A stretch of 64,000 bases of DNA from assembly GCF_000716605.1 (NCBI RefSeq), contig NZ_JNXE01000018.1, positions 62,001 to 126,000 on the forward strand. Direction: 5' to 3'. Origin of the DNA: Streptomyces sp. NRRL F-525 (GTDB taxonomy: Bacteria; Actinomycetota; Actinomycetes; Streptomycetales; Streptomycetaceae). The notes under the pieces are model-generated. The model was not told where the DNA came from. It searched no databases and saw only the letters and a program-made list of their open reading frames with translations. Of the stretch, positions 1-64,000 are shown one piece after another (the stretch's first letter is position 1; each line of letters starts with the position of its first letter). Both the position numbers and the translations under genes were made by a program.

Positions 1-866
1 AGCCTGCGCAGCTCCTCCGCGAGGAGTTCGGACGTCTCGCGGCGCTTGAGCGCCACCGCGCGGTCCGGCTGGCCGGGCAGGGCCAGGGTGGCCATCGCCC
101 CGTCGGAGCGGTGCAGCGTGATGGGGCCGCCGGTCGTCTCCAGGCGGACCTGGGTCAGACCGGGACCTGCGGAGACCGCACGCCGGACATGCACGTGCAG
201 GCGGTCGGCGAGCCACATCGCGAGCAGTTCGACGCTCGGGTTGGACTCCTCGCCCGCCACCTCGACGGAGACGATCTCGGAGTCGACCTGGTCGAGCGCG
301 GCGGCCAGCATCGAACGCCACGGGGTGATGCGGGCCCAGGCCAGGTCGGTGTCGCCCGGCTCGTAGCTCTCGGCGCGGGACCGCAGCTCGTCGACGGGCT
401 TCTCCGCCGCATAGCTGTCGGTGACCCGGCGCTGGCTCAGGGCGCCCAGCGGGTCGTTCGCCGGGTCGCGCGGCGCGTCCACCGACCACCAGACCACCAC
501 CGGCGCGTCCGGCAGCAGCAGCGGCAGCACCACGGACTGGGCGTGGTCGGAGACCTCGCCGTAGAGCCGCAGGATGACCGTCTCGCCGCTGCCCGCGTCC
601 GCGCCCACCCGCACCTCGGCGTCGAGGCGGGACTGGGTGCGGTTGCGGGACGAACGCGAGACGCGCTTGATGACCACGAGCGTGCGCGAGGGGTGCTCGT
701 GCGACGCGTCGCCCGCGGCCTTCAGGGCGTCGTAGGCGTTCTCCTCGTCCGTGACGACGACGAGGGTGAGCACCATGCCGACGGCCGGGGTGCCAATGGC
801 GCGGCGGCCCTTGACGAGCGCCTTGTTGATCTTGCTGGCAGTGGTGTCGGTGAGGTCTATTTTCAT
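1..866 (-). CDS. opcA: OpcA, glucose-6-phosphate dehydrogenase assembly protein (partial)
   Basis: The start ATG at 866 overlaps the zwf stop (ATGA), so the two are translationally coupled. About 288 codons are visible and the C-terminus lies beyond the window edge. The N-terminus reads MKIDLTDTTASKINKAL and a central stretch contains VVVWWS, both typical of OpcA. OpcA family proteins help assembly or activity of actinobacterial and cyanobacterial glucose-6-phosphate dehydrogenase and have no known enzymatic activity of their own. It is the fourth gene of the tkt-tal-zwf-opcA operon, which is the standard Streptomyces arrangement. No frameshift is seen in the visible part. Confidence 0.93.
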   Translation of the reverse strand, partial: MKIDLTDTTASKINKALVKGRRAIGTPAVGMVLTLVVVTDEENAYDALKAAGDASHEHPSRTLVVIKRVSRSSRNRTQSRLDAEVRVGADAGSGETVILRLYGEVSDHAQSVVLPLLLPDAPVVVWWSVDAPRDPANDPLGALSQRRVTDSYAAEKPVDELRSRAESYEPGDTDLAWARITPWRSMLAAALDQVDSEIVSVEVAGEESNPSVELLAMWLADRLHVHVRRAVSAGPGLTQVRLETTGGPITLHRSDGAMATLALPGQPDRAVALKRRETSELLAEELRR

Positions 867-2386
867 GGCCGACGCCAGCTCCGTCCCTCTCGTGCGAGCA
901 TTTCGTCCGCCTCGACCGGACCCCACGTCCCGGACTGGTACTGCGCGGGCTTGCCGTGCTTGTCCCAGTACTGCTCGATCGGGTCGAGGATCTTCCAGGA
1001 GAGCTCGACCTCCTCGGTGCGCGGGAAGAGGTTCGAGTCGCCGAGCAGGACGTCGAGGATCAGGCGCTCGTACGCCTCCGGGCTGGACTCCGTGAACGAC
1101 TCGCCGTAGGCGAAGTCCATGGAGACGTCCCGGATCTCCATCGAGGTGCCGGGCACCTTGGAGCCGAAGCGGACCGTGACGCCCTCGTCGGGCTGGACGC
1201 GGAAGACGATCGCGTTCTGGCCCAGCTCCTCCGTCGCCGTCTGGTCGAAGGGGGAGTGCGGGGCGCGCTGGAAGACCACCGCGATCTCGGTGACGCGGCG
1301 GCCCAGGCGCTTGCCGGTGCGCAGGTAGAAGGGGACGCCCGCCCAGCGGCGGTTGTCGACCTCGACCTTGATGGCGGCGTAGGTGTCGGTCTTCGACTTG
1401 GGGTCGATGCCGTCCTCCTGGAGGTAGCCGACGGCCTTCTCGCCGCCCTGCCAGCCCTCCGCGTACTGCCCGCGGACCGTGTTCCTGCCCAGGTCCTTCG
1501 GCAGCCGTACCGCGCCGAGCACCTTCTCCTTCTCGGCGGCCAGCGCGTCGGCGGAGAAGGAGGACGGCTCCTCCATCGCGGTCAGCGCCATCAGCTGGAG
1601 CAGGTGGTTCTGGATGACGTCACGGGCGGCGCCGATGCCGTCGTAGTACCCGGCCCGGCCGCCGATGCCGATGTCCTCGGCCATGGTGATCTGGACGTGG
1701 TCCACGAAGGACCGGTTCCAGATCGGCTCGAACATCGTGTTGGCGAAGCGGAGCGCCAGGATGTTCTGGACGGTCTCCTTGCCGAGGTAGTGGTCGATGC
1801 GGAAGACCTGGTCCGCGGCGAAGACCTCGTGCACGACCTTGTTGAGGTCCTCGGCCGACTTGAGGTCGTGGCCGAAGGGCTTCTCGATGACCGCGCGGCG
1901 CCAGGAACCCTTCTCCTGGTCGGCGAGACCGTGCTTCTTCAGCTGCTGGATGACGACCGGGAAGGAGCGCGGCGGCACCGACAGGTAGAAGGCGAAGTTG
2001 CCGCCCGTGCCCTGGGCCTTGTCCAGTTCGTCGATCGTGTCGCGGAGCCGCTCGAACGCGTCGTCGTCGTCGAAGGTGCCCTGGACGAAGCGCATCCCCT
2101 GGACGAGCTGCTGCCAGACCTCCTCACGGAACGGCGTACGGGAGTGCTCCTTGACCGCGTCGTGGACCTCCTGTGCGAAGTCCTCGTGGGCCCACTCGCG
2201 CCGGGCGAAGCCGACGAGCGAGAAACCCGGCGGCAGCAGACCACGGTTCGCGAGGTCGTACACGGCGGGCATCAGCTTTTTGCGTGACAAATCGCCTGTG
2301 ACGCCGAAGATGACCAGGCCCGACGGCCCCGCGATACGCGGGAGCCGTCGGTCTGCGGGGTCACGCAGCGGGTTGCTGCTCGACAA
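863..2386 (-). CDS. zwf: Glucose-6-phosphate 1-dehydrogenase
   Basis: This 507-residue cytosolic enzyme oxidises glucose 6-phosphate to 6-phosphogluconolactone with NADP, the entry step of the oxidative pentose phosphate pathway. The nucleotide-binding motif GVTGDLSRKK is at about residues 28-37 and the substrate/catalytic signature RIDHYLGKE is near residue 210. I chose the TTG at 2386 (protein begins MSSSNPLRD) over the longer frame to 2419. It has a GGAGG ribosome binding site inside the end of tal, sits 4 bases from the tal stop, and matches the N-terminus I know from S. coelicolor zwf2. The stop overlaps opcA. Confidence 0.95.
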   Translation of the reverse strand: MSSSNPLRDPADRRLPRIAGPSGLVIFGVTGDLSRKKLMPAVYDLANRGLLPPGFSLVGFARREWAHEDFAQEVHDAVKEHSRTPFREEVWQQLVQGMRFVQGTFDDDDAFERLRDTIDELDKAQGTGGNFAFYLSVPPRSFPVVIQQLKKHGLADQEKGSWRRAVIEKPFGHDLKSAEDLNKVVHEVFAADQVFRIDHYLGKETVQNILALRFANTMFEPIWNRSFVDHVQITMAEDIGIGGRAGYYDGIGAARDVIQNHLLQLMALTAMEEPSSFSADALAAEKEKVLGAVRLPKDLGRNTVRGQYAEGWQGGEKAVGYLQEDGIDPKSKTDTYAAIKVEVDNRRWAGVPFYLRTGKRLGRRVTEIAVVFQRAPHSPFDQTATEELGQNAIVFRVQPDEGVTVRFGSKVPGTSMEIRDVSMDFAYGESFTESSPEAYERLILDVLLGDSNLFPRTEEVELSWKILDPIEQYWDKHGKPAQYQSGTWGPVEADEMLAREGRSWRRP

Positions 2387-2390
2387 GGTT

Positions 2391-3509
2391 TCAGCCCTCC
2401 GAGGGGGCGAGGCGCGCAAGCTCCGCCTCGGTCGACTTGAGCAGGTCGGTCCAGGCCGCCTCGAACTTCTCGACGCCCTCGTCCTCCAGCAGCTGCACGA
2501 CCTCGTCGTACGAGATGCCCAGCGCCTCTACGGCGGCGATCTCGGCGCGCGACTGCTCGTACGTGCCGGAGATGGTGTTGCCGGTGATCTGGCCGTGGTC
2601 GTCGGTGGCCTCGAGGGTGGCCTCCGGCATGGTGTTCACCGTGTTCGGCGCCACCAGGTCGTCCACGTACAGGGTGTCCTTGTACGCCTTGTCCTTGACG
2701 CCGGTCGAGGCCCACAGCGGACGCTGCTTGTTGGCCTGCGCCTTGTCCAGGGCGGCCCAGCGGTCCGAGGAGAAGACCTCCTCGTACGCCTCGTAGGCGA
2801 GCCGCGCGTTGGCGAGACCGGCCTTGCCGCGGGCGGCCTTGGCCTCGTCGGTGCCCAGCGCGTCGATCCGCTTGTCGATCTCGGTGTCCACGCGGGACAC
2901 GAAGAAGGACGCCACGGAGTGGATCTTCGAGAGGTCCAGGCCGCGCTCCTTGGCCTTCTCCAGGCCGGAGATGAACGCGTCCATGACCTCGCGGTAGCGC
3001 GCCAGCGAGAAGATCAGCGTCACGTTGACGCTGATGCCGAGGCCGATGACCTCGGTGATCGCCGGCAGGCCCGCCCGGGTGGCCGGGATCTTGATCAGGG
3101 TGTTCGGCCGGTCCACCAGCCAGGCCAGCTGCTTGGCCTCGGCGACGGTCGCCGCCGTGTTGTGCGCCAGGCGCGGGTCGACCTCGATGGAGACCCGGCC
3201 GTCCTGGCCGCCGCTCGTGTCGTAGACCGGCCGCAGGATGTCGGCGGCGTCACGGACGTCCGCCGTCGTGATCATGCGGATGGCTTCCTCGACGGTGACC
3301 TTGCGGGCGGCGAGGTCGGCGAGCTGCTGCTCGTAACCGTCGCCCGACGAGATGGCCTTCTGGAAGATCGACGGGTTGGTGGTGACGCCCACGACGTGCT
3401 GCTGGTCGATCAGTTCGGCGAGGTTGCCGGACGTGATCCGCTTGCGCGACAGGTCGTCCAGCCAGATCGCGACGCCTTCCTCGGAGAGGCGCTTGAGTGC
3501 GTCTGTCAT
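2391..3509 (-). CDS. tal: Transaldolase
   Basis: A 372-residue transaldolase that moves a dihydroxyacetone unit between sedoheptulose 7-phosphate and glyceraldehyde 3-phosphate in the non-oxidative pentose phosphate pathway. The N-terminal [13 protein letters not shown] motif (residues 41-53) and the Schiff-base lysine in LIKIPAT (K140) are both present. The length fits the long actinobacterial subfamily, which is larger than E. coli TalB. An AGGAG site precedes the ATG at 3509. It lies 34 bases after tkt and 4 bases before zwf, so the four genes should be co-transcribed from the promoter upstream of tkt. Confidence 0.95.
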
Positions 3510-3543
3510 GGAAAATGCATCTCCTACGTGTCGTTTGTCAGCG

Positions 3544-5631
3544 TCAGCTCTGGGCGGCGGCGATGGATTCCCGGGCCTTCTCAGCCACGTTCTCGGCAGT
3601 GAAGCCGAACTCCTGGAAGAGCACCTTGCCGTCGGCGGAAGCCCCGAAGTGCTCCAGGGAAACGATGCGACCGGCGTCCCCGACGAACCGGTACCAGGTC
3701 AGACCGATCCCGGCCTCGACCGCGACCCGCGCCTTGACGGACGGCGGCAGCACGCTGTCCCGGTACCCCTGGTCCTGCGCGTCGAACCACTCCACGCAGG
3801 GCATGGACACGACCCGCGTCGGAACCCCGGAGGCCTCCAGCTGCTCGCGCGCCTCGACGGCCACGTGCACCTCGGAACCCGTACCGATGAGGATCACCTC
3901 GGGCGTACCCGTGGAGGCCTCGAACAGGACGTAACCGCCCTTGGCGGTGTCCTCGTTGGCGTCGTACGTCGGCACGCCCTGGCGCGTCAGCGCGAAACCG
4001 TGCGGAGCGCCCTCGCCGTAGACCTTCGTGTAGCGGCGCAGGACCTCGCGCCAGGCGATGGCCGTCTCGTTGGCGTCGGCCGGGCGGACCACGTTCAGGC
4101 CCGGGATGGCGCGCAGCGAGGCCAGGTGCTCGACCGGCTGGTGGGTCGGGCCGTCCTCGCCGAGACCGACGGAGTCGTGCGTCCACACGTACGTCACCGG
4201 CAGGTGCATCAGCGCGGAAAGCCGGACCGCGTTGCGCATGTAGTCGGAGAAGACGAGGAACGTGCCGCCGTAGGCACGCGTGTTGCCGTGCAGCGTGATG
4301 CCGTTCAGCTCCGCGCCCATGGAGTGCTCGCGGATGCCGAAGTGGATCGTGCGGCCGTACGGGTTCGCCTCCGGCAGCGGGTTGTCCGCCGGGAGGAACG
4401 ACGACGTCTTGTCGATCGTCGTGTTGTTCGAACCCGCGAGGTCGGCCGAGCCGCCCCACAGCTCCGGGATGACCGCGCCGAGCGCCTGGAGCACCTTGCC
4501 GGACGCGGCACGGGTGGCGACGGACTTGCCCGTCTCGAAGGCGGGAAGCTGCTCTTCCCAGCCGGCCGGCAGCTCGCCCGCGCGGATGCGGTCGTACTCG
4601 GCCGCGCGCTCCGGGTTGTTGGTGCGCCACTCCTGGTACGACGGGTCCCACGCGGCCTTGGCCTCGCGGCCCCGGTCCAGCGCCTGGCGGGTGTGCTTGA
4701 GGACCTCGTCGGAGACGTCGAAGGACTTCTCCGGGTCGAAGCCGAGGACACGCTTGGTCGCGGCGACCTCGTCGGCGCCGAGCGCCGAGCCGTGCGCGGC
4801 CTCGGTGTTCTGCGCGTTCGGCGCGGGCCAGGCGATGATCGAGCGCATCGCGATGAACGACGGCTTGTTCGTCACCTTCTTCGCGGCCTCGATGGCGTTG
4901 TAGATGGCGTGCGGGTCGAGGTCGCCGTCCGGCTTCGGGGCGACGCGCTGGACGTGCCAGCCGTAGGCCTCGTAGCGCTTGACGGTGTCCTCGGAGACCG
5001 CGGTCTCGGTGTCGCCCTCGATGGAGATGTGGTTGTCGTCCCACAGGAGGACGAGGTTGCCGAGCTCCTGGTGGCCGGCCATGGAGGAGGCCTCCGCGGA
5101 GATGCCCTCCTGGAGGCAGCCGTCACCGGCGATGGCGAAGATGAAGTGGTCGAACGGGGACTCGCCCTGCGGAGCGTCCGGGTCGAACAGGCCGCGCTCG
5201 TAGCGGGCGGCCATGGCCATGCCGACGGCGTTGGCGACACCCTGGCCCAGCGGGCCGGTCGTCGTCTCCACGCCGGTGGTGTGGCCGTACTCGGGGTGCC
5301 CCGGGGTCTTGGAGCCCCACGTGCGGAACGCTTCGAGGTCGGCCAGCTCCAGGCCGAACCCGGCCAGGTAGAGCTGCGTGTAGAGGGTCAGGGACGAGTG
5401 GCCGGCGGACAGCACGAACCGGTCGCGCCCCACCCAGTCGGCGTCGGCGGGGTCGTGGCGCATCACCTTCTGGAAGAGGGTGTACGCGGCCGGGGCCAGG
5501 CTCATCGCCGTACCGGGATGGCCGTTACCGACCTTCTGTACGGCATCGGCGGCCAGGACGCGGGCGGTGTCTACGGCCCGCTGGTCCAACTCGGTCCACT
5601 CGAGGTCTGTTGTGGTCGGCTTGGTGCTCAC
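3544..5631 (-). CDS. tkt: Transketolase
   Basis: A 695-residue thiamine diphosphate enzyme that transfers two-carbon ketol units between pentose phosphate pathway sugars. The N-terminal [10 protein letters not shown] motif is near residue 35. The ThDP/Mg motif starts at GDGCLQEG and closes about 30 residues later at DDNHISIEG. The pyrimidine-domain motif [11 protein letters not shown] is also present. The start is GTG at 5631, with a purine-rich GGAGAGGAG about 15 bases upstream. It is the first gene of the minus-strand operon and is transcribed divergently from ctaB. Confidence 0.95.
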
Positions 5632-5993
5632 CCTGGGTCAGGGCTCCTCTCCACATGTCACGCATGTCGGATGCCGGTGCACTTGGCGCCCACCGGCCGT
5701 TGTCGAGCCTACCCCCGTAAGAACGCGCATTTTTTCGAGTCATTCCAGACTGCCGGGACTCTCGCGGATCCGCCTCCCGACTGGTCCGTTTCGCATTCGG
5801 CAACTGAATACGGAGGTGCTCGTTCGAGTGCTCAACAGAGTGCCGATCAGCTCTTCCGGGGGTGCCGTCCAACACGACCCCACCCCCGCGAATGTCCGGG
5901 TCTGGGCAACGTCTACAGTGGCGTGGTACGCGTGAGCCTTTACGGGGAGTTCACACCCGAAGGCTTGCTGGGATGTCTCTGTCAGGGGTGTGC
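5632..5993. promoter_or_regulatory. Divergent intergenic region between tkt and ctaB
   Basis: This 362-base gap separates the divergent tkt and ctaB genes, so it must carry both promoters. It contains an unusual run of six T residues at about 5731-5736 and a possible minus-10 TACAGT at about 5913 reading towards ctaB. I see no strong inverted repeat, no known operator and no plausible small gene. The longer open frames through it have atypical composition and read as extensions of neighbouring genes. Confidence 0.5.
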
Positions 5994-6941
5994 GTGACGG
6001 CCGTTGAATCCCGTCCAGCGGGGATTGTCGGGGCGAGCCAGAGCCCGAGCCGGCGGCCGATCGGGGCCCGGGTCATGGCGTTCGTGGCGTTGACCAAGCC
6101 GCGGATCATCGAGCTGCTGCTGATCACCACCGTTCCGGTGATGTTCCTGGCCCAGCAGGGTGTTCCCGACCTCAAGCTGGTCCTCCTCACCTGCGTCGGC
6201 GGCTACCTGTCCGCGGGCGGCGCCAACGCGCTCAACATGTACATCGACCGCGACATCGACGCGCTCATGGACCGCACCTCGCAGCGCCCCCTGGTCACCG
6301 GCATGGTCAGCCCCCGCGAGTGCCTCGCCTTCGGTATCTCACTGGGTGTCATCTCGACCCTGCTGTTCGGCCTGACGGTCAACTGGCTGTCGGCCTGGCT
6401 GGCGCTCGGCGCACTCCTCTTCTACGTCGTCGTCTACACGATGATCCTCAAGCGCCGTACCTCGCAGAACATCGTGTGGGGCGGCATCGCGGGCTGCCTG
6501 CCCGTCCTCATCGGCTGGTCCGCGGTCAAGGACTCCATGTCCTGGGCCCCGATCATTCTTTTCCTCGTCATGTTCTTCTGGACGCCGCCGCACTACTGGC
6601 CGCTCTCCATGAAGGTCCGCGACGACTACGCGCGCGTGGGCGTGCCGATGCTCCCGGTCGTCGCCTCCAACAAGGTGGTCGCCCGGCAGATCGTGATCTA
6701 CAGCTGGGTCATGGTCGCCGTCTCGCTCCTGCTGACGCCCCTCGGTTACACGGGCTGGTTCTACACCCTGGTCGCGCTGCTGGCCGGCGGCTTCTGGCTG
6801 TGGGAGGCGCACGGGCTCCAGAACCGGGCCAAGGCCGAGGTGACGGGCGGCAAGCTCAAGGAGATGCGCCTGTTCCACTGGTCGATCACCTACGTGTCCC
6901 TGTTGTTCGTGGCGATCGCGGTGGACCCCTTCCTCAGGTAG
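5994..6941 (+). CDS. ctaB: Protohaem IX farnesyltransferase (haem O synthase)
   Basis: A 315-residue integral membrane prenyltransferase of the UbiA family that farnesylates haem B to haem O, the first step of haem A synthesis for aa3-type cytochrome oxidase. The first Asp-rich motif sits in [37 protein letters not shown] and the second motif region follow. About nine hydrophobic segments are visible. I chose the GTG at 5994 (protein begins [10 protein letters not shown]) rather than the open frame from 5862, because the extra residues look non-coding and orthologues start here. The partner enzyme ctaA lies 2.5 kb downstream on the other strand. Confidence 0.94.
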
Positions 6942-7000
6942 GAGTCCTGCTGAGGCGGGAGTCACTCACCCCGCCCGTCGCCGTTCGATCTACCCGTCGG

Positions 7001-7013
7001 TAGCATCCTGGTC
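7001..7013 (+). promoter_or_regulatory. Putative leaderless promoter minus-10 for the 7014 gene
   Basis: TAGCAT at 7001-7006 fits the streptomycete minus-10 consensus and ends 7 bases before the ATG. Transcription would then begin at or next to the start codon. There is no ribosome binding site in front of this ATG, which agrees with a leaderless mRNA. A minus-35 is not clear. Confidence 0.4.
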
Positions 7014-7334
7014 ATGGCAGACACGCAGCAGGTTGACGCGAAGGCCGAGCGCCAGGTGGCCCGCCTCGCCCAGCAGATCGGCACCTTCTCCAAGTCCCAC
7101 GGCGGCGCCGAGGCCCAGGTCGCCTACATCGGGGAACGCGGCGCCCGCATCGTCCTCGTAGGCGAGGACGGCGGCTGGGGCGACCTGGTCGCCACGACGT
7201 ACGAGATCGCCCAGCAGGCGGTCGAGAAGTCCGGGATCACGGTCCACGAGGCTTTCGACGGCGAGTTCGCGGCCAAGGTGAAGACCGGGCCGTACGAGTG
7301 GAAGCGCATGGCAGGAATCCAGGTCGGCGGGTAG
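7014..7334 (+). CDS. Conserved small actinobacterial protein of unknown function
   Basis: A 106-residue soluble protein (MADTQQVDAKAERQVARLAQ). It has an amphipathic N-terminal helix, a central beta-rich stretch (AQVAYIGERGARIVLVGEDG) and a C-terminal FDGEFAAKVKTGPYEWKRM. No signal peptide, membrane segment or cysteine is present. I recognise it only as a conserved hypothetical family found next to ctaB in streptomycetes. The composition and third-position GC are those of a real gene. No reaction can be assigned. It is a single-gene unit with a probable leaderless start. Confidence 0.8.
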   Translation: MADTQQVDAKAERQVARLAQQIGTFSKSHGGAEAQVAYIGERGARIVLVGEDGGWGDLVATTYEIAQQAVEKSGITVHEAFDGEFAAKVKTGPYEWKRMAGIQVGG

Positions 7335-7374
7335 CGCCCCCAAAGGGGCGCGGGGAACTGCGCGACCAGCCACA
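7334..7374 (+). repeat. Streptomyces-type intergenic repeat (GGGGCGCGGGGAACTGCGCG)
   Basis: A GCGCCCC-CAAA-GGGGCGC hairpin begins in the 3-prime end of the preceding gene. It is followed directly by CGGGGAACTGCGCGACCAGC. From memory this composite occurs many times between genes in Streptomyces genomes, so I read it as a dispersed REP-like element. The hairpin may also terminate the 7014 transcript. Confidence 0.6.
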
Positions 7375-7514
7375 ACGGACCGTCGATCGCTGACGAACCC
7401 GCACCCCACCCCCATGGCGCCCCCTCACACGGGGTGTGTACAGGCAACACCTCACACCCGGTTCACCCGTTAGGCCCCGTACAAGCGACGCGGTCACTGC
7501 CACGGGGAGCCCGG

Positions 7515-8621
7515 ATGATCGAAACGCCGTCCCTCGTGGACCAGTACTGTCACGGCGTACTGAGAACGGAGCTGGGCCTCGGCACCTTCGAGGCCCAACT
7601 CGCCCGCACCGAAGGCCCACCCGCCCCCGGCACCACCCTCTTCGACACCCAGACGGGCTTCGCGGTACGCCGATGGTGCCCACCCCTCCTCGGCCTGGAA
7701 CCGCACTGCCCACCCGCCCGCTACCTCGCCCGCCGCCGTGAACTAGGCGTACTGGAAGCGGGCCGCAGGCTACTGCGCGGCAGCGGCATCACGACGTACC
7801 TGATCGACACGGGCCTGCCCGGCGACCTCACCGGCCCCGCCGAGATGGCGACGGCGGGCCAGGCGGACGCCCGGGAGATCGTCCGCCTCGAACTCCTCGC
7901 CGAACAGGTCGCCGACACCTCCGGCACGGTGGAGTCCTTCCTCGCCAACCTCGCCGAGTCGGTCCACGGCGCGGCCGCGAGCGCGGTCGCCTTCACCTCC
8001 GTGGCGGGCGTACGCCACGGTCTCGCCCTCGCACCCGAACCACCCGGCCCCGGCGAGGTCCGCGGCGCGGCGGCCCGCTGGCTGGCCGGGCGCCGCGTCG
8101 GCGGCACGCTCAGCGACCCGGTGCTGCTACGGCACCTGCTGTGGATCGCCGTAGCGTCCGGCCTGCCCCTCCAACTGCACGCCGGATTAGGCGAACCAGG
8201 CGTCCGCATCGACCGCACCGACCCCGTCCTGCTCACCGACTTCGTGCGGGCGACAGCCGGTCTCGGCACGGACCTGGTGCTGCTGCACAGCTACCCGTAC
8301 CACCGGCACGCGGCCCACCTTGCCGGTGTGTTTCCACACGTCTACGCCGACTCCGGCGCCGCCCTCGTCCGCACCGGCGCCCGCGCCGCGACCGTGCTCG
8401 CCGAGATCCTGGAGCTGGCCCCCTTCGGCAAGATCCTCTTCTCCAGCGGGGCCCACGGACTGCCCGAACTGCACGTCGTGGGAGCGCGGTTGTTCCGCGA
8501 GGCGCTCGCGCGGGTGCTCGGCACCTGGGTCGCCGAGGGGGCCTGGTCACCGGCCGACGCGCAACGGGTCGCGGGACTGATCGCGGTCGGCAACGCGAAG
8601 AGGGTGTACGGGCTGGAGTGA
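7515..8621 (+). CDS. Amidohydrolase-like protein with a TTA codon
   Basis: A 368-residue soluble protein related to TIM-barrel amidohydrolases (amidohydro-rel/Amidohydro_2 type). Visible motifs are VDQYCHGV at the N-terminus, LQLHAGLGEPG in the middle, LLHSYPYHRHAAHLAGVFPHVYADSG, and ILFSSGAHGLPELH near the end. These fit strand ends carrying metal or substrate ligands. However, the classical HxH at strand 1 is reduced to QYCH, so the metal site may be altered. The start ATG at 7515 follows GGGGAG by 5 bases. Codon 225 (8187-8189) is TTA, the leucine codon read by the developmental bldA tRNA. The substrate is unknown. Confidence 0.75.
   Translation: MIETPSLVDQYCHGVLRTELGLGTFEAQLARTEGPPAPGTTLFDTQTGFAVRRWCPPLLGLEPHCPPARYLARRRELGVLEAGRRLLRGSGITTYLIDTGLPGDLTGPAEMATAGQADAREIVRLELLAEQVADTSGTVESFLANLAESVHGAAASAVAFTSVAGVRHGLALAPEPPGPGEVRGAAARWLAGRRVGGTLSDPVLLRHLLWIAVASGLPLQLHAGLGEPGVRIDRTDPVLLTDFVRATAGLGTDLVLLHSYPYHRHAAHLAGVFPHVYADSGAALVRTGARAATVLAEILELAPFGKILFSSGAHGLPELHVVGARLFREALARVLGTWVAEGAWSPADAQRVAGLIAVGNAKRVYGLE
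8187..8189 (+). promoter_or_regulatory. In-frame TTA leucine codon (bldA-dependent translation)
   Basis: Codon 225 of the amidohydrolase-like gene is TTA, which is very rare in Streptomyces and is decoded by the developmentally controlled bldA tRNA. It is the only in-frame TTA I found when scanning the window. Translation of this gene may therefore be restricted to later growth or differentiation. Confidence 0.75.
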
Positions 8622-8639
8622 GCTGTACAGACTGGGCCC

Positions 8640-9389
8640 ATGCCGACCGACGCCTTGCTCGACCGCTTCCTGAACGAACTGGCCCCCCTGGAACCCGTCG
8701 CCGTGTGGGCCCACGGTTCGCTCGCCGGGGGCGACTACCAGGAGGGCCGCAGCGACCTGGACCTGATAGCCATCCTCGACCATCCCCTCAAGCCGAGCAC
8801 CGCCCGACAGCTCATCACCCTGCACCGAGGGCTGCGCACCGACCCCCTCGCCGTCCGGCTGCACTGCAGCTACCTCGCCCCGGGGACGCAGGACGCCCCG
8901 AACCAGCGCCACCTCACCTGGGCCCACGACCACGTCATCCGCCGGCCCGTCACGCCTGTCACCCGGCGTGAACTGCACCAATTCGGGCGGGTGTTGCACG
9001 GCGGATCACCGAAGGACCTGCTGCCGCCCGTGACGGACCAGGAGCTGGCCGAGTTCGTCGTACGGGACCAGCGGGAGTACTGGCGACCGGCCGTCGACAA
9101 GCCGCAGATATGGCTCGAGAACGGCTGGGTCGACGTGGGCATGACCACCTTCGCCCGTGCGACCGTCACCCGCCGGGACGGCCGCCTGATCACCAAGCGC
9201 GAGGCCCTCGACCTGCTGCCCTCGCTGGGCGCTCCGGTGGAGGTCGTGGAGGACATCGTACGGAGGCGTTACGACGATCCGGTGCCGTCCGCCGCCTCCG
9301 TAGAGGGCGATTGGGTCCACCGCCGGGCGGAGCTGACCCGGGCCTATCTGGGCCCTGCGATCGACGACTGGGTGACCCGCTACGGGTGA
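8640..9389 (+). CDS. Nucleotidyltransferase-fold protein
   Basis: A 249-residue protein. Residues 20-45 carry the polymerase-beta-type nucleotidyltransferase signature AHGSLAGGDYQEGRSDLDLI, which is a GS motif followed by DxD, the Mg-binding acidic pair. The rest resembles aminoglycoside or lincosamide adenylyltransferases and kanamycin-type transferases, but I cannot name a substrate. A possible minus-10 TACAGA at 8626-8631 ends 8 bases before the ATG and there is no ribosome binding site, so the start may be leaderless. The 3-prime end converges on ctaA with only 4 bases between the stops. Confidence 0.75.
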   Translation: MPTDALLDRFLNELAPLEPVAVWAHGSLAGGDYQEGRSDLDLIAILDHPLKPSTARQLITLHRGLRTDPLAVRLHCSYLAPGTQDAPNQRHLTWAHDHVIRRPVTPVTRRELHQFGRVLHGGSPKDLLPPVTDQELAEFVVRDQREYWRPAVDKPQIWLENGWVDVGMTTFARATVTRRDGRLITKREALDLLPSLGAPVEVVEDIVRRRYDDPVPSAASVEGDWVHRRAELTRAYLGPAIDDWVTRYG

Positions 9390-9393
9390 TGCC

Positions 9394-10404
9394 TCACGCG
9401 CGCGTGGGCAGCGACTGTTCCACCGACGGGCCCGGCAGGTCGGCCACGACCTCCGGCCGTTCGCGCAGCGACAGCAGCACGCGCAGCACCCCGATCCACA
9501 CCAGGCACGAGCCGAGCATGTGGAGGGCGACCAGGGCCTCGGGGAGGTTCGTGAAGTACTGGACGTACCCGATGACACCCTGGGAGAGCAGGATCAGGAA
9601 CAGGTCGCGGGCGCGGTCCAGGGGGCCCTTGGGGGCGTCGACCGCCTTGAGGACGAACCACAGGGCGAACGTCAGCGTGACCACGATCCAGGCGAGCACC
9701 GCGTGCAGCTTGGCGACCGTCTCCCAGTCGATCGGGATGCGGTCGACCTCCTTGGAGTCGCCCGCGTGCGGACCCGCGCCGGTGACCACCGTGCCGACCG
9801 CGATCAGCAGCACGGAGGCGGTGACCAGGAACCACACCAGCTGCTGCACGGCCTTGCCGACCAGCGGCTTGGGCTCCCCGTCACCCTCCCGGCTGCGCTG
9901 CCACATCAGCGTGGCGACCGCGATCAGCGCCGAGGAGAGCAGGAAGTGGGCCGCGACCGTGTAGGGGTTGAGGCCTACCAGCACCACGATCCCGCCGAGG
10001 ATCGCGTTGCTCATCACGATCCAGAACTGCGCCCAGCCCAGCCGGGTGAGCGTGCGGCGGTACGGCTTCTCCGAGCGCGCGGCGATGATCGCCCAGCCGA
10101 CGGCGGCGCACAGGACGTACGTCAGCATGCGGTTGCCGAACTCGATGGCTCCGTGGAAGCCCATCGCGCTGGTCGTCGTCAGCGAGTCGTCCGTGCACTT
10201 GGGCCAGGTCGGGCAGCCGAGCCCGGAACCCGTCAGCCGCACGGCGCCGCCGGTGACCACGATGACCACCGACATGACGAGCGCGGCGAGAGCCGCCCGC
10301 CGAACCGTCCGGGGATCCGGGGTCCAGCGTGCGGCGATGAAGGCGAGGGGGTTGCGCGCGGCGGCTACGACGTCGGCGGGGGTCACGTTGGGCACGGGGA
10401 CCAT
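9394..10404 (-). CDS. ctaA: Haem A synthase
   Basis: A 336-residue membrane protein that oxidises haem O to haem A. It has about eight hydrophobic segments and the family motif VTGGAVRLTGSGLGCPTWPKC near residues 50-70, including the conserved cysteine pair. Further motifs are FHGAIEFGNRMLTY (haem-ligand histidine) and AAHFLLSSALI. A second half repeats the four-helix pattern with KLHAVLAWIV and LHMLGSCLVW. I used the ATG at 10404 (MVPVPNVT) rather than the one seven codons upstream, because it follows better spacing and matches the usual N-terminus. It works with ctaB at 5994. Confidence 0.93.
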   Translation of the reverse strand: MVPVPNVTPADVVAAARNPLAFIAARWTPDPRTVRRAALAALVMSVVIVVTGGAVRLTGSGLGCPTWPKCTDDSLTTTSAMGFHGAIEFGNRMLTYVLCAAVGWAIIAARSEKPYRRTLTRLGWAQFWIVMSNAILGGIVVLVGLNPYTVAAHFLLSSALIAVATLMWQRSREGDGEPKPLVGKAVQQLVWFLVTASVLLIAVGTVVTGAGPHAGDSKEVDRIPIDWETVAKLHAVLAWIVVTLTFALWFVLKAVDAPKGPLDRARDLFLILLSQGVIGYVQYFTNLPEALVALHMLGSCLVWIGVLRVLLSLRERPEVVADLPGPSVEQSLPTRA

Positions 10405-10455
10405 CGTAGGGCGCCGCTTGTGCACGCGTTCACGAGGGTCCCCGGAGGCGCCGCT

Positions 10456-11232
10456 TCACTCCCAGCGGAAGAACTTCCCGGCCGCGGCCAGCCCTACGAC
10501 GGCCCACACGCCCAGGATCCCCAGGTCGCCCCACGGCATCCCGGCCCCGTGCTGCAGCACGTCCCGCAGGCCGTCCGACAGCGCCGAGATCGGCAACAGC
10601 CCCAGCACGTCCTGGACCCCCGACGGGTACTTGTCCATCGGCACGATCACCCCGCCGCCGACGAGCAGCAGCAGGAACACCAGGTTCGCGGCGGCCAGCG
10701 TGGCCTCCGCCTTCAGGGTGCCTGCCATCAGCAGGCCGAGGCCCGAGAACGCCGCCGTGCCGAGGATCAGGAGCAGGAACACCGCGAAGGGGTTGCCGTG
10801 CGGGGACCAGCCCAGCGCGAAGGCGATGACCGTCAGCAGGACGATCTGGAGGATCTCCGTGACGAGCACTGACGCCGTCTTCGCGGTCATCAGACCCCAG
10901 CGGGGCAGAGGGGAGGACGCGAGGCGCTTCAGGACGCCGTAGCGGCGCTCGAAGCCCGTCGCGATGGCCTGGCCCGTGAACGCCGTGGACATCACGGCGA
11001 GCGCGAGGATGCCGGGGGTGAGGAAGTCGACGGACTTGCCCTTGCCGGTGTCGACGATGTCCACCGAGCTGAACAGCACCAGCAGGAGGGTCGGGATGAC
11101 CACCGTGAGGAGGAGCTGCTCGCCGTTCCGCAGGAGCATCTTCGTTTCGAGGGCCGCCTGTGCCGCGATCATGCGGGGGAGCGGGGCCGCCCCGGGCTGC
11201 GGGGTGTACGTCCCCGGAACAGTCGTCGTCAT
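10456..11232 (-). CDS. ABC-2 type exporter permease
   Basis: A 258-residue permease with six hydrophobic segments starting near residue 40 (LLLTVVIPTLLLVLFSS). It is of the DrrB/ABC2_membrane type that pairs with the ATPase directly upstream. The start ATG at 11232 overlaps the ATPase stop by 4 bases (ATGA). The long upstream open frame on this strand is only a high-GC artefact. It probably forms a dimeric exporter with two ATPase subunits. Substrates for this class include drugs, lipids and haem-related molecules. Lying next to ctaA is suggestive of a haem link but not proof. Confidence 0.88.
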   Translation of the reverse strand: MTTTVPGTYTPQPGAAPLPRMIAAQAALETKMLLRNGEQLLLTVVIPTLLLVLFSSVDIVDTGKGKSVDFLTPGILALAVMSTAFTGQAIATGFERRYGVLKRLASSPLPRWGLMTAKTASVLVTEILQIVLLTVIAFALGWSPHGNPFAVFLLLILGTAAFSGLGLLMAGTLKAEATLAAANLVFLLLLVGGGVIVPMDKYPSGVQDVLGLLPISALSDGLRDVLQHGAGMPWGDLGILGVWAVVGLAAAGKFFRWE

Positions 11233-12152
11233 GAGCGCAGCTCCTTGCCGGTCAGCTCCAGGAAAACGTCCTCCAGGGTGTGCCGTTCGACCGAGATCTT
11301 CTCCGGCATCACCCCGTGCTGCGCGCACCAGGAGGTGACCGTGGCGAGCAGTTGCGGGTCGACCTTGCCGCCGACGCGGTAGGAGCCCGGGGTCAGTTCG
11401 GCGGCCGTGGAGTCGGCCGGGAGGGCCTTCAGGAGGGAGCCGACGTCGAGGCCGGGGCGGCCGGTGAAGCGGAGGGTGTTCTCGGCGCCGCCGCGGCACA
11501 GGTCCTCGGGGGAGCCGTGCGCGATGACCTTGCCCGCGTCGATGATCGCCACGTCGTCGGCCAACTGCTCGGCCTCGTCCATGTGGTGGGTCGTGAGGAT
11601 GACCGAGACGCCGTCCGTACGGAGGTCGCGGACCAGGTCCCAGGTCGCGCGGCGGGCCTGCGGGTCGAGGCCGGCGGTCGGCTCGTCCAGGAAGACCAGC
11701 TCCGGGCGGCCCACGACGGCCATCGCGAGCGCGAGGCGCTGCTGCTGGCCGCCGGACAGCCGCCGGTACGTCGTACGGCCGCAACTGCCCAGTCCCAGGC
11801 GCTCGATGAGCGCGTCCACCTCCAGCGGGTGCGCGTGCAGCTTGGCGATGTGGCGGAGCATCTCGTCGGCGCGGGCGCCCGAGTAGACACCGCCGGACTG
11901 GAGCATCACGCCGATTCTGGGGCGCAGTGCGGCGGACTCGCGGACCGGGTCGAGGCCCAGGACGCGCACCGTGCCGGCGTCCGGCCTCCGGTATCCCTCG
12001 CAGGTCTCGACGGTGGTCGTCTTGCCCGCCCCGTTGGGGCCGAGCACGGCGGTGACACCCGCATGGGCCACCAGGTCGAGGCCGTTCACCGCGGTTTTCG
12101 TGCCGTACCGCTTCACCAGGGCCTGGACCTGGAGCACGGGCTCGCTTCGCAT
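11229..12152 (-). CDS. ABC transporter ATP-binding protein, DrrA type
   Basis: A 307-residue ATPase. Walker A GPNGAGKTTT is at about residues 38-47, the signature RRLSGGQQQRLALA near 135, Walker B LVFLDEPTAGLD near 160 and the switch histidine in ILTTHHMDEAE near 193. A roughly 90-residue C-terminal extension of the DrrA kind follows. It energises the coupled permease at 10456. The start ATG at 12152 leaves a 10-base gap to the upstream acetyltransferase gene, so all three genes may be co-transcribed. Confidence 0.92.
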   Translation of the reverse strand: MRSEPVLQVQALVKRYGTKTAVNGLDLVAHAGVTAVLGPNGAGKTTTVETCEGYRRPDAGTVRVLGLDPVRESAALRPRIGVMLQSGGVYSGARADEMLRHIAKLHAHPLEVDALIERLGLGSCGRTTYRRLSGGQQQRLALAMAVVGRPELVFLDEPTAGLDPQARRATWDLVRDLRTDGVSVILTTHHMDEAEQLADDVAIIDAGKVIAHGSPEDLCRGGAENTLRFTGRPGLDVGSLLKALPADSTAAELTPGSYRVGGKVDPQLLATVTSWCAQHGVMPEKISVERHTLEDVFLELTGKELRS

Positions 12153-12162
12153 GGGCCCGAGT

Positions 12163-13011
12163 CTAGGTACGCGGCCCGCGCCTCAGGCGGGCGGGTGCGG
12201 GATCTCCCCCGGACGGGATCTCCTCCTCGCGGGGGCGGTGCAGCGGCAACCACCGTTCCGCGTACGCCACGGCGTCCGCCACCAGGAACAGCCGGGCGTC
12301 GGCCGCGCCCACCTTCCCCCGGAGGACCGGACGGTCCCGTTCGAAGTCGTGGCCCAGTTCGTCGAAGCGGTCGGAGGTGATCGACACCTCGGTCACCGTC
12401 TCCCAGCCGTCCGGTCCCGGGCGGCCGACCTGGACCAGCGGGGAGGGGATGCGGTACTCGGCGAGATGGAAGCTGGTGCAGGCGTCGTAGCCCGCGCCGA
12501 GCAGCAGCACGCGCGCGTGGAGGCCCTCCAGGCGGGCCAGCGGGCTGCGCTCGCCGAGCCGGCAGTCGGTCGCGTGGTCGTCGAGGATCTCGGCCGCGCG
12601 GGGGCCGAGTGCCGCGAACGACGTCTGCGGGTGCGCCGAGCGCTCGGCGCCGGGCCAGGTGCGCACGGTCTCCGGGACGACGCCCACGCCGCGTGAGGGC
12701 GTGACGAGGGGGTCGTAGGGCGGCATGGAGGTGCGGATGGTGTCCCACCACTCGCGGGGGACCGGCGGGTTTCCCCAGTGGGCCGGGTCCGAGAGGTCGC
12801 CGGTCTGGGTGGGGACGACCAGGGTGCCGTCCGGACCGACGGCGTCGAGGAGTCCCTGGACGAGCGACACGGCGCCTCCGCAGACCCATCCGAGGGAGCT
12901 GAGGGAGGTGTGCGCGAGGAGGGTCTCGCCGGGGCGCACGCCCAGCTCGCGCAGTTGTGCGGCGACTGTGTCCCGGGTGACAAGTGGGCCGGTGGGAGGG
13001 GGTACGGGCAT
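12163..13011 (-). CDS. AAC(3)-family N-acetyltransferase
   Basis: A 282-residue protein of the antibiotic N-acetyltransferase family (acetyl-CoA plus aminoglycoside 3-amino group, or related amines). Family landmarks are present: LLAHTSLSSLGWVCGGA (residues 32-48), DGTLVVPTQTGDLSDP, RSAHPQTSFAALGPRA with the likely catalytic His, and ERSPLARLEGLHARVLLLGA. No signal peptide is present. Chromosomal members in streptomycetes often lack obvious resistance activity, so the substrate is open. It is transcribed divergently from the suf operon and directly upstream of the ABC exporter. Confidence 0.85.
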   Translation of the reverse strand: MPVPPPTGPLVTRDTVAAQLRELGVRPGETLLAHTSLSSLGWVCGGAVSLVQGLLDAVGPDGTLVVPTQTGDLSDPAHWGNPPVPREWWDTIRTSMPPYDPLVTPSRGVGVVPETVRTWPGAERSAHPQTSFAALGPRAAEILDDHATDCRLGERSPLARLEGLHARVLLLGAGYDACTSFHLAEYRIPSPLVQVGRPGPDGWETVTEVSITSDRFDELGHDFERDRPVLRGKVGAADARLFLVADAVAYAERWLPLHRPREEEIPSGGDPAPARLRRGPRT

Positions 13012-13052
13012 GGTCGTGGAGTCTCCGGAAGGGGGTCGAAGGGGCCGGTGGA

Positions 13053-13064
13053 TTGATCGATCAA
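13053..13064. promoter_or_regulatory. 12-bp palindrome TTGATCGATCAA between aac(3) and sufR
   Basis: A perfect A/T-rich palindrome in the 159-base divergent gap, 42 bases upstream of the acetyltransferase start. Its position suits an operator or promoter element for that gene. I do not recognise the binding protein. Confidence 0.35.
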
Positions 13065-13085
13065 AGATCGTTTTCGCAGGTCAGA

Positions 13086-13104
13086 TTAGGTATGCCTAAG
13101 TGAT
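13086..13104. promoter_or_regulatory. Putative iron box (DmdR/IdeR type) upstream of the suf operon
   Basis: TTAGGTATGCCTAAGTGAT begins with the perfect inverted repeat TTAGG-TATG-CCTAA. By my count it matches 13 of 19 positions of the DtxR-family box TTAGGTTAGCCTAACCTAA. It sits 67 to 85 bases upstream of the sufR start. Iron-sulfur assembly genes are plausible targets of iron-responsive control, but the right half of the box is weak. Confidence 0.45.
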
Positions 13105-13134
13105 GCAGCGCACCGTCCATCCGTCGGGCGCGGG

Positions 13135-13171
13135 TTGCCTGCCTCTGAGGAATTACGCAACAATGGCGTTG
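13135..13171 (+). promoter_or_regulatory. sufR promoter with overlapping SufR operator CAAC-N6-GTTG
   Basis: CAACAATGGCGTTG at 13158-13171 is an exact CAAC-N6-GTTG inverted repeat, the operator form I recall for Streptomyces SufR. Its last base is the first base of the GTG start codon. TTGCCT (13135-13140) and AACAAT (13159-13164), 18 bases apart, could be minus-35 and minus-10, giving a start of transcription at the GTG and a leaderless mRNA. Bound repressor would block RNA polymerase directly, which fits autorepression. Confidence 0.65.
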
Positions 13172-13893
13172 TGAAAAACGTTGGCGAGGCTCCGCAGGAG
13201 GAACTCGCGACCGGTGAGCGGTCCACCCGCAACCGCGTCGCGCGCTCCATCCTGGACCACGGCCCGTCGACCGTGGCCGACCTCGCCGGCCGGCTGGGGC
13301 TGACCCAGGCCGCCGTACGCCGTCATCTCGACGCACTCGTCGCCGACGACGTCGTGGAAGCACGTGAGCAGCGGGTCTACGGAGCGCGCACGCGCGGCCG
13401 CCCCGCGAAGGTGTTCGCCCTGACCGACTGCGGCCGGGACGCCTTCGACCAGTCCTACGACAAGCTCGCCGCGGACGCGCTGCGCTGGATCGCCCAGCGC
13501 GAGGGCGGGGACGAGGCCGTCGTCGCCTTCGCCCGCGACCGCATGGCCGCCCAGGCCATCGCCTACCGCAAGGTCGTCGAGGCCGCCGCGCCCGAGAACC
13601 GCGCGGAAGCCCTGGCCAAGGCCCTGAGCGCGGACGGGTACGCTGCTACGGCGCGTAGCGCACCGGTCGGTGAGCAGCTCTGCCAGCACCACTGCCCGGT
13701 CGCCCATGTCGCCGAGCAGTTCCCGCAACTGTGCGAGGCGGAGACCGAGCTCTTCTCCCAGCTGCTCGGCACCCATGTCCAGCGACTGGCCACCATCGCC
13801 CACGGCGACGGCGTGTGCACCACGTTTATCCCGAAGAATTCCAAGAACGCAGCTAACACATCTGTAAGTAACGCCGGGAGGAACCCCGCATGA
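13171..13893 (+). CDS. sufR: SufR, iron-sulfur cluster-sensing repressor
   Basis: A 240-residue regulator. The N-terminal winged helix-turn-helix is at residues 20-75 ([24 protein letters not shown] read in part). Cys171, Cys175 and Cys188 (spacing C-x3-C-x12-C) near the C-terminus are placed as in SufR proteins that hold a [4Fe-4S] cluster. Apo and holo forms are expected to differ in DNA binding, so the suf operon is induced when clusters are scarce. I chose GTG at 13171 because it coincides with the operator and matches orthologues. The stop overlaps sufB by 4 bases. Confidence 0.92.
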
Positions 13894-15314
13894 CGCTCCC
13901 CATCGAGGAGACCGCCCACCCCGAGCTCGAGGGTCTGGGCACCTACGAATACGGCTGGGCCGACTCCGACGTGGCCGGTGCCTCCGCCAAGCGCGGCATC
14001 AACGAGGACGTCGTCCGGGACATCTCCGGCAAGAAGAGCGAGCCGGAGTGGATGACCAAGCTCCGTCTCAAGGGCCTGCGCCTGTTCGAGAAGAAGCCCA
14101 TGCCGAACTGGGGCTCCGACCTCTCCGGCATCGACTTCGACAACATCAAGTACTTCGTGCGCTCCACGGAGAAGCAGGCGGAGTCCTGGGAGGACCTGCC
14201 CGAGGACATCAAGAACACGTACGACAAGCTCGGCATCCCCGAGGCGGAGAAGCAGCGCCTCGTCGCCGGTGTCGCCGCGCAGTACGAGTCCGAGGTCGTC
14301 TACCACCAGATCCGTGAGGACCTGGAGGAGCAGGGCGTCATCTTCCTCGACACCGACACCGCGCTGAAGGAGCACCCGGAGCTCTTCAAGGAGTACTTCG
14401 GCACCGTCATCCCGGTCGGCGACAACAAGTTCGCGTCGCTGAACTCCGCGGTGTGGTCGGGCGGTTCCTTCATCTACGTGCCGAAGGGCGTGCAGGTCGA
14501 GATCCCCCTGCAGGCGTACTTCCGGATCAACACGGAGAACATGGGTCAGTTCGAGCGGACCCTGATCATCGTCGACGAGGGTGCCTACGTGCACTACGTC
14601 GAGGGCTGTACGGCGCCGATCTACAAGTCGGACTCGCTGCACTCCGCGGTCGTCGAGATCATCGTCAAGAAGAACGCCCGCTGCCGCTACACGACCATCC
14701 AGAACTGGTCGAACAACGTCTACAACCTGGTCACCAAGCGCGCCGTGGCGTACGAGGGCGCGACCATGGAGTGGATCGACGGCAACATCGGCTCCAAGGT
14801 GACGATGAAGTACCCGGCCGTCTACCTGATGGGCGAGCACGCCAAGGGCGAGACCCTCTCCATCGCCTTCGCGGGCGAGGGCCAGCACCAGGACGCCGGC
14901 TCCAAGATGGTCCACATGGCGCCGAACACGTCCTCCAACATCGTCTCCAAGTCGGTGGCGCGCGGTGGCGGTCGCACGTCCTACCGCGGTCTCGTCGAGA
15001 TCGGCGAGGGCGCCCACGGCTCCAAGTCGAACGTGCTCTGCGACGCGCTGCTCGTCGACACGATCTCCCGCTCGGACACGTACCCGTACGTGGACGTCCG
15101 CGAGGACGACGTGTCCATGGGCCACGAGGCGACCGTCTCCAAGGTCTCCGAGGACCAGCTCTTCTACCTGATGAGCCGCGGTCTGACCGAGTTCGAGGCG
15201 ATGGCGATGATCGTGCGCGGCTTCGTCGAGCCGATCGCCAAGGAGCTGCCGATGGAGTACGCCCTCGAACTCAACCGGCTGATCGAGCTGCAGATGGAAG
15301 GCTCGGTCGGTTAA
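13890..15314 (+). CDS. sufB: SufB, Fe-S cluster assembly scaffold
   Basis: A 474-residue cytosolic protein, the core scaffold of the SufBC2D complex on which new Fe-S clusters are built. It has the long beta-helix domain typical of SufB/SufD ([32 protein letters not shown] with the conserved cysteine region, [21 protein letters not shown]). The C-terminus has the family ending [20 protein letters not shown]. The ATG overlaps the sufR stop. The sequence is intact and the length is normal. Confidence 0.97.
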
Positions 15315-15376
15315 GACCGGCCTCCTTCACAGCAGCAAGCGAATTCTGACGCAGGAAAGAGAGCAGACCGACAGCC

Positions 15377-16594
15377 ATGGCTGAGGCTCAGAGTGCCCCC
15401 ACCCTCGACTCCGCTCGTGCGGGGGGACCCCCATCGCTGGGGTCAACCACCGCCGGCGCGGTGGCAGTTGCCGCCGAGTCGACCGTCGCCACGCGCATGA
15501 GCGCGCCCCCGTCCTTCGACGTGGCGGACTTCCCGGTCCCCCACGGCCGCGAGGAGGAGTGGCGGTTCACCCCGCTGGAGCGCCTCCGCGGGCTGCACGA
15601 CGGCACCGCGGTCGCCACCGGCGACGGCGTGAAGGTCGCCATCGGTACCCCCGAGGGGGTCACCGTGGAGACCGTCGGCCGTGACGACGCGCGGCTCGGC
15701 AAGGCGGGCACCCCGGTGGACCGCGTGGCCGCGCAGGCCTACTCGTCCTTCGAGAAGGCCTCGGTCGTGACCGTCCCCAAGGAGACGGTCCTGACCGAGC
15801 CGATCCGCATCGTCGTGCACGGCGAGGGCGGGGTCGCCTACGGCCACCAGGTCGTCGAACTCGGAGCCTTCGCCGAGGCCGTCGTCGTCATCGACCACAC
15901 CGGTGACGCGGTCCTCGCCGCCAACGTCGACTACATCGTCGGCGACGGCGCCAAGCTGACCGTCGTCTCCGTCCAGGACTGGGACGACAAGGCCGTGCAC
16001 GTCGGCCAGCACAACGCCCTGATCGGCCGGGACGCCACGTTCAAGTCGTTCGTCGTCACCTTCGGCGGCGACCTCGTACGACTGCACCCGCGCGTGGCCT
16101 ACGCCGGCCCTGGCGGCGAGGCCGAGCTGTTCGGCCTGTACTTCACGGACGCCGGCCAGCACCAGGAGCACCGCCTCCTGGTCGACCACAACGTCCCGCA
16201 CTGCAAGTCCAACGCCATCTACAAGGGCGCGCTGCAGGGCGAAGGCGCCCACGCGGTGTGGATCGGTGACGTGCTCATCGAGGCCACGGCCGAGGGCACC
16301 GACACGTACGAGATGAACCGCAACCTCGTGCTGACCGACGGCGCCCGCGTCGACTCCGTGCCGAACCTGGAGATCGAGACCGGCGAGATCGTCGGCGCCG
16401 GACACGCCTCCGCGACCGGCCGCTTCGACGACGAGCAGCTCTTCTACCTGATGGCCCGCGGCATCCCCGCCGACGACGCCCGCCGTCTGGTCGTCCGCGG
16501 CTTCTTCGCCGAACTGGTCCAGCAGATCGGTGTCGCCGACATCCAGGAGCGGCTGCTCGAGAAGATCGACGCCGAGCTGGAGGCGTCGGTCTGA
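15377..16594 (+). CDS. sufD: SufD, Fe-S cluster assembly protein
   Basis: A 405-residue paralogue of SufB that completes the SufBC2D scaffold and is linked to iron entry. The C-terminal half shows the same beta-helix and the SufBD ending GAGHASATGRFDDEQLFYLM. The N-terminal 45 residues are Ala/Ser-rich and low complexity before PHGREEEWRFTPLERL, where the conserved domain begins. A GGAAAGAGAG stretch precedes the ATG, 62 bases after sufB. Its stop overlaps the Rieske gene. Confidence 0.96.
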   Translation: MAEAQSAPTLDSARAGGPPSLGSTTAGAVAVAAESTVATRMSAPPSFDVADFPVPHGREEEWRFTPLERLRGLHDGTAVATGDGVKVAIGTPEGVTVETVGRDDARLGKAGTPVDRVAAQAYSSFEKASVVTVPKETVLTEPIRIVVHGEGGVAYGHQVVELGAFAEAVVVIDHTGDAVLAANVDYIVGDGAKLTVVSVQDWDDKAVHVGQHNALIGRDATFKSFVVTFGGDLVRLHPRVAYAGPGGEAELFGLYFTDAGQHQEHRLLVDHNVPHCKSNAIYKGALQGEGAHAVWIGDVLIEATAEGTDTYEMNRNLVLTDGARVDSVPNLEIETGEIVGAGHASATGRFDDEQLFYLMARGIPADDARRLVVRGFFAELVQQIGVADIQERLLEKIDAELEASV

Positions 16595-16914
16595 TGTCGG
16601 CCTTCGTCCGCGCCTGCGGCCTCGGCGAGCTGGAGGAGGACACCCCGAAGCGGGTGGAACTCGACGGCACGCCGGTCTCGGTCGTGAAGACCGAGGGGGA
16701 GGTGTTCGCGATCAACGACATCTGCTCGCACGCGAACGTCTCGCTCTCCGAGGGCGAGGTGGAGGACTGCCAGATCGAGTGCTGGCTGCACGGCTCCGCG
16801 TTCGACCTGCGCACCGGCAAGCCGTCCGGCCTTCCCGCCACGCGCCCCGTACCCGTTTACCCCGTAAAGATCGAAGGGGACGACGTGCTCGTCTCCCTCA
16901 CCCAGGAGTCCTGA
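16594..16914 (+). CDS. Rieske-type [2Fe-2S] ferredoxin in the suf operon
   Basis: A 106-residue soluble Rieske protein of the oxygenase-ferredoxin type. It has the cluster motif C-S-H (INDICSHANVSLSEG) followed by C-W-L-H (ECWLHGSAFDLRTG), giving the Cys2His2 ligand set. Family members carry electrons to ring-hydroxylating oxygenases, but in actinobacteria a copy sits inside the suf operon, where it may supply electrons or act in cluster transfer. It overlaps the last base of the sufD stop and precedes sufC by 7 bases. Confidence 0.92.
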   Translation: MSAFVRACGLGELEEDTPKRVELDGTPVSVVKTEGEVFAINDICSHANVSLSEGEVEDCQIECWLHGSAFDLRTGKPSGLPATRPVPVYPVKIEGDDVLVSLTQES

Positions 16915-16921
16915 GGAACCC

Positions 16922-17689
16922 ATGGCAACGCTTGAAATCCACGACCTGCACGTCACCGTCGAGGCCGACAACGCCACGAAGGAGATCCTCAAGGGCGTCG
17001 ACCTCACCGTGAAGCAGGGCGAGACCCACGCCATCATGGGCCCGAACGGCTCCGGCAAGTCGACCCTCGCCTACTCGCTCGCGGGCCACCCGAAGTACAC
17101 GATCACCGGCGGCACCGTCACGCTCGACGGCGAGGACGTCCTCGAGATGTCCGTCGACGAGCGCGCCCGCGCCGGCCTCTTCCTCGCGATGCAGTACCCG
17201 GTCGAGGTCCCCGGTGTGTCCGTCTCGAACTTCCTCCGTACGTCCGCCACCGCCGTCCGCGGCGAGGCCCCCAAGCTGCGGACGTGGGTGAAGGAGGTCA
17301 AGGAGACCATGGAGCGTCTCTCCATGGACCCCTCCTTCGCCGAGCGCAACGTGAACGAGGGCTTCTCCGGCGGTGAGAAGAAGCGCCACGAGATCCTTCA
17401 GCTGGAGCTGCTCAAGCCGAAGATCGCGATCCTCGACGAGACCGACTCCGGCCTGGACGTCGACGCCCTGCGCGTCGTCTCCGAGGGCGTCAACCGCGTC
17501 CGCGAGACCGGTGAGGTCGGCACCCTGCTGATCACGCACTACACGCGCATCCTGCGCTACATCAAGCCCGACTTCGTGCACGTCTTCTCCGGCGGCAAGA
17601 TCGTCGAGTCCGGCGGCGCCGAGCTCGCCGACAAGCTGGAGAACGAGGGCTACGAGGCCTACACCACGAAGGGTGGCGTATCCGCGTGA
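16922..17689 (+). CDS. sufC: SufC, Fe-S assembly ATPase
   Basis: A 255-residue ABC-type ATPase that dimerises on SufB-SufD and drives the conformational change needed for cluster assembly. Walker A GPNGSGKST is at residues 40-48, the SufC-specific signature FSGGEKKRHEILQ near 148, Walker B IAILDETDSGLDVDAL near 170 and the switch histidine in LITHYTRIL. No membrane segment is present. The start ATG at 16922 follows TGAGGAA. The stop overlaps sufS by 4 bases. Confidence 0.97.
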   Translation: MATLEIHDLHVTVEADNATKEILKGVDLTVKQGETHAIMGPNGSGKSTLAYSLAGHPKYTITGGTVTLDGEDVLEMSVDERARAGLFLAMQYPVEVPGVSVSNFLRTSATAVRGEAPKLRTWVKEVKETMERLSMDPSFAERNVNEGFSGGEKKRHEILQLELLKPKIAILDETDSGLDVDALRVVSEGVNRVRETGEVGTLLITHYTRILRYIKPDFVHVFSGGKIVESGGAELADKLENEGYEAYTTKGGVSA

Positions 17690-18942
17690 CACAGTTGCCG
17701 GGCCTCCTCGACACCGAGGCGATCCGCAAGGACTTCCCCATCCTGGACCGCACGGTTCACGACGGCAGGAAGCTCGTGTACCTGGACAACGCGGCGACCT
17801 CGCAGAAGCCGCGTCAGGTGCTCGACGCCCTGAACGAGTACTACGAGCGCTACAACGCCAACGTCCACCGCGGTGTGCATGTGCTCGCCGAGGAGGCCAC
17901 GGCGCTGTACGAGGGCGCGCGCGACAAGGTCGCGGCGTTCATCAACGCGCCCAGCCGCGACGAGGTGATCTTCACCAAGAACGCCTCCGAGTCGCTCAAC
18001 CTCGTGGCGAACATGCTGGGTTGGGCCGACGAGCCCTACCGCGTGGACCACGAGACCGAGATCGTCATCACGGAGATGGAGCACCACTCCAACATCGTGC
18101 CGTGGCAGCTGCTCTCGCAGCGCACGGGCGCGAAGCTGAAGTGGTTCGGCCTCACCGACGACGGCCGCCTCGACCTCTCGAACATCGACGAGATCATCAC
18201 GGAGAAGACGAAGATCGTCTCCTTCGTCCTGGTGTCGAACATCCTCGGCACGGTCAACCCGGTCGAGAAGATCGTGCGCCGCGCGCAGGAGGTCGGGGCC
18301 CTGGTCCTGATCGACGCCTCGCAGGCCGCGCCGCACATGCCGCTGGACGTACAGGCCCTCCAGGCCGACTTCGTGGCCTTCACCGGTCACAAGATGTGCG
18401 GCCCGACCGGCATCGGCGTCCTCTGGGGCCGCCAGGAGCTGCTCGAAGACCTGCCCCCGTTCCTGGGCGGCGGCGAGATGATCGAGACCGTGTCGATGCA
18501 CTCGTCGACGTACGCTCCCGCGCCGCACAAGTTCGAGGCGGGCACCCCGCCGATCGCCCAGGCGGTCGGTCTGGGCGCGGCGATCGACTACCTGTCGGCG
18601 ATCGGCATGGACAAGATCCTCGCCCATGAGCACGCGCTGACCGAGTACGCGGTGAAGCGCCTGCTGGACGTCCCCGACCTGAAGATCATCGGCCCCACCA
18701 CGGCCGAGGACCGGGGCGCGGCGATCTCGTTCACGCTGGGCGACATCCACCCGCACGACGTGGGCCAGGTGCTGGACGAGGAAGGCATCGCGGTCCGGGT
18801 CGGCCACCACTGCGCCCGCCCGGTCTGCCTGCGCTACGGAATTCCTGCGACCACGCGAGCGTCGTTCTATCTGTACTCCACGCCGGCCGAGATCGACGCA
18901 CTGGTCGACGGCTTGGAGCACGTACGGAACTTCTTCGGCTGA
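17686..18942 (+). CDS. sufS: SufS, group II cysteine desulfurase
   Basis: A 418-residue PLP enzyme that removes sulfur from cysteine as a persulfide for cluster assembly. The PLP lysine is K236 in TGHKMCGPTGIG, and the catalytic cysteine is C376 in RVGHHCARPVCLR. EMEHHSNIVPWQ and VSNILGTVNP are also typical. The start is GTG overlapping the sufC stop (GTGA). The partner SufU follows after 18 bases, which fits a SufS-SufU relay like that of Bacillus. Confidence 0.97.
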   Translation: MTQLPGLLDTEAIRKDFPILDRTVHDGRKLVYLDNAATSQKPRQVLDALNEYYERYNANVHRGVHVLAEEATALYEGARDKVAAFINAPSRDEVIFTKNASESLNLVANMLGWADEPYRVDHETEIVITEMEHHSNIVPWQLLSQRTGAKLKWFGLTDDGRLDLSNIDEIITEKTKIVSFVLVSNILGTVNPVEKIVRRAQEVGALVLIDASQAAPHMPLDVQALQADFVAFTGHKMCGPTGIGVLWGRQELLEDLPPFLGGGEMIETVSMHSSTYAPAPHKFEAGTPPIAQAVGLGAAIDYLSAIGMDKILAHEHALTEYAVKRLLDVPDLKIIGPTTAEDRGAAISFTLGDIHPHDVGQVLDEEGIAVRVGHHCARPVCLRYGIPATTRASFYLYSTPAEIDALVDGLEHVRNFFG

Positions 18943-18960
18943 GGGACGTGAACTGAGACC

Positions 18961-19434
18961 GTGAAGCTGGATTCGATGTACCAGGAAGTCATCCTGGACC
19001 ACTACAAGCACCCGCACGGCCGGGGCTTGCGGGATGGCGACGCCGAGGTGCACCACGTCAACCCGACGTGCGGCGACGAGATCACGCTGCGCGTGAAGTA
19101 CGACGGCGAGCAGATCACGGACATCTCCTACGAGGGCCAGGGCTGCTCGATCAGCCAGGCCTCGGCCTCCGTACTGAACGACCTCCTCGTCGGCAAGGAG
19201 CTGTCCGAGGCGCAGAAGATCCAGGAGACCTTCCTGGAGCTGATGCAGTCCAAGGGCAGGATCGAGCCCGACGACGCGATGGAGGAGGTGCTGGAGGACG
19301 CGATCGCGTTCGCCGGTGTCTCCAAGTACCCGGCACGGGTGAAGTGCGCCCTCCTCAGCTGGATGGCGTGGAAGGACGCGACGGCCCAGGCCCTGGGCGG
19401 AGCCGACTCCGACGCGGAAAGGAAGACGGCATGA
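18961..19434 (+). CDS. sufU: SufU, sulfur-relay partner of SufS
   Basis: A 157-residue IscU-like protein of the SufU class. The zinc ligands expected for SufU are present: C37 and D39 (NPTCGDEI), C62 (GQGCSISQAS) and C129 (RVKCALLSW). SufU proteins accept sulfur from SufS at a zinc-bound cysteine. There is a SufU-type insertion between the second and third cysteines. The start is GTG. The stop overlaps the next gene by 4 bases. Confidence 0.95.
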   Translation: MKLDSMYQEVILDHYKHPHGRGLRDGDAEVHHVNPTCGDEITLRVKYDGEQITDISYEGQGCSISQASASVLNDLLVGKELSEAQKIQETFLELMQSKGRIEPDDAMEEVLEDAIAFAGVSKYPARVKCALLSWMAWKDATAQALGGADSDAERKTA

Positions 19435-19769
19435 GTGACACCGAGACCATGGAGATCAAGCCCGCCTCCGAGGAGGAGGTCCGCGAGGCCCTCCTCGACG
19501 TGGTCGACCCCGAACTGGGCATCGACGTCGTCAACCTTGGGCTGATCTACGGCGTCCACATCGACGACGCCAACATCGCCACCATCGACATGACCCTGAC
19601 GTCGGCGGCCTGCCCGCTGACCGACGTCATCGAGGACCAGGCCAAGTCCGCGACGGACGGCCTCGTCAACGAACTCCGCATCAACTGGGTGTGGATGCCG
19701 CCGTGGGGCCCGGACAAGATCACGGACGACGGCCGGGATCAGCTGCGGGCGCTGGGGTTCAACGTCTGA
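19431..19769 (+). CDS. sufT: SufT-like DUF59 metal-sulfur cluster assembly factor
   Basis: A 112-residue MIP18/DUF59 protein with the family motif VVDPELGIDVVNLGLIY and the conserved cysteine in SAACPLTD. Members help mature Fe-S proteins, probably in carrier or delivery steps. The ATG at 19431 overlaps the sufU stop. The longer frame back to 19068 merely runs through sufU out of frame. It is the last gene of the suf operon and is followed by a strong hairpin. Confidence 0.93.
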   Translation: MSDTETMEIKPASEEEVREALLDVVDPELGIDVVNLGLIYGVHIDDANIATIDMTLTSAACPLTDVIEDQAKSATDGLVNELRINWVWMPPWGPDKITDDGRDQLRALGFNV

Positions 19770-19792
19770 GTCGGAGCTGTCCGATGCACCGG

Positions 19793-19827
19793 AAACGGCC
19801 ATACCTTCGGGGTATGGCCGTTTCTTT
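19793..19827 (+). terminator. Terminator of the suf operon, overlapping the next start codon
   Basis: A 13-bp perfect stem AAACGGCCATACC / GGTATGGCCGTTT around a TTCGG loop, followed by CTTT, lies 24 bases after the sufT stop. The right arm contains the ATG (19814) used here as the start of the VOC gene, so the two features overlap. Confidence 0.75.
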
Positions 19828-20203
19828 GCATCACATCGTCGTCGACACCTACGACCTTTCCGTGCTCGCCCGCTTCTGGTGCGGGGTGCTCGACTGGCGG
19901 GTGCTCTCCGAGAAACCGCGTGAAGTGGTCATCGGGCCAGGGGAGTTCGCGGAGACCGGCATCTGCTTCATGCCGGTGAGTGAGCCGAAGACCGTCAAGA
20001 ACCGGCTGCACTTCGACCTCGCCCCCGACGACCAGGAGGCCGAGGTCGAGCGGATCCTCGCGCTGGGCGCGCAGCGGGTCGATGTCGGGCAGGGCGAGGC
20101 CGTGGGCTGGGTGGTCCTCGCCGACCCCGAGGGGAACGAGTTCTGCGTACTGCGGCCCAAGGCCTCGCTCATCGCCTTTCGCGACGCGCCTCGTCTTCCC
20201 TGA
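19814..20203 (+). CDS. VOC (glyoxalase/dioxygenase fold) protein
   Basis: A 129-residue single-module VOC protein (LHHIVVDTYDLSVLARFWCGVLDW, then RLHFDLAPDDQEAEVERILALGA and LADPEGNEFCVLRP). The family includes glyoxalases, dioxygenases and drug-binding proteins. The His and the C-terminal Glu-containing motif that can bind metal are visible, but the substrate is unknown. The start at 19814 lies inside the suf terminator stem. An alternative ATG at 19784 would add ten residues (MHRKRPYLRG) encoded by the whole hairpin. It may be expressed by read-through or from its own promoter. Confidence 0.8.
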   Translation: MAVSLHHIVVDTYDLSVLARFWCGVLDWRVLSEKPREVVIGPGEFAETGICFMPVSEPKTVKNRLHFDLAPDDQEAEVERILALGAQRVDVGQGEAVGWVVLADPEGNEFCVLRPKASLIAFRDAPRLP

Positions 20204-20212
20204 CGCCTCCGC

Positions 20213-21112
<900 letters not shown>

Positions 21113-21245
21113 GCGCTGTTCCTCCAGCGGCGCCCATGGCGACGGCCGTGACCGTGAAAGCCAGGTGTGTGAACGGTGAAACAGTAGTGGAGCGAGAGGT
21201 GTCCGAGCAGCCGTTTCAGTGAGCGGTTTCTATCGGATTCCGTTA

Positions 21246-21259
21246 TGTACACTCGTACA
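21246..21259. promoter_or_regulatory. Putative TetR operator TGTAC-ACTC-GTACA
   Basis: A perfect 5-bp inverted repeat with a 4-base spacer ends 1 base before the SMR start codon at 21261. Its place suggests that the downstream TetR regulator represses its own operon here. No ribosome binding site is visible, so the transcript may be leaderless or very short-leadered. Confidence 0.6.
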
Positions 21260-21260
21260 C

Positions 21261-21581
21261 ATGGGATTCCTGATGCTCCTCACGGCGATCGCCGCGGAGG
21301 TGGGCGGCACCACCGCCATGAAGTTCAGCCACGGCTTCAGCCGGCTGTGGCCCTCGGTTCTCACGGTCCTCGGATACGTGCTCTCCTTCGCGCTGCTCGC
21401 GCAGACGCTGAAGTCCATGTCGGTCGGTACGGCCTACGCGATCTGGGCGGGCCTCGGCACCGCCGCCATCGTGGGGATCGGGACGGTGTTCCTCGGCGAG
21501 GGCATGACCCTCGCGAAGGCCACAGGCATCGCGCTGATCATCGTCGGGGTCGTGGTCCTCAACCTGGGCGGCGCGCACTGA
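21261..21581 (+). CDS. Small multidrug resistance (SMR) family transporter
   Basis: A 106-residue inner membrane protein with four hydrophobic helices. Helix 1 (MGFLMLLTAIAAEVGGTTAMK) carries the proton/drug-coupling glutamate at residue 13, and helix 3 contains GTAYAIWAGLGTAAI, the SMR signature. SMR proteins act as antiparallel dimers exporting cationic drugs, guanidinium or polyamines. The gene is translationally linked to the TetR regulator through two mini-ORFs. Confidence 0.92.
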   Translation: MGFLMLLTAIAAEVGGTTAMKFSHGFSRLWPSVLTVLGYVLSFALLAQTLKSMSVGTAYAIWAGLGTAAIVGIGTVFLGEGMTLAKATGIALIIVGVVVLNLGGAH

Positions 21582-21626
21582 TGGCCAAGGGAGGCATGCG
21601 CTGATGGCCGGGGGAGGCACGTACTG
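21581..21626 (+). repeat. Two tandem 23-bp units forming coupled 7-codon mini-ORFs
   Basis: The SMR stop codon overlaps an ATG (TGATG) that opens MAKGGMR. Its stop overlaps an ATG that opens MAGGGTY, whose stop in turn overlaps the ATG of the TetR gene. The units 21581-21603 and 21604-21626 match at about 18 of 23 positions. Each carries a GGGAGGC ribosome binding site for the next start, so this looks like a duplicated translation-start segment. Confidence 0.7.
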
Positions 21627-22178
21627 ATGGCCCGGCGCTACGACCCCGAGCGGCGGCAGCGGATCATCGACGCGGCGATCCGGGTGGTCGGGGAGAAGGG
21701 CATCGCGGGACTGAGTCACCGTTCCGTCGCCGCCGAGGCCGATGTCCCGCTCGGCTCGACGACGTACCACTTCGCGACCCTCGACGAGCTGATGGTCGCG
21801 GCCCTGCGCCAGGCCAACGAGGCCTTCGCCAAGGTGATCGCCTCGCGGGGCGGTCTCGAGGACCCGCGGACCGACCTGGCCGGGGAGCTGGCGGGCTGGA
21901 TGGGGGAGTGGCTCGCGGGCGACCGCACGGGGGTCGAGCTGGAGTACGAGCTGTACCTCGCCGCCCTGCGCCGCCCCGCCCTGCGACCCGTCGCCGACGA
22001 GTGGGCCCGTGACCTCGCCGACCAACTCGCCCGCCGCACCGACCCGGTGACCGCGCGGGCGCTCGTCGCGCTGATCGACGGGATCTGTCTGCAGGTGCTG
22101 TTGACGGGCGCGGCGTACGACGAGGGGTATGCGCGCGAGGTGTTGGGGCGGGTGATTCCGCGGCCCGCGGAGGACTGA
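21627..22178 (+). CDS. TetR-family regulator of the SMR gene
   Basis: A 183-residue regulator. Residues 9-55 form the TetR helix-turn-helix (RRQRIIDAAIRVVGEKG, then LSHRSVAAEADVPLGSTTYHF). The rest is the helical ligand-binding and dimerisation domain. It is coupled to the SMR efflux gene and probably binds the TGTAC-ACTC-GTACA site upstream, with derepression by a transported ligand. Its start ATG at 21627 follows GGGGGAGGC at 8-9 bases. Confidence 0.9.
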   Translation: MARRYDPERRQRIIDAAIRVVGEKGIAGLSHRSVAAEADVPLGSTTYHFATLDELMVAALRQANEAFAKVIASRGGLEDPRTDLAGELAGWMGEWLAGDRTGVELEYELYLAALRRPALRPVADEWARDLADQLARRTDPVTARALVALIDGICLQVLLTGAAYDEGYAREVLGRVIPRPAED

Positions 22179-22285
22179 AGCGCTTGCCCGACCCGAGCCC
22201 TCCGCTCCCGTGAACTCTTCGGCCCCCACCGGGCAACAGGAGGCGGCAGGACGGTATTCGGTGTTGATGAATCGGGGGAAGTTTC

Positions 22286-22891
22286 GTGAGCGGACCACCG
22301 CCGGGCGCGGCCCGTGACGGCGACGACGCGGAGGTCGTCGCCCGGTCCTTGGAGCAGCCGGAGGCGTTCGCCCTGCTCTACGACCGGTACGCGGCCGACA
22401 TCCACCGGTACGCGGCACGGCGGTTGGGCGACGGCGCGGCCGACGACATCACCGCCGACACGTTCCTCACGGCGTTCCGCGTCCGATCGCGTTACGACCT
22501 GACGCGGGCCAATGCGCGCCCCTGGCTCTACGGCATCGCGGGCAACCTCATCGGCAGACAGCGCCGTACCGAGGTGCGGGCGCTCAGGGCGCTGGCCCGC
22601 ACCGGGCATGACCCCGTCGCCGCGTCCTGGGGGGACTCCTGGGTCGAGGAGACGGACAGCCGGATCTCCGCGCAGGGTCCGCTCGCCGGTGCCCTCGCCG
22701 CGCTCTCTGCGGGTGACCGGAACGTGCTGCTGCTCGTCGCCTGGGCCGATCTCACCTATCAGGAGGTCGCCGAGGCGCTGGACATCCCGGTCGGCACGGT
22801 CCGGTCCCGGCTCAACAGGGCGCGGCGCAAGGTGCGTTCGGCACTGGGCGCCGATCCCGCATTCGTGCACGACGCGGCGGAGGTGGCGTAG
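22286..22891 (+). CDS. ECF-type RNA polymerase sigma factor
   Basis: A 201-residue sigma factor. Region 2 is at about residues 25-95 (PEAFALLYDRYAADIHRYAARRLG, DDITADTFLTAFR). Region 4 is at about 130-185 (LSAGDRNVLLLVAWADLTYQEVAEAL, VGTVRSRLNRARRKVR). The start is GTG at 22286 and the nearby sequence AGGCGG to GTATTCGG could include its own promoter. The following gene encodes a single-pass membrane protein 2 bases downstream, a usual arrangement for a sigma factor and an interacting membrane partner. Confidence 0.9.
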   Translation: MSGPPPGAARDGDDAEVVARSLEQPEAFALLYDRYAADIHRYAARRLGDGAADDITADTFLTAFRVRSRYDLTRANARPWLYGIAGNLIGRQRRTEVRALRALARTGHDPVAASWGDSWVEETDSRISAQGPLAGALAALSAGDRNVLLLVAWADLTYQEVAEALDIPVGTVRSRLNRARRKVRSALGADPAFVHDAAEVA

Positions 22892-22893
22892 CG

Positions 22894-23859
22894 ATGGACG
22901 AGATGACGCGGGTGCGCGAGCTGCGCGCCGGAGCGCCGGTGCCCGACCGCGGACGGCTCGCGGTGGGACGTACGCGGCTGACCGAGGCGGCACGGGCCGG
23001 GGGGCGGAACCAAGTGCTGTGGCGGCGGCGGGAGTTCGTGATCGTCGCGGTCGTGGCGGCGGTCACCGCGGTGGCCGTCACCGTGACCGTACTGCTGGGC
23101 GGCACCGCGCCCGGCAGCCGCAAGGTGGAGCCCGCGCGCACGCCCGACGCGAGCCTGAAGGGGCTCAGCGCGGCCCAACTCCTGCAGCGGGCGGCTGACT
23201 TGGTCGAGACCGAGCGGGACGTGACCGTACCGAGGACCGATCAGTGGATCTACACCCTGCAGATGTCGGAGGCGTCCACGGCGGCGGTGACCGAGATGCC
23301 GAGCTGGATCCGCTACGACGGCACCGCGGCGGCGTCCGAGGGCATCGCTCCCAAGGGGCAGCGCCCCCAACTCATCGTCACCCCCATGCACTTGGAGAAC
23401 GGCGGGGAGGGCGACGACCGTTCGCCGCGCGAGATGTACCGGGTCCTGACGGCGCTGCCCGCCGGCGGTGAGCAGACCGTGAAGTTCCTCCGGCACGAGA
23501 ACGCCGTCGCCGACCAGAAGGGGCGTACCCAGGCCCAGTCGGACTACACCGAGATCAGCGTCCTCCTGACCGCCCACTTGATGACGTCCAAGGGGCTGGC
23601 CTCGCTCTACCGCGCCCTCGCGACCCTGCCCGGCGGCCAGGTCGCCGACCATCTGGTGAAGGACGCCTCGGGGCGCCGGGTGATCGCGCTGAGCTATGTC
23701 AGGAGCGGCACGCTCAAGGCCGGGGCGGCGGATCAGTGGCTGCTCGACCCGCAGACCTACCGGATCGTGGGGATGCGGATGCTCATGGACGGGAAGGCCG
23801 TCGGCGGCAGTTCGACGGCGGCGTGGGCGGTGGTGGACAAGGCCGGCGAACGCGGCTGA
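22894..23859 (+). CDS. CU044_5270-family membrane protein, probable sigma-factor partner
   Basis: A 321-residue protein with an N-terminal cytosolic segment of about 50 residues, one transmembrane helix (FVIVAVVAAVTAVAVTVTVLL at about 50-70) and a large extracytoplasmic domain. The domain resembles the CU044_5270 family, which is regularly paired with ECF sigma factors in actinobacteria. I see no zinc-binding anti-sigma motif (HxxxCxxC), so any anti-sigma role is inference from position. It starts 2 bases after the sigma factor stop. Confidence 0.75.
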   Translation: MDEMTRVRELRAGAPVPDRGRLAVGRTRLTEAARAGGRNQVLWRRREFVIVAVVAAVTAVAVTVTVLLGGTAPGSRKVEPARTPDASLKGLSAAQLLQRAADLVETERDVTVPRTDQWIYTLQMSEASTAAVTEMPSWIRYDGTAAASEGIAPKGQRPQLIVTPMHLENGGEGDDRSPREMYRVLTALPAGGEQTVKFLRHENAVADQKGRTQAQSDYTEISVLLTAHLMTSKGLASLYRALATLPGGQVADHLVKDASGRRVIALSYVRSGTLKAGAADQWLLDPQTYRIVGMRMLMDGKAVGGSSTAAWAVVDKAGERG

Positions 23860-23960
23860 GCCGGAAGCACCGCCGACCGTGCGTGCCCCGCGCGGTCGGC
23901 ACCCCTTCCGCCGTCCTGCGAGCCCGTGCGTGTCGTTCCCTGAGACGCCCCGTGGACGAG

Positions 23961-23997
23961 TTGGTCCCGGCCGCCCCCGCCAGGTTAGGTTTCCCTC
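23961..23997 (+). promoter_or_regulatory. Putative leaderless promoter of dapD
   Basis: TAGGTT at 23986-23991 lies 6 bases before the dapD ATG, and TTGGTC at 23961-23966 could serve as minus-35 with a long 19-base spacer. No ribosome binding site is present, consistent with a leaderless mRNA. Confidence 0.45.
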
Positions 23998-24987
23998 ATG
24001 ACCGACACGACCGCACCTCGCACCACCGGCGCCGTTGCCGCCGGCCTCGCCACCGTCGCCGCCGACGGGACCGTACTCGACACCTGGTTCCCCGCGCCCG
24101 AACTGTCCGCCGAACCCGGGCCCGCCGGTACGGAGAGCCTGTCCGCCGAGCGTGCCGTGGAGCTGCTCGGCGAGGGTGCGGCCAAGGCGATCGGCCCGGA
24201 CGTCCGCCGGGGCGTCGAGGTGATCGCGGTCCGCACGGTCATCGCCTCCCTCGACGACAAGCCGCTCGACGCGCACGACGTCTACCTGCGCCTGCACCTC
24301 CTCTCGCACCGCCTGGTCAAGCCGCACGGCCAGAGCCTGGACGGCATGTTCGGCTTCCTCGCCAACGTCGCCTGGACCTCGCTCGGCCCGGTCGCCGTGG
24401 ACGACGTCGAGAAGGTCCGGCTGAACGCGCGCGCCGAGGGCCTGCACCTCCAGGTGACGTCGATCGACAAGTTCCCGCGCATGACGGACTACGTCGCCCC
24501 GAAGGGCGTCCGCATCGCCGACGCCGACCGGGTCCGCCTGGGCGCGCACCTCGCCGAGGGCACGACCGTCATGCACGAGGGCTTCGTCAACTTCAACGCC
24601 GGCACGCTCGGCACGTCGATGGTCGAGGGTCGGATCTCCGCCGGTGTCGTGGTCGGCGACGGCTCGGACATCGGCGGCGGCGCGTCCACGATGGGCACGC
24701 TGTCCGGCGGCGGCAACGTCCGCATCACCATCGGCGAGCGCTGCCTGGTCGGCGCCGAGGCGGGCGTCGGGATCGCGCTCGGCGACGAGTGCGTCGTCGA
24801 GGCCGGTCTCTACGTCACCGCCGGCACCCGTGTCACGATGCCCGACGGCCAGATCGTCAAGGCCCGCGAACTCTCCGGCGCCTCCAACATCCTCTTCCGC
24901 CGCAACTCGGTCACCGGCACGGTCGAGGCCCGCCCGAACAACGCGGTCTGGGGCGGCCTGAACGAGATCCTGCACAGCCACAACTAG
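23998..24987 (+). CDS. dapD: Tetrahydrodipicolinate N-succinyltransferase
   Basis: A 329-residue enzyme of lysine and meso-diaminopimelate synthesis that succinylates tetrahydrodipicolinate using succinyl-CoA. The C-terminal half is a left-handed beta-helix of hexapeptide repeats ([20 protein letters not shown], then [20 protein letters not shown]). The length and N-terminal domain are those of the actinobacterial DapD clade rather than the E. coli one. It is monocistronic and followed by a bidirectional hairpin at 25007. Confidence 0.95.
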
Positions 24988-25006
24988 CGGCTCGGGTATG
25001 TGAGTT

Positions 25007-25037
25007 GAGCGCCTTCCCGTTCCCTGGGGAGGCGCTC
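25007..25037. terminator. Hairpin terminator between dapD and the HAD-like gene
   Basis: GAGCGCCTTCCC pairs with GGGGAGGCGCTC (one G-T pair) across a 7-base loop. It lies between two convergent genes and can serve both. There is no long T tract, as is common in Streptomyces. Confidence 0.6.
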
Positions 25038-25052
25038 GACCCATATCGGCCC

Positions 25053-25562
25053 TCATGCCCGCACGGCCGCCGCGAACTCCGCCAGCGCCGCGAAGTCCCC
25101 CTCACGCAGGCCGAGTCGGGGATTCACGTGGCGCAGCAGGGCGGGGCCGGGATGGCGGGCGGTCACGAACACCCCGTCGGGCGCGCTCTGTTCGTCGTCG
25201 ACCCAGGCGAACGGCCGCCCCTCGGCGTACGCCACGATCGTCTCCGTCTTCCAGTGGACCCCGTCGGGCCGCTCGCCGAACAGCCGGTCGCCGAAGTCGA
25301 CGTAGGGCAGCTCGGGCAGGCCGACGACGGGGCCGATCCAGCGGTTGGCGGCGGCCATCCACGTGGTCGCCCAGCACAGGTCGTAGCCGAGGCCGAGGAG
25401 TGCCGAGCCGTGCGCGGGGTTCAGCCAGACCCGTAGGGGACGGGGGCGGTCGGGCACGGTGACGCGGATGGTTGTGTAGCCCTCGGGGCGGCGTTCCGGC
25501 TGTGCGGCGTACGGGTTGAGGGGGCCGTCGACGTCGAGGAACAGCAGGGGGCGGCGGCTCAT
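25053..25562 (-). CDS. HAD-like protein of unknown substrate
   Basis: A 169-residue protein that opens with RPLLFLDVDGPLNPY, the HAD-superfamily motif I (DxDG). WVDDEQS near residue 120 could supply the motif III/IV acidic pair. A lysine in HWKTE may be motif III. It is short and lacks a cap domain. The function could be a phosphatase or a non-catalytic relative. I chose the ATG at 25562 because the upstream extension has non-coding composition. Confidence 0.75.
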   Translation of the reverse strand: MSRRPLLFLDVDGPLNPYAAQPERRPEGYTTIRVTVPDRPRPLRVWLNPAHGSALLGLGYDLCWATTWMAAANRWIGPVVGLPELPYVDFGDRLFGERPDGVHWKTETIVAYAEGRPFAWVDDEQSAPDGVFVTARHPGPALLRHVNPRLGLREGDFAALAEFAAAVRA

Positions 25563-25692
25563 GCGGCCACCGTAGGGGAGTGGTCGGGTGAGGCGGGTGG
25601 AATTTTCTCGGGGCGGCAGGCATAGCGGGCGGTGTCCGCACGCGTCACAGGGGACACAGGGGGCGGGGCATCGTGTGCCGTCGGGGAAGTGA

Positions 25693-26262
25693 GTGAAGGT
25701 GACGATGGATGCCGAAGGGCTGGAAGGTTTCCGGGACTTCGTGGACAACAGGTCGTCGGCGCTGCTGAGGACCGCCGTGCTGCTCAGCGGGGGAGACCGG
25801 TACGCCGGTGAGGATCTGCTGCAGACCGCGCTGGCCAAGGCGGCCGGGCGCTGGGAGCGGATCGACGAACCCGAGGCGTACGTACGGCAGATCCTCTACC
25901 GGCAGCAGGTCAGCCGGTGGCGGCTGAAGTGGCGAAGACGCGAACTGACCGTCGCCGAACCGCCGGAGACCGGTGCGGATGCGGACACCTCGTCCGCCGC
26001 CGAGCTGCGCGTCGTGATGCGCGAGGCGCTGTCCCGGCTCACCGCCCGCCAGCGCACCGTCCTCGTGCTGCGCTACTTCGAGGACCTGCCGGAGGCCGAC
26101 GTCGCCCGGCTGCTGGGCTGTTCCGTCGGCACGGTGCGGTCCACCACCCACCGTTCCCTGGCCCGACTGCGCGTCCTCGCACCGGAGTTGGCCGCCCTGG
26201 GCCCGGCCGACGCCGAGCTCGGGTCCTCCCGTGACCACTCGCCCGTGGAGGTGCGCCCGTGA
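25693..26262 (+). CDS. SigE-family (sigma-70 group 4) RNA polymerase sigma factor
   Basis: A 189-residue protein of the actinobacterial SigE-like ECF family. It has region 2 (FRDFVDNRSSALLRTAVLLSG, AGEDLLQTALAKAA) and region 4 (RLTARQRTVLVLRYFEDLPE, then VARLLGCSVGTVRSTTHRSL). The start may be GTG at 25693 or ATG at 25705, and spacing to a purine-rich site slightly favours neither. It overlaps the following membrane-protein gene by 4 bases (GTGA), so the pair is coupled. This is the second sigma/membrane pair within 4 kb. Confidence 0.88.
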   Translation: MKVTMDAEGLEGFRDFVDNRSSALLRTAVLLSGGDRYAGEDLLQTALAKAAGRWERIDEPEAYVRQILYRQQVSRWRLKWRRRELTVAEPPETGADADTSSAAELRVVMREALSRLTARQRTVLVLRYFEDLPEADVARLLGCSVGTVRSTTHRSLARLRVLAPELAALGPADAELGSSRDHSPVEVRP

Positions 26263-27494
26263 ACGTCGACGATCTCCTGCGCGACACGTTGCGCGAACAG
26301 GCCGCCGAACAGCCCCCGGCGGGACCGGGGTTCGCCGACTGGGTGCTCGCCGTACGGCGCCGCCGCCGTACCCGACAGCTCGTGGCCGCCGTCGTCGCTA
26401 CGGTCGCCGTGGTCGCCGTCGCGGTGGGTGTGCCGCAGCTCTACTCGGGGAGGAGCGACGTCCGTCCGTCGGGTGTCGTGGACCGCGGGAACACGAGCGC
26501 CCACCCGGGCCAGTCGCCGCCGCGCGAGCTGATCGCCGCCGGGCGGACGGCACTTGCCGCCTATTACATCCCGACCAAGGTCACGGTGTCGGCCAGGGAG
26601 TCCGTCTCCGAGCGCACCTACTGGCTGTTCGACCGGAAGACCGGCACCTATGTGAAGGCCCCCAAGTGGTCGGTCGTCACCGTCGCCCCGGGCATGAAGA
26701 CCGCCGCCGTCCTGGAACGGACCCTGCCCGCCTCCCGGATCGGCCTCCTCGACCTGGCCACCGGCGAGGTGAAGCGGTGGATCCAGGTCAGTCACAAGGT
26801 CGGTGGTCTGTCGTTCTCGGACGACGGCCGGAAGCTGGTCGCGACGACCTACACCCACAACCCCGACGCGGAGTTCCATCCGGCGGACCCCAACGTCGGG
26901 GAGCCCGACGTACCGTCGAGCCGCACCGGTTTCTACGTCCTCGACGTGGCCTCCGGCAAGGGCTCCTGGGCCGGGGTCACGATCGGCGGCCAGCGGGCGG
27001 ACGGCCTGACCACCCTCGTCAACTACCGCCAGGACTTCGCCCTCACCCGCGACGGCAGGTACATCTGGGCCGGCCTCCCCTCCGACGAGGTCGACAAGCT
27101 GTTCTACGACTTCACGGGCGCCGAGGTCCCCGCCCCGGAGGACGGCAGCAAGTACCTGGTCTGGTTCGTCGACGCGGGGCTGTCCCCGGACGGCGAGCAC
27201 GTCGCCGGTGACTTCGCGGGGCAGACGTGGACCACCTCGTCGTACGTCATCGACTCCGCCACCGGCGAGAAGAGCGAGGTCCGGGGGCAGCAACTGCTCG
27301 CCTGGGCCGACGACAGGTCGCTCATCGCCTGGGACATCGGGAAGGGGGATTCGGGGGCGGGGAAGAGCGAGTTCCACGCGCGGCTCGTGCTGGTCACCAT
27401 CGGCAGCGACAAGGAAGTACCGCTGAGCGGCTTCCTGGGGGGCAGCACGGACGTCAGCGCCGGACGGTGGCAGCCCGTCTTCGCCACGCGCTGA
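26259..27494 (+). CDS. Single-pass membrane protein with WD40/TolB-like ectodomain, sigma-factor partner
   Basis: A 411-residue protein. It has a short cytosolic part with an Arg cluster (RRRRRTRQL), one transmembrane helix at about residues 46-65 (LVAAVVATVAVVAVAVGVPQ) and a large external domain with beta-propeller-like repeats (GLLDLATGEVKRWIQ, GLSFSDDGRKLVATT, AWADDRSLIAWD). The start GTG overlaps the sigma factor gene. Proteins in this position often modulate the sigma factor, but no anti-sigma motif is recognisable and the role is inferred. Confidence 0.78.
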   Translation: MNVDDLLRDTLREQAAEQPPAGPGFADWVLAVRRRRRTRQLVAAVVATVAVVAVAVGVPQLYSGRSDVRPSGVVDRGNTSAHPGQSPPRELIAAGRTALAAYYIPTKVTVSARESVSERTYWLFDRKTGTYVKAPKWSVVTVAPGMKTAAVLERTLPASRIGLLDLATGEVKRWIQVSHKVGGLSFSDDGRKLVATTYTHNPDAEFHPADPNVGEPDVPSSRTGFYVLDVASGKGSWAGVTIGGQRADGLTTLVNYRQDFALTRDGRYIWAGLPSDEVDKLFYDFTGAEVPAPEDGSKYLVWFVDAGLSPDGEHVAGDFAGQTWTTSSYVIDSATGEKSEVRGQQLLAWADDRSLIAWDIGKGDSGAGKSEFHARLVLVTIGSDKEVPLSGFLGGSTDVSAGRWQPVFATR

Positions 27495-27498
27495 CCGA

Positions 27499-27519
27499 CC
27501 GGCGCCGACTTGGCGCCGG
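27499..27519. terminator. Bidirectional terminator hairpin
   Basis: CCGGCGCC-GACTT-GGCGCCGG is a perfect 8-bp stem just after the membrane-protein stop and just before the DapA-like gene stop (convergent), so it may end both transcripts. Confidence 0.7.
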
Positions 27520-27523
27520 CCGG

Positions 27524-28429
27524 TCACACGGCGATGAACTCCTCGTACGCCGCCCGCAGTTCGTCGGCCGCGTCCCGGCCGGCGGGCCGCAGCGGGGCCC
27601 GGACCGGACCCGCAGGCAGGCCGAGCGAGTTGAGCAGCGCCTTGACCGTCACCGTGCCGGGCAGCCCCGCCGCCATCATCAACTCGATAAGCGGCGTGGC
27701 ACGTTGTTGGAGGCGGGCGGACACGGGGGTGTCGCCCGCCTCGAACGCGTCCAGGATCGCCCGGAGTTGAGCCGGGACGACGTTCGCGACGGTACTCACA
27801 TACCCAGCCCCGCCCACCGCGTACAGCGCGAGGATGTGCTCGTCGCACCCCGCGTAGTACGCCAACTCGGTCCGGCCCAGCACCTTTTGGGCGCCGAGGA
27901 AGTCGTAGGAGCAGTCCTTGACCGCGACGATCCGGGGGTGCTCGGCGAGCCGGATCATCGTCTCCGGTTCGATACGGGTGCCGGTGCGGCCCGGGATGTC
28001 GTAGAGCACGAGAGGCAGCCCCGAGGCGTCGGCGACCTCGCGGAAGTGCGCCTCCAGGGCGTCCTGCGGGGGCCTGCTGTAGTACGGCGAGACCACCAAC
28101 ACCCCGTCCGCGCCCGCCTTTTCGGCCTGGAGGGCGAGTTCCACGGTGTGCCGGGTGTCGAAGGTGCCGACGCCCGAGACGAGGGAGACCCGCTCACCCA
28201 CGGCCTCGCGGACGGCCGTGATGAGCGCCGCCTTCTCCCCGTCCGTCGTGGTCGGCGACTCCCCGGTCGTCCCGGACAGCACGAGCCCGTCACACCCCTC
28301 CGACACCAGCCGCTCGGCGAGGAGTTGGGCACCGGGGAGGTCGAGTTCCCCGGCCTCGGTGAAGGGGGTGACCATCGCGCACAGGGCGCGACCGAAAGGG
28401 GGCGGGGCGGAGGTCGCGGCGTTCGTCAT
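27524..28429 (-). CDS. dapA: 4-hydroxy-tetrahydrodipicolinate synthase family protein
   Basis: A 301-residue class I aldolase of the DHDPS/NAL family. Landmarks are SGTTGESPTTTDGEK (the T-T pair of DapA), VVSPYYSRPPQ, LYDIPGRTGTRI with the catalytic tyrosine region, and the Schiff-base lysine in IVAVKDCSYD. The features fit a true DapA, which condenses pyruvate with aspartate semialdehyde. Streptomycetes carry more than one paralogue, so this may not be the main lysine enzyme. The dapD gene is 2.5 kb away. The start ATG is at 28429. Confidence 0.88.
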   Translation of the reverse strand: MTNAATSAPPPFGRALCAMVTPFTEAGELDLPGAQLLAERLVSEGCDGLVLSGTTGESPTTTDGEKAALITAVREAVGERVSLVSGVGTFDTRHTVELALQAEKAGADGVLVVSPYYSRPPQDALEAHFREVADASGLPLVLYDIPGRTGTRIEPETMIRLAEHPRIVAVKDCSYDFLGAQKVLGRTELAYYAGCDEHILALYAVGGAGYVSTVANVVPAQLRAILDAFEAGDTPVSARLQQRATPLIELMMAAGLPGTVTVKALLNSLGLPAGPVRAPLRPAGRDAADELRAAYEEFIAV

Positions 28430-28484
28430 GGGAGTAGTCTCGGCAGAGCGACAGTGAAGCTCCACTTAATTCTTCTACCTGGTA

Positions 28485-28745
28485 TTGGTAAGGGATGCTG
28501 CGCAATGGTGGGTGACATCGAGCGGATCGACCTGGGCGAAGTGCCTCGCCCTGCTCACCCACCCGCCCGTCATCACCTACGGCGCCCGCACCCCGCCCGG
28601 CGCGAAACTCGCCTCGATCGGCATGCGCATCCGGGGCGGCGTGACGATGACCTCCCTGGCCCAACTGGCAGCACAGCAGGGCCGATCCGTACCCTCGGAG
28701 GCAGAGGTCAGGGACGCGGTGGCGAAGGCGTTGGGGGCGGCGTGA
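28485..28745 (+). CDS. Short conserved-looking ORF or gene remnant
   Basis: An 86-codon frame whose C-terminal half (MRIRGGVTMTSLAQLAAQQGR onward, shown in part) has good codon bias. Its TGA overlaps the GTG of the next gene, which argues for translation. The first 25 codons look non-native. A different frame at 28505 reads MVGDIERIDLGEV, so an internal deletion or frameshift may have damaged a longer gene. A start at ATG 28623 would give only 40 residues. I do not recognise the family. Confidence 0.35.
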   Translation: MVRDAAQWWVTSSGSTWAKCLALLTHPPVITYGARTPPGAKLASIGMRIRGGVTMTSLAQLAAQQGRSVPSEAEVRDAVAKALGAA

Positions 28746-29347
28746 CGGGGAGCGGCGACACCGGGGATTCCGTACGCCACCGCGACGACGGCGTCCCGCT
28801 GGAGCGTTTCACCGGCCGCGTGCTGGTGGTCTGCCCCCGCTGCGGCGGCCGCGCGGTCGTGGTCCCGCGACCCGGTCTGCCGGCGCCCAGGTACGCCACG
28901 GAACTGCTGTTCCAGCCACGGCGGTTGGCATGCTCAGGGTGCGGGGCCGTCGCCGAGTGGGTGGCCGCGATGCGGGACAACGCGCTGGTCGGGGTGGCGC
29001 CGGGCGGCACCGAGGACCCCTTCTTCCATCGGCCCCTCTGGCTGCAGACCCGGTGCGTCGGTCACATCCTGTGGGCCTACGACGAGGTGCACGTCGACGC
29101 CCTCGCGGCCTATGTGGGCGCGCGGTTGCGCGAACGGGGCGGGCTGTCGCCGACGAGGGCGATGGTCGCCCGGCTGCCTGCCTGGATGAAGACCTCCGAG
29201 CACCGCGCCGAGATCCTGGCCGGCCTGGAGACCCTGCGCGGCCTGGCCGGGCGCTCGGCCCCCGCCGACCGCTCCGACGCCGCCCACGAACACGGCGACC
29301 GCCCTCGGCCGTACAGAAGCCTCTACTTCCGGGGCGGCCCGTACTGA
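28742..29347 (+). CDS. Zinc-ribbon protein of unknown function
   Basis: A 201-residue protein with two CxxC knuckles (VVCPRCGGR near residue 28 and LACSGCGAV near residue 63) forming a zinc ribbon. It is followed by a conserved domain with HRPLWLQTRCVGHILWAYDE and LPAWMKTSEHRAEIL. It resembles annotated TFIIB-type zinc-ribbon proteins, but the match covers only the metal site and no transcription role is implied. GTG at 28742 overlaps the preceding frame's stop. The end is Arg/Gly-rich. Confidence 0.7.
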   Translation: MTGSGDTGDSVRHRDDGVPLERFTGRVLVVCPRCGGRAVVVPRPGLPAPRYATELLFQPRRLACSGCGAVAEWVAAMRDNALVGVAPGGTEDPFFHRPLWLQTRCVGHILWAYDEVHVDALAAYVGARLRERGGLSPTRAMVARLPAWMKTSEHRAEILAGLETLRGLAGRSAPADRSDAAHEHGDRPRPYRSLYFRGGPY

Positions 29348-29454
29348 GGCTCCAGGCCCAAGGCCCTATGTCCAATTGGCCCCCTCATGGGTCACCATGG
29401 CCAGGAAGGTCACCGACGTGGGAAGTTGATCCACCCCTGGTCACGGGAGGCGTC

Positions 29455-29592
29455 ATGAAGCTCGGCAAGGCACTGGCCACCGGAGTCGCCGAGGAGCGGC
29501 CGCAGATCCACGAGGAAGAGCTCGAACTCCCCGAGACGGCCGCGGAGTTCGCCGAGGAGAAGGCGCCCGAAGAGGTCCCGGCCGTCCGATGA
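29455..29592 (+). CDS. Small acidic protein (45 residues), coupled to the next gene
   Basis: A 45-residue protein, MKLGKALATGVAEE onward, very rich in Glu (about one third), with no cysteine or membrane segment. It has a GGGAGG ribosome binding site 5 bases before the ATG. Its TGA overlaps the ATG of the next gene, so the two should be made together. Its function is unknown. Confidence 0.6.
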   Translation: MKLGKALATGVAEERPQIHEEELELPETAAEFAEEKAPEEVPAVR

Positions 29593-30266
29593 GGCTGCGG
29601 CTCCCCGAGGAACGTCCGACGGAGCCGCCGACCGGATTCAAGATCGCCCACCCGGTGCTGTCCCAGGACGGCACCCGGACCGGGTTCACCGGTGTGTCGC
29701 TGGGCGGCGCGCTGCCGTACGGAGTCGTGGCCGACGCGTCCTGCGTGTACGGCCGCCGCCACCGTTCGCCCGCGCGGCTCTGCGACTGCGGCTTCCACTG
29801 TGTGCACGAACGGGCAGCCGCGGAAGCCCTGTTGTGCACCGCCGAGCACCGCGCGGCGGTCCTCCTCGACATCACCGTGCTCGGCACCTACATCCGCTTC
29901 GAACTCGGCTTCCGCTACGCCCGCCAGCGCGTCCGCACCGCCACCGTCGGCCCCTGCGCCTGCTGTGCCCGGGCCGTCGCGCTCGCCGACGCCGGTTGGG
30001 GCAGGCCCGGTTGGCGCGCCCTGGCCGCCGCGTGCGAGGGCTGCGTCCGCGGTCGTACGTCCGTCTCGCTCGCCGAGTTCGCCCGGCTGGCCGGGGACGG
30101 GCTGCGGGTGGTGGCGGGCGGTGACCTCGTGGAGACCGTCGACCCCGGACTTCCCGAAGGGCTCGGCGTGCCCGAACTCGTCGCGGAGGCAGCCCTGTTG
30201 CAGGCCCGCCTCGACTGGTTCCAGAGCCGGTTGGCGCAGTTGGAGGAGGGTGGGGCACAGAAGTAG
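29589..30266 (+). CDS. Cysteine-rich conserved protein of unknown function
   Basis: A 225-residue protein with a striking cysteine pattern: CDCGFHCVH near residue 60, CACCARA near 125 and CEGCVRG near 150. These could form a zinc or metal cluster site. The N-terminal half (FTGVSLGGALPYGVVADASC) and the C-terminal helical end (AALLQARLDWFQSRLAQLEE) look conserved in streptomycetes from memory. No catalytic family is recognised. It starts within the stop of the 45-residue gene. Confidence 0.65.
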   Translation: MRLRLPEERPTEPPTGFKIAHPVLSQDGTRTGFTGVSLGGALPYGVVADASCVYGRRHRSPARLCDCGFHCVHERAAAEALLCTAEHRAAVLLDITVLGTYIRFELGFRYARQRVRTATVGPCACCARAVALADAGWGRPGWRALAAACEGCVRGRTSVSLAEFARLAGDGLRVVAGGDLVETVDPGLPEGLGVPELVAEAALLQARLDWFQSRLAQLEEGGAQK

Positions 30267-30274
30267 GGCGGGCC

Positions 30275-30305
30275 TTGACCTCAAGTTCGGTCGAGGTTGA
30301 AGGCT
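30275..30305 (+). promoter_or_regulatory. SoxR/MerR-type promoter with 19-bp spacer
   Basis: TTGACC (minus-35, 30275-30280) is separated by 19 bases from AAGGCT (minus-10-like, 30300-30305). The spacer contains CCTCAAGTTCGGTCGAGG, which matches the SoxR box CCTCAAGTTAACTTGAGG at 14 of 18 positions. The over-long spacer with a dyad in it is the hallmark of MerR-family activation. It lies 38 bases upstream of the ABM monooxygenase start. Confidence 0.7.
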
Positions 30306-30342
30306 GGTCGGCACACACCCGTACCGATCACCGGAGGCCCGC

Positions 30343-31053
30343 ATGACCGCCACCCGCCGGACCGACTCCCACCCCGACCTCGCGGACCCCCGCGTCGGCG
30401 CCCCCTTCTTCAGCACCTGGCGCGTAGGAACCCCCCTGCGCCAACGGCAGTCCGTCGAGGCGATCGCGGCCGCCTGGGAACGCCGCCCCTGGCCCGCCGG
30501 CGACCTCCTCGGCTACCACGTCTACACCGGCCACGACGCCTCCACCCTGCTGCACTACTCACAGTGGACGAGCGAGCCGGCGTACGAGACCTTCGCCAAG
30601 ACCCACCGTCAGGAGCGCGTCGACGAGATCGACACCGCCGTACCGCGCATCGAGCGTCTCGGCCTCGGCCGCTACCGCCACTACCGCAGCGGCGGACCGG
30701 CGGACCGGGGCGGCCGTGTCCCCGGTTGCGTCGTGATCGTGGACATCGAGTTCGAGGGCCCCGACCCCGACCGCCAACACGCCTGGGTGGACGCCGTGTT
30801 CGAGGCCCTGGAGAACGAACCCGCCCCGCACCCCGGCGGCATCTCCGCCCACTTCCACCTCTCCACCGACGGCACCCGCGTCCTCAACTACGCCGAGTGG
30901 GACAGCGCCCAGTCCCACCTGGACGCCCTCGCCGCCCCCGGCGACGGCATCGGCTCCGCCACCGCAGCCTGGCAACGCGTCCAGACCTGGCCGGGCCTGA
31001 AGAGCACCACGGTCAGCCGCTACGACCACGCGCTCGGCCTCGTACCCGAATAG
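30343..31053 (+). CDS. Antibiotic-biosynthesis-type monooxygenase, two ABM domains
   Basis: A 236-residue protein made of two ferredoxin-like ABM repeats, about residues 20-110 (LGYHVYTGHDASTLLHYSQW) and 125-225 (ISAHFHLSTDGTRVLNYAEW). ABM domains include quinone-forming cofactor-free oxygenases. The MerR/SoxR-type promoter and the location suggest this corresponds to the monooxygenase SCO1909 of the S. coelicolor SoxR regulon (from memory), which responds to redox-active compounds. A GGAGG site precedes the ATG by 5 bases. Confidence 0.82.
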   Translation: MTATRRTDSHPDLADPRVGAPFFSTWRVGTPLRQRQSVEAIAAAWERRPWPAGDLLGYHVYTGHDASTLLHYSQWTSEPAYETFAKTHRQERVDEIDTAVPRIERLGLGRYRHYRSGGPADRGGRVPGCVVIVDIEFEGPDPDRQHAWVDAVFEALENEPAPHPGGISAHFHLSTDGTRVLNYAEWDSAQSHLDALAAPGDGIGSATAAWQRVQTWPGLKSTTVSRYDHALGLVPE

Positions 31054-31136
31054 CCGCCGCCTCCGAGCTGAAGGCCCTGCCAGCCGACAACCTCACCCGC
31101 CTAGACAAAAAAAGTGTTCGGTGAGACGGTGGACGC

Positions 31137-31745
31137 ATGCTGGACGTCACCGTGATCGAGGACCCCGAGGCCGCAGCCGCCTCGCTGGACCCCATAAGGG
31201 CCCGGCTGCTCGCCGAACTGGCGGCCGGACCCGCGTCGGCCACCATGCTGGCCGGCAAGGTCGGACTGCCCCGGCAGAAGGTGAACTACCACCTCAAGGC
31301 GCTGGAGCGGCACGGCCTGGTCGAGCTGGACGGGGAGCGGCGCAAGGGCAATGTCACCGAGCGGGTGATGCGGGCGACCGCCGCGTCGTACGTCATCTCG
31401 CCGCTCGCGCTCGCCGCCGTGCAGCCGGACCCGGACCGGTTCCGCGACCAGCTCTCCGCGCGCTGGCTGCTGGCGCTCGGCGCCCGCCTGGTGCGGGACG
31501 TCGGTTCGCTGATCACCGGCGCGACCAAGGCGCACAAGCGGCTGGCGACCTACGCGCTGGACGGCGAGGTGCGCTTCGCGTCCGCCGCCGACCGGGCCGC
31601 GTTCATCCAGGAGTTGACCGCCGGGGTGAGCGCCCTCATCCGCAAATATGACGCGGGGGAGTCCGAGGAAGGCCGCGACCACCGGATCGTCGTCGCCGTC
31701 CACCCCACGGTCAAGAAACCACCCACCCCAGAACTGGACCAGTAG
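31137..31745 (+). CDS. ArsR-family winged helix regulator
   Basis: A 202-residue regulator. Residues 18-70 carry a winged helix (DPIRARLLAELAAGPASATM, then GLPRQKVNYHLKALERHGLV). A helical C-terminal domain of about 120 residues follows. No metal-binding cysteines are present, so it is not a metal sensor. It is encoded 43 bases upstream of an SRPBCC-domain gene, a frequent pairing in which the regulator controls the START-like protein. The C-terminal tail is overlapped by short GACCAGTAG repeats. Confidence 0.85.
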   Translation: MLDVTVIEDPEAAAASLDPIRARLLAELAAGPASATMLAGKVGLPRQKVNYHLKALERHGLVELDGERRKGNVTERVMRATAASYVISPLALAAVQPDPDRFRDQLSARWLLALGARLVRDVGSLITGATKAHKRLATYALDGEVRFASAADRAAFIQELTAGVSALIRKYDAGESEEGRDHRIVVAVHPTVKKPPTPELDQ

Positions 31746-31775
31746 AACCATCAGGACCAGTAGGACCAGTAGTAC
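31735..31775 (+). repeat. Short tandem GGACCAGTA-type repeats at the arsR stop
   Basis: Three to four copies of a 9-10 base unit GACCAGTAG lie across and just after the ArsR stop codon, which itself is the TAG of the first unit. They separate it from the SRPBCC gene. They may be a slippage product and have no known role. Confidence 0.5.
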
Positions 31776-31788
31776 TCAGGAGCTAGCC

Positions 31789-32514
31789 ATGTCCAAGGAA
31801 TTCGAGATCGTCTACGAGTTTGAGGTCGACGCCACTCCGGAGGAGGTGTGGGCGGCCATCACCGACGGCACCGGCGGCTGGCTGTGGCCGATGGAGTACG
31901 ACGCCGAGAACCGCGTCGGGCCCTTCGGGTCCACCCTCACGAACTTCGACCCGCCGCACCGGCTCACCGCCCGCACCGAGGACGTCGGTTTCCCGATCCA
32001 GAGCCTCAACCAGATCGACGAGACCATCGAACCCCGCGACGGCGGCCGGCGGGCCTGGGTGCGGTACGTGCACAGCGGCATCTTCACCGACGACTGGGAC
32101 AACCAGTACGACGGCGCGAGCAAGCACAACGCGTTCTACCTGCACACCCTGCGGGAGTACGTCACCCACTTCGCGGGCCGGGCCGTCGCCTTCGCCACGC
32201 TCAACGGGCCCGATGCCTCAATTGCCCCCGACGCGCTGGAAGTTACGGCCCGGGCGCTCGGCCTCGCGGACGACACCGCCGAGGGGGCGCGGGTGCAGGC
32301 CCGCGGGCCCGAGGGCCAACTCCTGGACGCCGTACTGGACTTCCGCAGTCCGTACTTCATCGGGCTGCGTACCGACGGTGCCCTCATCCGCTTCTTCGGG
32401 CGCAACCAGTGGGGCGCCCCGGTCGGCGTCAGCGTCCACGACTTCGCGCCGGGCGCCGACGCCAAGGCGAACGAACTCGCCTGGCAGAACTGGCTGGACG
32501 GGGTCTTCGCCTGA
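31789..32514 (+). CDS. SRPBCC (START-like, AHSA1-type) domain protein
   Basis: A 241-residue soluble protein. The N-terminal 150 residues form an SRPBCC domain (EFEVDATPEEVWAAITDGTG), a hydrophobic ligand-binding fold. The C-terminal part (LGLADDTAEGARVQARGPEG, then ALIRFFGRNQWGAPVGVSVH) looks like a second, smaller domain. The ligand is unknown. The ATG at 31789 follows AGGAG. It is downstream of the ArsR-type regulator and convergent with the nuclease gene. Confidence 0.8.
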   Translation: MSKEFEIVYEFEVDATPEEVWAAITDGTGGWLWPMEYDAENRVGPFGSTLTNFDPPHRLTARTEDVGFPIQSLNQIDETIEPRDGGRRAWVRYVHSGIFTDDWDNQYDGASKHNAFYLHTLREYVTHFAGRAVAFATLNGPDASIAPDALEVTARALGLADDTAEGARVQARGPEGQLLDAVLDFRSPYFIGLRTDGALIRFFGRNQWGAPVGVSVHDFAPGADAKANELAWQNWLDGVFA

Positions 32515-32580
32515 CCTGGTGCAAGTCGGCGAGACCCCGTCTACCCCCCCCGTGAGCCCCCCCGTGGCTCCCCGCGGGTG

Positions 32581-34428
32581 CTACGGCTGGAAGCGCAGCA
32601 CCTGCGGGTCGTGGTCGCTGATCTGGTCGTTGAACTCCGAGTTGATGTGGACGCTGTCGTACTCGAAGCAGTCCTTGCGGACCGACGGGCTGATCAGGAT
32701 CTGGTCCAGGACCTGCTCGTTGCCCTGGTAGTCGTACGTGTAACGCTCGTTCTTCGGCAGGGACTTGATCGCCGAGTACAGCTCGCCGTCGCCTTCGAGG
32801 ATCTTCGCGGTGTCGGAGAACTCGAAGTCGTTCATGTCGCCGAGCGTGATGACGTCCGCGTTCTTCTGCGCGGCCAGGATCTCGTTGACGAAGGCGTTGA
32901 CCGCCGTCGCCTGCGCGTGGCGCTGGGTCTCCGAGCTGCGGGTGACCGGCTGGTACTGCGCGGTCAGGGGCTGGTCGCCGCCCTTGGAGATCAGGTGGTT
33001 GGCGATCACGAAGACCGTCTTGCCCTTGAAGACGAACTCGCCCGCGAGCGGCTTGCGGCTCGCGCTCCAGGCCGCGTTGGCCGGGTCGATCCGGCCCGGG
33101 GACGCGGTCAGCTGCGCCTTGCCGTGCACCTTGGTGACACCGACGGCGGTCGTCGAGTCGCCGCCCGCGCGGTCGGTGAAGGAGACCCGCTCCGGGTTGA
33201 ACAGGAACACCTGGCGGATGTTGCCGCCGGGCTCGCCGCCGTCCTGGTCGTTGACCGGGTTGATCGAGCGCCAGTCGTACTTCGGGCCGCCCGCCGCGAC
33301 GATCGCGTCGATCAGCTTGTTCACCGTGACGCTCGCGTCGACCGTGCCGTCGTCCGTCGCACCGTTGTCGTCCTGGATCTCCTCCAGGGACACGATGTCG
33401 GGGGACTGCAGGTTGTTCACGATCGCCGAGGCGTGCGCGGCGAAGGTGCCGTCCGACGGGTCGAGGTTCTCGACGTTGTACGTCGCCACCGCGAGCTGGC
33501 TCTTCGACTGCTTCTTCGTCGTCTCGCGCTTGAGGCCGGCGCTCTTCACGGCGCCGATCTCGTTCGCGACGAGGGTGTAGCCGCCGTACTGGTTGAAGTC
33601 CAGCGGTCCGTCCGTGGTGCCGGTCAGCTTGTCGCCGACGTTGACGACCGGGAAGTCCGCCGTCGCGCCCAGGGACTGGATCTGGAGGCGCCCGCCGTTC
33701 TGCGAGTCGTAGGAGCCGTAGACCGTGCCGCCGCGCTTGGTGGCGTTCTCGTGCGGCTTCACCGTGACCCACAGCTCCGCGTACGGGTCGGTCGCGGTGA
33801 CCACGCGGGCGTCGGAGACCTGGACGTTCATGCCCTCGAGGGACTCGTAGTAGTCCAGGGCGTACTTCTTCGGCTGCAGCGTCAGCGCGTTGACCGAGTT
33901 GCTCGCGGCGGTGTCGCCGGCCGGGGTGTACCGGCTCGGCACGGAGCGGTCGCTGATCACCGTGGCGGCCGGTACGGCGTTGCCGCTGGAGACGACGGTG
34001 ACCGTCGGCTTGGTGATCTCGGTGAGCGACTGGTTGCCTGTGGAGGCACCGCCCGGGACGTACTCGGAGACCGTGCCGGAGACGGTGACCGAGTCGCCGA
34101 CGGCGACCTTCGGCGTGGAGCTGGTGAAGACGAAGACGCCCTCGCTCGTGGCCGGGTTGTCGTCCGGGGTGGCGTCCTGGAACCAGAACCCCTTGGACGA
34201 GCCGTACGTACGGACGCCCGTGACGATGCCCGGTACGTCCGCGACCTTCTGGCCGGCGTACGGGGACACCCGGGTCGTGCCCTGGATGTCATGGATGCGC
34301 ACGCCGTCGGCGTGCGCGGGCGAGGTGAGAACGATCGTGGACGCCATGGAGCAGACGGCGGCGACGGTCAGCGCGGCAAGGCGCGCGGAGGACTTGCTCG
34401 GCAACGGGATCCCTCCGGGGACATGCAT
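32581..34428 (-). CDS. Secreted endonuclease/exonuclease/phosphatase (ExeM/NucH type)
   Basis: A 615-residue exported protein. It has a signal peptide at about residues 1-41 (cleavage near SPAHADG), an OB-like lamin-tail-type N-terminal region (VRIHDIQGTTRVSPYAGQKV) and a C-terminal EEP domain. The EEP motifs are VATYNVENLDPSD, DIVSLEEIQDDNG, VIANHLISKGG, ITLGDMNDFE and SDHDPQVLRF, which supply the Glu, Asp, Asn and His of the metal site. It likely degrades extracellular DNA. Its 5-prime region carries a promoter and a long dyad at 34498-34550. Confidence 0.9.
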   Translation of the reverse strand: MHVPGGIPLPSKSSARLAALTVAAVCSMASTIVLTSPAHADGVRIHDIQGTTRVSPYAGQKVADVPGIVTGVRTYGSSKGFWFQDATPDDNPATSEGVFVFTSSTPKVAVGDSVTVSGTVSEYVPGGASTGNQSLTEITKPTVTVVSSGNAVPAATVISDRSVPSRYTPAGDTAASNSVNALTLQPKKYALDYYESLEGMNVQVSDARVVTATDPYAELWVTVKPHENATKRGGTVYGSYDSQNGGRLQIQSLGATADFPVVNVGDKLTGTTDGPLDFNQYGGYTLVANEIGAVKSAGLKRETTKKQSKSQLAVATYNVENLDPSDGTFAAHASAIVNNLQSPDIVSLEEIQDDNGATDDGTVDASVTVNKLIDAIVAAGGPKYDWRSINPVNDQDGGEPGGNIRQVFLFNPERVSFTDRAGGDSTTAVGVTKVHGKAQLTASPGRIDPANAAWSASRKPLAGEFVFKGKTVFVIANHLISKGGDQPLTAQYQPVTRSSETQRHAQATAVNAFVNEILAAQKNADVITLGDMNDFEFSDTAKILEGDGELYSAIKSLPKNERYTYDYQGNEQVLDQILISPSVRKDCFEYDSVHINSEFNDQISDHDPQVLRFQP

Positions 34429-34497
34429 GAGTGCCGGGACGAGGGTGATTGGAACACGTACTGCGGCGGTGGGAGCCGCGACCGGTGGGGCGGTAGC

Positions 34498-34550
34498 GAC
34501 GCGCGTAGAAGATACCCGGATCAGGTGTCCATGACATTTCTACGCGCGTC
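34498..34550. promoter_or_regulatory. 13-bp inverted repeat at the nuclease transcription start
   Basis: GACGCGCGTAGAA (34498-34510) is exactly repeated in inverse at 34538-34550 with a 27-base loop. The predicted promoter puts the transcription start close to 34546, so the mRNA would begin with one arm and could fold back. Alternatively the arms are two operator half-sites for a repressor. Confidence 0.6.
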
Positions 34551-34551
34551 A

Positions 34552-34580
34552 ATCTCATTGCGGGGCCGCCCAGTTGTCAA
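34552..34580 (-). promoter_or_regulatory. Predicted sigma-70-type promoter of the nuclease gene
   Basis: Read on the minus strand, a perfect TTGACA at 34575-34580 is followed after 17 bases by TGAGAT (34552-34557), a reasonable minus-10. It would start transcription near 34546, giving a leader of about 118 bases before the nuclease ATG. Confidence 0.6.
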
Positions 34581-34643
34581 GGTTTCAGCCATGTACTCCT
34601 CGTGGCCGGAACATGAACCGGGCGGCATGGGTCGAAATCCGTC

Positions 34644-34649
34644 TAGGCT
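34644..34649 (+). promoter_or_regulatory. Candidate minus-10 TAGGCT for the 34718 gene
   Basis: TAGGCT matches the streptomycete minus-10 consensus and lies 69 bases upstream of the acidic-protein start. The minus-35 region is G/C-rich and unclear. Confidence 0.35.
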
Positions 34650-34717
34650 GAGCGGCTGAGTCGTGTGTCGTGTACGGCCGTCGTACGGCCTTCGAGGCGC
34701 CCTAGGAGAACCCACCG

Positions 34718-36154
34718 ATGTCAGACAGCTCCCCCTTGCCGCCGGTGCGGCTGCACTCCGAAGCGGAGCTGGCGCGCGACGCGCTGTCCACCCCCCTGCT
34801 CGCCCGGGCCGCCCGGCTCGCCCGCTGGACCGGCCCCGACACCCGGATCGACGCCGGTGGCAGCCTCGTAGACGAGCAGCTGCCCGCCGCTGCCGAGCTC
34901 CTCGGGCTCACCGGCGACGACGCCGCGGCCGACGCCAGCGAGGCCTGGCGGGTCGCCGTGGACACCGGGCTCGTCGAGGTCGTCGACGAGGAGGAGGGCA
35001 CCGTGACGGCCGGAGAGGAGCTGGCGCTGCTCACCTCCGGCTCGCCCGGCGACGTGCTCGCGGTGTGGCTCGGCGCCCTCGACACCCTCCTCGCGGACGC
35101 GAGCGTGCCCGATCTGGACGGTCTTGTCGACGCCATGGACGACGGCGGCGAGGTCGATTTCTCGTCACTCGACTGGGACCCCGAGGCGGAGGCCGAGTTC
35201 CTCGACGGCGTCCTCGGAAATCTGTACCTGCTGACCGTCAACGAGGAGGGCCCCGGTGACGGCCCCGTCCCGCTGCCCGCGCTGGCCGCCTCGATGATCG
35301 TGCCCAGCGACATGGGCGAGCCCACCAACGACGTCCTGGAGCAGGTCTCCGACGCGATGATGCGCCTCGACGACCAGTTCCGGCTCCTCGAACCGGTCGG
35401 CATCGTCGAGTACCAGCCCGTCGACGAGGCCCTCATGGCCGACCCCGACGAGCCGGCGGACGGCCCCGCCGCGTCCGTCGACGAGACCGACGTCACCCGC
35501 TACGGCATGGTCCGCCTCACCCCCCTCGGCCTCTATGGCCTCCGCGCCCGCCTCCTCGAAGCAGGCTTCGCCGCCCCCGCCGTAGGGGATCTCGCGGACA
35601 AGGGCGCGGACGCGCTGCTCGACGGGACGTCCGGGTTCCCGCAGCGGGCGGCGCAGGCCGAGATCGAGCAGTGGCTCGCCGGGCGTGAACCCCTCGACGC
35701 GGCACGGGAGTTGCTCGCCGCGGCCCGCGGCGGGGACTCCGGCGCACCCCTGCGCCGGCTGCTCTGCCAGCAGGCGCTCTCCCTCGTCGGCGCGGAGGCC
35801 GAGCCCGCACTGCGCGCGGTGCTCGACGACCCCGAACTGGGCGGCCTCGCCCGGGTCTGGCTGAGCGAACGCGGTGCGAGCGACGTCCCCGCGCCCTCCG
35901 AGGACCTGGTGTTCTGGCTGACCGTCGACACGGTCGCCGCGCAGCTCGCCGCCGAGGGCAACTCCGAGGAGTTGCAGGCCCTGGTCGAGGGCCTGGCCCA
36001 GCAGCACAACGGATTCTTCGCGGCGGCCTGGCGCGTCGACCACCCGGCGACCGCGGACGTCCTGGAGGCGATGGGCCGCCTGCACCCGGACAAGCGGATC
36101 GCCAAGGAAGCGCGGAAGGCGGCCTTCAAGGCCCGCTCCCAGCAAGGGAATTGA
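34718..36154 (+). CDS. Acidic conserved protein of unknown function
   Basis: A 478-residue cytosolic protein rich in Asp, Glu, Ala and Leu with only one cysteine, no signal peptide and no membrane segment. The N-terminal half contains acidic stretches (EVVDEEEGTVTAGEELALL). The C-terminal half has alpha-helical repeat character (AGREPLDAARELLAAARGG, ALRAVLDDPELGGLARVWLS, VLEAMGRLHPDKRIAKEARK), possibly HEAT-like. I do not recognise a domain. An AGGAG site precedes the ATG. The long intact frame and codon bias make it a real gene. Confidence 0.8.
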   Translation: MSDSSPLPPVRLHSEAELARDALSTPLLARAARLARWTGPDTRIDAGGSLVDEQLPAAAELLGLTGDDAAADASEAWRVAVDTGLVEVVDEEEGTVTAGEELALLTSGSPGDVLAVWLGALDTLLADASVPDLDGLVDAMDDGGEVDFSSLDWDPEAEAEFLDGVLGNLYLLTVNEEGPGDGPVPLPALAASMIVPSDMGEPTNDVLEQVSDAMMRLDDQFRLLEPVGIVEYQPVDEALMADPDEPADGPAASVDETDVTRYGMVRLTPLGLYGLRARLLEAGFAAPAVGDLADKGADALLDGTSGFPQRAAQAEIEQWLAGREPLDAARELLAAARGGDSGAPLRRLLCQQALSLVGAEAEPALRAVLDDPELGGLARVWLSERGASDVPAPSEDLVFWLTVDTVAAQLAAEGNSEELQALVEGLAQQHNGFFAAAWRVDHPATADVLEAMGRLHPDKRIAKEARKAAFKARSQQGN

Positions 36155-36257
36155 CCTGATCCACCCTGCGGGACTTTTGAGTTCCATGGGTGAGCGCATA
36201 CGGCTTCGTGGGTGATCTCTTACGGATTCATGGAAGAGGGCCCGGCGAAGTCGTCCG

Positions 36258-36279
36258 GTGTTCAACTCGTGTTCAGACA
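36258..36279 (+). promoter_or_regulatory. Pho box (PhoP-binding direct repeats)
   Basis: GTGTTCAACTC (36258-36268) and GTGTTCAGACA (36269-36279) are two adjoining 11-base direct repeats matching the streptomycete PHO box unit G(G/T)TCAnnnnnn. They lie 71 bases before the PhoX start, the usual place for phosphate-starvation activation by PhoR-PhoP. Confidence 0.75.
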
Positions 36280-36349
36280 TGGGCGGAAGCGTGGCGCCGA
36301 CCGAGGTCCGCCACCCTCCACGGCACACCCACCGTCACAGGAGACACGC

Positions 36350-37810
36350 ATGTCGCTCACCCGCAGGGATTTCACCGCCAAGTCCGCGATGACCGGTGCC
36401 GGGGTCGCGCTGGCGGGCAGCGTCGGCGCCCTCGCCACCGCGCCCAACGCCCTCGCCGCCACCGACTCCGACACCGAGTCGGCGGCGGACTACGGACACG
36501 ACCACGGACACGGGCACACCGGCGTCGGCTACGGCCCGCTGATCGCCGACCCGGACGGCCTCCTCGCCCTGCCCGCCGGCTTCAAATACCGCGTCATCAC
36601 GTACAGCGGCAGGACCAAGCTGGAATCGGGCGAGTTCACCCCCTCGAACCACGACGGCACGTCCACCTTCGACGGCCCGCGCGGCGCCACCCTCCTCGTC
36701 AACAACCACGAGCTGGCCGGCCCCCGCGCCCAGTGGCCCCACCCCGTCCCGCTCACCGAGGGCCTCGTCTACGACCCCGCCGCCGCCGGTGGCTGCACGG
36801 TCGTCGAGGTCCGCCGCGACCACGTCGCCGAGTGGGTCGGCATCGCCGGCACCGCCACCAACTGCGCGGGCGGCAACACCCCTTGGGACACCTGGCTCAC
36901 CTGCGAGGAGACCGAGGACAAGGCCGGCACCAACGGCTTCACCAAGGACCACGGTTACGTCTTCGAGGTCGACCCGGTCGACCGCCGCGCCAACCGAAAC
37001 CCCAAGCCCATCAAGGCACTTGGCCGCTACGCCCACGAGGCCGTGGTCGTCGACCCCAAGCGCGGCCACCTCTACCTGACCGAGGACGCGGCGAACCCGA
37101 ACGGCCTCCTCTACCGCTGGACCCCGCCCGAGCACTTCCACCACGGCCGCGGCAAGCTGCGCACCCTCGCCGACGACGCGGGCGTCCTCCAGGCCTTCAA
37201 GTGCTTCGACTCCGGCGGCAAGTTCATCGACGACCTCTCCCGCGCCACGAAGATCGGCACGGTCTACGGCGTCGACTGGATCGACGTCCCCGACCGCGAC
37301 GCCAGGACGACCTCCGTCCGCAAGCAGTTCGCGGCCGGCGAGGTCACCCGCGCCCGCAAGCTGGAGGGCATGTGGTGGGGTGACGGCGGCACGTACATCG
37401 TCTCCTCGTTCGCCCGCACGGAGAGCCCCGTCCAGCACGACGGCGCCGTCTGGTTCTACGACCCCAAGCGCCGCACTCTCACCCTCAAGGTCCTGATCGG
37501 CGTCAACCCGGACCCGTCCGTGGACGGCGCGTTCGACGGCCCCGACAACATCACCGTCTCTCCCTACGGCGGTCTCGTCATCGCCGAGGACGGCGAGGGC
37601 GTCCAGCACCTGTTCGGCGCGACCGAGAGCGGCCGCACGTACCCGATCGCCCGCAACGAACTCAACATCGGCACCGAAGAGAAGCCGGAGTTCAGCGAGT
37701 TCACCGGCGTGACGTTCTCGCCCGACGGCAAGACCCTGTACGCGAACATCCAGACACCGGGGATCATGCTCGCGATCACTGGTCCCTGGAAGCGGCAGAA
37801 GCGCGGCTGA
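36350..37810 (+). CDS. phoX: Tat-exported PhoX-like alkaline phosphatase
   Basis: A 486-residue exported protein of the PhoX/DUF839 family, Ca/Fe-dependent phosphatases acting on phosphate monoesters outside the cell. The N-terminus SLTRRDFTAKSAMTGAGVAL is a twin-arginine signal peptide with cleavage near APNALAA. Family motifs include LLVNNHELAGPRAQWP, NTPWDTWLTCEETED, GRYAHEAVVVDPKRGHLYLTEDA (in two parts) and MWWGDGGTYIVSSF. A Pho box upstream predicts induction in low phosphate. The start at 36350 follows AGGAG. No neighbour is in the same operon. Confidence 0.88.
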   Translation: MSLTRRDFTAKSAMTGAGVALAGSVGALATAPNALAATDSDTESAADYGHDHGHGHTGVGYGPLIADPDGLLALPAGFKYRVITYSGRTKLESGEFTPSNHDGTSTFDGPRGATLLVNNHELAGPRAQWPHPVPLTEGLVYDPAAAGGCTVVEVRRDHVAEWVGIAGTATNCAGGNTPWDTWLTCEETEDKAGTNGFTKDHGYVFEVDPVDRRANRNPKPIKALGRYAHEAVVVDPKRGHLYLTEDAANPNGLLYRWTPPEHFHHGRGKLRTLADDAGVLQAFKCFDSGGKFIDDLSRATKIGTVYGVDWIDVPDRDARTTSVRKQFAAGEVTRARKLEGMWWGDGGTYIVSSFARTESPVQHDGAVWFYDPKRRTLTLKVLIGVNPDPSVDGAFDGPDNITVSPYGGLVIAEDGEGVQHLFGATESGRTYPIARNELNIGTEEKPEFSEFTGVTFSPDGKTLYANIQTPGIMLAITGPWKRQKRG

Positions 37811-37965
37811 ACTCCCGTACGGAATTAATTGGTTGGCCCCTCCGGAGCTGTGCCTCCTACTCTGAGATCACAACAGCACGCACCTCCCGGTGCGAAGGCT
37901 GCGGCTACTTCTCTCTCAAAGAATCCACGCCGCAGCCGTTTTTGATCTCGGGAGGCGCAGCTCAT
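37811..37965 (+). other. Leader between phoX and the Y RNA, with a promoter candidate
   Basis: The stretch holds a promoter-like TTGGCC (37833-37838) and TACTCT (37858-37863), 19 bases apart. They would start an RNA near 37870. CGCACC-TCCC-GGTGCG (37879-37894) could form a small hairpin that competes with CCTCCCG (37883-37889) pairing to CGGGAGG (37949-37955). The terminator hairpin described next lies between. I see no protein gene here. Confidence 0.4.
37897..37943 (+). terminator. Hairpin with T tract: phoX terminator or small RNA end
   Basis: GGCTGCGGC (37897-37905) pairs perfectly with GCCGCAGCC (37929-37937) and is followed by GTTTTT. This is one of the few classical rho-independent terminators in the window. 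It lies 86 bases after the phoX stop, so it could end phoX, or end a small RNA from the promoter candidate near 37858. Confidence 0.65.
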
Positions 37966-38113
37966 GGTGGGTGCCCGGTGCGCAGGCAACGGTTACTTCA
38001 TTGGATCGGGCGGTTGCGGGTTCGAGTCCCGTCATCGACTTCGGGTCGGTGTAGCTCAATTGGGTAGAGCACCTGGAAAAGTCCGTCGCCGCCTCTGAAC
38101 TCGGGCACCCACC
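37966..38113 (+). ncRNA. Y RNA-like RNA (YrlA type) with permuted tRNA-mimic domain
   Basis: The two ends form a perfect 12-bp helix, GGTGGGTGCCCG (37966-37977) with CGGGCACCCACC (38102-38113). Inside is a circularly permuted tRNA. It has an anticodon-like helix 38006-38010/38072-38076, a 5-base variable loop and a T arm GCGGG-TTCGAGT-CCCGT (38016-38032). The 7-bp acceptor-like stem is closed by TTCGG (38033-38039/38045-38051). TA at positions 8-9 and a D arm GCTC-AATTGGGTA-GAGC (38054-38070) complete it. Short helices AGGC/GCCT and ACGG/CCGT link the two parts. This is the architecture of bacterial YrlA RNAs. It precedes the Ro60-like gene by 50 bases. Confidence 0.82.
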
Positions 38114-38163
38114 TTTCGCTGCGCGCTCCCTCCGAAACACCAAGGAATTCGGGGGAATTCACC

Positions 38164-39747
38164 ATGGCGCGGTTCAACACCAAGGCGGCGAAGACCCAGC
38201 CCACTTCGCGGGTCACCTCCACGGGCCGAGTACTCCGTACCTACCAGGGCGGCCGGGGCCGTGAGCGCGACGCGCGCTCCGAGCTCTTCCTGCTCGCGGT
38301 CGCCAACTTCGTTTCCCAGCAGACCTTTTACGAGTCCGGCGCCGACCGCGACGACCGCTTCGCGACCCTCGTGCGCGAGCTCGCCGTCACCGACCCGGAC
38401 TGGACGGCAGGCCTCCTCGGCTGGCTGCGCGGCGAGGGCAACCTCCGTACGGCCGCCGTCGTGGGCGCCGCCGAGTACGTGAAGGCCCGCCTCGACGCCG
38501 GCGCCACCGACGGCCCCTCGAACCGGCAGGTCGTCGACTCCGTGCTGCGCCGCCCGGACGAGCCCGGCGAGCTGCTCGCGTACTGGACCGCGCGCTACGG
38601 CCGCAACATCCCGAAGCCGGTCAAGCGCGGTGTCGCCGACGCCGTACGACGTCTCTACAGCGGTAAGTCGCTGCTCAAGTACGACACCGCGTCCAAGGGC
38701 TACCGCTTCGGCGACATCCTCAACCTCGTGCACGCGGCGCCGGACCCGGACAAGGCGTGGCAGGGCGAGCTGTTCCAGTACGCGCTGGACCGCCGGCACC
38801 ACCCGGACACCGCCGTACCGCCCGCGTCGAACCAAGTCCTCACCGCGCACCGCGAGTTGATGGCGCTGCCGGTCGAAGAGCGGCGCGCGGTCGTCACGGC
38901 GGCCGACGGCGCCGAGCGGCTCGCGGCGGCCGGGATGACGTGGGAGGCGCTGGCCGGCTGGCTCCAGGGCCCGATGGACAAGGCGGCCTGGGAGGCGGTC
39001 ATTCCGTCCATGGGTTCGATGGCGCTGGTCCGGAATCTCCGCAACTTCGACGAGGCCGGGGTCTCGGACGAGGTCGCGGCCCGGGTCGCGGCGAAGATCA
39101 GCGACCCGGCGGAGGTCGCGCGCTCGCGGCAGTTCCCGTTCCGCTACCTCGCCGCGTACCAGCACGCGCCCTCGCTGCGCTGGTCGTACCCGCTGGAGCG
39201 GGCGCTCGGCCACTCGCTGGCCAACGTGCCCGCGCTGCCGGGCCGCACGCTGGTGCTCGTGGACCGCTCGGGGTCGATGTTCCACTCCCGGCTGTCCGAC
39301 CGCTCGGAGCTCAACCGGGCCGACGCGGCGGCGATCTTCGGCACGGCGCTCGCGCTGCGGGCGGCGGACGCGGACCTCGTCGAGTTCGGTACGACGAGCA
39401 AGCGCCTCGACCTCGGCGCGGGTGAGTCGGTGCTCAAGGTCCTGGGCCGCTTCGGCGACCTGGGCGGCACCGACACCACCTCGGCGGTCCGCTCGCACTA
39501 CCGGGGCCAGGACCGGGTGCTGATCATCACCGACGAGCAGGCTTCGTACAGCCACTACGGCGACCCGACCGAGCAGGTCCCGGCCGGCATCCCGGTCTAC
39601 ACCTGGAACCTCGCCGGGTACCGAGCGGGCCACGGCCCGTCCGGTACGGCGAACCGGCACACCTTCGGCGGCCTCTCGGACGCGGCCTTCCGGATGGTGC
39701 CGCTGCTGGAGGCGGCCCGGGACGCGGACTGGCCCTGGGCGGCTTGA
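38164..39747 (+). CDS. rsr: TROVE-domain protein, bacterial Ro60 (Rsr)
   Basis: A 527-residue RNA-binding protein orthologous to Ro60. The N-terminal 340 residues form the HEAT-like TROVE ring (RVLRTYQGGRGRERDARSEL, NFVSQQTFYESGADRDDRF, WLRGEGNLRTAAVVGAAEYV). The C-terminal von Willebrand A domain has an intact MIDAS motif in LVLVDRSGSMFHS (DxSxS) and a later GGTDTTSAVR. Ro60 proteins bind Y RNAs and misfolded RNAs in stress and RNA decay or maturation. The adjacent Y RNA is its expected partner. An AAGGAATTC stretch lies before the ATG. Confidence 0.93.
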   Translation: MARFNTKAAKTQPTSRVTSTGRVLRTYQGGRGRERDARSELFLLAVANFVSQQTFYESGADRDDRFATLVRELAVTDPDWTAGLLGWLRGEGNLRTAAVVGAAEYVKARLDAGATDGPSNRQVVDSVLRRPDEPGELLAYWTARYGRNIPKPVKRGVADAVRRLYSGKSLLKYDTASKGYRFGDILNLVHAAPDPDKAWQGELFQYALDRRHHPDTAVPPASNQVLTAHRELMALPVEERRAVVTAADGAERLAAAGMTWEALAGWLQGPMDKAAWEAVIPSMGSMALVRNLRNFDEAGVSDEVAARVAAKISDPAEVARSRQFPFRYLAAYQHAPSLRWSYPLERALGHSLANVPALPGRTLVLVDRSGSMFHSRLSDRSELNRADAAAIFGTALALRAADADLVEFGTTSKRLDLGAGESVLKVLGRFGDLGGTDTTSAVRSHYRGQDRVLIITDEQASYSHYGDPTEQVPAGIPVYTWNLAGYRAGHGPSGTANRHTFGGLSDAAFRMVPLLEAARDADWPWAA

Positions 39748-39754
39748 GAGGCAA

Positions 39755-39793
39755 GGTGTGGCCCGCACTTTCACGGGGAGTGCGGGCCACACC
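39755..39793 (+). terminator. Terminator of rsr
   Basis: GGTGTGGCCCGCACT pairs perfectly with AGTGCGGGCCACACC over a 9-base loop, 8 bases after the rsr stop. It is followed by CTTGTCC. The 15-bp stem is strong enough to isolate rsr from the GntR gene. Confidence 0.8.
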
Positions 39794-39828
39794 CTTGTCC
39801 ACGTGGGCGCACCCTTGCCCGACCGAGG

Positions 39829-39857
39829 ATTGACATCTAACATTTCAGTTCATGAAC
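39829..39857 (+). promoter_or_regulatory. TTGACA box and GTTCATGAAC palindrome at the gntR start
   Basis: TTGACA (39829-39834) lies 18 bases before the start codon, and the perfect 10-bp palindrome GTTCATGAAC (39848-39857) contains the ATG at 39852. If TTGACA is a minus-35, the minus-10 would fall inside the gene, so it may instead be part of an operator. Both suggest compact autoregulation. Confidence 0.35.
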
Positions 39858-40499
39858 GCCCTACGGCCCGTCCCGCGCACCCTCCTCCGCGACCGCGCCT
39901 ACGAAGCGATCCGCGACGCCATCGTGGCCGGGGACATCGAGCCCGGGGCGGTGGTGCGGGACGCCGATCTCGCCGAGCGGCTCGGGCTGTCGCGGGCGCC
40001 GGTGCGGGAGGCGTTCTCGCGGCTGGTGGAGGAGGGGCTGCTGGAGAGCAAGCCGCAGAGCTACACCCGGGTGACGCCGGTCGTGGCCGCCGAGGTACGG
40101 GACGCCGCCGCCGTCGTCGGGGCCATGCACGAGTTGGTGACCCGGGTCGCCGTACCCCTCTTGCGCGACACGGACGTCGACGTCATGCGCGCGGCCAACG
40201 ACCGGTTCGCCGCCGCCGTGCACGCCGGTGACGTGGACGCGGCCCTGCGCGCCGACGACGAACTCCACGACGTCCTGGTGCGGGTGAGCGGCAATCGCGC
40301 CGCCGCCGCCACCGTCGCCCGCTACACCCCGCTCATCCGCCGACTGGAGCGACGACGCTTCGGCGAGGGCGGCTCCTGCCGTTCGGCCGGGCTGCACGAG
40401 CGGCTGATCGAGGCCTGCGCGGACGGTGACACGGACGGTGCGGTCCGCGTCACGGCCGACATCTGGCACACCCTCGCGGACCTGACCGATGCTGACTGA
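39852..40499 (+). CDS. GntR-family (FCD) regulator next to ACC deaminase
   Basis: A 215-residue regulator. The N-terminal winged helix is at residues 10-75 ([40 protein letters not shown]) and the C-terminal FCD effector domain has the expected metal-binding residues ([27 protein letters not shown]). Its stop lies 14 bases before the acdS start with a GGAGG site between. It very likely controls acdS, with an amino or organic acid as ligand. Confidence 0.88.
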
Positions 40500-40512
40500 C
40501 CCTGGAGGTCTC

Positions 40513-41529
40513 ATGTCCCTTTCCTCGTACGACCGTTACCCCCTCCTCTTCGGCCCCTCGCCCGTCCACCCGCTGGAGCGCCTCACCGCCCACCTCGGCG
40601 GCGCCTCGATGTGGGCCAAGCGCGAGGACTGCAACTCCGGTGTCGCGTACGGCGGCAACAAGACCCGCAAGCTGGAGTACCTCGTCGCCGACGCCCTCGC
40701 GAAGGGCTGCGACACCCTCGTCTCGATCGGCGGCGTGCAGTCCAACCACACCCGCCAGGTCGCGGCCTGTGCCGCCCGTGCCGGGCTCAAGTGCGTGCTG
40801 ATCCAGGAGAGTTGGGTGGAGTGGCCCGACTCCGTCTACGACAAGGTCGGCAACATCCTGATCAGCCGCCTCGCCGGAGCGGACGTACGCCTGGTGAAGG
40901 CCGGGTTCGGCATCGGCTTCAAGGAGAGCTGGGAGCAGGCGCTGCGGGAGGTCGAGGAGAGCGGCGGCAAGCCGTACGCCATCCCGGCCGGCGCCTCCGA
41001 CCACCCGCTCGGCGGCCTCGGCTTCGCCAACTGGGCCCACGAAGTCGCCGAGCAGGAGCGGGAGTTGGGCGTCTTCTTCGACACCGTGGTGGTGTGCTCG
41101 GTGACCGGCTCCACCCAGGCGGGCATGGTCGCCGGGTTCCGCGCGATCGAGGAGGCGGGCGGCCGCGAGCGCCGGGTGCTCGGCATCGACGCCTCGGCGA
41201 AGCCCGCCGAGACCCGCGAGCAGGTGGCCCGTATCGCGCAGGGCACCGCCCAACTGATCGGCGTCAAGCGCGAGTTGACCCTCGACGACGTCGAACTCGA
41301 CGACCGCTACCACGCCGGCGTCTACGGCATCCCGGACGAGACCACCCTGGAGGCGATGCGCCTCGCCGCCCGCACCGAGGGGATGGTCACCGACCCCGTG
41401 TACGAGGGCAAGTCCATGGCCGGGATGATCGACCTGGTCGCCCGGGGCGAGATCGCCGCCGACTCCACGGTGCTCTACGCCCACCTCGGCGGCCAGCCCG
41501 CGCTGGACGCGTACAGCGCGCTGTTCTAG
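40513..41529 (+). CDS. acdS: 1-aminocyclopropane-1-carboxylate deaminase
   Basis: A 338-residue PLP enzyme that splits ACC, the plant ethylene precursor, to 2-oxobutyrate and ammonia. The PLP lysine is K50 in [15 protein letters not shown]. The residues that separate true ACC deaminases from D-cysteine desulfhydrases are present: Y297 and the following Glu in DPVYEGKSM and L325 in YAHLGG. The total length equals the Pseudomonas enzyme. The start ATG 40513 follows CTGGAGG. The gene suggests interaction with plants or use of ACC as nitrogen source. Its TAG overlaps the stop of the convergent MFS gene. Confidence 0.9.
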
Positions 41530-42986
41530 GCCGACTCCCGGGCGCCCTCGGCCCGTTCGGGTTTCCTGCCGGTGATCACGAACGCCGAGACCAGCAGTGC
41601 GGTCAGGGCGATCAGCGCGCCGACGCCGAACGCGCGGGCCGAGCCGTGGACGAGGATCTCGGACGGTGACCCGGTCGCGTGCCGGGTCGCCGTGCCGAAC
41701 ACCGTGACCAGGATGGACAGTCCGAGGGTGCCGCCGAGCCACTGGAGGGTCTGGAGGAGGCCCGACGCGGCGCCCGCCTCGCGGGGTTCGATGCCCGCGA
41801 GGATCGTCGCGTTGAGCGGCATGAAGCTGAGTCCGACACCCACGCCCAGCAGAAGCAGCGGGCCCAGCAGCCCGGTCAAGTAGCCGTCGTCCGCGCGGAG
41901 TTGCGACAGCCATGCCGCCGATACGGCGAGCAGCGCCATGCCGGTGAGCAGCACCGGCTTGGCGCCGAAGCGGGCCAGCAGCCGGGGCACGAAACGCACG
42001 ACCGTGAACAGCGCCAGTGTCATCGGCAGGAAGGCGAAGCCCGCGCGCAACGGGCTGTAGTCCAGGACCCGTTGGCTGATCAGGGTGAGGAAGTAGAACG
42101 CGCCGAACATGCCCGCCGGCAGCAGCAGGACGCCCGCGTAGCCACCCGCGCGGTTGCGGTCCGCGAACAGCCCCAGCGGCATGATGGGTTGGGCGGCGCG
42201 GGACTCGACCACGGTGAAGCCCGCCAACAGGGCCGCCGCGCAACTGAACCCCAACTGCGCCTGCATGTCGCCCCATCCGTCCGACGAGACCCGGATGAAC
42301 GCGTACACCAGCGAGGTCATCCCGGCGGTGCCGGTGAGCGCGCCCGCCGCGTCGAACCGGCCCGCGTGGCGCGGGGGTTCGGCGACGAAACGGGGGAGGG
42401 CGGTGGCCACCGCGATGCCGATCGGCACGTTGATCAGCAGGGCCCAGCGCCAGGACGCCCAGGAGGTCAGCATGCCGCCGATGACCAGGCCTATCGAGGC
42501 GCCGATGCCGGCCATGGAGGTGTAGATGCCGAGCGCGTGGTGACGGCGCGGGCCCTCCGGGAAGTTGGTGGTGATCAGGGCGAGCGTGTTGGGTGCGATG
42601 AGCGCGGCGCCCATGCCCTGCAGCGCGCGGGCCGCGAGCAGCCAGGCGCTGTCGGTGGCGAGTCCGCCGAGCAGGGAGGAGGTCGCGAAGAGCAGGACGC
42701 CGATCGTGAGCGTACGGCGGCGGCCCACGATGTCTCCGACCCGGCTGCCCAGCAGAAGCAGCCCGCCGAAGGCGAGCGTGTAGGCGTTGAGGACCCAGGA
42801 CAGCCCGGTGGGGCTGAAGCCGAGGTCTTTCTGGATGTCCGGCAGCGCGACGTTGACGACGGTGGAGTCGACGCCGACCATCAGATAGGCGGTGACGACG
42901 GTGAAGAGGACGGTGCCGAGCCTGGCGGGTCGGGGCGGTGCGGAGAGAGGATCGACGGTGGTGGACGGTGCGGACGGGGTGGACAT
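41526..42986 (-). CDS. MFS drug exporter, DHA2 (14-helix) type
   Basis: A 486-residue membrane protein of the EmrB/QacA group with 14 hydrophobic helices. The DHA2 motifs are visible: [16 protein letters not shown] (helix 1), [20 protein letters not shown] (motif A after helix 2), [15 protein letters not shown] (motif C-like) and NVPIGIAVA. It is divergent from the TetR gene and shares its operator region. I used the ATG at 42986 (MSTPSAPS) since the frame upstream runs into the operator. Substrate unknown. Confidence 0.9.
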
Positions 42987-43056
42987 GGAGTTCTCCCGGT
43001 CTGGCGTCCCCGGCTGAGAGACGTGCGGGCAGCACGGACTGCCCGCAGAGGTAAGC

Positions 43057-43103
43057 GGGGACTGTCTCCGTTTAGTACTCGGTAAGATACGGAGACAGTC
43101 CCC
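43057..43103. promoter_or_regulatory. Two inverted 15-bp TetR operator-like sites between MFS and tetR
   Basis: GGGGACTGTCTCCGT (43057-43071) is perfectly inverted at 43089-43103, with 17 bases between. Each arm is itself nearly palindromic (GGGGAC-T-GTCTCC). The arrangement fits two TetR dimers bound between the divergent promoters, repressing both genes. Confidence 0.75.
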
Positions 43104-43123
43104 GGTTCGCAAGGAGTATCTGG

Positions 43124-43705
43124 ATGGCCCAGGTCAGACCCATGCGCGCGGACGCCCGGCGCAACTACGACCGACTGCTGAAGGTCGCGGCGGAGTCCTT
43201 CGCCGAGCACGGGGAGAACGCGTCCCTCGACGACATCGCCAAGCGCGCGGGCGTCGGGTCAGGGACGCTGTACCGGCACTTCCCGACCCGGCAGGCACTG
43301 CTTGAGGCGGCCTACGTCGACCGGATCGAGGCGCTCGGCACCCGCGCCGACGAGCTCGCGAAGGAGCTGCCCCCGGGCGAGGCGCTGGCCGAGTGGCTGT
43401 ACGAGGTGTGCGTCGGCACGATTCAAGTGCGCGGTATGAAGGCCCTGTTGGGCTCGGCCGTGACGGACGGCAACAATCTCGCGCTCACGGCCTGCGGCAC
43501 GCATATGAAGGGCGCGGCGCAGCGGCTGGTGGAGGCGGCGCAGCGGGAAGGGACCCTGCGTCAGGACATCGAGCCGATCGAGGTCCTGCGGCTGGCCCAC
43601 GGAGTGTCCACGGCCTCGGAGTTGGCGAACGGGCAGGGGAAGTACATCCGCCGCTATCTGTCCCTGCTGACGGACGGGCTGCGGCCCGCTGCCCGGCCGG
43701 AGTGA
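43124..43705 (+). CDS. TetR-family regulator of the MFS exporter
   Basis: A 193-residue regulator. The DNA-binding domain is at residues 12-58 (NYDRLLKVAAESFAEHGENA, LDDIAKRAGVGSGTLYRHFP). The C-terminal helices form the ligand pocket. It is divergently encoded from the MFS exporter with the double operator between them, so it most likely represses both genes until a drug-like ligand binds. The ATG at 43124 follows AAGGAG. Confidence 0.9.
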   Translation: MAQVRPMRADARRNYDRLLKVAAESFAEHGENASLDDIAKRAGVGSGTLYRHFPTRQALLEAAYVDRIEALGTRADELAKELPPGEALAEWLYEVCVGTIQVRGMKALLGSAVTDGNNLALTACGTHMKGAAQRLVEAAQREGTLRQDIEPIEVLRLAHGVSTASELANGQGKYIRRYLSLLTDGLRPAARPE

Positions 43706-43710
43706 ACGCC

Positions 43711-43734
43711 GGGCGCCCCTCGGAAGGGGCGCCC
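43711..43734. terminator. Bidirectional terminator between tetR and terD
   Basis: GGGCGCCCC-TCGGAA-GGGGCGCCC is a perfect 9-bp stem, 5 bases after the TetR stop and 28 bases from the terD stop (convergent). Confidence 0.75.
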
Positions 43735-43762
43735 GCAGCGGTCGTAGGACTGTATGTGGTGG

Positions 43763-44938
43763 TTACAGCGCTTGGGCGGCCGGCTTCACCATCCCCCGCA
43801 CCGTGCGGGACTTCACGAAGTCGCCCATCGCGGTCATGTCCCATTCGCCGGAGAACTGCTTGACCAGCTTGGCCATCATCACGCCGGTCTGGGACTCGGC
43901 GTTGGTGAGGTCGAAGCGGACCAGTTCCTCGCCGGTCGCGGCGTCCAGGAGGCGGCAGTAGGCCTTGGCGACCTCGGTGAACTTCTGGCCGGAGAAGGAG
44001 TTGACCGTGAAGACCAGGCCGGTGACCTCCTGGGGGATGCGGCCGAGGTCGACGACGATCACCTCGTCGTCACCGCCGCCCTCGCCCGTCAGATTGTCCC
44101 CGGAGTGCTTGATCGCGCCGTTCAGGATCGAGAGCTTGCCGAAGTAGCAGCTGTCGATGTGGTTGCGCTGCGGGCCGTAGGCGATGACCGAGGCGTCCAG
44201 GTCGATGTCCTTGCCCCGGTAGGCGGGCTCCCAGCCGAGGCCCATCTTGACCTGGGAGAGGAGCGGGCGGCCGCCCTTGACCAGGGACACCGTCTGGTTC
44301 TTCTGGAGGCTGACGCGGCCCTTGTCGAGGTTGATCTTTCCGGCGCCGAGCGGGGGTGCGGCGGGCGGGGCCGGGGGTGCCACCGGGGTCTGCACCGTCG
44401 GGGTGGGCGGGGCCACCGGCGCCGGAGCCGCCGCCGGCTCCTCCACCGAGACGCCGAAGTCCGTGGCGATGCCCGCCAGGCCGTTCGCGTAGCCCTGGCC
44501 GACCGCGCGGGCCTTCCAGACACCGTTGCGCAGATAGATCTCGACGACCACCAGGGCCGTCTCGGCGCCCAGTTGAGGAGGCGTGAAGGTGGCCAGCACC
44601 GAGCCGTCCTCCGCGTTGCGGATCGTCGCCGTCGGCTCGATGCCCTGGAAGGTCTGCCCCGCGGCGTCGGGGCTCGCCGTGACGACGATCTTCTCGATGC
44701 CGGGCGGCACCGCGGCCGTGTCGACCGTGATCGCGTCCGGGGACGTACCGCCGCCGGAGCGGTACGTCACACCCGGGCCGTTCGGCTGGTTGTAGAAGAT
44801 GAAGTCGTCGTCCGAGCGCACCTTGCCGTCGCCGGTGAGCAGCAGGCTCGACACGTCGAGCCGCACGGGGGCGGCGACATCCACGGCCACCCGGGAGACC
44901 GGAAGAGGGATGTTCGAGCCTGGGGTCATAGCTGTCAT
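43763..44938 (-). CDS. TerD-domain protein with two domains
   Basis: A 391-residue protein with a degenerate N-terminal TerD-like domain (about residues 1-165) and a canonical C-terminal TerD domain (about 200-391). They are separated by a Pro/Ala-rich linker (APVAPPTPTVQTPVAPPAPP). The C-terminal domain has the Ca-binding signature DIDLDASVIAYG and GDNLTGEGGGDDE. The N-terminal one lacks DxDLDxS. TerD proteins are linked to tellurite and stress responses in streptomycetes. Two near starts exist, MTAMTPGS at 44938 and MTPGS at 44929. Confidence 0.85.
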   Translation of the reverse strand: MTAMTPGSNIPLPVSRVAVDVAAPVRLDVSSLLLTGDGKVRSDDDFIFYNQPNGPGVTYRSGGGTSPDAITVDTAAVPPGIEKIVVTASPDAAGQTFQGIEPTATIRNAEDGSVLATFTPPQLGAETALVVVEIYLRNGVWKARAVGQGYANGLAGIATDFGVSVEEPAAAPAPVAPPTPTVQTPVAPPAPPAAPPLGAGKINLDKGRVSLQKNQTVSLVKGGRPLLSQVKMGLGWEPAYRGKDIDLDASVIAYGPQRNHIDSCYFGKLSILNGAIKHSGDNLTGEGGGDDEVIVVDLGRIPQEVTGLVFTVNSFSGQKFTEVAKAYCRLLDAATGEELVRFDLTNAESQTGVMMAKLVKQFSGEWDMTAMGDFVKSRTVRGMVKPAAQAL

Positions 44939-45013
44939 GGCTCGTGAACGAACGGCACCGCTTTACCGTTCCCTTACCGTTGAACCGCCCCCGTTCGGCT
45001 CAGGGGACCAGGT

Positions 45014-46003
45014 TCAGGGAATCACGACGATCTTCCGCCCCACCCCCGCCGCGAACTGCTCCAGCGCCTGCGGATACCGCTCCAGCTCTATCCGGTCGCT
45101 GATGAAGATCTCCGGGTCGAGGACCCCGTTCGCGAACAGCTCCGCCGCCCGCTCGAAGCTGTGCAGCACCGCCATGGAGCCGGTGATGGTGATCTCCTGG
45201 TTGTAGATGCGGTACGGGTCGATCGACACCCGGGTCGCGTAGTCGGCCACCCCGAACTGCAGGAACGTGCCCGCCTTCGCCACCCGGCCCAGGCCGTCCT
45301 GGATCGCCGCCGCGTTGCCGGTCGCGTCGACCACGAGGTCCCAGCCCTGCGGCTTGTCCAGCTCGTCCGCGTTCGCCGCCGAGCCGGAGACCCCGAGCGT
45401 GCGGGCCGTCTCCAGGCGGGCCGGGTTCAGGTCCACGATGTCAACGCTCGCCGCGCCGGTGCGCTTGGCCAGCTCCAGCATCATCAGGCCCATGGTCCCG
45501 GAGCCGTAGATCAGGACGTGCGCGCCGAGGCGGGACTTGAGGACGTCGTAGCCGCGCACCGCGCACGACAGGGGTTCTACGAGGGCCGCGTCCTGGGTGC
45601 GGACGTGCTCGGGTAGCTTGACGCAGTTCGCCACCGGGGCGACGGCGTACTGGGCCGCGCCGCCCGCCGTGGTGACGCCGATCGCGGCCCAGCGTTCGCA
45701 GAGGTTGTTGTGTCCGTTGCGGCACTGCCGGCATTCGTAGCAGTACAGGGACGGGTCCACGGCCACCTGGTCGCCGACCGAGACCTCGGTGACCTGGGTG
45801 CCGACCGCGACGATCTCGCCGGCGAACTCGTGGCCCGGCACGATCGGCAGCTTGGGCGCGAACTCGCCCTGGAGGATGTGCAGATCGGTGCCGCACAGCC
45901 CGCAGGCGGCGACCTCGACGACGACCTCGCGGGGGCCCGGCGTCGGGTCGGGGACCTCGGTGACGACGGCGCGGCCCACGGACTCGATGACGGCGGCCTT
46001 CAT
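45014..46003 (-). CDS. Zinc-dependent medium-chain (polyol-type) dehydrogenase
   Basis: A 329-residue MDR alcohol dehydrogenase of the sorbitol/threonine dehydrogenase class. The catalytic zinc site is CGLCGTDLH and PGHEFAGE. The structural zinc cysteines are in CYECRQCRNGHNNLC, and the NAD-binding loop is YGSGTMGLM. It is the last gene of a DeoR-ABC operon and overlaps the permease gene by 4 bases, so it probably oxidises the imported polyol or sugar to a ketose in the cytosol. The substrate cannot be read from the sequence. Confidence 0.88.
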   Translation of the reverse strand: MKAAVIESVGRAVVTEVPDPTPGPREVVVEVAACGLCGTDLHILQGEFAPKLPIVPGHEFAGEIVAVGTQVTEVSVGDQVAVDPSLYCYECRQCRNGHNNLCERWAAIGVTTAGGAAQYAVAPVANCVKLPEHVRTQDAALVEPLSCAVRGYDVLKSRLGAHVLIYGSGTMGLMMLELAKRTGAASVDIVDLNPARLETARTLGVSGSAANADELDKPQGWDLVVDATGNAAAIQDGLGRVAKAGTFLQFGVADYATRVSIDPYRIYNQEITITGSMAVLHSFERAAELFANGVLDPEIFISDRIELERYPQALEQFAAGVGRKIVVIP

Positions 46004-46848
46004 TTCACGGCTCCCAAGGAGAGGCCCTGGACCAGCTTGTCCTGGGCGGCGAACCCCGCGGCGAGCACCGGCAGGGAGATGACGAGCGACGCGGCGCACA
46101 CCTTCGCCAGGAACAGGCCCTGGCTGGTGATGAAGCCGGTCAGGAAGACGGGGGCGGTCTCCGCGACCACACCCGTGAGGACCCGGGCGAACAGCAGCTC
46201 GTTCCAGCTGAAGATGAAGCAGATGAGGGCTGTCGCGGCAATACCAGGGAGGGAGATCGGAGCGACCACGCGCGCGAGGATGGTCGGCAGCCGGGCGCCG
46301 TCGATCTGCGCCGCCTCGATGACGGCGACCGGGACCTCGGCGAGGAAGGACTGCATCATCCACACCGCGATCGGCAGGTTCATGGAGGTGTAGAGGATGA
46401 CCAGGAGCCAGATGTTGTCGAGCATCCCGGCGTTCTTCGCGAACAGGTAGATCGGCAGCAGGCCCGCCACCACCGGGAGCATCTTCGTGGAGAGGAAGAA
46501 GAACAGGACGTTGGTCCACTTCTTCACCGGGCGGATCGACAGCGCGTAGGCCGCCGGGAACGCCAGCAGCAGCACGAAGAGTGTCGAAGCCACGGACGCG
46601 ACAAGGGAGTTGACCAGCGCGGGCCAGGGGCTCGCGCCGCCTCCGGTGCCGAAGAAGTCCCGGTAGCCGTCCAGGGTGAGGGCGGCCCCGAAGGACGGCG
46701 GGTTGGTCGCCGCGTCCGCCTCCGAGTGGAAGGACGTCAGTGCCATCCAGGCGATGGGCAGGAAGAACACGATGCCGAGCACCCAGGCCACCAGGCCGAG
46801 GCCGGCGCCTTTGCGGCGGGCACGCGCGCGTACGGCGATGCTGCTCAT
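46000..46848 (-). CDS. Carbohydrate ABC transporter permease, MalG type
   Basis: A 282-residue inner-membrane protein with six helices and the EAA loop EAAQIDGARLPTILARVVAPI that contacts the ATPase. It pairs with the MalF-type permease immediately upstream, overlapping by 4 bases. No ATPase gene is in the operon, which is usual in streptomycetes where the shared ATPase MsiK energises many sugar importers. Confidence 0.92.
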   Translation of the reverse strand: MSSIAVRARARRKGAGLGLVAWVLGIVFFLPIAWMALTSFHSEADAATNPPSFGAALTLDGYRDFFGTGGGASPWPALVNSLVASVASTLFVLLLAFPAAYALSIRPVKKWTNVLFFFLSTKMLPVVAGLLPIYLFAKNAGMLDNIWLLVILYTSMNLPIAVWMMQSFLAEVPVAVIEAAQIDGARLPTILARVVAPISLPGIAATALICFIFSWNELLFARVLTGVVAETAPVFLTGFITSQGLFLAKVCAASLVISLPVLAAGFAAQDKLVQGLSLGAVK

Positions 46849-47783
46849 GCGCGGGACGCCTCCTCACGGAACAGGGACGACACGACGCGCAGGGCGAAGG
46901 TCGCGATGATGATCGAGCCGATGACGACCAGGACGCCGGCCGCCGAGGCGAGGCCGTTCTCGTGCGCCTGGTAGAAGCTCTGGTAGACGGTGTAGGGCAG
47001 GTTGGCGGTGCCCAGGCCGCCGGACGTGATGGTGAAGACCGCGTCGAAGTTCTGGACGATGTAGATCGAGCCCAGCAGGGCGCCGAGTTCGAGGTAGCGG
47101 CGCAGGTGCGGGAGGGTCAGATAGCGGAAGACCTGCCAGTCGCTCGCGCCGTCCACCTTCGCGGCCTCGATCTGCTGGTGGTCGCGGCTCTGGAGGCCGG
47201 CCAGCAGGATCAGCATCATGAACGGCGTCCACTGCCACACCAGGGATGCCTCGACCGCGAGCAGCGGGGTGTTGGAGATCCAGTCGGGCTGTGGGCCGCC
47301 CACATAGTGCAACAGCCCATTGAACAGGCCGTATTCAGGGTTGTAGAGCACATGCTTCCAGAGCAGGGCCGCGGCCACCGGCACCACCAGGAAGGGAGCG
47401 ATCAGCAGCGTGCGGACGAAGCCCCGGCCCTTGAACTTCCGGTCCAGGAGCAGCGCGAGCAGCAGCCCGAAGACCAGGCTGGCCAGCACCACCGCCACGG
47501 TGAGCAGGATGGTCGTCCACACGGAGTGGCGCAGGTCCGCGTCGGTCAGGACCTGGTGGTAGTTGTCGAGACCGGTGAAGTGCCGGGCCTTCGGGTAGAG
47601 CGCGTTCCAGTCGAAGAACGAGATCACCAGCGTGGCCACGAACGGGAGTTGGGTCACGACGATCATGAAGATCAGGGCGGGGAGCAGCGGGGCACGGGTG
47701 GCCCAGGCGCGCAGTCGGTCGGAGGGCTGCCGCGCGGTACGAGTTGGGCTGGTGGCCAGCGGGGCCGTTGTCGTGGCGGTCAT
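46845..47783 (-). CDS. Carbohydrate ABC transporter permease, MalF type
   Basis: A 312-residue membrane protein with six helices and the loop EAAKVDGASDWQVFRYLTLP. An N-terminal Thr/Ala-rich tail precedes the first helix. It overlaps the binding-protein gene upstream and the MalG-type gene downstream by 4 bases each (ATGA), so the transporter genes are coupled. The start ATG is at 47783. Confidence 0.92.
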   Translation of the reverse strand: MTATTTAPLATSPTRTARQPSDRLRAWATRAPLLPALIFMIVVTQLPFVATLVISFFDWNALYPKARHFTGLDNYHQVLTDADLRHSVWTTILLTVAVVLASLVFGLLLALLLDRKFKGRGFVRTLLIAPFLVVPVAAALLWKHVLYNPEYGLFNGLLHYVGGPQPDWISNTPLLAVEASLVWQWTPFMMLILLAGLQSRDHQQIEAAKVDGASDWQVFRYLTLPHLRRYLELGALLGSIYIVQNFDAVFTITSGGLGTANLPYTVYQSFYQAHENGLASAAGVLVVIGSIIIATFALRVVSSLFREEASRA

Positions 47784-49150
47784 CGTCCCTCGTACTCCTT
47801 GGAGATCTGCTCGGCGAGTTTCTGGGACTTCTTCAGGGCCGAGTCGACGGACTGCCGTCCGGCGATGGCCGAACTGATCTCCTGGGAGACCTTCGTGCCG
47901 AGGTCGGTGAACTCGGGGATGTCGACGAACTGGATGCCGGGCGCGGGCCGCGGCTGCACGCCGGGGTCGTTCGGCTTGGCGCCCTCGATGGCCGCCTTCG
48001 TCATCTCCTGGAAGGCGGCGGCCTCCTTGACGTAGTCCGGGTTCGTGTACGTCGAGGCGCGCTTGCCGGCCGGCACGTTGGACCAGCCGTCCGTGTCGCC
48101 GACCAGCTGCTCGTACTGCTTGCTGGACGCCCATGACACGAACTTCCAGGCCTTGTCGGAGTTGTGGGACGCCTTCTGGATGCCCCAGGCCCACGTGTAC
48201 AGCCAGCCCGAGGAGTCGGTCTTCTCGACCGGCGCGGGGACGTAGCCGATCTTGCCCTTCACCGGGGAGCCCTTGGCCTCCAGCGAACCGGCCGCGGAGG
48301 TGGCGTCGTACCACATGGCGACCTTGCTCTGCGTGATGTTGTTCAGGCACTCGGCGAAGCCGGACTGGGCCGCGCCGGACTCGCCGTGCTTGCGGACCAG
48401 GTCGACATAGAACTTCGTCGCCTGCTCGAACGCGGGGGAGTCGAGCTGTGCCTTCCAGTCCTTGGTGAACCAGGTCCCGCCGAAGGTGTTCACGACGGTG
48501 GTCAGCGGCGCCATCAACTCGCCCCAACCGGGCAGCCCGCGCAGGCAGATGCCCTTCATGCCGGGCTTCGCGCCGTCGACCTTGGCGGCTATGTCGGCCA
48601 CCTGGGTCCAGGTCGGGTGCGCGGGCATCGTGATGTTCTTCTCGGCGAGCACGTCCTTGCGGTACATCAGGAAGGACGACTCGCCGTAGAACGGCTGCCC
48701 GTAGAGCTTGCCGTCGTCGGCCGTCAGCGACTCCCGCATCGGCTTGAGGATGTCCTGCTCGTCGTAGGCCGGGTCCTTCGCTACGTAGGAGTCCATCTCG
48801 TGCAGCCAGCCGTTGCGGGCGTAGATCGGGATCTCGTAGTTCGAGAGGGTCGCCACGTCGTACTGGCCGGCCTGGTTGGCGAAGTCCTGGCTGATCTTGT
48901 CGCGGACGTCGTTCTCGGGCAGCACCGTGAAGTTGACCTTGATGCCGGTCTCCTTCGTGAAGTGCGGGGCCAGCTTCTGGAGTTCGGTCATCTGGGGGTT
49001 GTTGACCATGAGGACGTTGATCGAGTTGCCGCCGGATCCGGCGCCGCCCGCTCCGACCCAGCAGCCGGAGAGCAGCGGGGCGAGCAGCGTCCCTACGGCG
49101 GCCAGGGCGAGCGTGGCTCGCGGCGGCCGTCGTCGGCTCTGGGTTCGCAT
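47780..49150 (-). CDS. Sugar/polyol-binding lipoprotein of the ABC importer
   Basis: A 456-residue family 1 solute-binding protein anchored to the outer face of the membrane. The signal peptide ends in the lipobox LLSGC (Cys at about residue 30). The mature part has the usual two-lobe fold markers (NVLMVNNPQMTELQKLAPHF, YDVATLSNYEIPIYARNGW, GQPFYGESSFLMYRKDVL). I chose ATG 49150, with GGAG upstream, over the longer frame to 49201. It is the first gene of the transporter operon. The ligand is inferred to be a polyol from the dehydrogenase partner. Confidence 0.9.
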   Translation of the reverse strand: MRTQSRRRPPRATLALAAVGTLLAPLLSGCWVGAGGAGSGGNSINVLMVNNPQMTELQKLAPHFTKETGIKVNFTVLPENDVRDKISQDFANQAGQYDVATLSNYEIPIYARNGWLHEMDSYVAKDPAYDEQDILKPMRESLTADDGKLYGQPFYGESSFLMYRKDVLAEKNITMPAHPTWTQVADIAAKVDGAKPGMKGICLRGLPGWGELMAPLTTVVNTFGGTWFTKDWKAQLDSPAFEQATKFYVDLVRKHGESGAAQSGFAECLNNITQSKVAMWYDATSAAGSLEAKGSPVKGKIGYVPAPVEKTDSSGWLYTWAWGIQKASHNSDKAWKFVSWASSKQYEQLVGDTDGWSNVPAGKRASTYTNPDYVKEAAAFQEMTKAAIEGAKPNDPGVQPRPAPGIQFVDIPEFTDLGTKVSQEISSAIAGRQSVDSALKKSQKLAEQISKEYEGR

Positions 49151-49237
49151 GGATCGCTCCTGCAGATATGGGGAGAAATAGGGTGCGCACGGGAATGGCA
49201 CACCCCTGGTGGGTGAGTTGGGATTTCAAACGGGGTG

Positions 49238-50008
49238 TTAGACGCGGATGACCTGTGGCCCCAGCAAGGAGTAGCGGTGGGCTTCGGCCGACGGGAGCAG
49301 CGTGCTCGTGACGATCGTCTCCAGGGCGCCGATCTCGGCGAACCTGCAGAAGCTGACCGCCCCGAACTTGGTGTGCACGCCCGCGAACACGGTGCGCCGG
49401 GAGGCGCGGATGGCCTGTGCCTTGACCTCGCTCACGGCGGGGTCGGGCGTGGTCAGGCCGTGTTCGCGGGAGATGCCGTTGGCGCCGATGAAGGCGAGGT
49501 CGAGGACGAAGCCGGCGAGCATCTTCGTCGTCCAGTGGTCCACGGTGGCCAGCGTGCCGTGCCGGACCCGGCCGCCGAGCAGCAGCACCGAGGTGTTCTC
49601 CGACTCGGCGAGCACGCCCGCCACGGGCAGGGACGCGGTGACCACGGTCAGCGGCCGGTCCCTGGGCAGCGCCTCGGCGATGAGCTGGGGGGTGAAGCCC
49701 TCGTCGACGAAGACGGTCTCGGCGTCCCCGAGCAGCTCTGCCGCGGCGACCGCGATCCGGCGCTTCTCCGGGACATGGCTGGTGGCGCGGAAGGCGAGCG
49801 TCGTCTCGAAACCGGCGCTCTCCACGGGGTAGGCGCCGCCATGGGTCCTGCGGACCAGCCCGTGGTCCTCCAGGGCCCGCAGATCCCGCCGTACGGTCTC
49901 CTTGGCCACGCCCAGCTCGGCGGCGAGCGCGGTGACGTCGACCGAGCCGGTGCGGCGCGCGGCCCGCACGATCTCCCGCTGGCGTTCCTCCGCCGAACTC
50001 GTGCTCAT
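49238..50008 (-). CDS. DeoR-family regulator of the polyol-type operon
   Basis: A 256-residue DeoR regulator. The N-terminal helix-turn-helix (REIVRAARRTGSVDVTALAA, LGVAKETVRRDLRALEDHGL) is followed by the DeoRC sugar-phosphate-sensing domain (VFVDEGFTPQLIAEALP, LLGGRVRHGTLATV, FIGANGISREHGLTTPD). It lies 87 bases upstream of the binding-protein gene on the same strand and probably represses the importer operon until a phosphorylated sugar appears. Confidence 0.9.
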   Translation of the reverse strand: MSTSSAEERQREIVRAARRTGSVDVTALAAELGVAKETVRRDLRALEDHGLVRRTHGGAYPVESAGFETTLAFRATSHVPEKRRIAVAAAELLGDAETVFVDEGFTPQLIAEALPRDRPLTVVTASLPVAGVLAESENTSVLLLGGRVRHGTLATVDHWTTKMLAGFVLDLAFIGANGISREHGLTTPDPAVSEVKAQAIRASRRTVFAGVHTKFGAVSFCRFAEIGALETIVTSTLLPSAEAHRYSLLGPQVIRV

Positions 50009-50277
50009 GGCCGACACCGCCTTTCCGCTCACCTGGAGTACTGCCCGTTCGGGCCCGGTGGGACCCTTGGGGGAAGTTCTACAGCCGGTGCGCGGCACTG
50101 ACCAGGCCTGTTGCACGCCCGATGCTGCCCGTGTGTGACCGTTTACCGCGCGCTGTGCCCGTCGCGGACCTGCGCGGCTGTGCGCCGGGGCGTGAGATCG
50201 GGCAGCGTCCGTGCCCGAACATGCCTGCGGGCGGGCCCGTTCGGTGCCCGCCCGCGTCTCCGGAGTGCCTTTTCCCG
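50009..50277. other. Intergenic region upstream of deoR with the udh terminator
   Basis: This 269-base stretch should hold the deoR promoter on the minus strand and the terminator of the uronate dehydrogenase transcript at 50227-50255. I see no plausible gene and no clear operator. Confidence 0.4.
50227..50255 (-). terminator. Terminator downstream of uronate dehydrogenase
   Basis: GCGGGCGGGC pairs with GCCCGCCCGC over a 9-base loop, 22 bases after the udh stop in the minus direction. It separates udh from deoR. Confidence 0.65.
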
Positions 50278-51087
50278 TCAGTACGGCCAGATCGGCGGGT
50301 CGTTCACGAAGTGGCCGCCGAGATAGGCGTGCGCCTCGACGTCCGGCTGGAGCTCGCCCTGCTCGGCGATGATCTTCTCGGCGTACGGCTCGGAGTCGTC
50401 CCGCGGTTCGTAACCGAGCGCCCGCGCGGTCGAAAGGTCCCACCACAGGCGGGTGTTGGCGGAGGAGCCGTAGACGACGGTGTGCTGCACGTCCTCGGCG
50501 GTGAGGGCCGCGTGGAAGAGGCGGGCGCCGTCGGCGGGGCTCATCCAGATCGACAGCATGCGCACGCTGCTGGGCTCCGGGAAGCAGGAGCCGATGCGTA
50601 CGGAGACGGTCTCCAGGCCGTGCTTGTCCCAGTAGAACTGCGCCAGGTCCTCGCCGAAGGACTTCGACAGGCCGTAGAAGGTGTCGGGGCGGTGCGGGGT
50701 GTCGATGGGGATGAGCGGGTCGTCGCCCTGGGGCCTCGGCGTGTAGCCGACGGCGTGGTTGGAGGAGGCGAAGACGATGCGCGGGATGCCCTCCTCGCGG
50801 GCGGCCTCGTAGAGGTTGTACGTGCCCTCGATGTTCGACGCGAGGATCTTGTCGAAGGAGGCTTCCAGGGAGATGCCGGCGAGATGGATGATCGCGTCGA
50901 CGCCCCGCACGGCCTCGCGGAGCGCCGCGCGGTCGGAGAGGTCGGTGATGATCGCGTCCGGCGCGCCCTCGATGGGGCGGACGTCCAGCAGGCGCAGCTC
51001 GTAGCCGTAGGAGGGGAGCAGGTCCCGCATCAGGGTGCCGAGTCCGCCTGCGGCGCCGGTGAGCAGAACGGTGCGGGGAGCGGGCAT
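50278..51087 (-). CDS. udh: Uronate dehydrogenase (NAD-dependent epimerase/dehydratase fold)
   Basis: A 269-residue short-chain (extended SDR) enzyme. It has the NAD-binding TGAAGGLGTLM motif at about residues 10-20, DVRPIEGAPDAIITDLSD, LAGISLEASFDKILASNI and the catalytic YGLSKSFGE. The sequence is close to uronate dehydrogenases that oxidise glucuronate or galacturonate to the aldarolactone. The divergent KDG dehydratase gene supports this pathway (uronate, aldarate, then KDG). I used ATG 51087 (MPAPRTV). Confidence 0.8.
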   Translation of the reverse strand: MPAPRTVLLTGAAGGLGTLMRDLLPSYGYELRLLDVRPIEGAPDAIITDLSDRAALREAVRGVDAIIHLAGISLEASFDKILASNIEGTYNLYEAAREEGIPRIVFASSNHAVGYTPRPQGDDPLIPIDTPHRPDTFYGLSKSFGEDLAQFYWDKHGLETVSVRIGSCFPEPSSVRMLSIWMSPADGARLFHAALTAEDVQHTVVYGSSANTRLWWDLSTARALGYEPRDDSEPYAEKIIAEQGELQPDVEAHAYLGGHFVNDPPIWPY

Positions 51088-51131
51088 CCTCGGTCTCCTT
51101 GGGATCGACAGTGGATGGCTGACCTCATCCA

Positions 51132-51144
51132 TGAATGATATTCA
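51132..51144. promoter_or_regulatory. Putative operator TGAAT-GAT-ATTCA
   Basis: A perfect 5-bp inverted repeat with a 3-base spacer in the 241-base divergent region between udh and the KDG dehydratase gene. Nearby are direct TCAGAA repeats (51273, 51292). It may bind the local uronate-responsive regulator, whose gene is not next to it. Confidence 0.4.
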
Positions 51145-51328
51145 CATGCATGGACAAGCTAAGGATCGTCCGCCATGCCAGTCAAGTGTGGCGTGGACCT
51201 GGGAAATCCGCTTCCTTCTTGCTCATTTGCCTGCTTGACCCACCCTGAGGCAGATCCTTAGGGTGGGGCTGTTCAGAAATGTAGACGTTGATCAGAAGAA
51301 CGCACGCGCCTGTTTCAAGGGAGAGCCC

Positions 51329-52294
51329 GTGACGCCAGCCCCTCTCGCCGACCGGCTCAGTATCCCCAGCGGGCCGCTGTTCTTCCCCGTCACCGCGTAC
51401 GGCCCCGACGGCTCCGTCGATCTCGACGTCTACCGCGCGCATGTCCGCCGGGGCGTGGAGGCCGGGGCCGCCGCCGTGTTCGCGTGCTGCGGCACCGGGG
51501 AGTTCCACGCGCTGCTGCCCGAGGAGTTCGAGGCGTGCGTCCGGGCTGCCGTGGAGGCGACTGCGGGCCGGGTGCCGGTGGTCGCGGGCGCGGGCTACGG
51601 CACCGCGCTCGCCGTACGGTACGCGCGGCTCGCGGAGGCCGCCGGGGCGGACGGGCTGCTCGCCATGCCGCCGTACCTCGTGGTCGCCGGGCAGGAGGGG
51701 CTGCTGCGGCACTACCGCGAGGTGGCCGCGGCGACGGCACTGCCCGTCATCGTCTACCAGCGCGACAACGCCGTCTTCACCCCCGCCACGGTCGTCGAAC
51801 TCGCCCGCACCGAGGGCATCATCGGCTTCAAGGACGGCCTCGGCGACCTCGACCTGATGCAGCGGATCGTGAGCACGGTACGCGCCGAAGTCCCGGGCGA
51901 ATTCCTCTACTTCAACGGACTCCCGACCGCCGAACAGACCCAACTCGCCTACCGGGGCATCGGTATCACCCTCTACTCCTCCGCCGTGTTCTGCTTCGTC
52001 CCCGAGATCGCGCTCGCCTTCCACCGCGCGCTGGCGACCGGCGACGACACCACGGCGAACCGTCTCCTGGACGGCTTCTATCTCCCGTTCGTCGAACTCC
52101 GCGCCCAGGGCAGGGGTTACGCCGTCTCGTTGGTCAAAGCGGGCGTACGGATGCGGGGGTTGGACGTCGGCGAGGTCCGCCCACCCCTGACCGAGCCGAC
52201 CGAGGACCACGTCAAGCAGCTGGCCCAACTCATCGAGCGCGGCTATACGTTGATCGAGTCAGAGGTCGCATCGCGGATCGAGGAGGGCGCGTGA
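51329..52294 (+). CDS. kdgD: 5-dehydro-4-deoxyglucarate dehydratase
   Basis: A 321-residue DHDPS-superfamily enzyme that dehydrates and decarboxylates 5-keto-4-deoxyglucarate to 2-oxoglutarate semialdehyde. It has GTGEFHALLPEEF, VVAGAGYGTA and VIVYQRDNAVFTP, plus the Schiff-base lysine with the family signature IIGFKDGLGDLDLMQRIV. The start is GTG at 51329 after AAGGGAG. The adjacent divergent udh gene supplies an upstream step, consistent with hexuronate oxidation. The next gene overlaps its stop. Confidence 0.88.
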   Translation: MTPAPLADRLSIPSGPLFFPVTAYGPDGSVDLDVYRAHVRRGVEAGAAAVFACCGTGEFHALLPEEFEACVRAAVEATAGRVPVVAGAGYGTALAVRYARLAEAAGADGLLAMPPYLVVAGQEGLLRHYREVAAATALPVIVYQRDNAVFTPATVVELARTEGIIGFKDGLGDLDLMQRIVSTVRAEVPGEFLYFNGLPTAEQTQLAYRGIGITLYSSAVFCFVPEIALAFHRALATGDDTTANRLLDGFYLPFVELRAQGRGYAVSLVKAGVRMRGLDVGEVRPPLTEPTEDHVKQLAQLIERGYTLIESEVASRIEEGA

Positions 52295-53454
52295 AGGCAT
52301 CGGCATTCGTCTACCCCTGGGATGTCAACGGCGACCCCGAGGCGGGCGCCCGGATCGCCGAACTCGGCGTCCAGCAGGCGACCTTGGCCTCCGCGTACCA
52401 CTCCACGCGCGCGCTGACCCCCCGCCACCCGCGCCACCGCATCGTCACCGCCGAGCACGCGGCCGTGCTGTATCCGCCGGACAACCGTTGGCAGGGACGG
52501 GAGTTGAGGCCGTACCCGGCGGGCGACTGGGCGCCGGGCGACGCCTACGGCGAGGCCGCGGCCTCCCTCACTGAAGCAGGCCTGGAGGTGCACACCTGGG
52601 TGGTGCTGGCCCACAACTCCCGCCTGGGCGCGGACCATCCGGACACCTCGGTGGTCAACGCCTACGGCGACCGTTACCCCTGGGCGCCCTGCATCGCGCA
52701 GCCCGCCACGCGCGCGTACCTCGTCGACCTCGCCGCCGAGGCGGCCGTACGCCCCGGCGCGCGCGGCACCGAACTGGAGTCCCTCGGCTGGTACGGCCTC
52801 GCCCACCTGCACGCCCACGACAAGACCGCCGGGGTCGGGCTCGGCGATGCCGGCCAGTACCTCATGTCCCTGTGCTTCTGCCCGACCTGCCGGGAGGGCT
52901 ACGGCGAACAGGGCCTGGACGCCGAGGAGTTGGCGGCGGTCGTACGCGCCGCGCTGGAACCGGTGTGGCGGGGCGCGCCCTCCGACGGCGGCTGGGCGGG
53001 GGTCGAGAAACTCCTCGGCGACGCGAACGCGACGGCCACGCGCGCGTGGCGCGACGAGCGGGCCCGCACCCTCCAGGAGACGGCGGTCGCGGCGGTCCGG
53101 GCGGCCGCCCCCGCCGACTTCCAGGTCCTGCTCCACGCGGACCCGGAGTCGTACCACTGCGGCGCGAACGTGGGTGTGGACCCTGGGCACATCCTGTCCG
53201 TGGCCGACGGCGTGGTCGTCCCCTGTACGGCGGGCGGGGGTCTGCTGACCCCGTTCGCCGAACAGGGCGTGGACGGGGCCGTGTTGGCCGCCAACTTCAC
53301 GGTGGTCTCCGGGATGGGGGGACGGCCGGGGGCACTTGCGGCCGACGCGGAACGGGCACGGAGCCTCGGGGCGACTGAACTGCGGCTCTATCACGCGGGG
53401 TTGGCGTCCGAGGGGGATTTGGGTGAGGTGCGGGGGGCGTTGGGCGGGCTCTGA
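52291..53454 (+). CDS. Conserved protein in the uronate operon, function unknown
   Basis: A 387-residue soluble protein starting at GTG overlapping the kdgD stop. It has HTWVVLAHNSRLG, LESLGWYGLAHLHAHDKTAG, a CFCPTCREGYG cysteine knuckle and LLHADPESYHCGANVG. The strand-turn pattern suggests a TIM-barrel glycosidase-like fold, with the CxCxxC as an odd structural feature. I cannot assign an enzyme family. Coupling to kdgD suggests a role in uronate or polyuronide use. Its 3-prime end overlaps the convergent MFS gene by 64 bases. Confidence 0.7.
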   Translation: MKASAFVYPWDVNGDPEAGARIAELGVQQATLASAYHSTRALTPRHPRHRIVTAEHAAVLYPPDNRWQGRELRPYPAGDWAPGDAYGEAAASLTEAGLEVHTWVVLAHNSRLGADHPDTSVVNAYGDRYPWAPCIAQPATRAYLVDLAAEAAVRPGARGTELESLGWYGLAHLHAHDKTAGVGLGDAGQYLMSLCFCPTCREGYGEQGLDAEELAAVVRAALEPVWRGAPSDGGWAGVEKLLGDANATATRAWRDERARTLQETAVAAVRAAAPADFQVLLHADPESYHCGANVGVDPGHILSVADGVVVPCTAGGGLLTPFAEQGVDGAVLAANFTVVSGMGGRPGALAADAERARSLGATELRLYHAGLASEGDLGEVRGALGGL

Positions 53455-54704
53455 GGCGGGGATGGGGGCGGGGTGGGCGACGACGGGGGTGCGTCCGGCG
53501 CAAGCACCGGCGAAGACGCCCCCGTCCCAAGCACCGCCAAGGACAAGCCCGTTGCGAGCAGCGCCACCCCGATCAGTGCCAACAGCACGCGGAAGTCGGC
53601 CAGTTCGACCAGTGCCGCCCCTGCTCCCAGCCCGATCACGCTCGGTGTGAAGATCAGGGTGTTCGCGGTGGCGGTGGCCCGGCCGAGCAGGGGACCCGGC
53701 AACTCCCGCTGTACCGCGGTGAACGCGGCGATCAGTACGCACGGCAGCCCCAGGCCGATCGCCACGGCGCCCGCCAGGACCACCGCGTCGGACGGCACCG
53801 CACGCGCGGCCACCGCGACCCCCATGAGCGCGATCCCGGCCGCCCCGAACCGCCGTTCGCCGAGCCGTCGTAGAGCGGGTCCGGAGACGAGGCCGACCGC
53901 CACCGAGCCGGTGCCCTGGGCCGCGTACAGCACGCCGGTGTAAGTGGGCGCGTGGCCCAGGCCGCCGACGATCGCGTAGTTCGTGGAGCTGCTCAGGGAG
54001 GCGAGGAACATCGTGGCGCCGCCGGCCAGGACCAGCGGACGTAGAAGAGGATGCTTCCACAACTCGCGTACGCCCTCTGCGGTTTGGGTGCGCCAGGTGC
54101 CGGTGGGGCGTTGCGGAGGTTCCTCCCGGGTGCGGATGAGCAGCCACAGGGCCGCCGCCAGCGCGAACGTGACCGCGTCCAGAGCGGCCACCGTAGGGCC
54201 GCCGAACGCCGCGTACAGGCCCGCGCCCGTCAGTGGGGCGACCAGTTTCATGCCTTCCACGGCCGTCATCCGCAGCCCGTTGAAGTCGCCGAGGAGGTCG
54301 CGGTCGACGACGGCGGCGAGGAGGGCGGACTCGGCGGGGTCCTGGACGACGATGGTGATGCCGTAGACGAACAGGACCGCGAAGAGCAGCCACAGGTCGG
54401 CGCGGGAATGGACGGCGGAGAGGGTGAGGAGGAGTGCGGCCAGGGCGAGGTTCGTCCGGATCAGCAGGGGCTTGCGGCGGACGCGGTCGGCGATCGTGCC
54501 GAGGGCCGGGCCGAACAGGGTCGGGGCCCACACCGCGAAGGTGCACAGCGCGGCGAGGCCGTTCGAGGCGGTGAGGTCCTTCACCCACACGCCGGCCGCG
54601 AGCCCGAGCGCGGACGTGCCGAAGGCGGACACGATCAGGCCCGCGAGATACAGCCCCGCGTTGCGGTCCCGCAGGATGCGGGTCACCGTCCAGTTTGTCG
54701 TCAT
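53391..54704 (-). CDS. MFS transporter with Pro/Ser-rich C-terminal tail
   Basis: A 437-residue membrane protein with 12 hydrophobic helices of the 12-TMS MFS_3/TetA-P-like group (GLYLAGLIVSAFGTSALGLA, GPALGTIADRVRRKPLLIRT motif A, VVQDPAESALLAAVV). The last 45 residues are Pro/Ser-rich and very likely a cytosolic tail. It overlaps the 3-prime end of the gene at 52291 by 64 bases on the opposite strand, so the stop regions are shared. Substrate unknown, possibly an efflux substrate. Confidence 0.82.
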   Translation of the reverse strand: MTTNWTVTRILRDRNAGLYLAGLIVSAFGTSALGLAAGVWVKDLTASNGLAALCTFAVWAPTLFGPALGTIADRVRRKPLLIRTNLALAALLLTLSAVHSRADLWLLFAVLFVYGITIVVQDPAESALLAAVVDRDLLGDFNGLRMTAVEGMKLVAPLTGAGLYAAFGGPTVAALDAVTFALAAALWLLIRTREEPPQRPTGTWRTQTAEGVRELWKHPLLRPLVLAGGATMFLASLSSSTNYAIVGGLGHAPTYTGVLYAAQGTGSVAVGLVSGPALRRLGERRFGAAGIALMGVAVAARAVPSDAVVLAGAVAIGLGLPCVLIAAFTAVQRELPGPLLGRATATANTLIFTPSVIGLGAGAALVELADFRVLLALIGVALLATGLSLAVLGTGASSPVLAPDAPPSSPTPPPSPPQSPPNAPRTSPKSPSDANPA

Positions 54705-54857
54705 GCCTGGTCATCGTGGGTCTAAGGCGGGGGCGGCGGCATCGGGCAGGTGCCGTAGAAACGCGCGGTGGGGGAGGCGTGGCGGGGCTGTGCGATGAGT
54801 TTCGGGGCCGCCGTTGGTCTACCTCATGAGCGGAGCCCAATACCTGAGGAGATGCGC

Positions 54858-55448
54858 ATGACCGACGACACGATCCTCGACCTCGGCCCCCAGACCCGGG
54901 TCATCGCCCGGCTCGCCGAGGGGGTGACCGACGAGCAGCTGACGGACGGGACGCCGTGTCCCGAGCTCGCCGTACGCAACATGCTGGGACACCTGCTTGG
55001 CCTGTCCGTCGCCTTCCGCGACGCCGCGCGCAAGGACCTGGGTGTCACGACCGACACCAACCCCGGCGCCACCGCCCCGGACATCGGCCCCGACTGGCGC
55101 GACCAACTCCCCAAGGCCCTCGACGACTTGGCCGAGGCCTGGCGCGACCCGGCCGCCTGGACCGGCATGACCCGTGCGGGCGGCATCGACCTCCCCGCCG
55201 CGGTCGCCGCGGCCGTCGTCGCCGACGAACTGGTCATCCATGGCTGGGACTTGGCAGTGGCCACCGGCCGCCCCTACGCCCCCGACCCGGCCGCCCTCCA
55301 GGCGTCGCACGGCTTCCTCCTCGCGGCCACCCAGGACCCGACCCGAGGCGGCGGCATCTTCGGCCCGGTGATCCCGGTACCGGACGAAGCACCGTTGCTG
55401 GAACGGGCGTTGGGGCTGAGCGGGCGTGACCCTGGGTGGAAGGCGTAG
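54858..55448 (+). CDS. TIGR03086-type (DinB/maleylpyruvate isomerase-like) metal-binding protein
   Basis: A 196-residue four-helix-bundle protein with TPCPELAVRNMLGHLLGL (a metal-ligand His in the first helix) and VVADELVIHGWDLAVATGR (the second His ligand). Family members use a divalent metal, and some act in mycothiol-dependent reactions. No specific substrate can be given. GAGGAG lies 6 bases before ATG 54858, which decides the start over ATG 54852. Confidence 0.82.
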   Translation: MTDDTILDLGPQTRVIARLAEGVTDEQLTDGTPCPELAVRNMLGHLLGLSVAFRDAARKDLGVTTDTNPGATAPDIGPDWRDQLPKALDDLAEAWRDPAAWTGMTRAGGIDLPAAVAAAVVADELVIHGWDLAVATGRPYAPDPAALQASHGFLLAATQDPTRGGGIFGPVIPVPDEAPLLERALGLSGRDPGWKA

Positions 55449-55744
55449 GGGGAGTAGGAGCGGGCGGGGGGGGCTTCGGCGGGGGAGTGGCGCGCCGTGA
55501 ACTGGCGGCGGTGGGGCGCCAGTTGCCGCCGTCAGCCCGCAACCGGGGCCCGGCGGCGCCGGCATGCCCGCGAGCCAAATCGTCGTAGGCCCCCCAGCCC
55601 CCCGCCTCCACCCCACTCCGAAGCCGAACCCCGTCGAACGCCGAACGCCCCGAATCCCGCCCCATATCCCACCTCGCCCCCATCCCCCACACACCACCCC
55701 GAAACCTGAGCGCAGTGGGCCCCGGAACCGTACTCTTCCCCACC
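55449..55744. other. Intergenic region with a weak hairpin
   Basis: This 296-base stretch contains AACTGGCG (55500-55507) inverted at 55517-55524, a possible terminator for the gene ending at 55448. Open frames here have low-complexity Pro/Arg-rich products typical of non-coding high-GC DNA. TACTCT at 55731-55736 is a minus-10 candidate for the next gene and ends 8 bases before its ATG (leaderless). Confidence 0.4.
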
Positions 55745-56494
55745 ATGCCTCTCAGTCTGACCGTCCTCGGCACAGCCTCACCGCATCCGCGCCCCGGCCG
55801 CCCCTGCTCCGGGTACCTGCTGCGTGGCGGCGGCGCCGAGGTGTGGGTGGACGCGGGGACGGGGACGTTCGCTGAGTTGCAGCGGCACACGGATCCGGCG
55901 CGGCTCACCGCGATCTGGATCTCGCATCTGCACGCCGACCACAGCGCCGATCTCCTCGCCGCCGCCTACGCGTTCGCCTACGGCGGGATGACCCCGACCT
56001 CCCCGATCCCGCTGTACGCCCCGCAGGACTGCGCCCGTCGGCTTGCAGGGTTCTTCGGGCAGCCGGACGTACGGTTCCTGAGCGGCGTCTTCGACTTCCG
56101 GCCGCTCTACGACGGCCACGCCGTCCGGCACTGGAACCTCCGGCTCACCGCACGTGCCGTCGCCCACGACACCGAGGCGTACGGGCTGCGCGCCGAGTGC
56201 CAGGGGAGCGTGCTCGGGTACTCCGGGGACAGCGGACCCTGCGAGGCGCTGTCCGAACTCGCGGGCGGCGCCGACGTATTCCTCTGTGAGGCCGACATCG
56301 ACCGGCATCGCGAAGGCGAACGGCAGGTCCACCTCACGCCCGAGGACGCCGCCGCCTGTGCCAAGGGCGCGCGTGAACTCCTCATCACCCACGTGGGACC
56401 CACCCTCACCAGGGAAGCGGCCCTGGAACGCGCCGCCGCGATCTTCCCCGGCCGCACCTCCGCCGCGCTGGAAGGCGTCACCAAGACCATGTGA
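55745..56494 (+). CDS. MBL-fold metallohydrolase (RNase Z-like)
   Basis: A 249-residue metallo-beta-lactamase-fold hydrolase. The metal motif HLHADHS (HxHxDH) is near residue 60, with the Asp in GYSGDSGPCEAL and a later His in ITHVGPTLT. It resembles ribonuclease Z-like and cyclic phosphodiesterase members but lacks the long exosite arm, so tRNA processing is not implied. Its role is unknown. It is monocistronic with a possibly leaderless start. Confidence 0.82.
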   Translation: MPLSLTVLGTASPHPRPGRPCSGYLLRGGGAEVWVDAGTGTFAELQRHTDPARLTAIWISHLHADHSADLLAAAYAFAYGGMTPTSPIPLYAPQDCARRLAGFFGQPDVRFLSGVFDFRPLYDGHAVRHWNLRLTARAVAHDTEAYGLRAECQGSVLGYSGDSGPCEALSELAGGADVFLCEADIDRHREGERQVHLTPEDAAACAKGARELLITHVGPTLTREAALERAAAIFPGRTSAALEGVTKTM

Positions 56495-56585
56495 GGCCGT
56501 GCGACGGCCAGTTGCGGGTTCTTCTGTCAGAAGCATTGACGAAACAAAAGCGCGCTCCTACCTTCAACCCGTCGTACTTCGTACG

Positions 56586-56640
56586 TCATATATGAGACGC
56601 GATACGCGAGATCAGATACGTGAGATCCGATGGATCTGAC
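56586..56640. promoter_or_regulatory. Operator-like cluster before the GntR gene
   Basis: TCATATATGA (56586-56595) is a perfect palindrome. GATACGCGAGATCA and GATACGTGAGATCC then form two direct 14-base repeats from 56601, followed by GGATCTGACAGATCC at 56631-56645, itself an inverted repeat. These A/T-rich repeats, unusual for the genome, lie 46 to 100 bases before the GntR start and are probable binding sites for it. Confidence 0.6.
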
Positions 56641-56685
56641 AGATCCGATCCGCGACCGCAGCCACGTGACATCCGAGAGGCGCGC

Positions 56686-57354
56686 ATGACCTCTGTGCCC
56701 ACGCCGATCCCGTCCCGCACGCAGTACGTGCAGGAGGAGATCAAACGCCGCATCCTCACCGGACAGTTGACGCCGGGTCAGCCCCTGGTCGAGACCGACC
56801 TCGCCGCACAGTTCGGGGTGTCCAAGACCCCGGTGCGCGAGGCGCTCAAGACCCTGGCCGGTACCGGGCTCGTCGTGATGAACCAGTACAAGGGCGTCAC
56901 GGTGCGCATGGTGGACGCGGACATGGCGCGCGAGGTGTACGACGTACGGCTGCTCCTCGAACCCGAGGCTCTGCGCCGTGCCGTAAGGCGCAACGCCTCC
57001 CTCGACGACGCCCGCGCCGCGCTGACCCGCGCGGACGAGGCCACCGACACCGCCGAACGCTCCCTCGCCAACCGGGAGTTCCACCGCGCCCTGTACCTGC
57101 CGTGCGGCAACCCGCTGCTCGGCCGGATGCTCGACGAGGTCCGCGACCAGGCCGCCCTCGTCTCCGCCGTCGCCTGGGCCGCCTCGCCCTCCTGGGAACG
57201 GGAGGCCGGCGAACACCGCGAGATCCTGCGCCTCGCCCTCGACGGCGACGCGGACGGCGCGGCCACCGCACTGCACGCCCACATCGCGTCGTTCGTCCAA
57301 CGGGCCTTCCCCGGCACCGAGTTGGGAACCCAGGGAGAGGACGGTCAAGCATGA
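56686..57354 (+). CDS. GntR-family (FCD) regulator of the sugar-acid operon
   Basis: A 222-residue regulator. The N-terminal winged helix is at residues 10-75 (YVQEEIKRRILTGQLTPGQP, ETDLAAQFGVSKTPVREAL) and the C-terminal FCD domain has its metal-site residues (NREFHRALYLPCGN, EAGEHREILRLALDGD). FCD regulators of this kind sense carboxylic or sugar acids. It is the first gene of the operon and overlaps the DHDPS-like gene by 4 bases, so it is co-expressed and probably self-regulated through the repeats upstream. Confidence 0.88.
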   Translation: MTSVPTPIPSRTQYVQEEIKRRILTGQLTPGQPLVETDLAAQFGVSKTPVREALKTLAGTGLVVMNQYKGVTVRMVDADMAREVYDVRLLLEPEALRRAVRRNASLDDARAALTRADEATDTAERSLANREFHRALYLPCGNPLLGRMLDEVRDQAALVSAVAWAASPSWEREAGEHREILRLALDGDADGAATALHAHIASFVQRAFPGTELGTQGEDGQA

Positions 57355-58259
57355 CAGCGGCGTTCGAGGCCCAACGCACCGCCCTGGCCGACGTGGTGGC
57401 CATCCCGGTGACCCCGTTCGCCGAGGACGGCAGCGTCGACCAGGACACCCACCGGGCCCTGCTCCGCCGCCTCCTCGACGGCGGCGTCGGCATCCTCACG
57501 CCGAACGGGAACACCGGCGAGTTCTACGCCCTCACCCCTCAAGAGCGGCGGCTCGTAACGGAGTTGACCATCGACGAGGCGGGCGACCGCGCCGCGATCC
57601 TCGTCGGCGTCGGACACGACGTACCCACCGCCATCGCCTCCGCCCACCACGCCCGCGACCTCGGCGCCCAGATGGTGATGGTCCATCAGCCCGTCCACCC
57701 GTACGTCTCGCAGGACGGCTGGGTCGACTACCACCGCGCCATCGCCGAGGCCGTGCCCGACCTGGGCGTCGTCCCGTACATCCGCAACGCCCAGCTCCTC
57801 GGCGCCCGCCTCGCCGAACTCGCCGACGACTGCCCGAACGTGATCGGCGTCAAGTACGCCGTCCCGGACGCGGCCCGCTTCGCCGCCTTCGCCCGGGACG
57901 CGGGGCTCGAACGCTTCGTGTGGGTCGCCGGGCTGGCCGAACCGTACGCGCCCTCCTACTTCTCGGCGGGCGCCACCGGCTTCACCTCAGGGCTCGTGAA
58001 CGTCGCCCCGTCCGTCTCGCTGAACATGATCGAAGCGCTTCGATCAGGGGACTATCCGGGCGCGATGAAGGTGTGGGAGCAGATCCGCCGATTCGAGGAG
58101 CTAAGGGCGGCGAACGGCTCCGCGAACAACGTCACGATCGTCAAGGAAGCGCTTGCGTCCCTCGGCCTGTGTCGCCGGGACGTCCGCCCGCCCAGCAGGC
58201 CCCTGCCCGAGAACGAGCGCGCCGAGGTCGCCGCGATAGCCTCCGGATGGTCCGTATGA
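57351..58259 (+). CDS. DHDPS-family aldolase/dehydratase of the sugar-acid operon
   Basis: A 302-residue class I aldolase-fold protein. It has GILTPNGNTGEFYALTPQE and VPYIRNAQLL at the position of the catalytic tyrosine, and the Schiff-base lysine in VIGVKYAVPDA. The usual TTGE of DapA is replaced by NTGE, so it is not a lysine enzyme. It is more like keto-deoxy sugar-acid dehydratases or aldolases. With the IlvD/Edd-type gene next to it, it likely handles the 2-keto-3-deoxy sugar acid. A 20-bp palindrome lies inside its coding sequence. Confidence 0.85.
   Translation: MTAAFEAQRTALADVVAIPVTPFAEDGSVDQDTHRALLRRLLDGGVGILTPNGNTGEFYALTPQERRLVTELTIDEAGDRAAILVGVGHDVPTAIASAHHARDLGAQMVMVHQPVHPYVSQDGWVDYHRAIAEAVPDLGVVPYIRNAQLLGARLAELADDCPNVIGVKYAVPDAARFAAFARDAGLERFVWVAGLAEPYAPSYFSAGATGFTSGLVNVAPSVSLNMIEALRSGDYPGAMKVWEQIRRFEELRAANGSANNVTIVKEALASLGLCRRDVRPPSRPLPENERAEVAAIASGWSV
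58027..58046. promoter_or_regulatory. 20-bp perfect palindrome with LacI-type core, inside the DHDPS-like gene
   Basis: TGATCGAAGCGCTTCGATCA is a perfect 20-bp palindrome with an AAGCGCTT centre of the LacI-operator kind. The same octamer recurs at 58147-58154 in this gene and at 60003-60010 upstream of the permease. An intragenic LacI-family binding site is possible, but codon usage alone could also produce it. Confidence 0.4.
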
Positions 58260-59977
58260 AGTCACCGGACGAGCTCAGAAGCCACCAGTGGTACGGCACC
58301 GACGGGCTGCGCTCCTTCAGCCACCGCGCCCGCACCCGCCAGCTCGGCTACCTCCCCGAGGAACACCTGGGCAAGCCCGTCATCGCGATCCTCAACACCT
58401 GGTCCGACATCAACCCCTGTCATGTGCACCTCCGTGAGCGCGCGCAGGCCGTGAAGCGCGGGGTGTGGCAGGCCGGCGGCTTCCCGCTCGAATTCCCGGT
58501 CGCCACCCTCAGCGAGACCTTCCAGAAGCCGACCCCGATGCTCTACCGCAACCTCCTCGCGATGGAGACGGAGGAGCTGCTGCGGTCGTACCCCGTGGAC
58601 GGCGCCGTGCTGATGGGCGGCTGCGACAAGTCGACCCCCGCGCTGCTCATGGGCGCCGCCTCCGTCGACCTGCCCACCGTCTTCGTCCCCGCCGGGCCGA
58701 TGCTGCCGGGCCACTGGCGCAACGAGATCCTCGGCTCCGGCACCGACATGTGGAAGTACTGGGACGACAAGCGCGCCGGCCTCATCGGCGAGTGCGAGCT
58801 GACCGAACTGGAGAGCGGCCTCGCGCGCTCGCCGGGGCACTGCATGACCATGGGGACGGCGTCCACGCTGACGGCCGCGGCGGAGGCGCTCGGGGTGACC
58901 GTGCCGGGTGCGTCGAGCATCCCCGCCGTGGACTCGGGGCACGATCGGATGGCCGCGCAATCCGGCATGAGGATCGTTGAACAAGTCCACAAGGGGCGTG
59001 TTCTCTCGTCGATCCTCACCCAGGAGGCCTTCGAGGACGCGGTCACCACCGTCCTCGGCCTCGGCGGCTCCACCAACGCCGTGATCCACCTGATCGCCAT
59101 GGCCGGCCGCGCGGGTGTCCGCCTCACCCTCGACGACTTCGACCGGATCGCCCGCACGGTCCCGGTCCTCGCGAACGTACGGCCCGGCGGACAGACGTAC
59201 CTCATGGAGGACTTCCACTTCGCGGGAGGCCTCCCCGGCTTCCTCTCCCGCATCACCGACCTGCTCCACCTCGACCGGCCGACGGTCTCGTACGACACCC
59301 TCGGCGAGCAGCTCGCGGGCGCGCAGGTGCACAACGACGACGTGATCCGACCCCGCGACAACCCGGTCGCGAGCGAGGGCGGGGTCGCCGTCCTGCGCGG
59401 CAACCTCTGCCCGGACGGCGCCGTCATCAAGCACATCGCCGCCGAACCCCACCTGCTCAAGCACACCGGCCCCGCGGTCGTCTTCGACGACTACCGGACC
59501 ATGCAACGCACCATCAACGAACCGGAGTTGGGCATCACCGCCGACAGCGTGCTGGTGCTGCGCAACGCGGGCCCCAAGGGCGGCCCCGGCATGCCCGAAT
59601 ACGGCATGCTCCCGCTCCCCGACCACCTCCTCAAGCAGGGCGTCCGGGACATGGTCCGCATCTCCGACGCCCGGATGAGCGGGACGAGTTACGGCACGTG
59701 CGTGCTGCACATCGCGCCCGAGTCGTACGTCGGCGGACCACTGGCGCTCGTACGGACCGGGGACACCATCACCCTGGACGTCGAGGCGCGCACCCTCCAA
59801 CTCAACGTGGACGACGAGGAGTTGGAGCGACGCAGGGCGGAGTGGACACCGCCGCCCGCACGGTACGAGCGCGGTTACGGCGCGCTCTACAACGACCAGA
59901 TCACCCAGGCGGACACCGGCTGCGACTTCGAGTTCCTGGCCCGGCCGGGCAAGGTGCCTGACCCGTACGCCGGTTGA
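58256..59977 (+). CDS. IlvD/Edd-family sugar-acid dehydratase (L-arabonate dehydratase-like)
   Basis: A 573-residue Fe-S dehydratase. It has the IlvD/Edd signature cysteines in NPCHVHL, MGGCDKSTPA and the SPGHCMTMGTASTL region. The C-terminal swivel has RISDARMSGTSYGTCVLHI with the conserved Ser (MSGT). The last motif matches pentonate/arabonate dehydratases better than dihydroxyacid dehydratase. It would turn a sugar acid into its 2-keto-3-deoxy derivative for the preceding aldolase. Its start overlaps the preceding stop (ATGA). Confidence 0.88.
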   Translation: MKSPDELRSHQWYGTDGLRSFSHRARTRQLGYLPEEHLGKPVIAILNTWSDINPCHVHLRERAQAVKRGVWQAGGFPLEFPVATLSETFQKPTPMLYRNLLAMETEELLRSYPVDGAVLMGGCDKSTPALLMGAASVDLPTVFVPAGPMLPGHWRNEILGSGTDMWKYWDDKRAGLIGECELTELESGLARSPGHCMTMGTASTLTAAAEALGVTVPGASSIPAVDSGHDRMAAQSGMRIVEQVHKGRVLSSILTQEAFEDAVTTVLGLGGSTNAVIHLIAMAGRAGVRLTLDDFDRIARTVPVLANVRPGGQTYLMEDFHFAGGLPGFLSRITDLLHLDRPTVSYDTLGEQLAGAQVHNDDVIRPRDNPVASEGGVAVLRGNLCPDGAVIKHIAAEPHLLKHTGPAVVFDDYRTMQRTINEPELGITADSVLVLRNAGPKGGPGMPEYGMLPLPDHLLKQGVRDMVRISDARMSGTSYGTCVLHIAPESYVGGPLALVRTGDTITLDVEARTLQLNVDDEELERRRAEWTPPPARYERGYGALYNDQITQADTGCDFEFLARPGKVPDPYAG

Positions 59978-60002
59978 GCACCTTCCGCATGCCCATCGAG
60001 CA

Positions 60003-60010
60003 AGCGCTTC
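60003..60010. promoter_or_regulatory. AAGCGCTT LacI-type half-site upstream of the permease genes
   Basis: The octamer palindrome AAGCGCTT (sequence AGCAAGCGCTTCCTGC) is located in the gap between the dehydratase and the permease gene, directly before the tandem repeats. By base composition I would expect it about once in 150 kb, so three copies within 2 kb are notable. Confidence 0.35.
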
Positions 60011-60079
60011 CTGCATCGAGCGTCCTGCATCGAGCGTCCTGCACTGAGCGTCCTGCACTGAGCGTTCCTGTACTGAACG
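60009..60079 (+). repeat. Five 14-bp tandem repeats before the permease gene
   Basis: TCCTGCATCGAGCG (two copies), TCCTGCACTGAGCG (two copies) and a diverged TCCTGTACTGAACG (offset by one base) fill the gap between the dehydratase stop and the permease ribosome binding site. The copies at the ends differ from each other, suggesting expansion and drift. They may be a spacer, a binding array or a remnant of slippage. Confidence 0.85.
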
Positions 60080-60089
60080 GAGAACAGTC

Positions 60090-61025
60090 ATGGCCCAAGC
60101 CGCAGCCGTGGCGAAACCGCCCGCGCCACCCCGGCGGCGCCGTGCCTCCGCGACCCCGCGCAGGCTCCCGTACCTGCTGATCGCCCCGGCGGCCCTGCTC
60201 ATGCTGGGCTTCATCGCCTACCCGGTCATCAGCGTCTTCTACTACAGCCTGCAGAACTACAACCCCACCAAGCCGTGGCGCAACGGCTTCGCGGGCCTCG
60301 ACAACTTCACCCAGGCTTTCACCAACGACCCGCAGTTCTGGGACACGTTGACGTTCAGCGCCAAGTGGGTCGTCGTCGAGGTGGGCCTGCAACTGCTCTT
60401 CGGCCTGGCCCTCGCACTGATCGTGAACCAGACCTTCGTGGGCCGTTCCATCGGCCGCGCGCTGGTGTTCTCCCCGTGGGCCGTGTCGGGCGTCCTGACC
60501 TCCGCGATCTGGGTGCTGCTCTACAACTCCCAGACGGGCGTGACCCGTTACCTCGCCGACATGGGAATCGGCCAGTACGGCACGAGTTGGCTCTCCGACC
60601 CCTCAACCGTCTTCTCCGCAGCGGTGGTCGCGGACCTCTGGCGAGGGGTCCCCTTCTTCGCGATCCTCATCCTCGCCGACCTGCAGTCCGTGTCGAAGGA
60701 CCTCTACGAGGCCGCCGAGGTCGACGGCGCGAGCCGCTTCCAGCAGTTCCGGAACATCACCCTGCCGCACCTCAAGGACGCGATCGTCCTGTCCACACTG
60801 CTGCGCGCGGTCTGGGAGTTCAACAACGTCGACCTGCTCTACACCCTGACCGGCGGCGGCCCGGCCGGCGAGACGACCACGCTCCCGCTCTACGTCGCCA
60901 ACACCAGCGTCGAGGCCCACAACTTCGGCTACGCGTCAGCCCTCACCACGGTCGCGTTCGTGATCCTGCTCTTCTTCTCGATCGTCTATCTGCGCCTGAG
61001 CAAGTTCGGAGGCGGCGACAAGTGA
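60090..61025 (+). CDS. Carbohydrate ABC transporter permease, MalF type
   Basis: A 311-residue inner membrane protein with six helices and the ATPase-contact loop YEAAEVDGASRFQQFRNITLP. The cytosolic N-terminus is Pro/Arg-rich. It pairs with the permease at 61022. No binding-protein or ATPase gene is present in the visible part of the operon. The start ATG follows GGAGAA. It lies right after the tandem repeat array. Confidence 0.92.
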   Translation: MAQAAAVAKPPAPPRRRRASATPRRLPYLLIAPAALLMLGFIAYPVISVFYYSLQNYNPTKPWRNGFAGLDNFTQAFTNDPQFWDTLTFSAKWVVVEVGLQLLFGLALALIVNQTFVGRSIGRALVFSPWAVSGVLTSAIWVLLYNSQTGVTRYLADMGIGQYGTSWLSDPSTVFSAAVVADLWRGVPFFAILILADLQSVSKDLYEAAEVDGASRFQQFRNITLPHLKDAIVLSTLLRAVWEFNNVDLLYTLTGGGPAGETTTLPLYVANTSVEAHNFGYASALTTVAFVILLFFSIVYLRLSKFGGGDK

Positions 61026-61906
61026 TCACCGAGATCGCCCCGGCCCGCGAGGGGGAGTCCGCCGCCCCGCAGCAGCCGCGCAAGGTCCGCCGCGCCTGGG
61101 ACGAGGTCCCGCGCTGGCAGATCTACGTCCCCCTGGGGATCTACCTCGTCTTCACCCTGATCCCCTTCTACTGGATCCTCCTCTTCGCGTTCCGCCCGGC
61201 CGGTTCAACCTCGCTCGTGCCCTGGCCGATGACCTTCGACCACTTCCAGAAGGTGTGGACGGAACGCAGCTTCGGCGTCTACTTCCAGAACAGCGTCTAC
61301 GTCGGCGTCGCCACCCTGATCCTCACCACCGTGGTCGCGCTGGCCGGCGGCTACGCGCTCGCCCGTTTCGAGTTCAGGATCAAACGCGCGTTCATGCTGG
61401 CCCTGCTCTGCTCCCAATTCGTGCCGGGCGCCCTGCTGTTGGTCCCGCTGTTCCAGATCTTCGCCAAGCTCCAGATGATCAACTCGCTCGGCAGCGTCGT
61501 CATCGCGGAGACCGTCTTCCAGCTGCCACTCTCGATGATCCTGATCAGCGGCTTCATCAGGAACGTCCCGCAGTCCCTGGAGGAGGCCGCCTGGGTCGAC
61601 GGCTGTAACCGCTTCGCCGCGTTCCGCATCGTCGTCCTCCCGCTGCTGCGGCCCGGGTTGATCGCCGTCGGCTCCTTCGCCTTCGTGCACGCCTGGAACC
61701 ACTTCCTGTTCGCCCTGATGTTCCTGTCCGACCAGAGCAAGCAGACGATCCCGGTCGGCCTCAACACCCTGATGGGCGCCGACAGCGTCGACCTCGGAGC
61801 GCTCGCCGCGGGCGGCATCATCGCGGCCGTACCGGTGGTGATCGTGTTCGCCTTCATCCAGAAGTGGCTGATCACCGGCTTCAGCGCGGGGGCGGTGAAG
61901 GGATGA
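61022..61906 (+). CDS. Carbohydrate ABC transporter permease, MalG type
   Basis: A 294-residue membrane protein with six helices and the EAA loop LEEAAWVDGCNRFAAFRIVV. The GTG start overlaps the stop of the MalF-type permease by 4 bases. Together they form the transmembrane channel of a sugar importer, probably using the shared MsiK ATPase and a binding protein encoded beyond the window or elsewhere. Confidence 0.92.
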   Translation: MITEIAPAREGESAAPQQPRKVRRAWDEVPRWQIYVPLGIYLVFTLIPFYWILLFAFRPAGSTSLVPWPMTFDHFQKVWTERSFGVYFQNSVYVGVATLILTTVVALAGGYALARFEFRIKRAFMLALLCSQFVPGALLLVPLFQIFAKLQMINSLGSVVIAETVFQLPLSMILISGFIRNVPQSLEEAAWVDGCNRFAAFRIVVLPLLRPGLIAVGSFAFVHAWNHFLFALMFLSDQSKQTIPVGLNTLMGADSVDLGALAAGGIIAAVPVVIVFAFIQKWLITGFSAGAVKG

Positions 61907-61955
61907 GGCAACCGCTTACCCTGCTGACGAAGATCGTCGAAGCAGGGAGAATCCC

Positions 61956-63149
61956 ATGAACCCCACCACCGGTCCTACGACCGTCACCACACCTGCGGCT
62001 ACGGCAGTCACGCCGCCCGTCTCCATCGTCCTCGCCGGTGCGCGCGGTCACGGCCGCTGGCACGTCGAGAACATCCGCCGGCTCCAGGACAAGGGGCTCG
62101 TACGCCTCGTCGGCATCTGCGAGCTGACCCCGCTGACCGAGGAGGAGTTCGGGGGCGAACTCCCCGCGCAGTCACCGGACTTCGGCGGGCTCCTCGACTC
62201 CACCGGCGCCCAGGTCGCGGTGATCTGCACCCCGATCCCGACCCACACCGACCTCGCCCTGGCCGCCGCGAAGCGGGGCGTGCACCTGCTGCTGGAGAAG
62301 CCGCCCGCGCCCTCGTACGCCGAGTTCCGGCGCATGGCCGACGGGGTCGCCGCCGCCGGAGTGGTCTGCCAGATCGGGTTCCAGTCGCTCGGCTCGCACG
62401 CCGTGCCCGCGGTCCGCGAACTGATCGAGAAGGGCGCGATCGGCACGCTGACCGGCGTCGGCGGCGCCGGTGCCTGGGCCCGCGACGAGGCCTACTACCG
62501 GCGCGCCCCCTGGGCGGGCAAGCGGCGCCTGAACGGCGTCGACGTCATCGACGGCGCGCTCACCAACCCCCTCGCGCACGCCGTCGCCACCGCCCTCGCG
62601 CTCAACGACACGACCCGCGCCGAGGACGTCGTCCGCATCGAGACCGAACTCGTCCGCGCCAACGACATCGAGTCCGACGACACCTCCTGCGTCCGCGTCA
62701 CCACCGTCCAGGGCCGCCCGGTCACCGTCGCGGTGACCCTGTGCGCCGAACACCCCGGCGAGCCCTACGTGTTGGTGCACGGCACCGAGGGCCGGATCAC
62801 CTACTGGTACAAGCAGGACCGCGTCCTGCTCCAGCGCGCGGGCCACGGCCCGGAGGAGTTCGAGTACGGCAGCACGGACCTGCTGGAGAACCTGGTCGCC
62901 CATCTCACCGACGGCGACGCCCTGTTGGTCGAACCGGACGCAACCGGCGCCTTCATGAAGGTCGTCGAGGCGATCCGCGAGGCCCCCGACCCGGCCCCGC
63001 TGCCCACCGACGCCTGGCACCTCATCCCCGCGGAGAACCGCCGGGTCGTCCCCGGCATCGACGCACTGGTCACGGCGGCGGCCGACACCCTCGCCCTCTA
63101 CTCAGAGCTGGGCGCCTCCTGGGCCCCACCGAAAGAGGTGAGCACCTGA
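61956..63149 (+). CDS. Gfo/Idh/MocA-family oxidoreductase
   Basis: A 397-residue NAD(P)-dependent oxidoreductase. After a Thr/Pro-rich lead the Rossmann fold begins at SIVLAGARGHGRWHVENI. VICTPIPTHTDLALAAAKRG and LLEKPPAPS (the EKP motif with the catalytic lysine) follow. The C-terminal half has the substrate domain with FQSLGSHAVP, RLNGVDVIDGALTNPLAHAV and the His in TNPLAHAV. It likely oxidises or reduces a sugar in the catabolic pathway of this operon. Its stop overlaps the next start (TGATG). Confidence 0.88.
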   Translation: MNPTTGPTTVTTPAATAVTPPVSIVLAGARGHGRWHVENIRRLQDKGLVRLVGICELTPLTEEEFGGELPAQSPDFGGLLDSTGAQVAVICTPIPTHTDLALAAAKRGVHLLLEKPPAPSYAEFRRMADGVAAAGVVCQIGFQSLGSHAVPAVRELIEKGAIGTLTGVGGAGAWARDEAYYRRAPWAGKRRLNGVDVIDGALTNPLAHAVATALALNDTTRAEDVVRIETELVRANDIESDDTSCVRVTTVQGRPVTVAVTLCAEHPGEPYVLVHGTEGRITYWYKQDRVLLQRAGHGPEEFEYGSTDLLENLVAHLTDGDALLVEPDATGAFMKVVEAIREAPDPAPLPTDAWHLIPAENRRVVPGIDALVTAAADTLALYSELGASWAPPKEVST

Positions 63150-63994
63150 TGATCACCCATGACACGCCGGTGCTGCGCGTCGCGGGCCGCCCGGTCGCCC
63201 GGTACGTCACCCGGCCCGAGCTGCCCGACCGGCTCTCCCCGCGCCCGTATCTGCACCCCGTGACCACCCTGGCGGGCACGGCGGTCACCGAGCTGAGCCC
63301 CGTCGACCACACCCACCACCTCGGCGTCGGTGTCGCCGTTCCCGACGTCGAGGGGCACAACTTCTGGGGCGGCCGCACCTACGTCCAGGGCCAGGGCCCC
63401 ACGGAACTGGACAACCACGGCGCCCAACGCCACGCCGGCTTCCAGCTCCGCGACCCCGACGGCTTCGTGGAGGAACTCCGCTGGGTCGCCTCCGGCGCCG
63501 AACTGCTCCGCGAACGCCGTACGGTCGCCGCCACCGAACTCACCGACAGCGCCTGGGCGTTGGACTTCACCTTCTCCCTCACCAACGTCACTCCGGACAC
63601 CCTCTCGATCGGCAGCCCCGCCACGAACGGCCGCCCCGGCGCGGCCTACGGCGGCTTCTTCTGGCGGGCCCGCAAGGAGGCCGAGACCCCGAGCGTCTTC
63701 ACCGCCGACCACGAGGGCGAACCGGAGGTCCACGGCACCCGCGCCGACTGGCTCGCCCTCGCCGGCACCGGCTGGACCCTGGTCTTCGCGGGCGCCACGG
63801 ACCGCTCCCGCCAGGACCCGTGGTTCGTCCGCACCGCCGAATACCCGGGCGTGGGCGCGTCGTTGGCGTCGGACGAGCGGCTGCCGATACCGCCCGGCGA
63901 CACGGTCGTACGACGGATCGTCACCGTCGTGGCCGATGGCTGCCTCTCCCGTGCCGAGGCCGCCGCGCTCGTGCGGAAGGCGGTCGGCCAGTGA
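63149..63994 (+). CDS. PmoA-like (DUF6807) protein
   Basis: A 281-residue protein of the methane-monooxygenase PmoA-like DUF6807 family, a carbohydrate-associated beta-sandwich despite the name. Visible landmarks are RPYLHPVTTLAGTAVTE, DHTHHLGVGVAVPDVEG and HNFWGGRTYVQGQGP, which carry many histidines, and GRPGAAYGGFFWRARKEAE. In actinobacteria it usually lies beside Gfo/Idh/MocA genes and sugar ABC transporters, suggesting a mutarotase-like or glycoside-linked role. ATG 63149 shares bases with the upstream stop (TGATG). Confidence 0.82.
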   Translation: MITHDTPVLRVAGRPVARYVTRPELPDRLSPRPYLHPVTTLAGTAVTELSPVDHTHHLGVGVAVPDVEGHNFWGGRTYVQGQGPTELDNHGAQRHAGFQLRDPDGFVEELRWVASGAELLRERRTVAATELTDSAWALDFTFSLTNVTPDTLSIGSPATNGRPGAAYGGFFWRARKEAETPSVFTADHEGEPEVHGTRADWLALAGTGWTLVFAGATDRSRQDPWFVRTAEYPGVGASLASDERLPIPPGDTVVRRIVTVVADGCLSRAEAAALVRKAVGQ

Positions 63995-64000
63995 CCCACG

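What the first reader, a model, noticed from the sequence alone, without database searches (positions are those of the whole stretch)
37966..39747. Y RNA with a permuted tRNA-mimic domain encoded beside a Ro60-like gene
The sequence shows a perfect 12-bp terminal helix enclosing a complete tRNA-like fold in permuted order. It has a T arm with TTCGAGT, a closed acceptor stem with a TTCGG loop, bases TA at positions 8-9, a D arm, a 5-base variable loop and a five-pair anticodon-like stem. Directly downstream is an intact TROVE/vWA protein. Bacterial YrlA RNAs with Rsr are an established pairing. What is unusual is a clean copy in a streptomycete, next to a phosphate-starvation gene, in a lineage where Ro-Y complexes are hardly studied. 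The RNA could gate access of exoribonucleases such as PNPase to structured RNA during development or stress.
Basis: partly seen in the sequence, partly recalled or inferred. Interest (0 to 1): 0.85.

Follow-up and report, generated by a model that had tools for sequence, protein, structure and literature searches.

The report
Tandem Y RNAs with swappable tRNA-like heads
Just before a bacterial Ro60-like gene this Streptomyces genome encodes two small Y RNAs, one carrying a rearranged tRNA look-alike; in related species the same RNA slot carries a look-alike of a different tRNA class, so these RNAs seem to be built from exchangeable heads on one protein-binding stem.

Summary
37966-38113 folds as a permuted tRNA on a 12-bp stem and lies 50 bases before an intact Rsr (Ro60-like) gene. 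Rfam YrlA matches at 45 bits, E 8e-8, below its 69-bit cut-off. The structure covaries across 42 loci, and the head is called a tRNA once its halves are put back in order.

A second Y RNA without a tRNA-like head lies at 37881-37957. In the 80 closest relatives kept plus the window (81 loci) both slots are found in all. A third Y RNA stands in front in 56 of 81. The head of the reported RNA is a class I tRNA mimic in 42, tRNA-Leu-like in 37 (29 with a longer variable region; a covarying variable-arm helix counted in 28) and absent in 2. The rsr tree needs at least 19 changes between the two kinds. Rfam did not report the Leu-like form in the five loci scanned. Other Streptomyces carry Y RNAs away from rsr with Glu-like or Ser/Tyr-like heads.

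I conclude: real Y RNAs, a known kind, in a modular variant I did not find described. The main Y RNA papers were not readable here. Binding, expression and function are inferred.

The parts
37881..37957 (+). Y-B: second Y RNA, without tRNA-like head. End helix 37883-37889/37949-37955, middle stem 37897-37905/37929-37937, small head hairpin
   Evidence: Fold z about -4.9; found in 81 of 81 loci; 21 pairs, 95.1% of cells paired, 7 pairs with changes on both sides in 66 of the 68 non-minimal copies. No Rfam match
37966..38113 (+). Y-C: the reported YrlA-type Y RNA
   Evidence: Rfam YrlA 45 bits, E 8e-8, below gathering; found in 81 of 81 loci; covariation
37966..37977 (+). 5' strand of the end helix of Y-C; pairs with 38102-38113
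   Evidence: 12 perfect pairs; 93.8% of cells paired in 42 rows
37985..37992 (+). 5' strand of the middle stem of Y-C (one A-C mismatch); pairs with 38083-38090; followed by TACTTC
   Evidence: 99.7% of cells paired for the 7 pairs counted
38006..38076 (+). Permuted class I tRNA-like head: anticodon-like stem, variable loop, T arm, closed acceptor stem, bases 8-9, D arm, anticodon-like stem
   Evidence: ARAGORN calls it a tRNA after rejoining, not in native order
38164..39747 (+). rsr: Ro60-like protein of 527 aa, TROVE and vWA regions, motif DRSGS
   Evidence: Pfam TROVE 48.7 bits; profile match to 2nvo and 1yvp
38145..38160 (+). Inverted repeat GAATTC-GGGG-GAATTC just before the rsr start codon
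   Evidence: Exact in 75 of 81 loci, with another spacer in 1
36212..37810 (+). phoX-family gene upstream (neighbour)
   Evidence: Pfam PhoX 351 bits; upstream in 75 of 80 relatives

Best explanation
37881-38113 encodes two tandem Y RNAs, probably made from one transcript that runs on into rsr and then cut or trimmed apart (inferred). Each has the same lower module: a GC-rich end helix, an internal loop with GGUGCG on the 5' side, a middle stem and the sequence UACUUC. This module binds the Rsr ring (inferred from homology). What sits on top differs. Y-B ends in a small hairpin and would be a plain gate or stabiliser of Rsr. Y-C carries a permuted tRNA mimic that docks a partner recognising the tRNA elbow, most likely PNPase or a tRNA-handling enzyme, so that Rsr handles substrates with a partner chosen by the head. 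Shown by sequence: the modules, their conservation and covariation, and the exchange of heads between species. Inferred: expression, processing, binding and function.
For: Both RNAs found in 81 of 81 loci before rsr. Covariation of both and of the Leu-like form. Shared lower module with exchanged heads. Heads rejoin to tRNAs in 130 of 135. Rsr profile matches solved Rsr and Ro60. In the genome the core pattern matches perfectly only at these two RNAs. Reviews describe Rsr on the basal stem and PNPase on the tRNA-like domain (passages).
Against: No expression or binding data. Rfam score below its cut-off. NCBIfam's Rsr equivalog model does not match the protein. Two of 81 loci have a Y-C without tRNA-like head, so the head is dispensable in some species. 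The tree is of rsr alone and of the closest 80 of 251 relatives. Within each head kind, head distance follows rsr distance about as well as pieces of rsr do.
Confidence: 0.6

Rival explanations
1. The heads are baits or decoys for enzymes that act on particular tRNAs (anticodon nucleases, modification enzymes, attack by phage or toxin). The tRNA type copied then matters, and heads are swapped under shifting selection.
For: At least 19 changes between class I and Leu-like heads on the rsr tree. Leu-, Glu-, Gln- and Ser/Tyr-like D arms on the same stem. Y RNA arrays beside ro in two Streptomyces phages, inside tRNA clusters. The authors of PMC7790460 propose the tRNA-like domain as a possible competitive inhibitor of an anticodon nuclease (passage).
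Against: Class I heads cannot be assigned to one tRNA (median margin 0); margins for the Ser/Tyr-like heads are only 0-4. The anticodon loop is missing, so an anticodon nuclease would lack its site. No partner is known.
Confidence: 0.2
2. Cis role: the RNAs are a structured leader through which Rsr controls its own messenger, and they do not act as free RNAs.
For: Y-C ends 50 bases before the rsr start; an inverted repeat around the probable ribosome-binding site is conserved in 75 (+1) of 81.
Against: The same module occurs at 18 places with no rsr in the roughly 2.1 kb fetched. A tRNA elbow kept by compensatory change is not needed for a leader. A partial cis role alongside is not excluded.
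Confidence: 0.15
3. tRNA pseudogenes or a chance match.
For: Tandem tRNA genes can mimic the Rfam profile (39.3 bits for a tRNA-Asn pair).
Against: ARAGORN finds no tRNA in the window. The order is permuted with a closed acceptor stem; 130 of 135 rejoined heads are called tRNAs, 0 of 135 in native order. Stems are kept by compensatory changes.
Confidence: 0.03

Closest known systems
YrlA, bacterial Y RNA with a tRNA-like domain (Rfam RF02553; Salmonella, Mycobacterium smegmatis)
   Same: Permuted tRNA-like domain on a basal stem, gene beside rsr; whole-model match at 45 bits
   Different: Score under the family cut-off. It is one of two tandem Y RNAs, and in 37 of 81 loci the same slot holds a Leu-like head, which Rfam did not report in the five loci scanned
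Salmonella rsr-yrlBA-rtcBA operon (PMC7790460, passages)
   Same: Two Y RNA genes with one rsr
   Different: Here the Y RNAs precede rsr, and the five other genes scanned around it are not rtc genes
Deinococcus radiodurans Rsr with Y RNA and PNPase (RYPER; described in reviews)
   Same: Rsr-type protein (profile E 1e-13 to 2nvo)
   Different: No contact with PNPase tested; arrangement and heads differ
Ro-like genes of Streptomyces phages BRock and Alone3
   Same: About 52% identical protein, preceded by 4 and 5 Y RNA motifs, some with tRNA-like heads
   Different: Inside phage tRNA clusters; other heads

Membership tests
YrlA (RF02553) | Permuted tRNA-like domain (T arm, closed acceptor, D arm) on a basal stem | tested here: met
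YrlA (RF02553) | Rfam gathering score of 69 bits | tested here: not met
   45 bits. This is a curators' score, not a biological feature; of 14 control genomes 7 gave a match but none over the cut-off. I call the RNA YrlA-type, not an Rfam member
YrlA (RF02553) | Gene adjacent to rsr | tested here: met
   also in the 80 relatives
Bacterial Y RNA | Bound by Rsr through the lower stem | not testable with these tools
   Needs pull-down or binding assay
YrlA (RF02553) | Modified by TruB and a dihydrouridine synthase | not testable with these tools
   Known for YrlA from PMC8394870 (passage); here only the T loop and D loop sequences are seen
Ro60/Rsr protein | TROVE domain | tested here: met
   Pfam 48.7 bits, cut-off 23; best stretch short, residues 273-332; profile match to 2nvo and 1yvp
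Ro60/Rsr protein | vWA metal-site motif DxSxS | tested here: met
   D367, S369, S371 invariant in 15 proteins; that this is the metal-site motif is recalled
Ro60/Rsr protein | Y RNA-contacting residues (Xenopus K170, H187) | tested here: inconclusive
   K172 and H190 align with them and are invariant in 15; their role is recalled
NCBIfam Rsr equivalog NF041674 | Curated cut-off of 900 bits | tested here: not met
   No NCBIfam match for the window protein at E 0.001
RYPER-type complex | Y RNA tethers PNPase to Rsr | not testable with these tools
   Needs biochemistry

The most novel reading that the evidence does not exclude
Ro complexes in actinobacteria and their phages use a combinatorial set of Y RNAs: one Rsr-binding stem carrying exchangeable permuted mimics of different tRNAs (generic class I, class II Leu-like, Ser/Tyr-like, Glu-like, Gln-like), encoded in arrays of up to five beside rsr and as genes of their own elsewhere. 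The tRNA type copied decides which tRNA-acting enzyme or attacker the complex engages, and heads change repeatedly because that target changes.
Probability: 0.25. Interest if true: 0.88.

Novelty: new variant of a known kind. Interest (0 to 1): 0.62.

Why it matters
What the tRNA-like domain of bacterial Y RNAs is for is, as far as I know, open. Closely related Streptomyces that keep a similar Rsr and stem but carry heads from different tRNA classes are a natural domain-swap experiment: they allow a direct test of whether the tRNA type, or only the L-shaped elbow, matters. Rfam did not report the Leu-like form in five loci nor the Glu- and Ser/Tyr-like forms in 11 loci, so Y RNAs are probably under-counted.

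Tried and rejected
Rejected: Y-B as an intrinsic terminator. In the window its hairpin is followed by GTTTTTGA, but most relatives have GACTTGA and the like there. Rejected: the second Rfam hit in the genome as another YrlA; it is a tandem tRNA-Asn pair. Not found: a third Y RNA elsewhere in this genome; the core pattern matches perfectly only at the two RNAs here, and probes for the Glu-like and Ser/Tyr-like forms gave only short or mismatched hits, one of them Y-B itself. Not done: a formal promoter test; none is claimed. Structure prediction of Rsr was not obtained.

Weak or contrary results: the Mantel test does not show that heads move freely. Within a kind, Y-C distance follows rsr distance (r 0.46 and 0.34), against 0.35-0.60 for 145-nt pieces of rsr; the mixed set is 0.24, Y-A 0.33, Y-B 0.13. 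One of five measures for Y-B is not above shuffles (296 of 500). The tree is of rsr alone, from the closest 80 of 251 relatives, so exchange of the whole locus between species is not separated from exchange of heads. In the looser ARAGORN test on Y RNAs away from rsr, of other genera and of phages, 18 of 18, 16 of 33 and 4 of 5 sequences with a T-loop motif were called tRNAs, and 3 of 75 native-order sequences were too. The 675 shuffled sequences gave no cuttable head, so they test the geometry rather than ARAGORN itself. The D arm alone named only 23 of 41 real tRNAs correctly. Some neighbours counted as missing may be so because the fetched locus is short.

Rows dropped: A2 uses 28 of 29 Leu-like heads with the longer variable region (L063 left out, inner duplication); A3 uses 66 of 68 non-minimal Y-B copies (L061 and L082 left out by oversight); the Mantel tests of Y-C leave out L063. 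One row mis-cut (L062) was corrected.

Full report
WHAT IS THERE. The window holds, on the + strand, a PhoX-family gene (36212-37810), two RNAs (37881-37957 and 37966-38113) and an Rsr-type gene (38164-39747), followed by GntR and PLP-enzyme genes and, on the other strand, an MFS transporter gene. Rfam gives one match in 36000-42000, YrlA, 45 bits, E 8e-8, under the gathering score of 69. A pair of tandem tRNA-Asn genes elsewhere in this genome reaches 39.3 bits with the same model, so I did not rest the case on that score.

THE PROTEIN. Pfam TROVE matches at 48.7 bits. A profile of 15 relatives matches two chains named TROVE domain-containing protein (9kop, 9l5y; E 2e-52), D. radiodurans Rsr 2nvo (E 1e-13, positions 54-464) and Xenopus Ro60 1yvp (E 3.4e-11). 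K172 and H190, invariant in the 15, align with Xenopus K170 and H187; that those residues touch Y RNA is recalled. NCBIfam's Rsr equivalog does not match the window protein.

RELATIVES. The genome collection gave 251 stretches encoding a relative of Rsr; the best 80 were kept, all Streptomyces. With the window that is 81 loci. In the 520 bases before rsr, fuzzy anchors found Y-B in 81 of 81, Y-C in 81 of 81 and a third RNA, Y-A, in 56 of 81; the window lacks Y-A. Y-B is reduced to 28-33 nt in 13. Y-C was reclassified after correcting one mis-cut row (L062): class I head 42, Leu-like 37 (29 with a longer variable region, 8 with a short one), no head 2 (L019, L052). None of the 42 class I heads has the longer variable region. 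In a separate draw, 79 of 150 Streptomyces genomes match a covariance model made from the Leu-like form, the window's RNA included at E 1.9e-26; the model also finds class I and other Y RNAs, so this counts Y RNAs and not Leu-like heads. Of 246 genomes of the phylum 8 match, 7 of them Streptomyces. Rsr itself: 37 of 296 genomes of the class.

STRUCTURE. Class I Y-C (42 rows): 40 pairs, 97.4% of cells paired, 13 pairs with changes on both sides, 0 of 500 shuffles as high on any of five measures; slid structures pair 35-51%. Leu-like Y-C (28 of 29 rows): 43 pairs, 98.1%, 15 pairs with changes on both sides; the variable-arm helix has them in 5 of 5 pairs. Y-B (66 of 68 rows): 21 pairs, 95.1%, 7 pairs; the count of extra pair types is not above shuffles. 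Joined back into tRNA order with a dummy loop, 41 of 42 class I, 28 of 29 and 8 of 8 Leu-like and 53 of 56 Y-A heads are called tRNAs by ARAGORN; native order 0 of 135; 675 shuffled sequences gave no cuttable head.

WHICH tRNAs. Against 54 distinct tRNAs of the window's genome, the D arm of 36 of 37 Leu-like heads is nearest to tRNA-Leu, with median margins of 17 (longer variable region) and 14 (short); the long variable arm agrees with class II. Class I heads are ambiguous (20 Trp, 16 Lys, 6 others; median margin 0). The D arm alone named 23 of 41 real tRNAs correctly, so only large margins count. At E 0.1 Rfam does not report YrlA at the Leu-like Y-C in L003, L012, L036, L046 or L063, though it reports Y-A in four of these five; in L036 a 17-base tmRNA match of 15.8 bits, far below its cut-off, falls inside Y-C.

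HEAD EXCHANGE. On the rsr tree, class I against Leu-like needs at least 19 changes. For the class I label alone the count is 20, of which well-supported branches force 14, against a shuffled mean of 27.3. Presence of Y-A needs 12 changes and the short Y-B 8. Between pairs with close rsr genes identity drops at the head: L067/L078 are mostly 95-100% upstream and 52-87% over the head; L013/L046 fall to 52-54% at the head, with a further drop just before rsr. Some of the 11 pairs compared also differ in Y-A. T arm and acceptor sequences are alike in the two kinds, so part of the head may be shared by recombination or constraint. Within a kind, head distance follows rsr distance, so exchange is probably mostly between near relatives.

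BEYOND THIS LOCUS. In other genera the same stem carries arrays; L104 and L106 show five Y motifs before rsr, with Gln- and Glu-like D arms among them (margins 4-8). Secondary model hits in Streptomyces: of 20 places that I picked from the list and fetched, 18 have no rsr in about 2 kb. Ten of these have a D arm nearest to Glu (margins 3-12), six a Ser/Tyr-like one (margins 0-4; L216 read by eye), two are other. In five of the Ser/Tyr-type loci the same kind of open frame follows; the one tested, L212, is primosomal protein N'. Rfam reports nothing in 11 such Streptomyces loci at E 0.05. I found none of these in the window's genome. Streptomyces phages BRock and Alone3 carry a ro gene about 52% identical, within tRNA clusters, preceded by 4 and 5 Y motifs.

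MECHANISM. From reviews (passages): the basal stem holds Rsr, the tRNA-like domain docks PNPase in a degradation machine, and YrlA is modified by TruB and DusA. I infer the same division here: a fixed Rsr stem, and a head that chooses the partner. Y-B, with a mere hairpin, may only gate or stabilise Rsr. Against a purely cis role stand the copies away from rsr. Whether tRNA type matters is the open and testable point.

LITERATURE. In the listings of searches I saw no paper on Streptomyces Y RNAs or on class II tRNA mimicry by Y RNAs (one search returned none for the two terms together). Passages were read in PMC8394870, PMC7790460, PMC4726728, PMC8628891, PMC9569102, PMC3997798 and PMC13191466; none was read whole. 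PMC9569102 predicts yrlA in some mycobacteria, and PMC4726728 cites M. smegmatis Y RNA. The primary Y RNA papers (Chen 2013, Chen 2014, Wang 2018, Sim and Wolin 2018) are not held, so I cannot say that the variant is unpublished.

Noticed in passing
38145-38160: Inverted repeat GAATTC-GGGG-GAATTC directly before the rsr start, exact in 75 of 81 loci and with another spacer in 1; it may pair and cover the ribosome-binding site.
   Followed up: partly
L185 929-1500 and L186 791-1500 (Streptomyces phages BRock and Alone3): Arrays of 4 and 5 Y RNA motifs before phage ro genes, inside tRNA clusters.
   Followed up: partly
L186 1274-1347: The annotated phage tRNA-Ser(gct) begins at the start of the fifth Y RNA motif (1275), so it may be a mis-annotated Y RNA; Rfam tRNA scores 29.5 bits there.
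   Followed up: no
L210, L212, L216, L219, L222: Y RNAs with Ser/Tyr-like heads directly before a conserved open frame, identified in L212 as primosomal protein N'.
   Followed up: partly
L209, L211, L213-L215, L217, L218, L220, L223, L228: Y RNAs with Glu-like heads and no rsr in the fetched stretch; in several of those printed a GC-rich inverted repeat like a terminator follows.
   Followed up: partly
G018, G182, G261: Three of the genomes with a match have a second rsr-like gene, 62-68% identical to the window's; the stretches before them were fetched (L177-L179) and show Y motifs.
   Followed up: partly
L019 and L052: Y-C without a tRNA-like head in two relatives, while Y-A with its head is kept.
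   Followed up: no
L185 3579-3742, L186 3467-3699: manA RNA-like matches (49.7 and 47.8 bits, below the cut-off of 55.2) downstream of phage ro.
   Followed up: no
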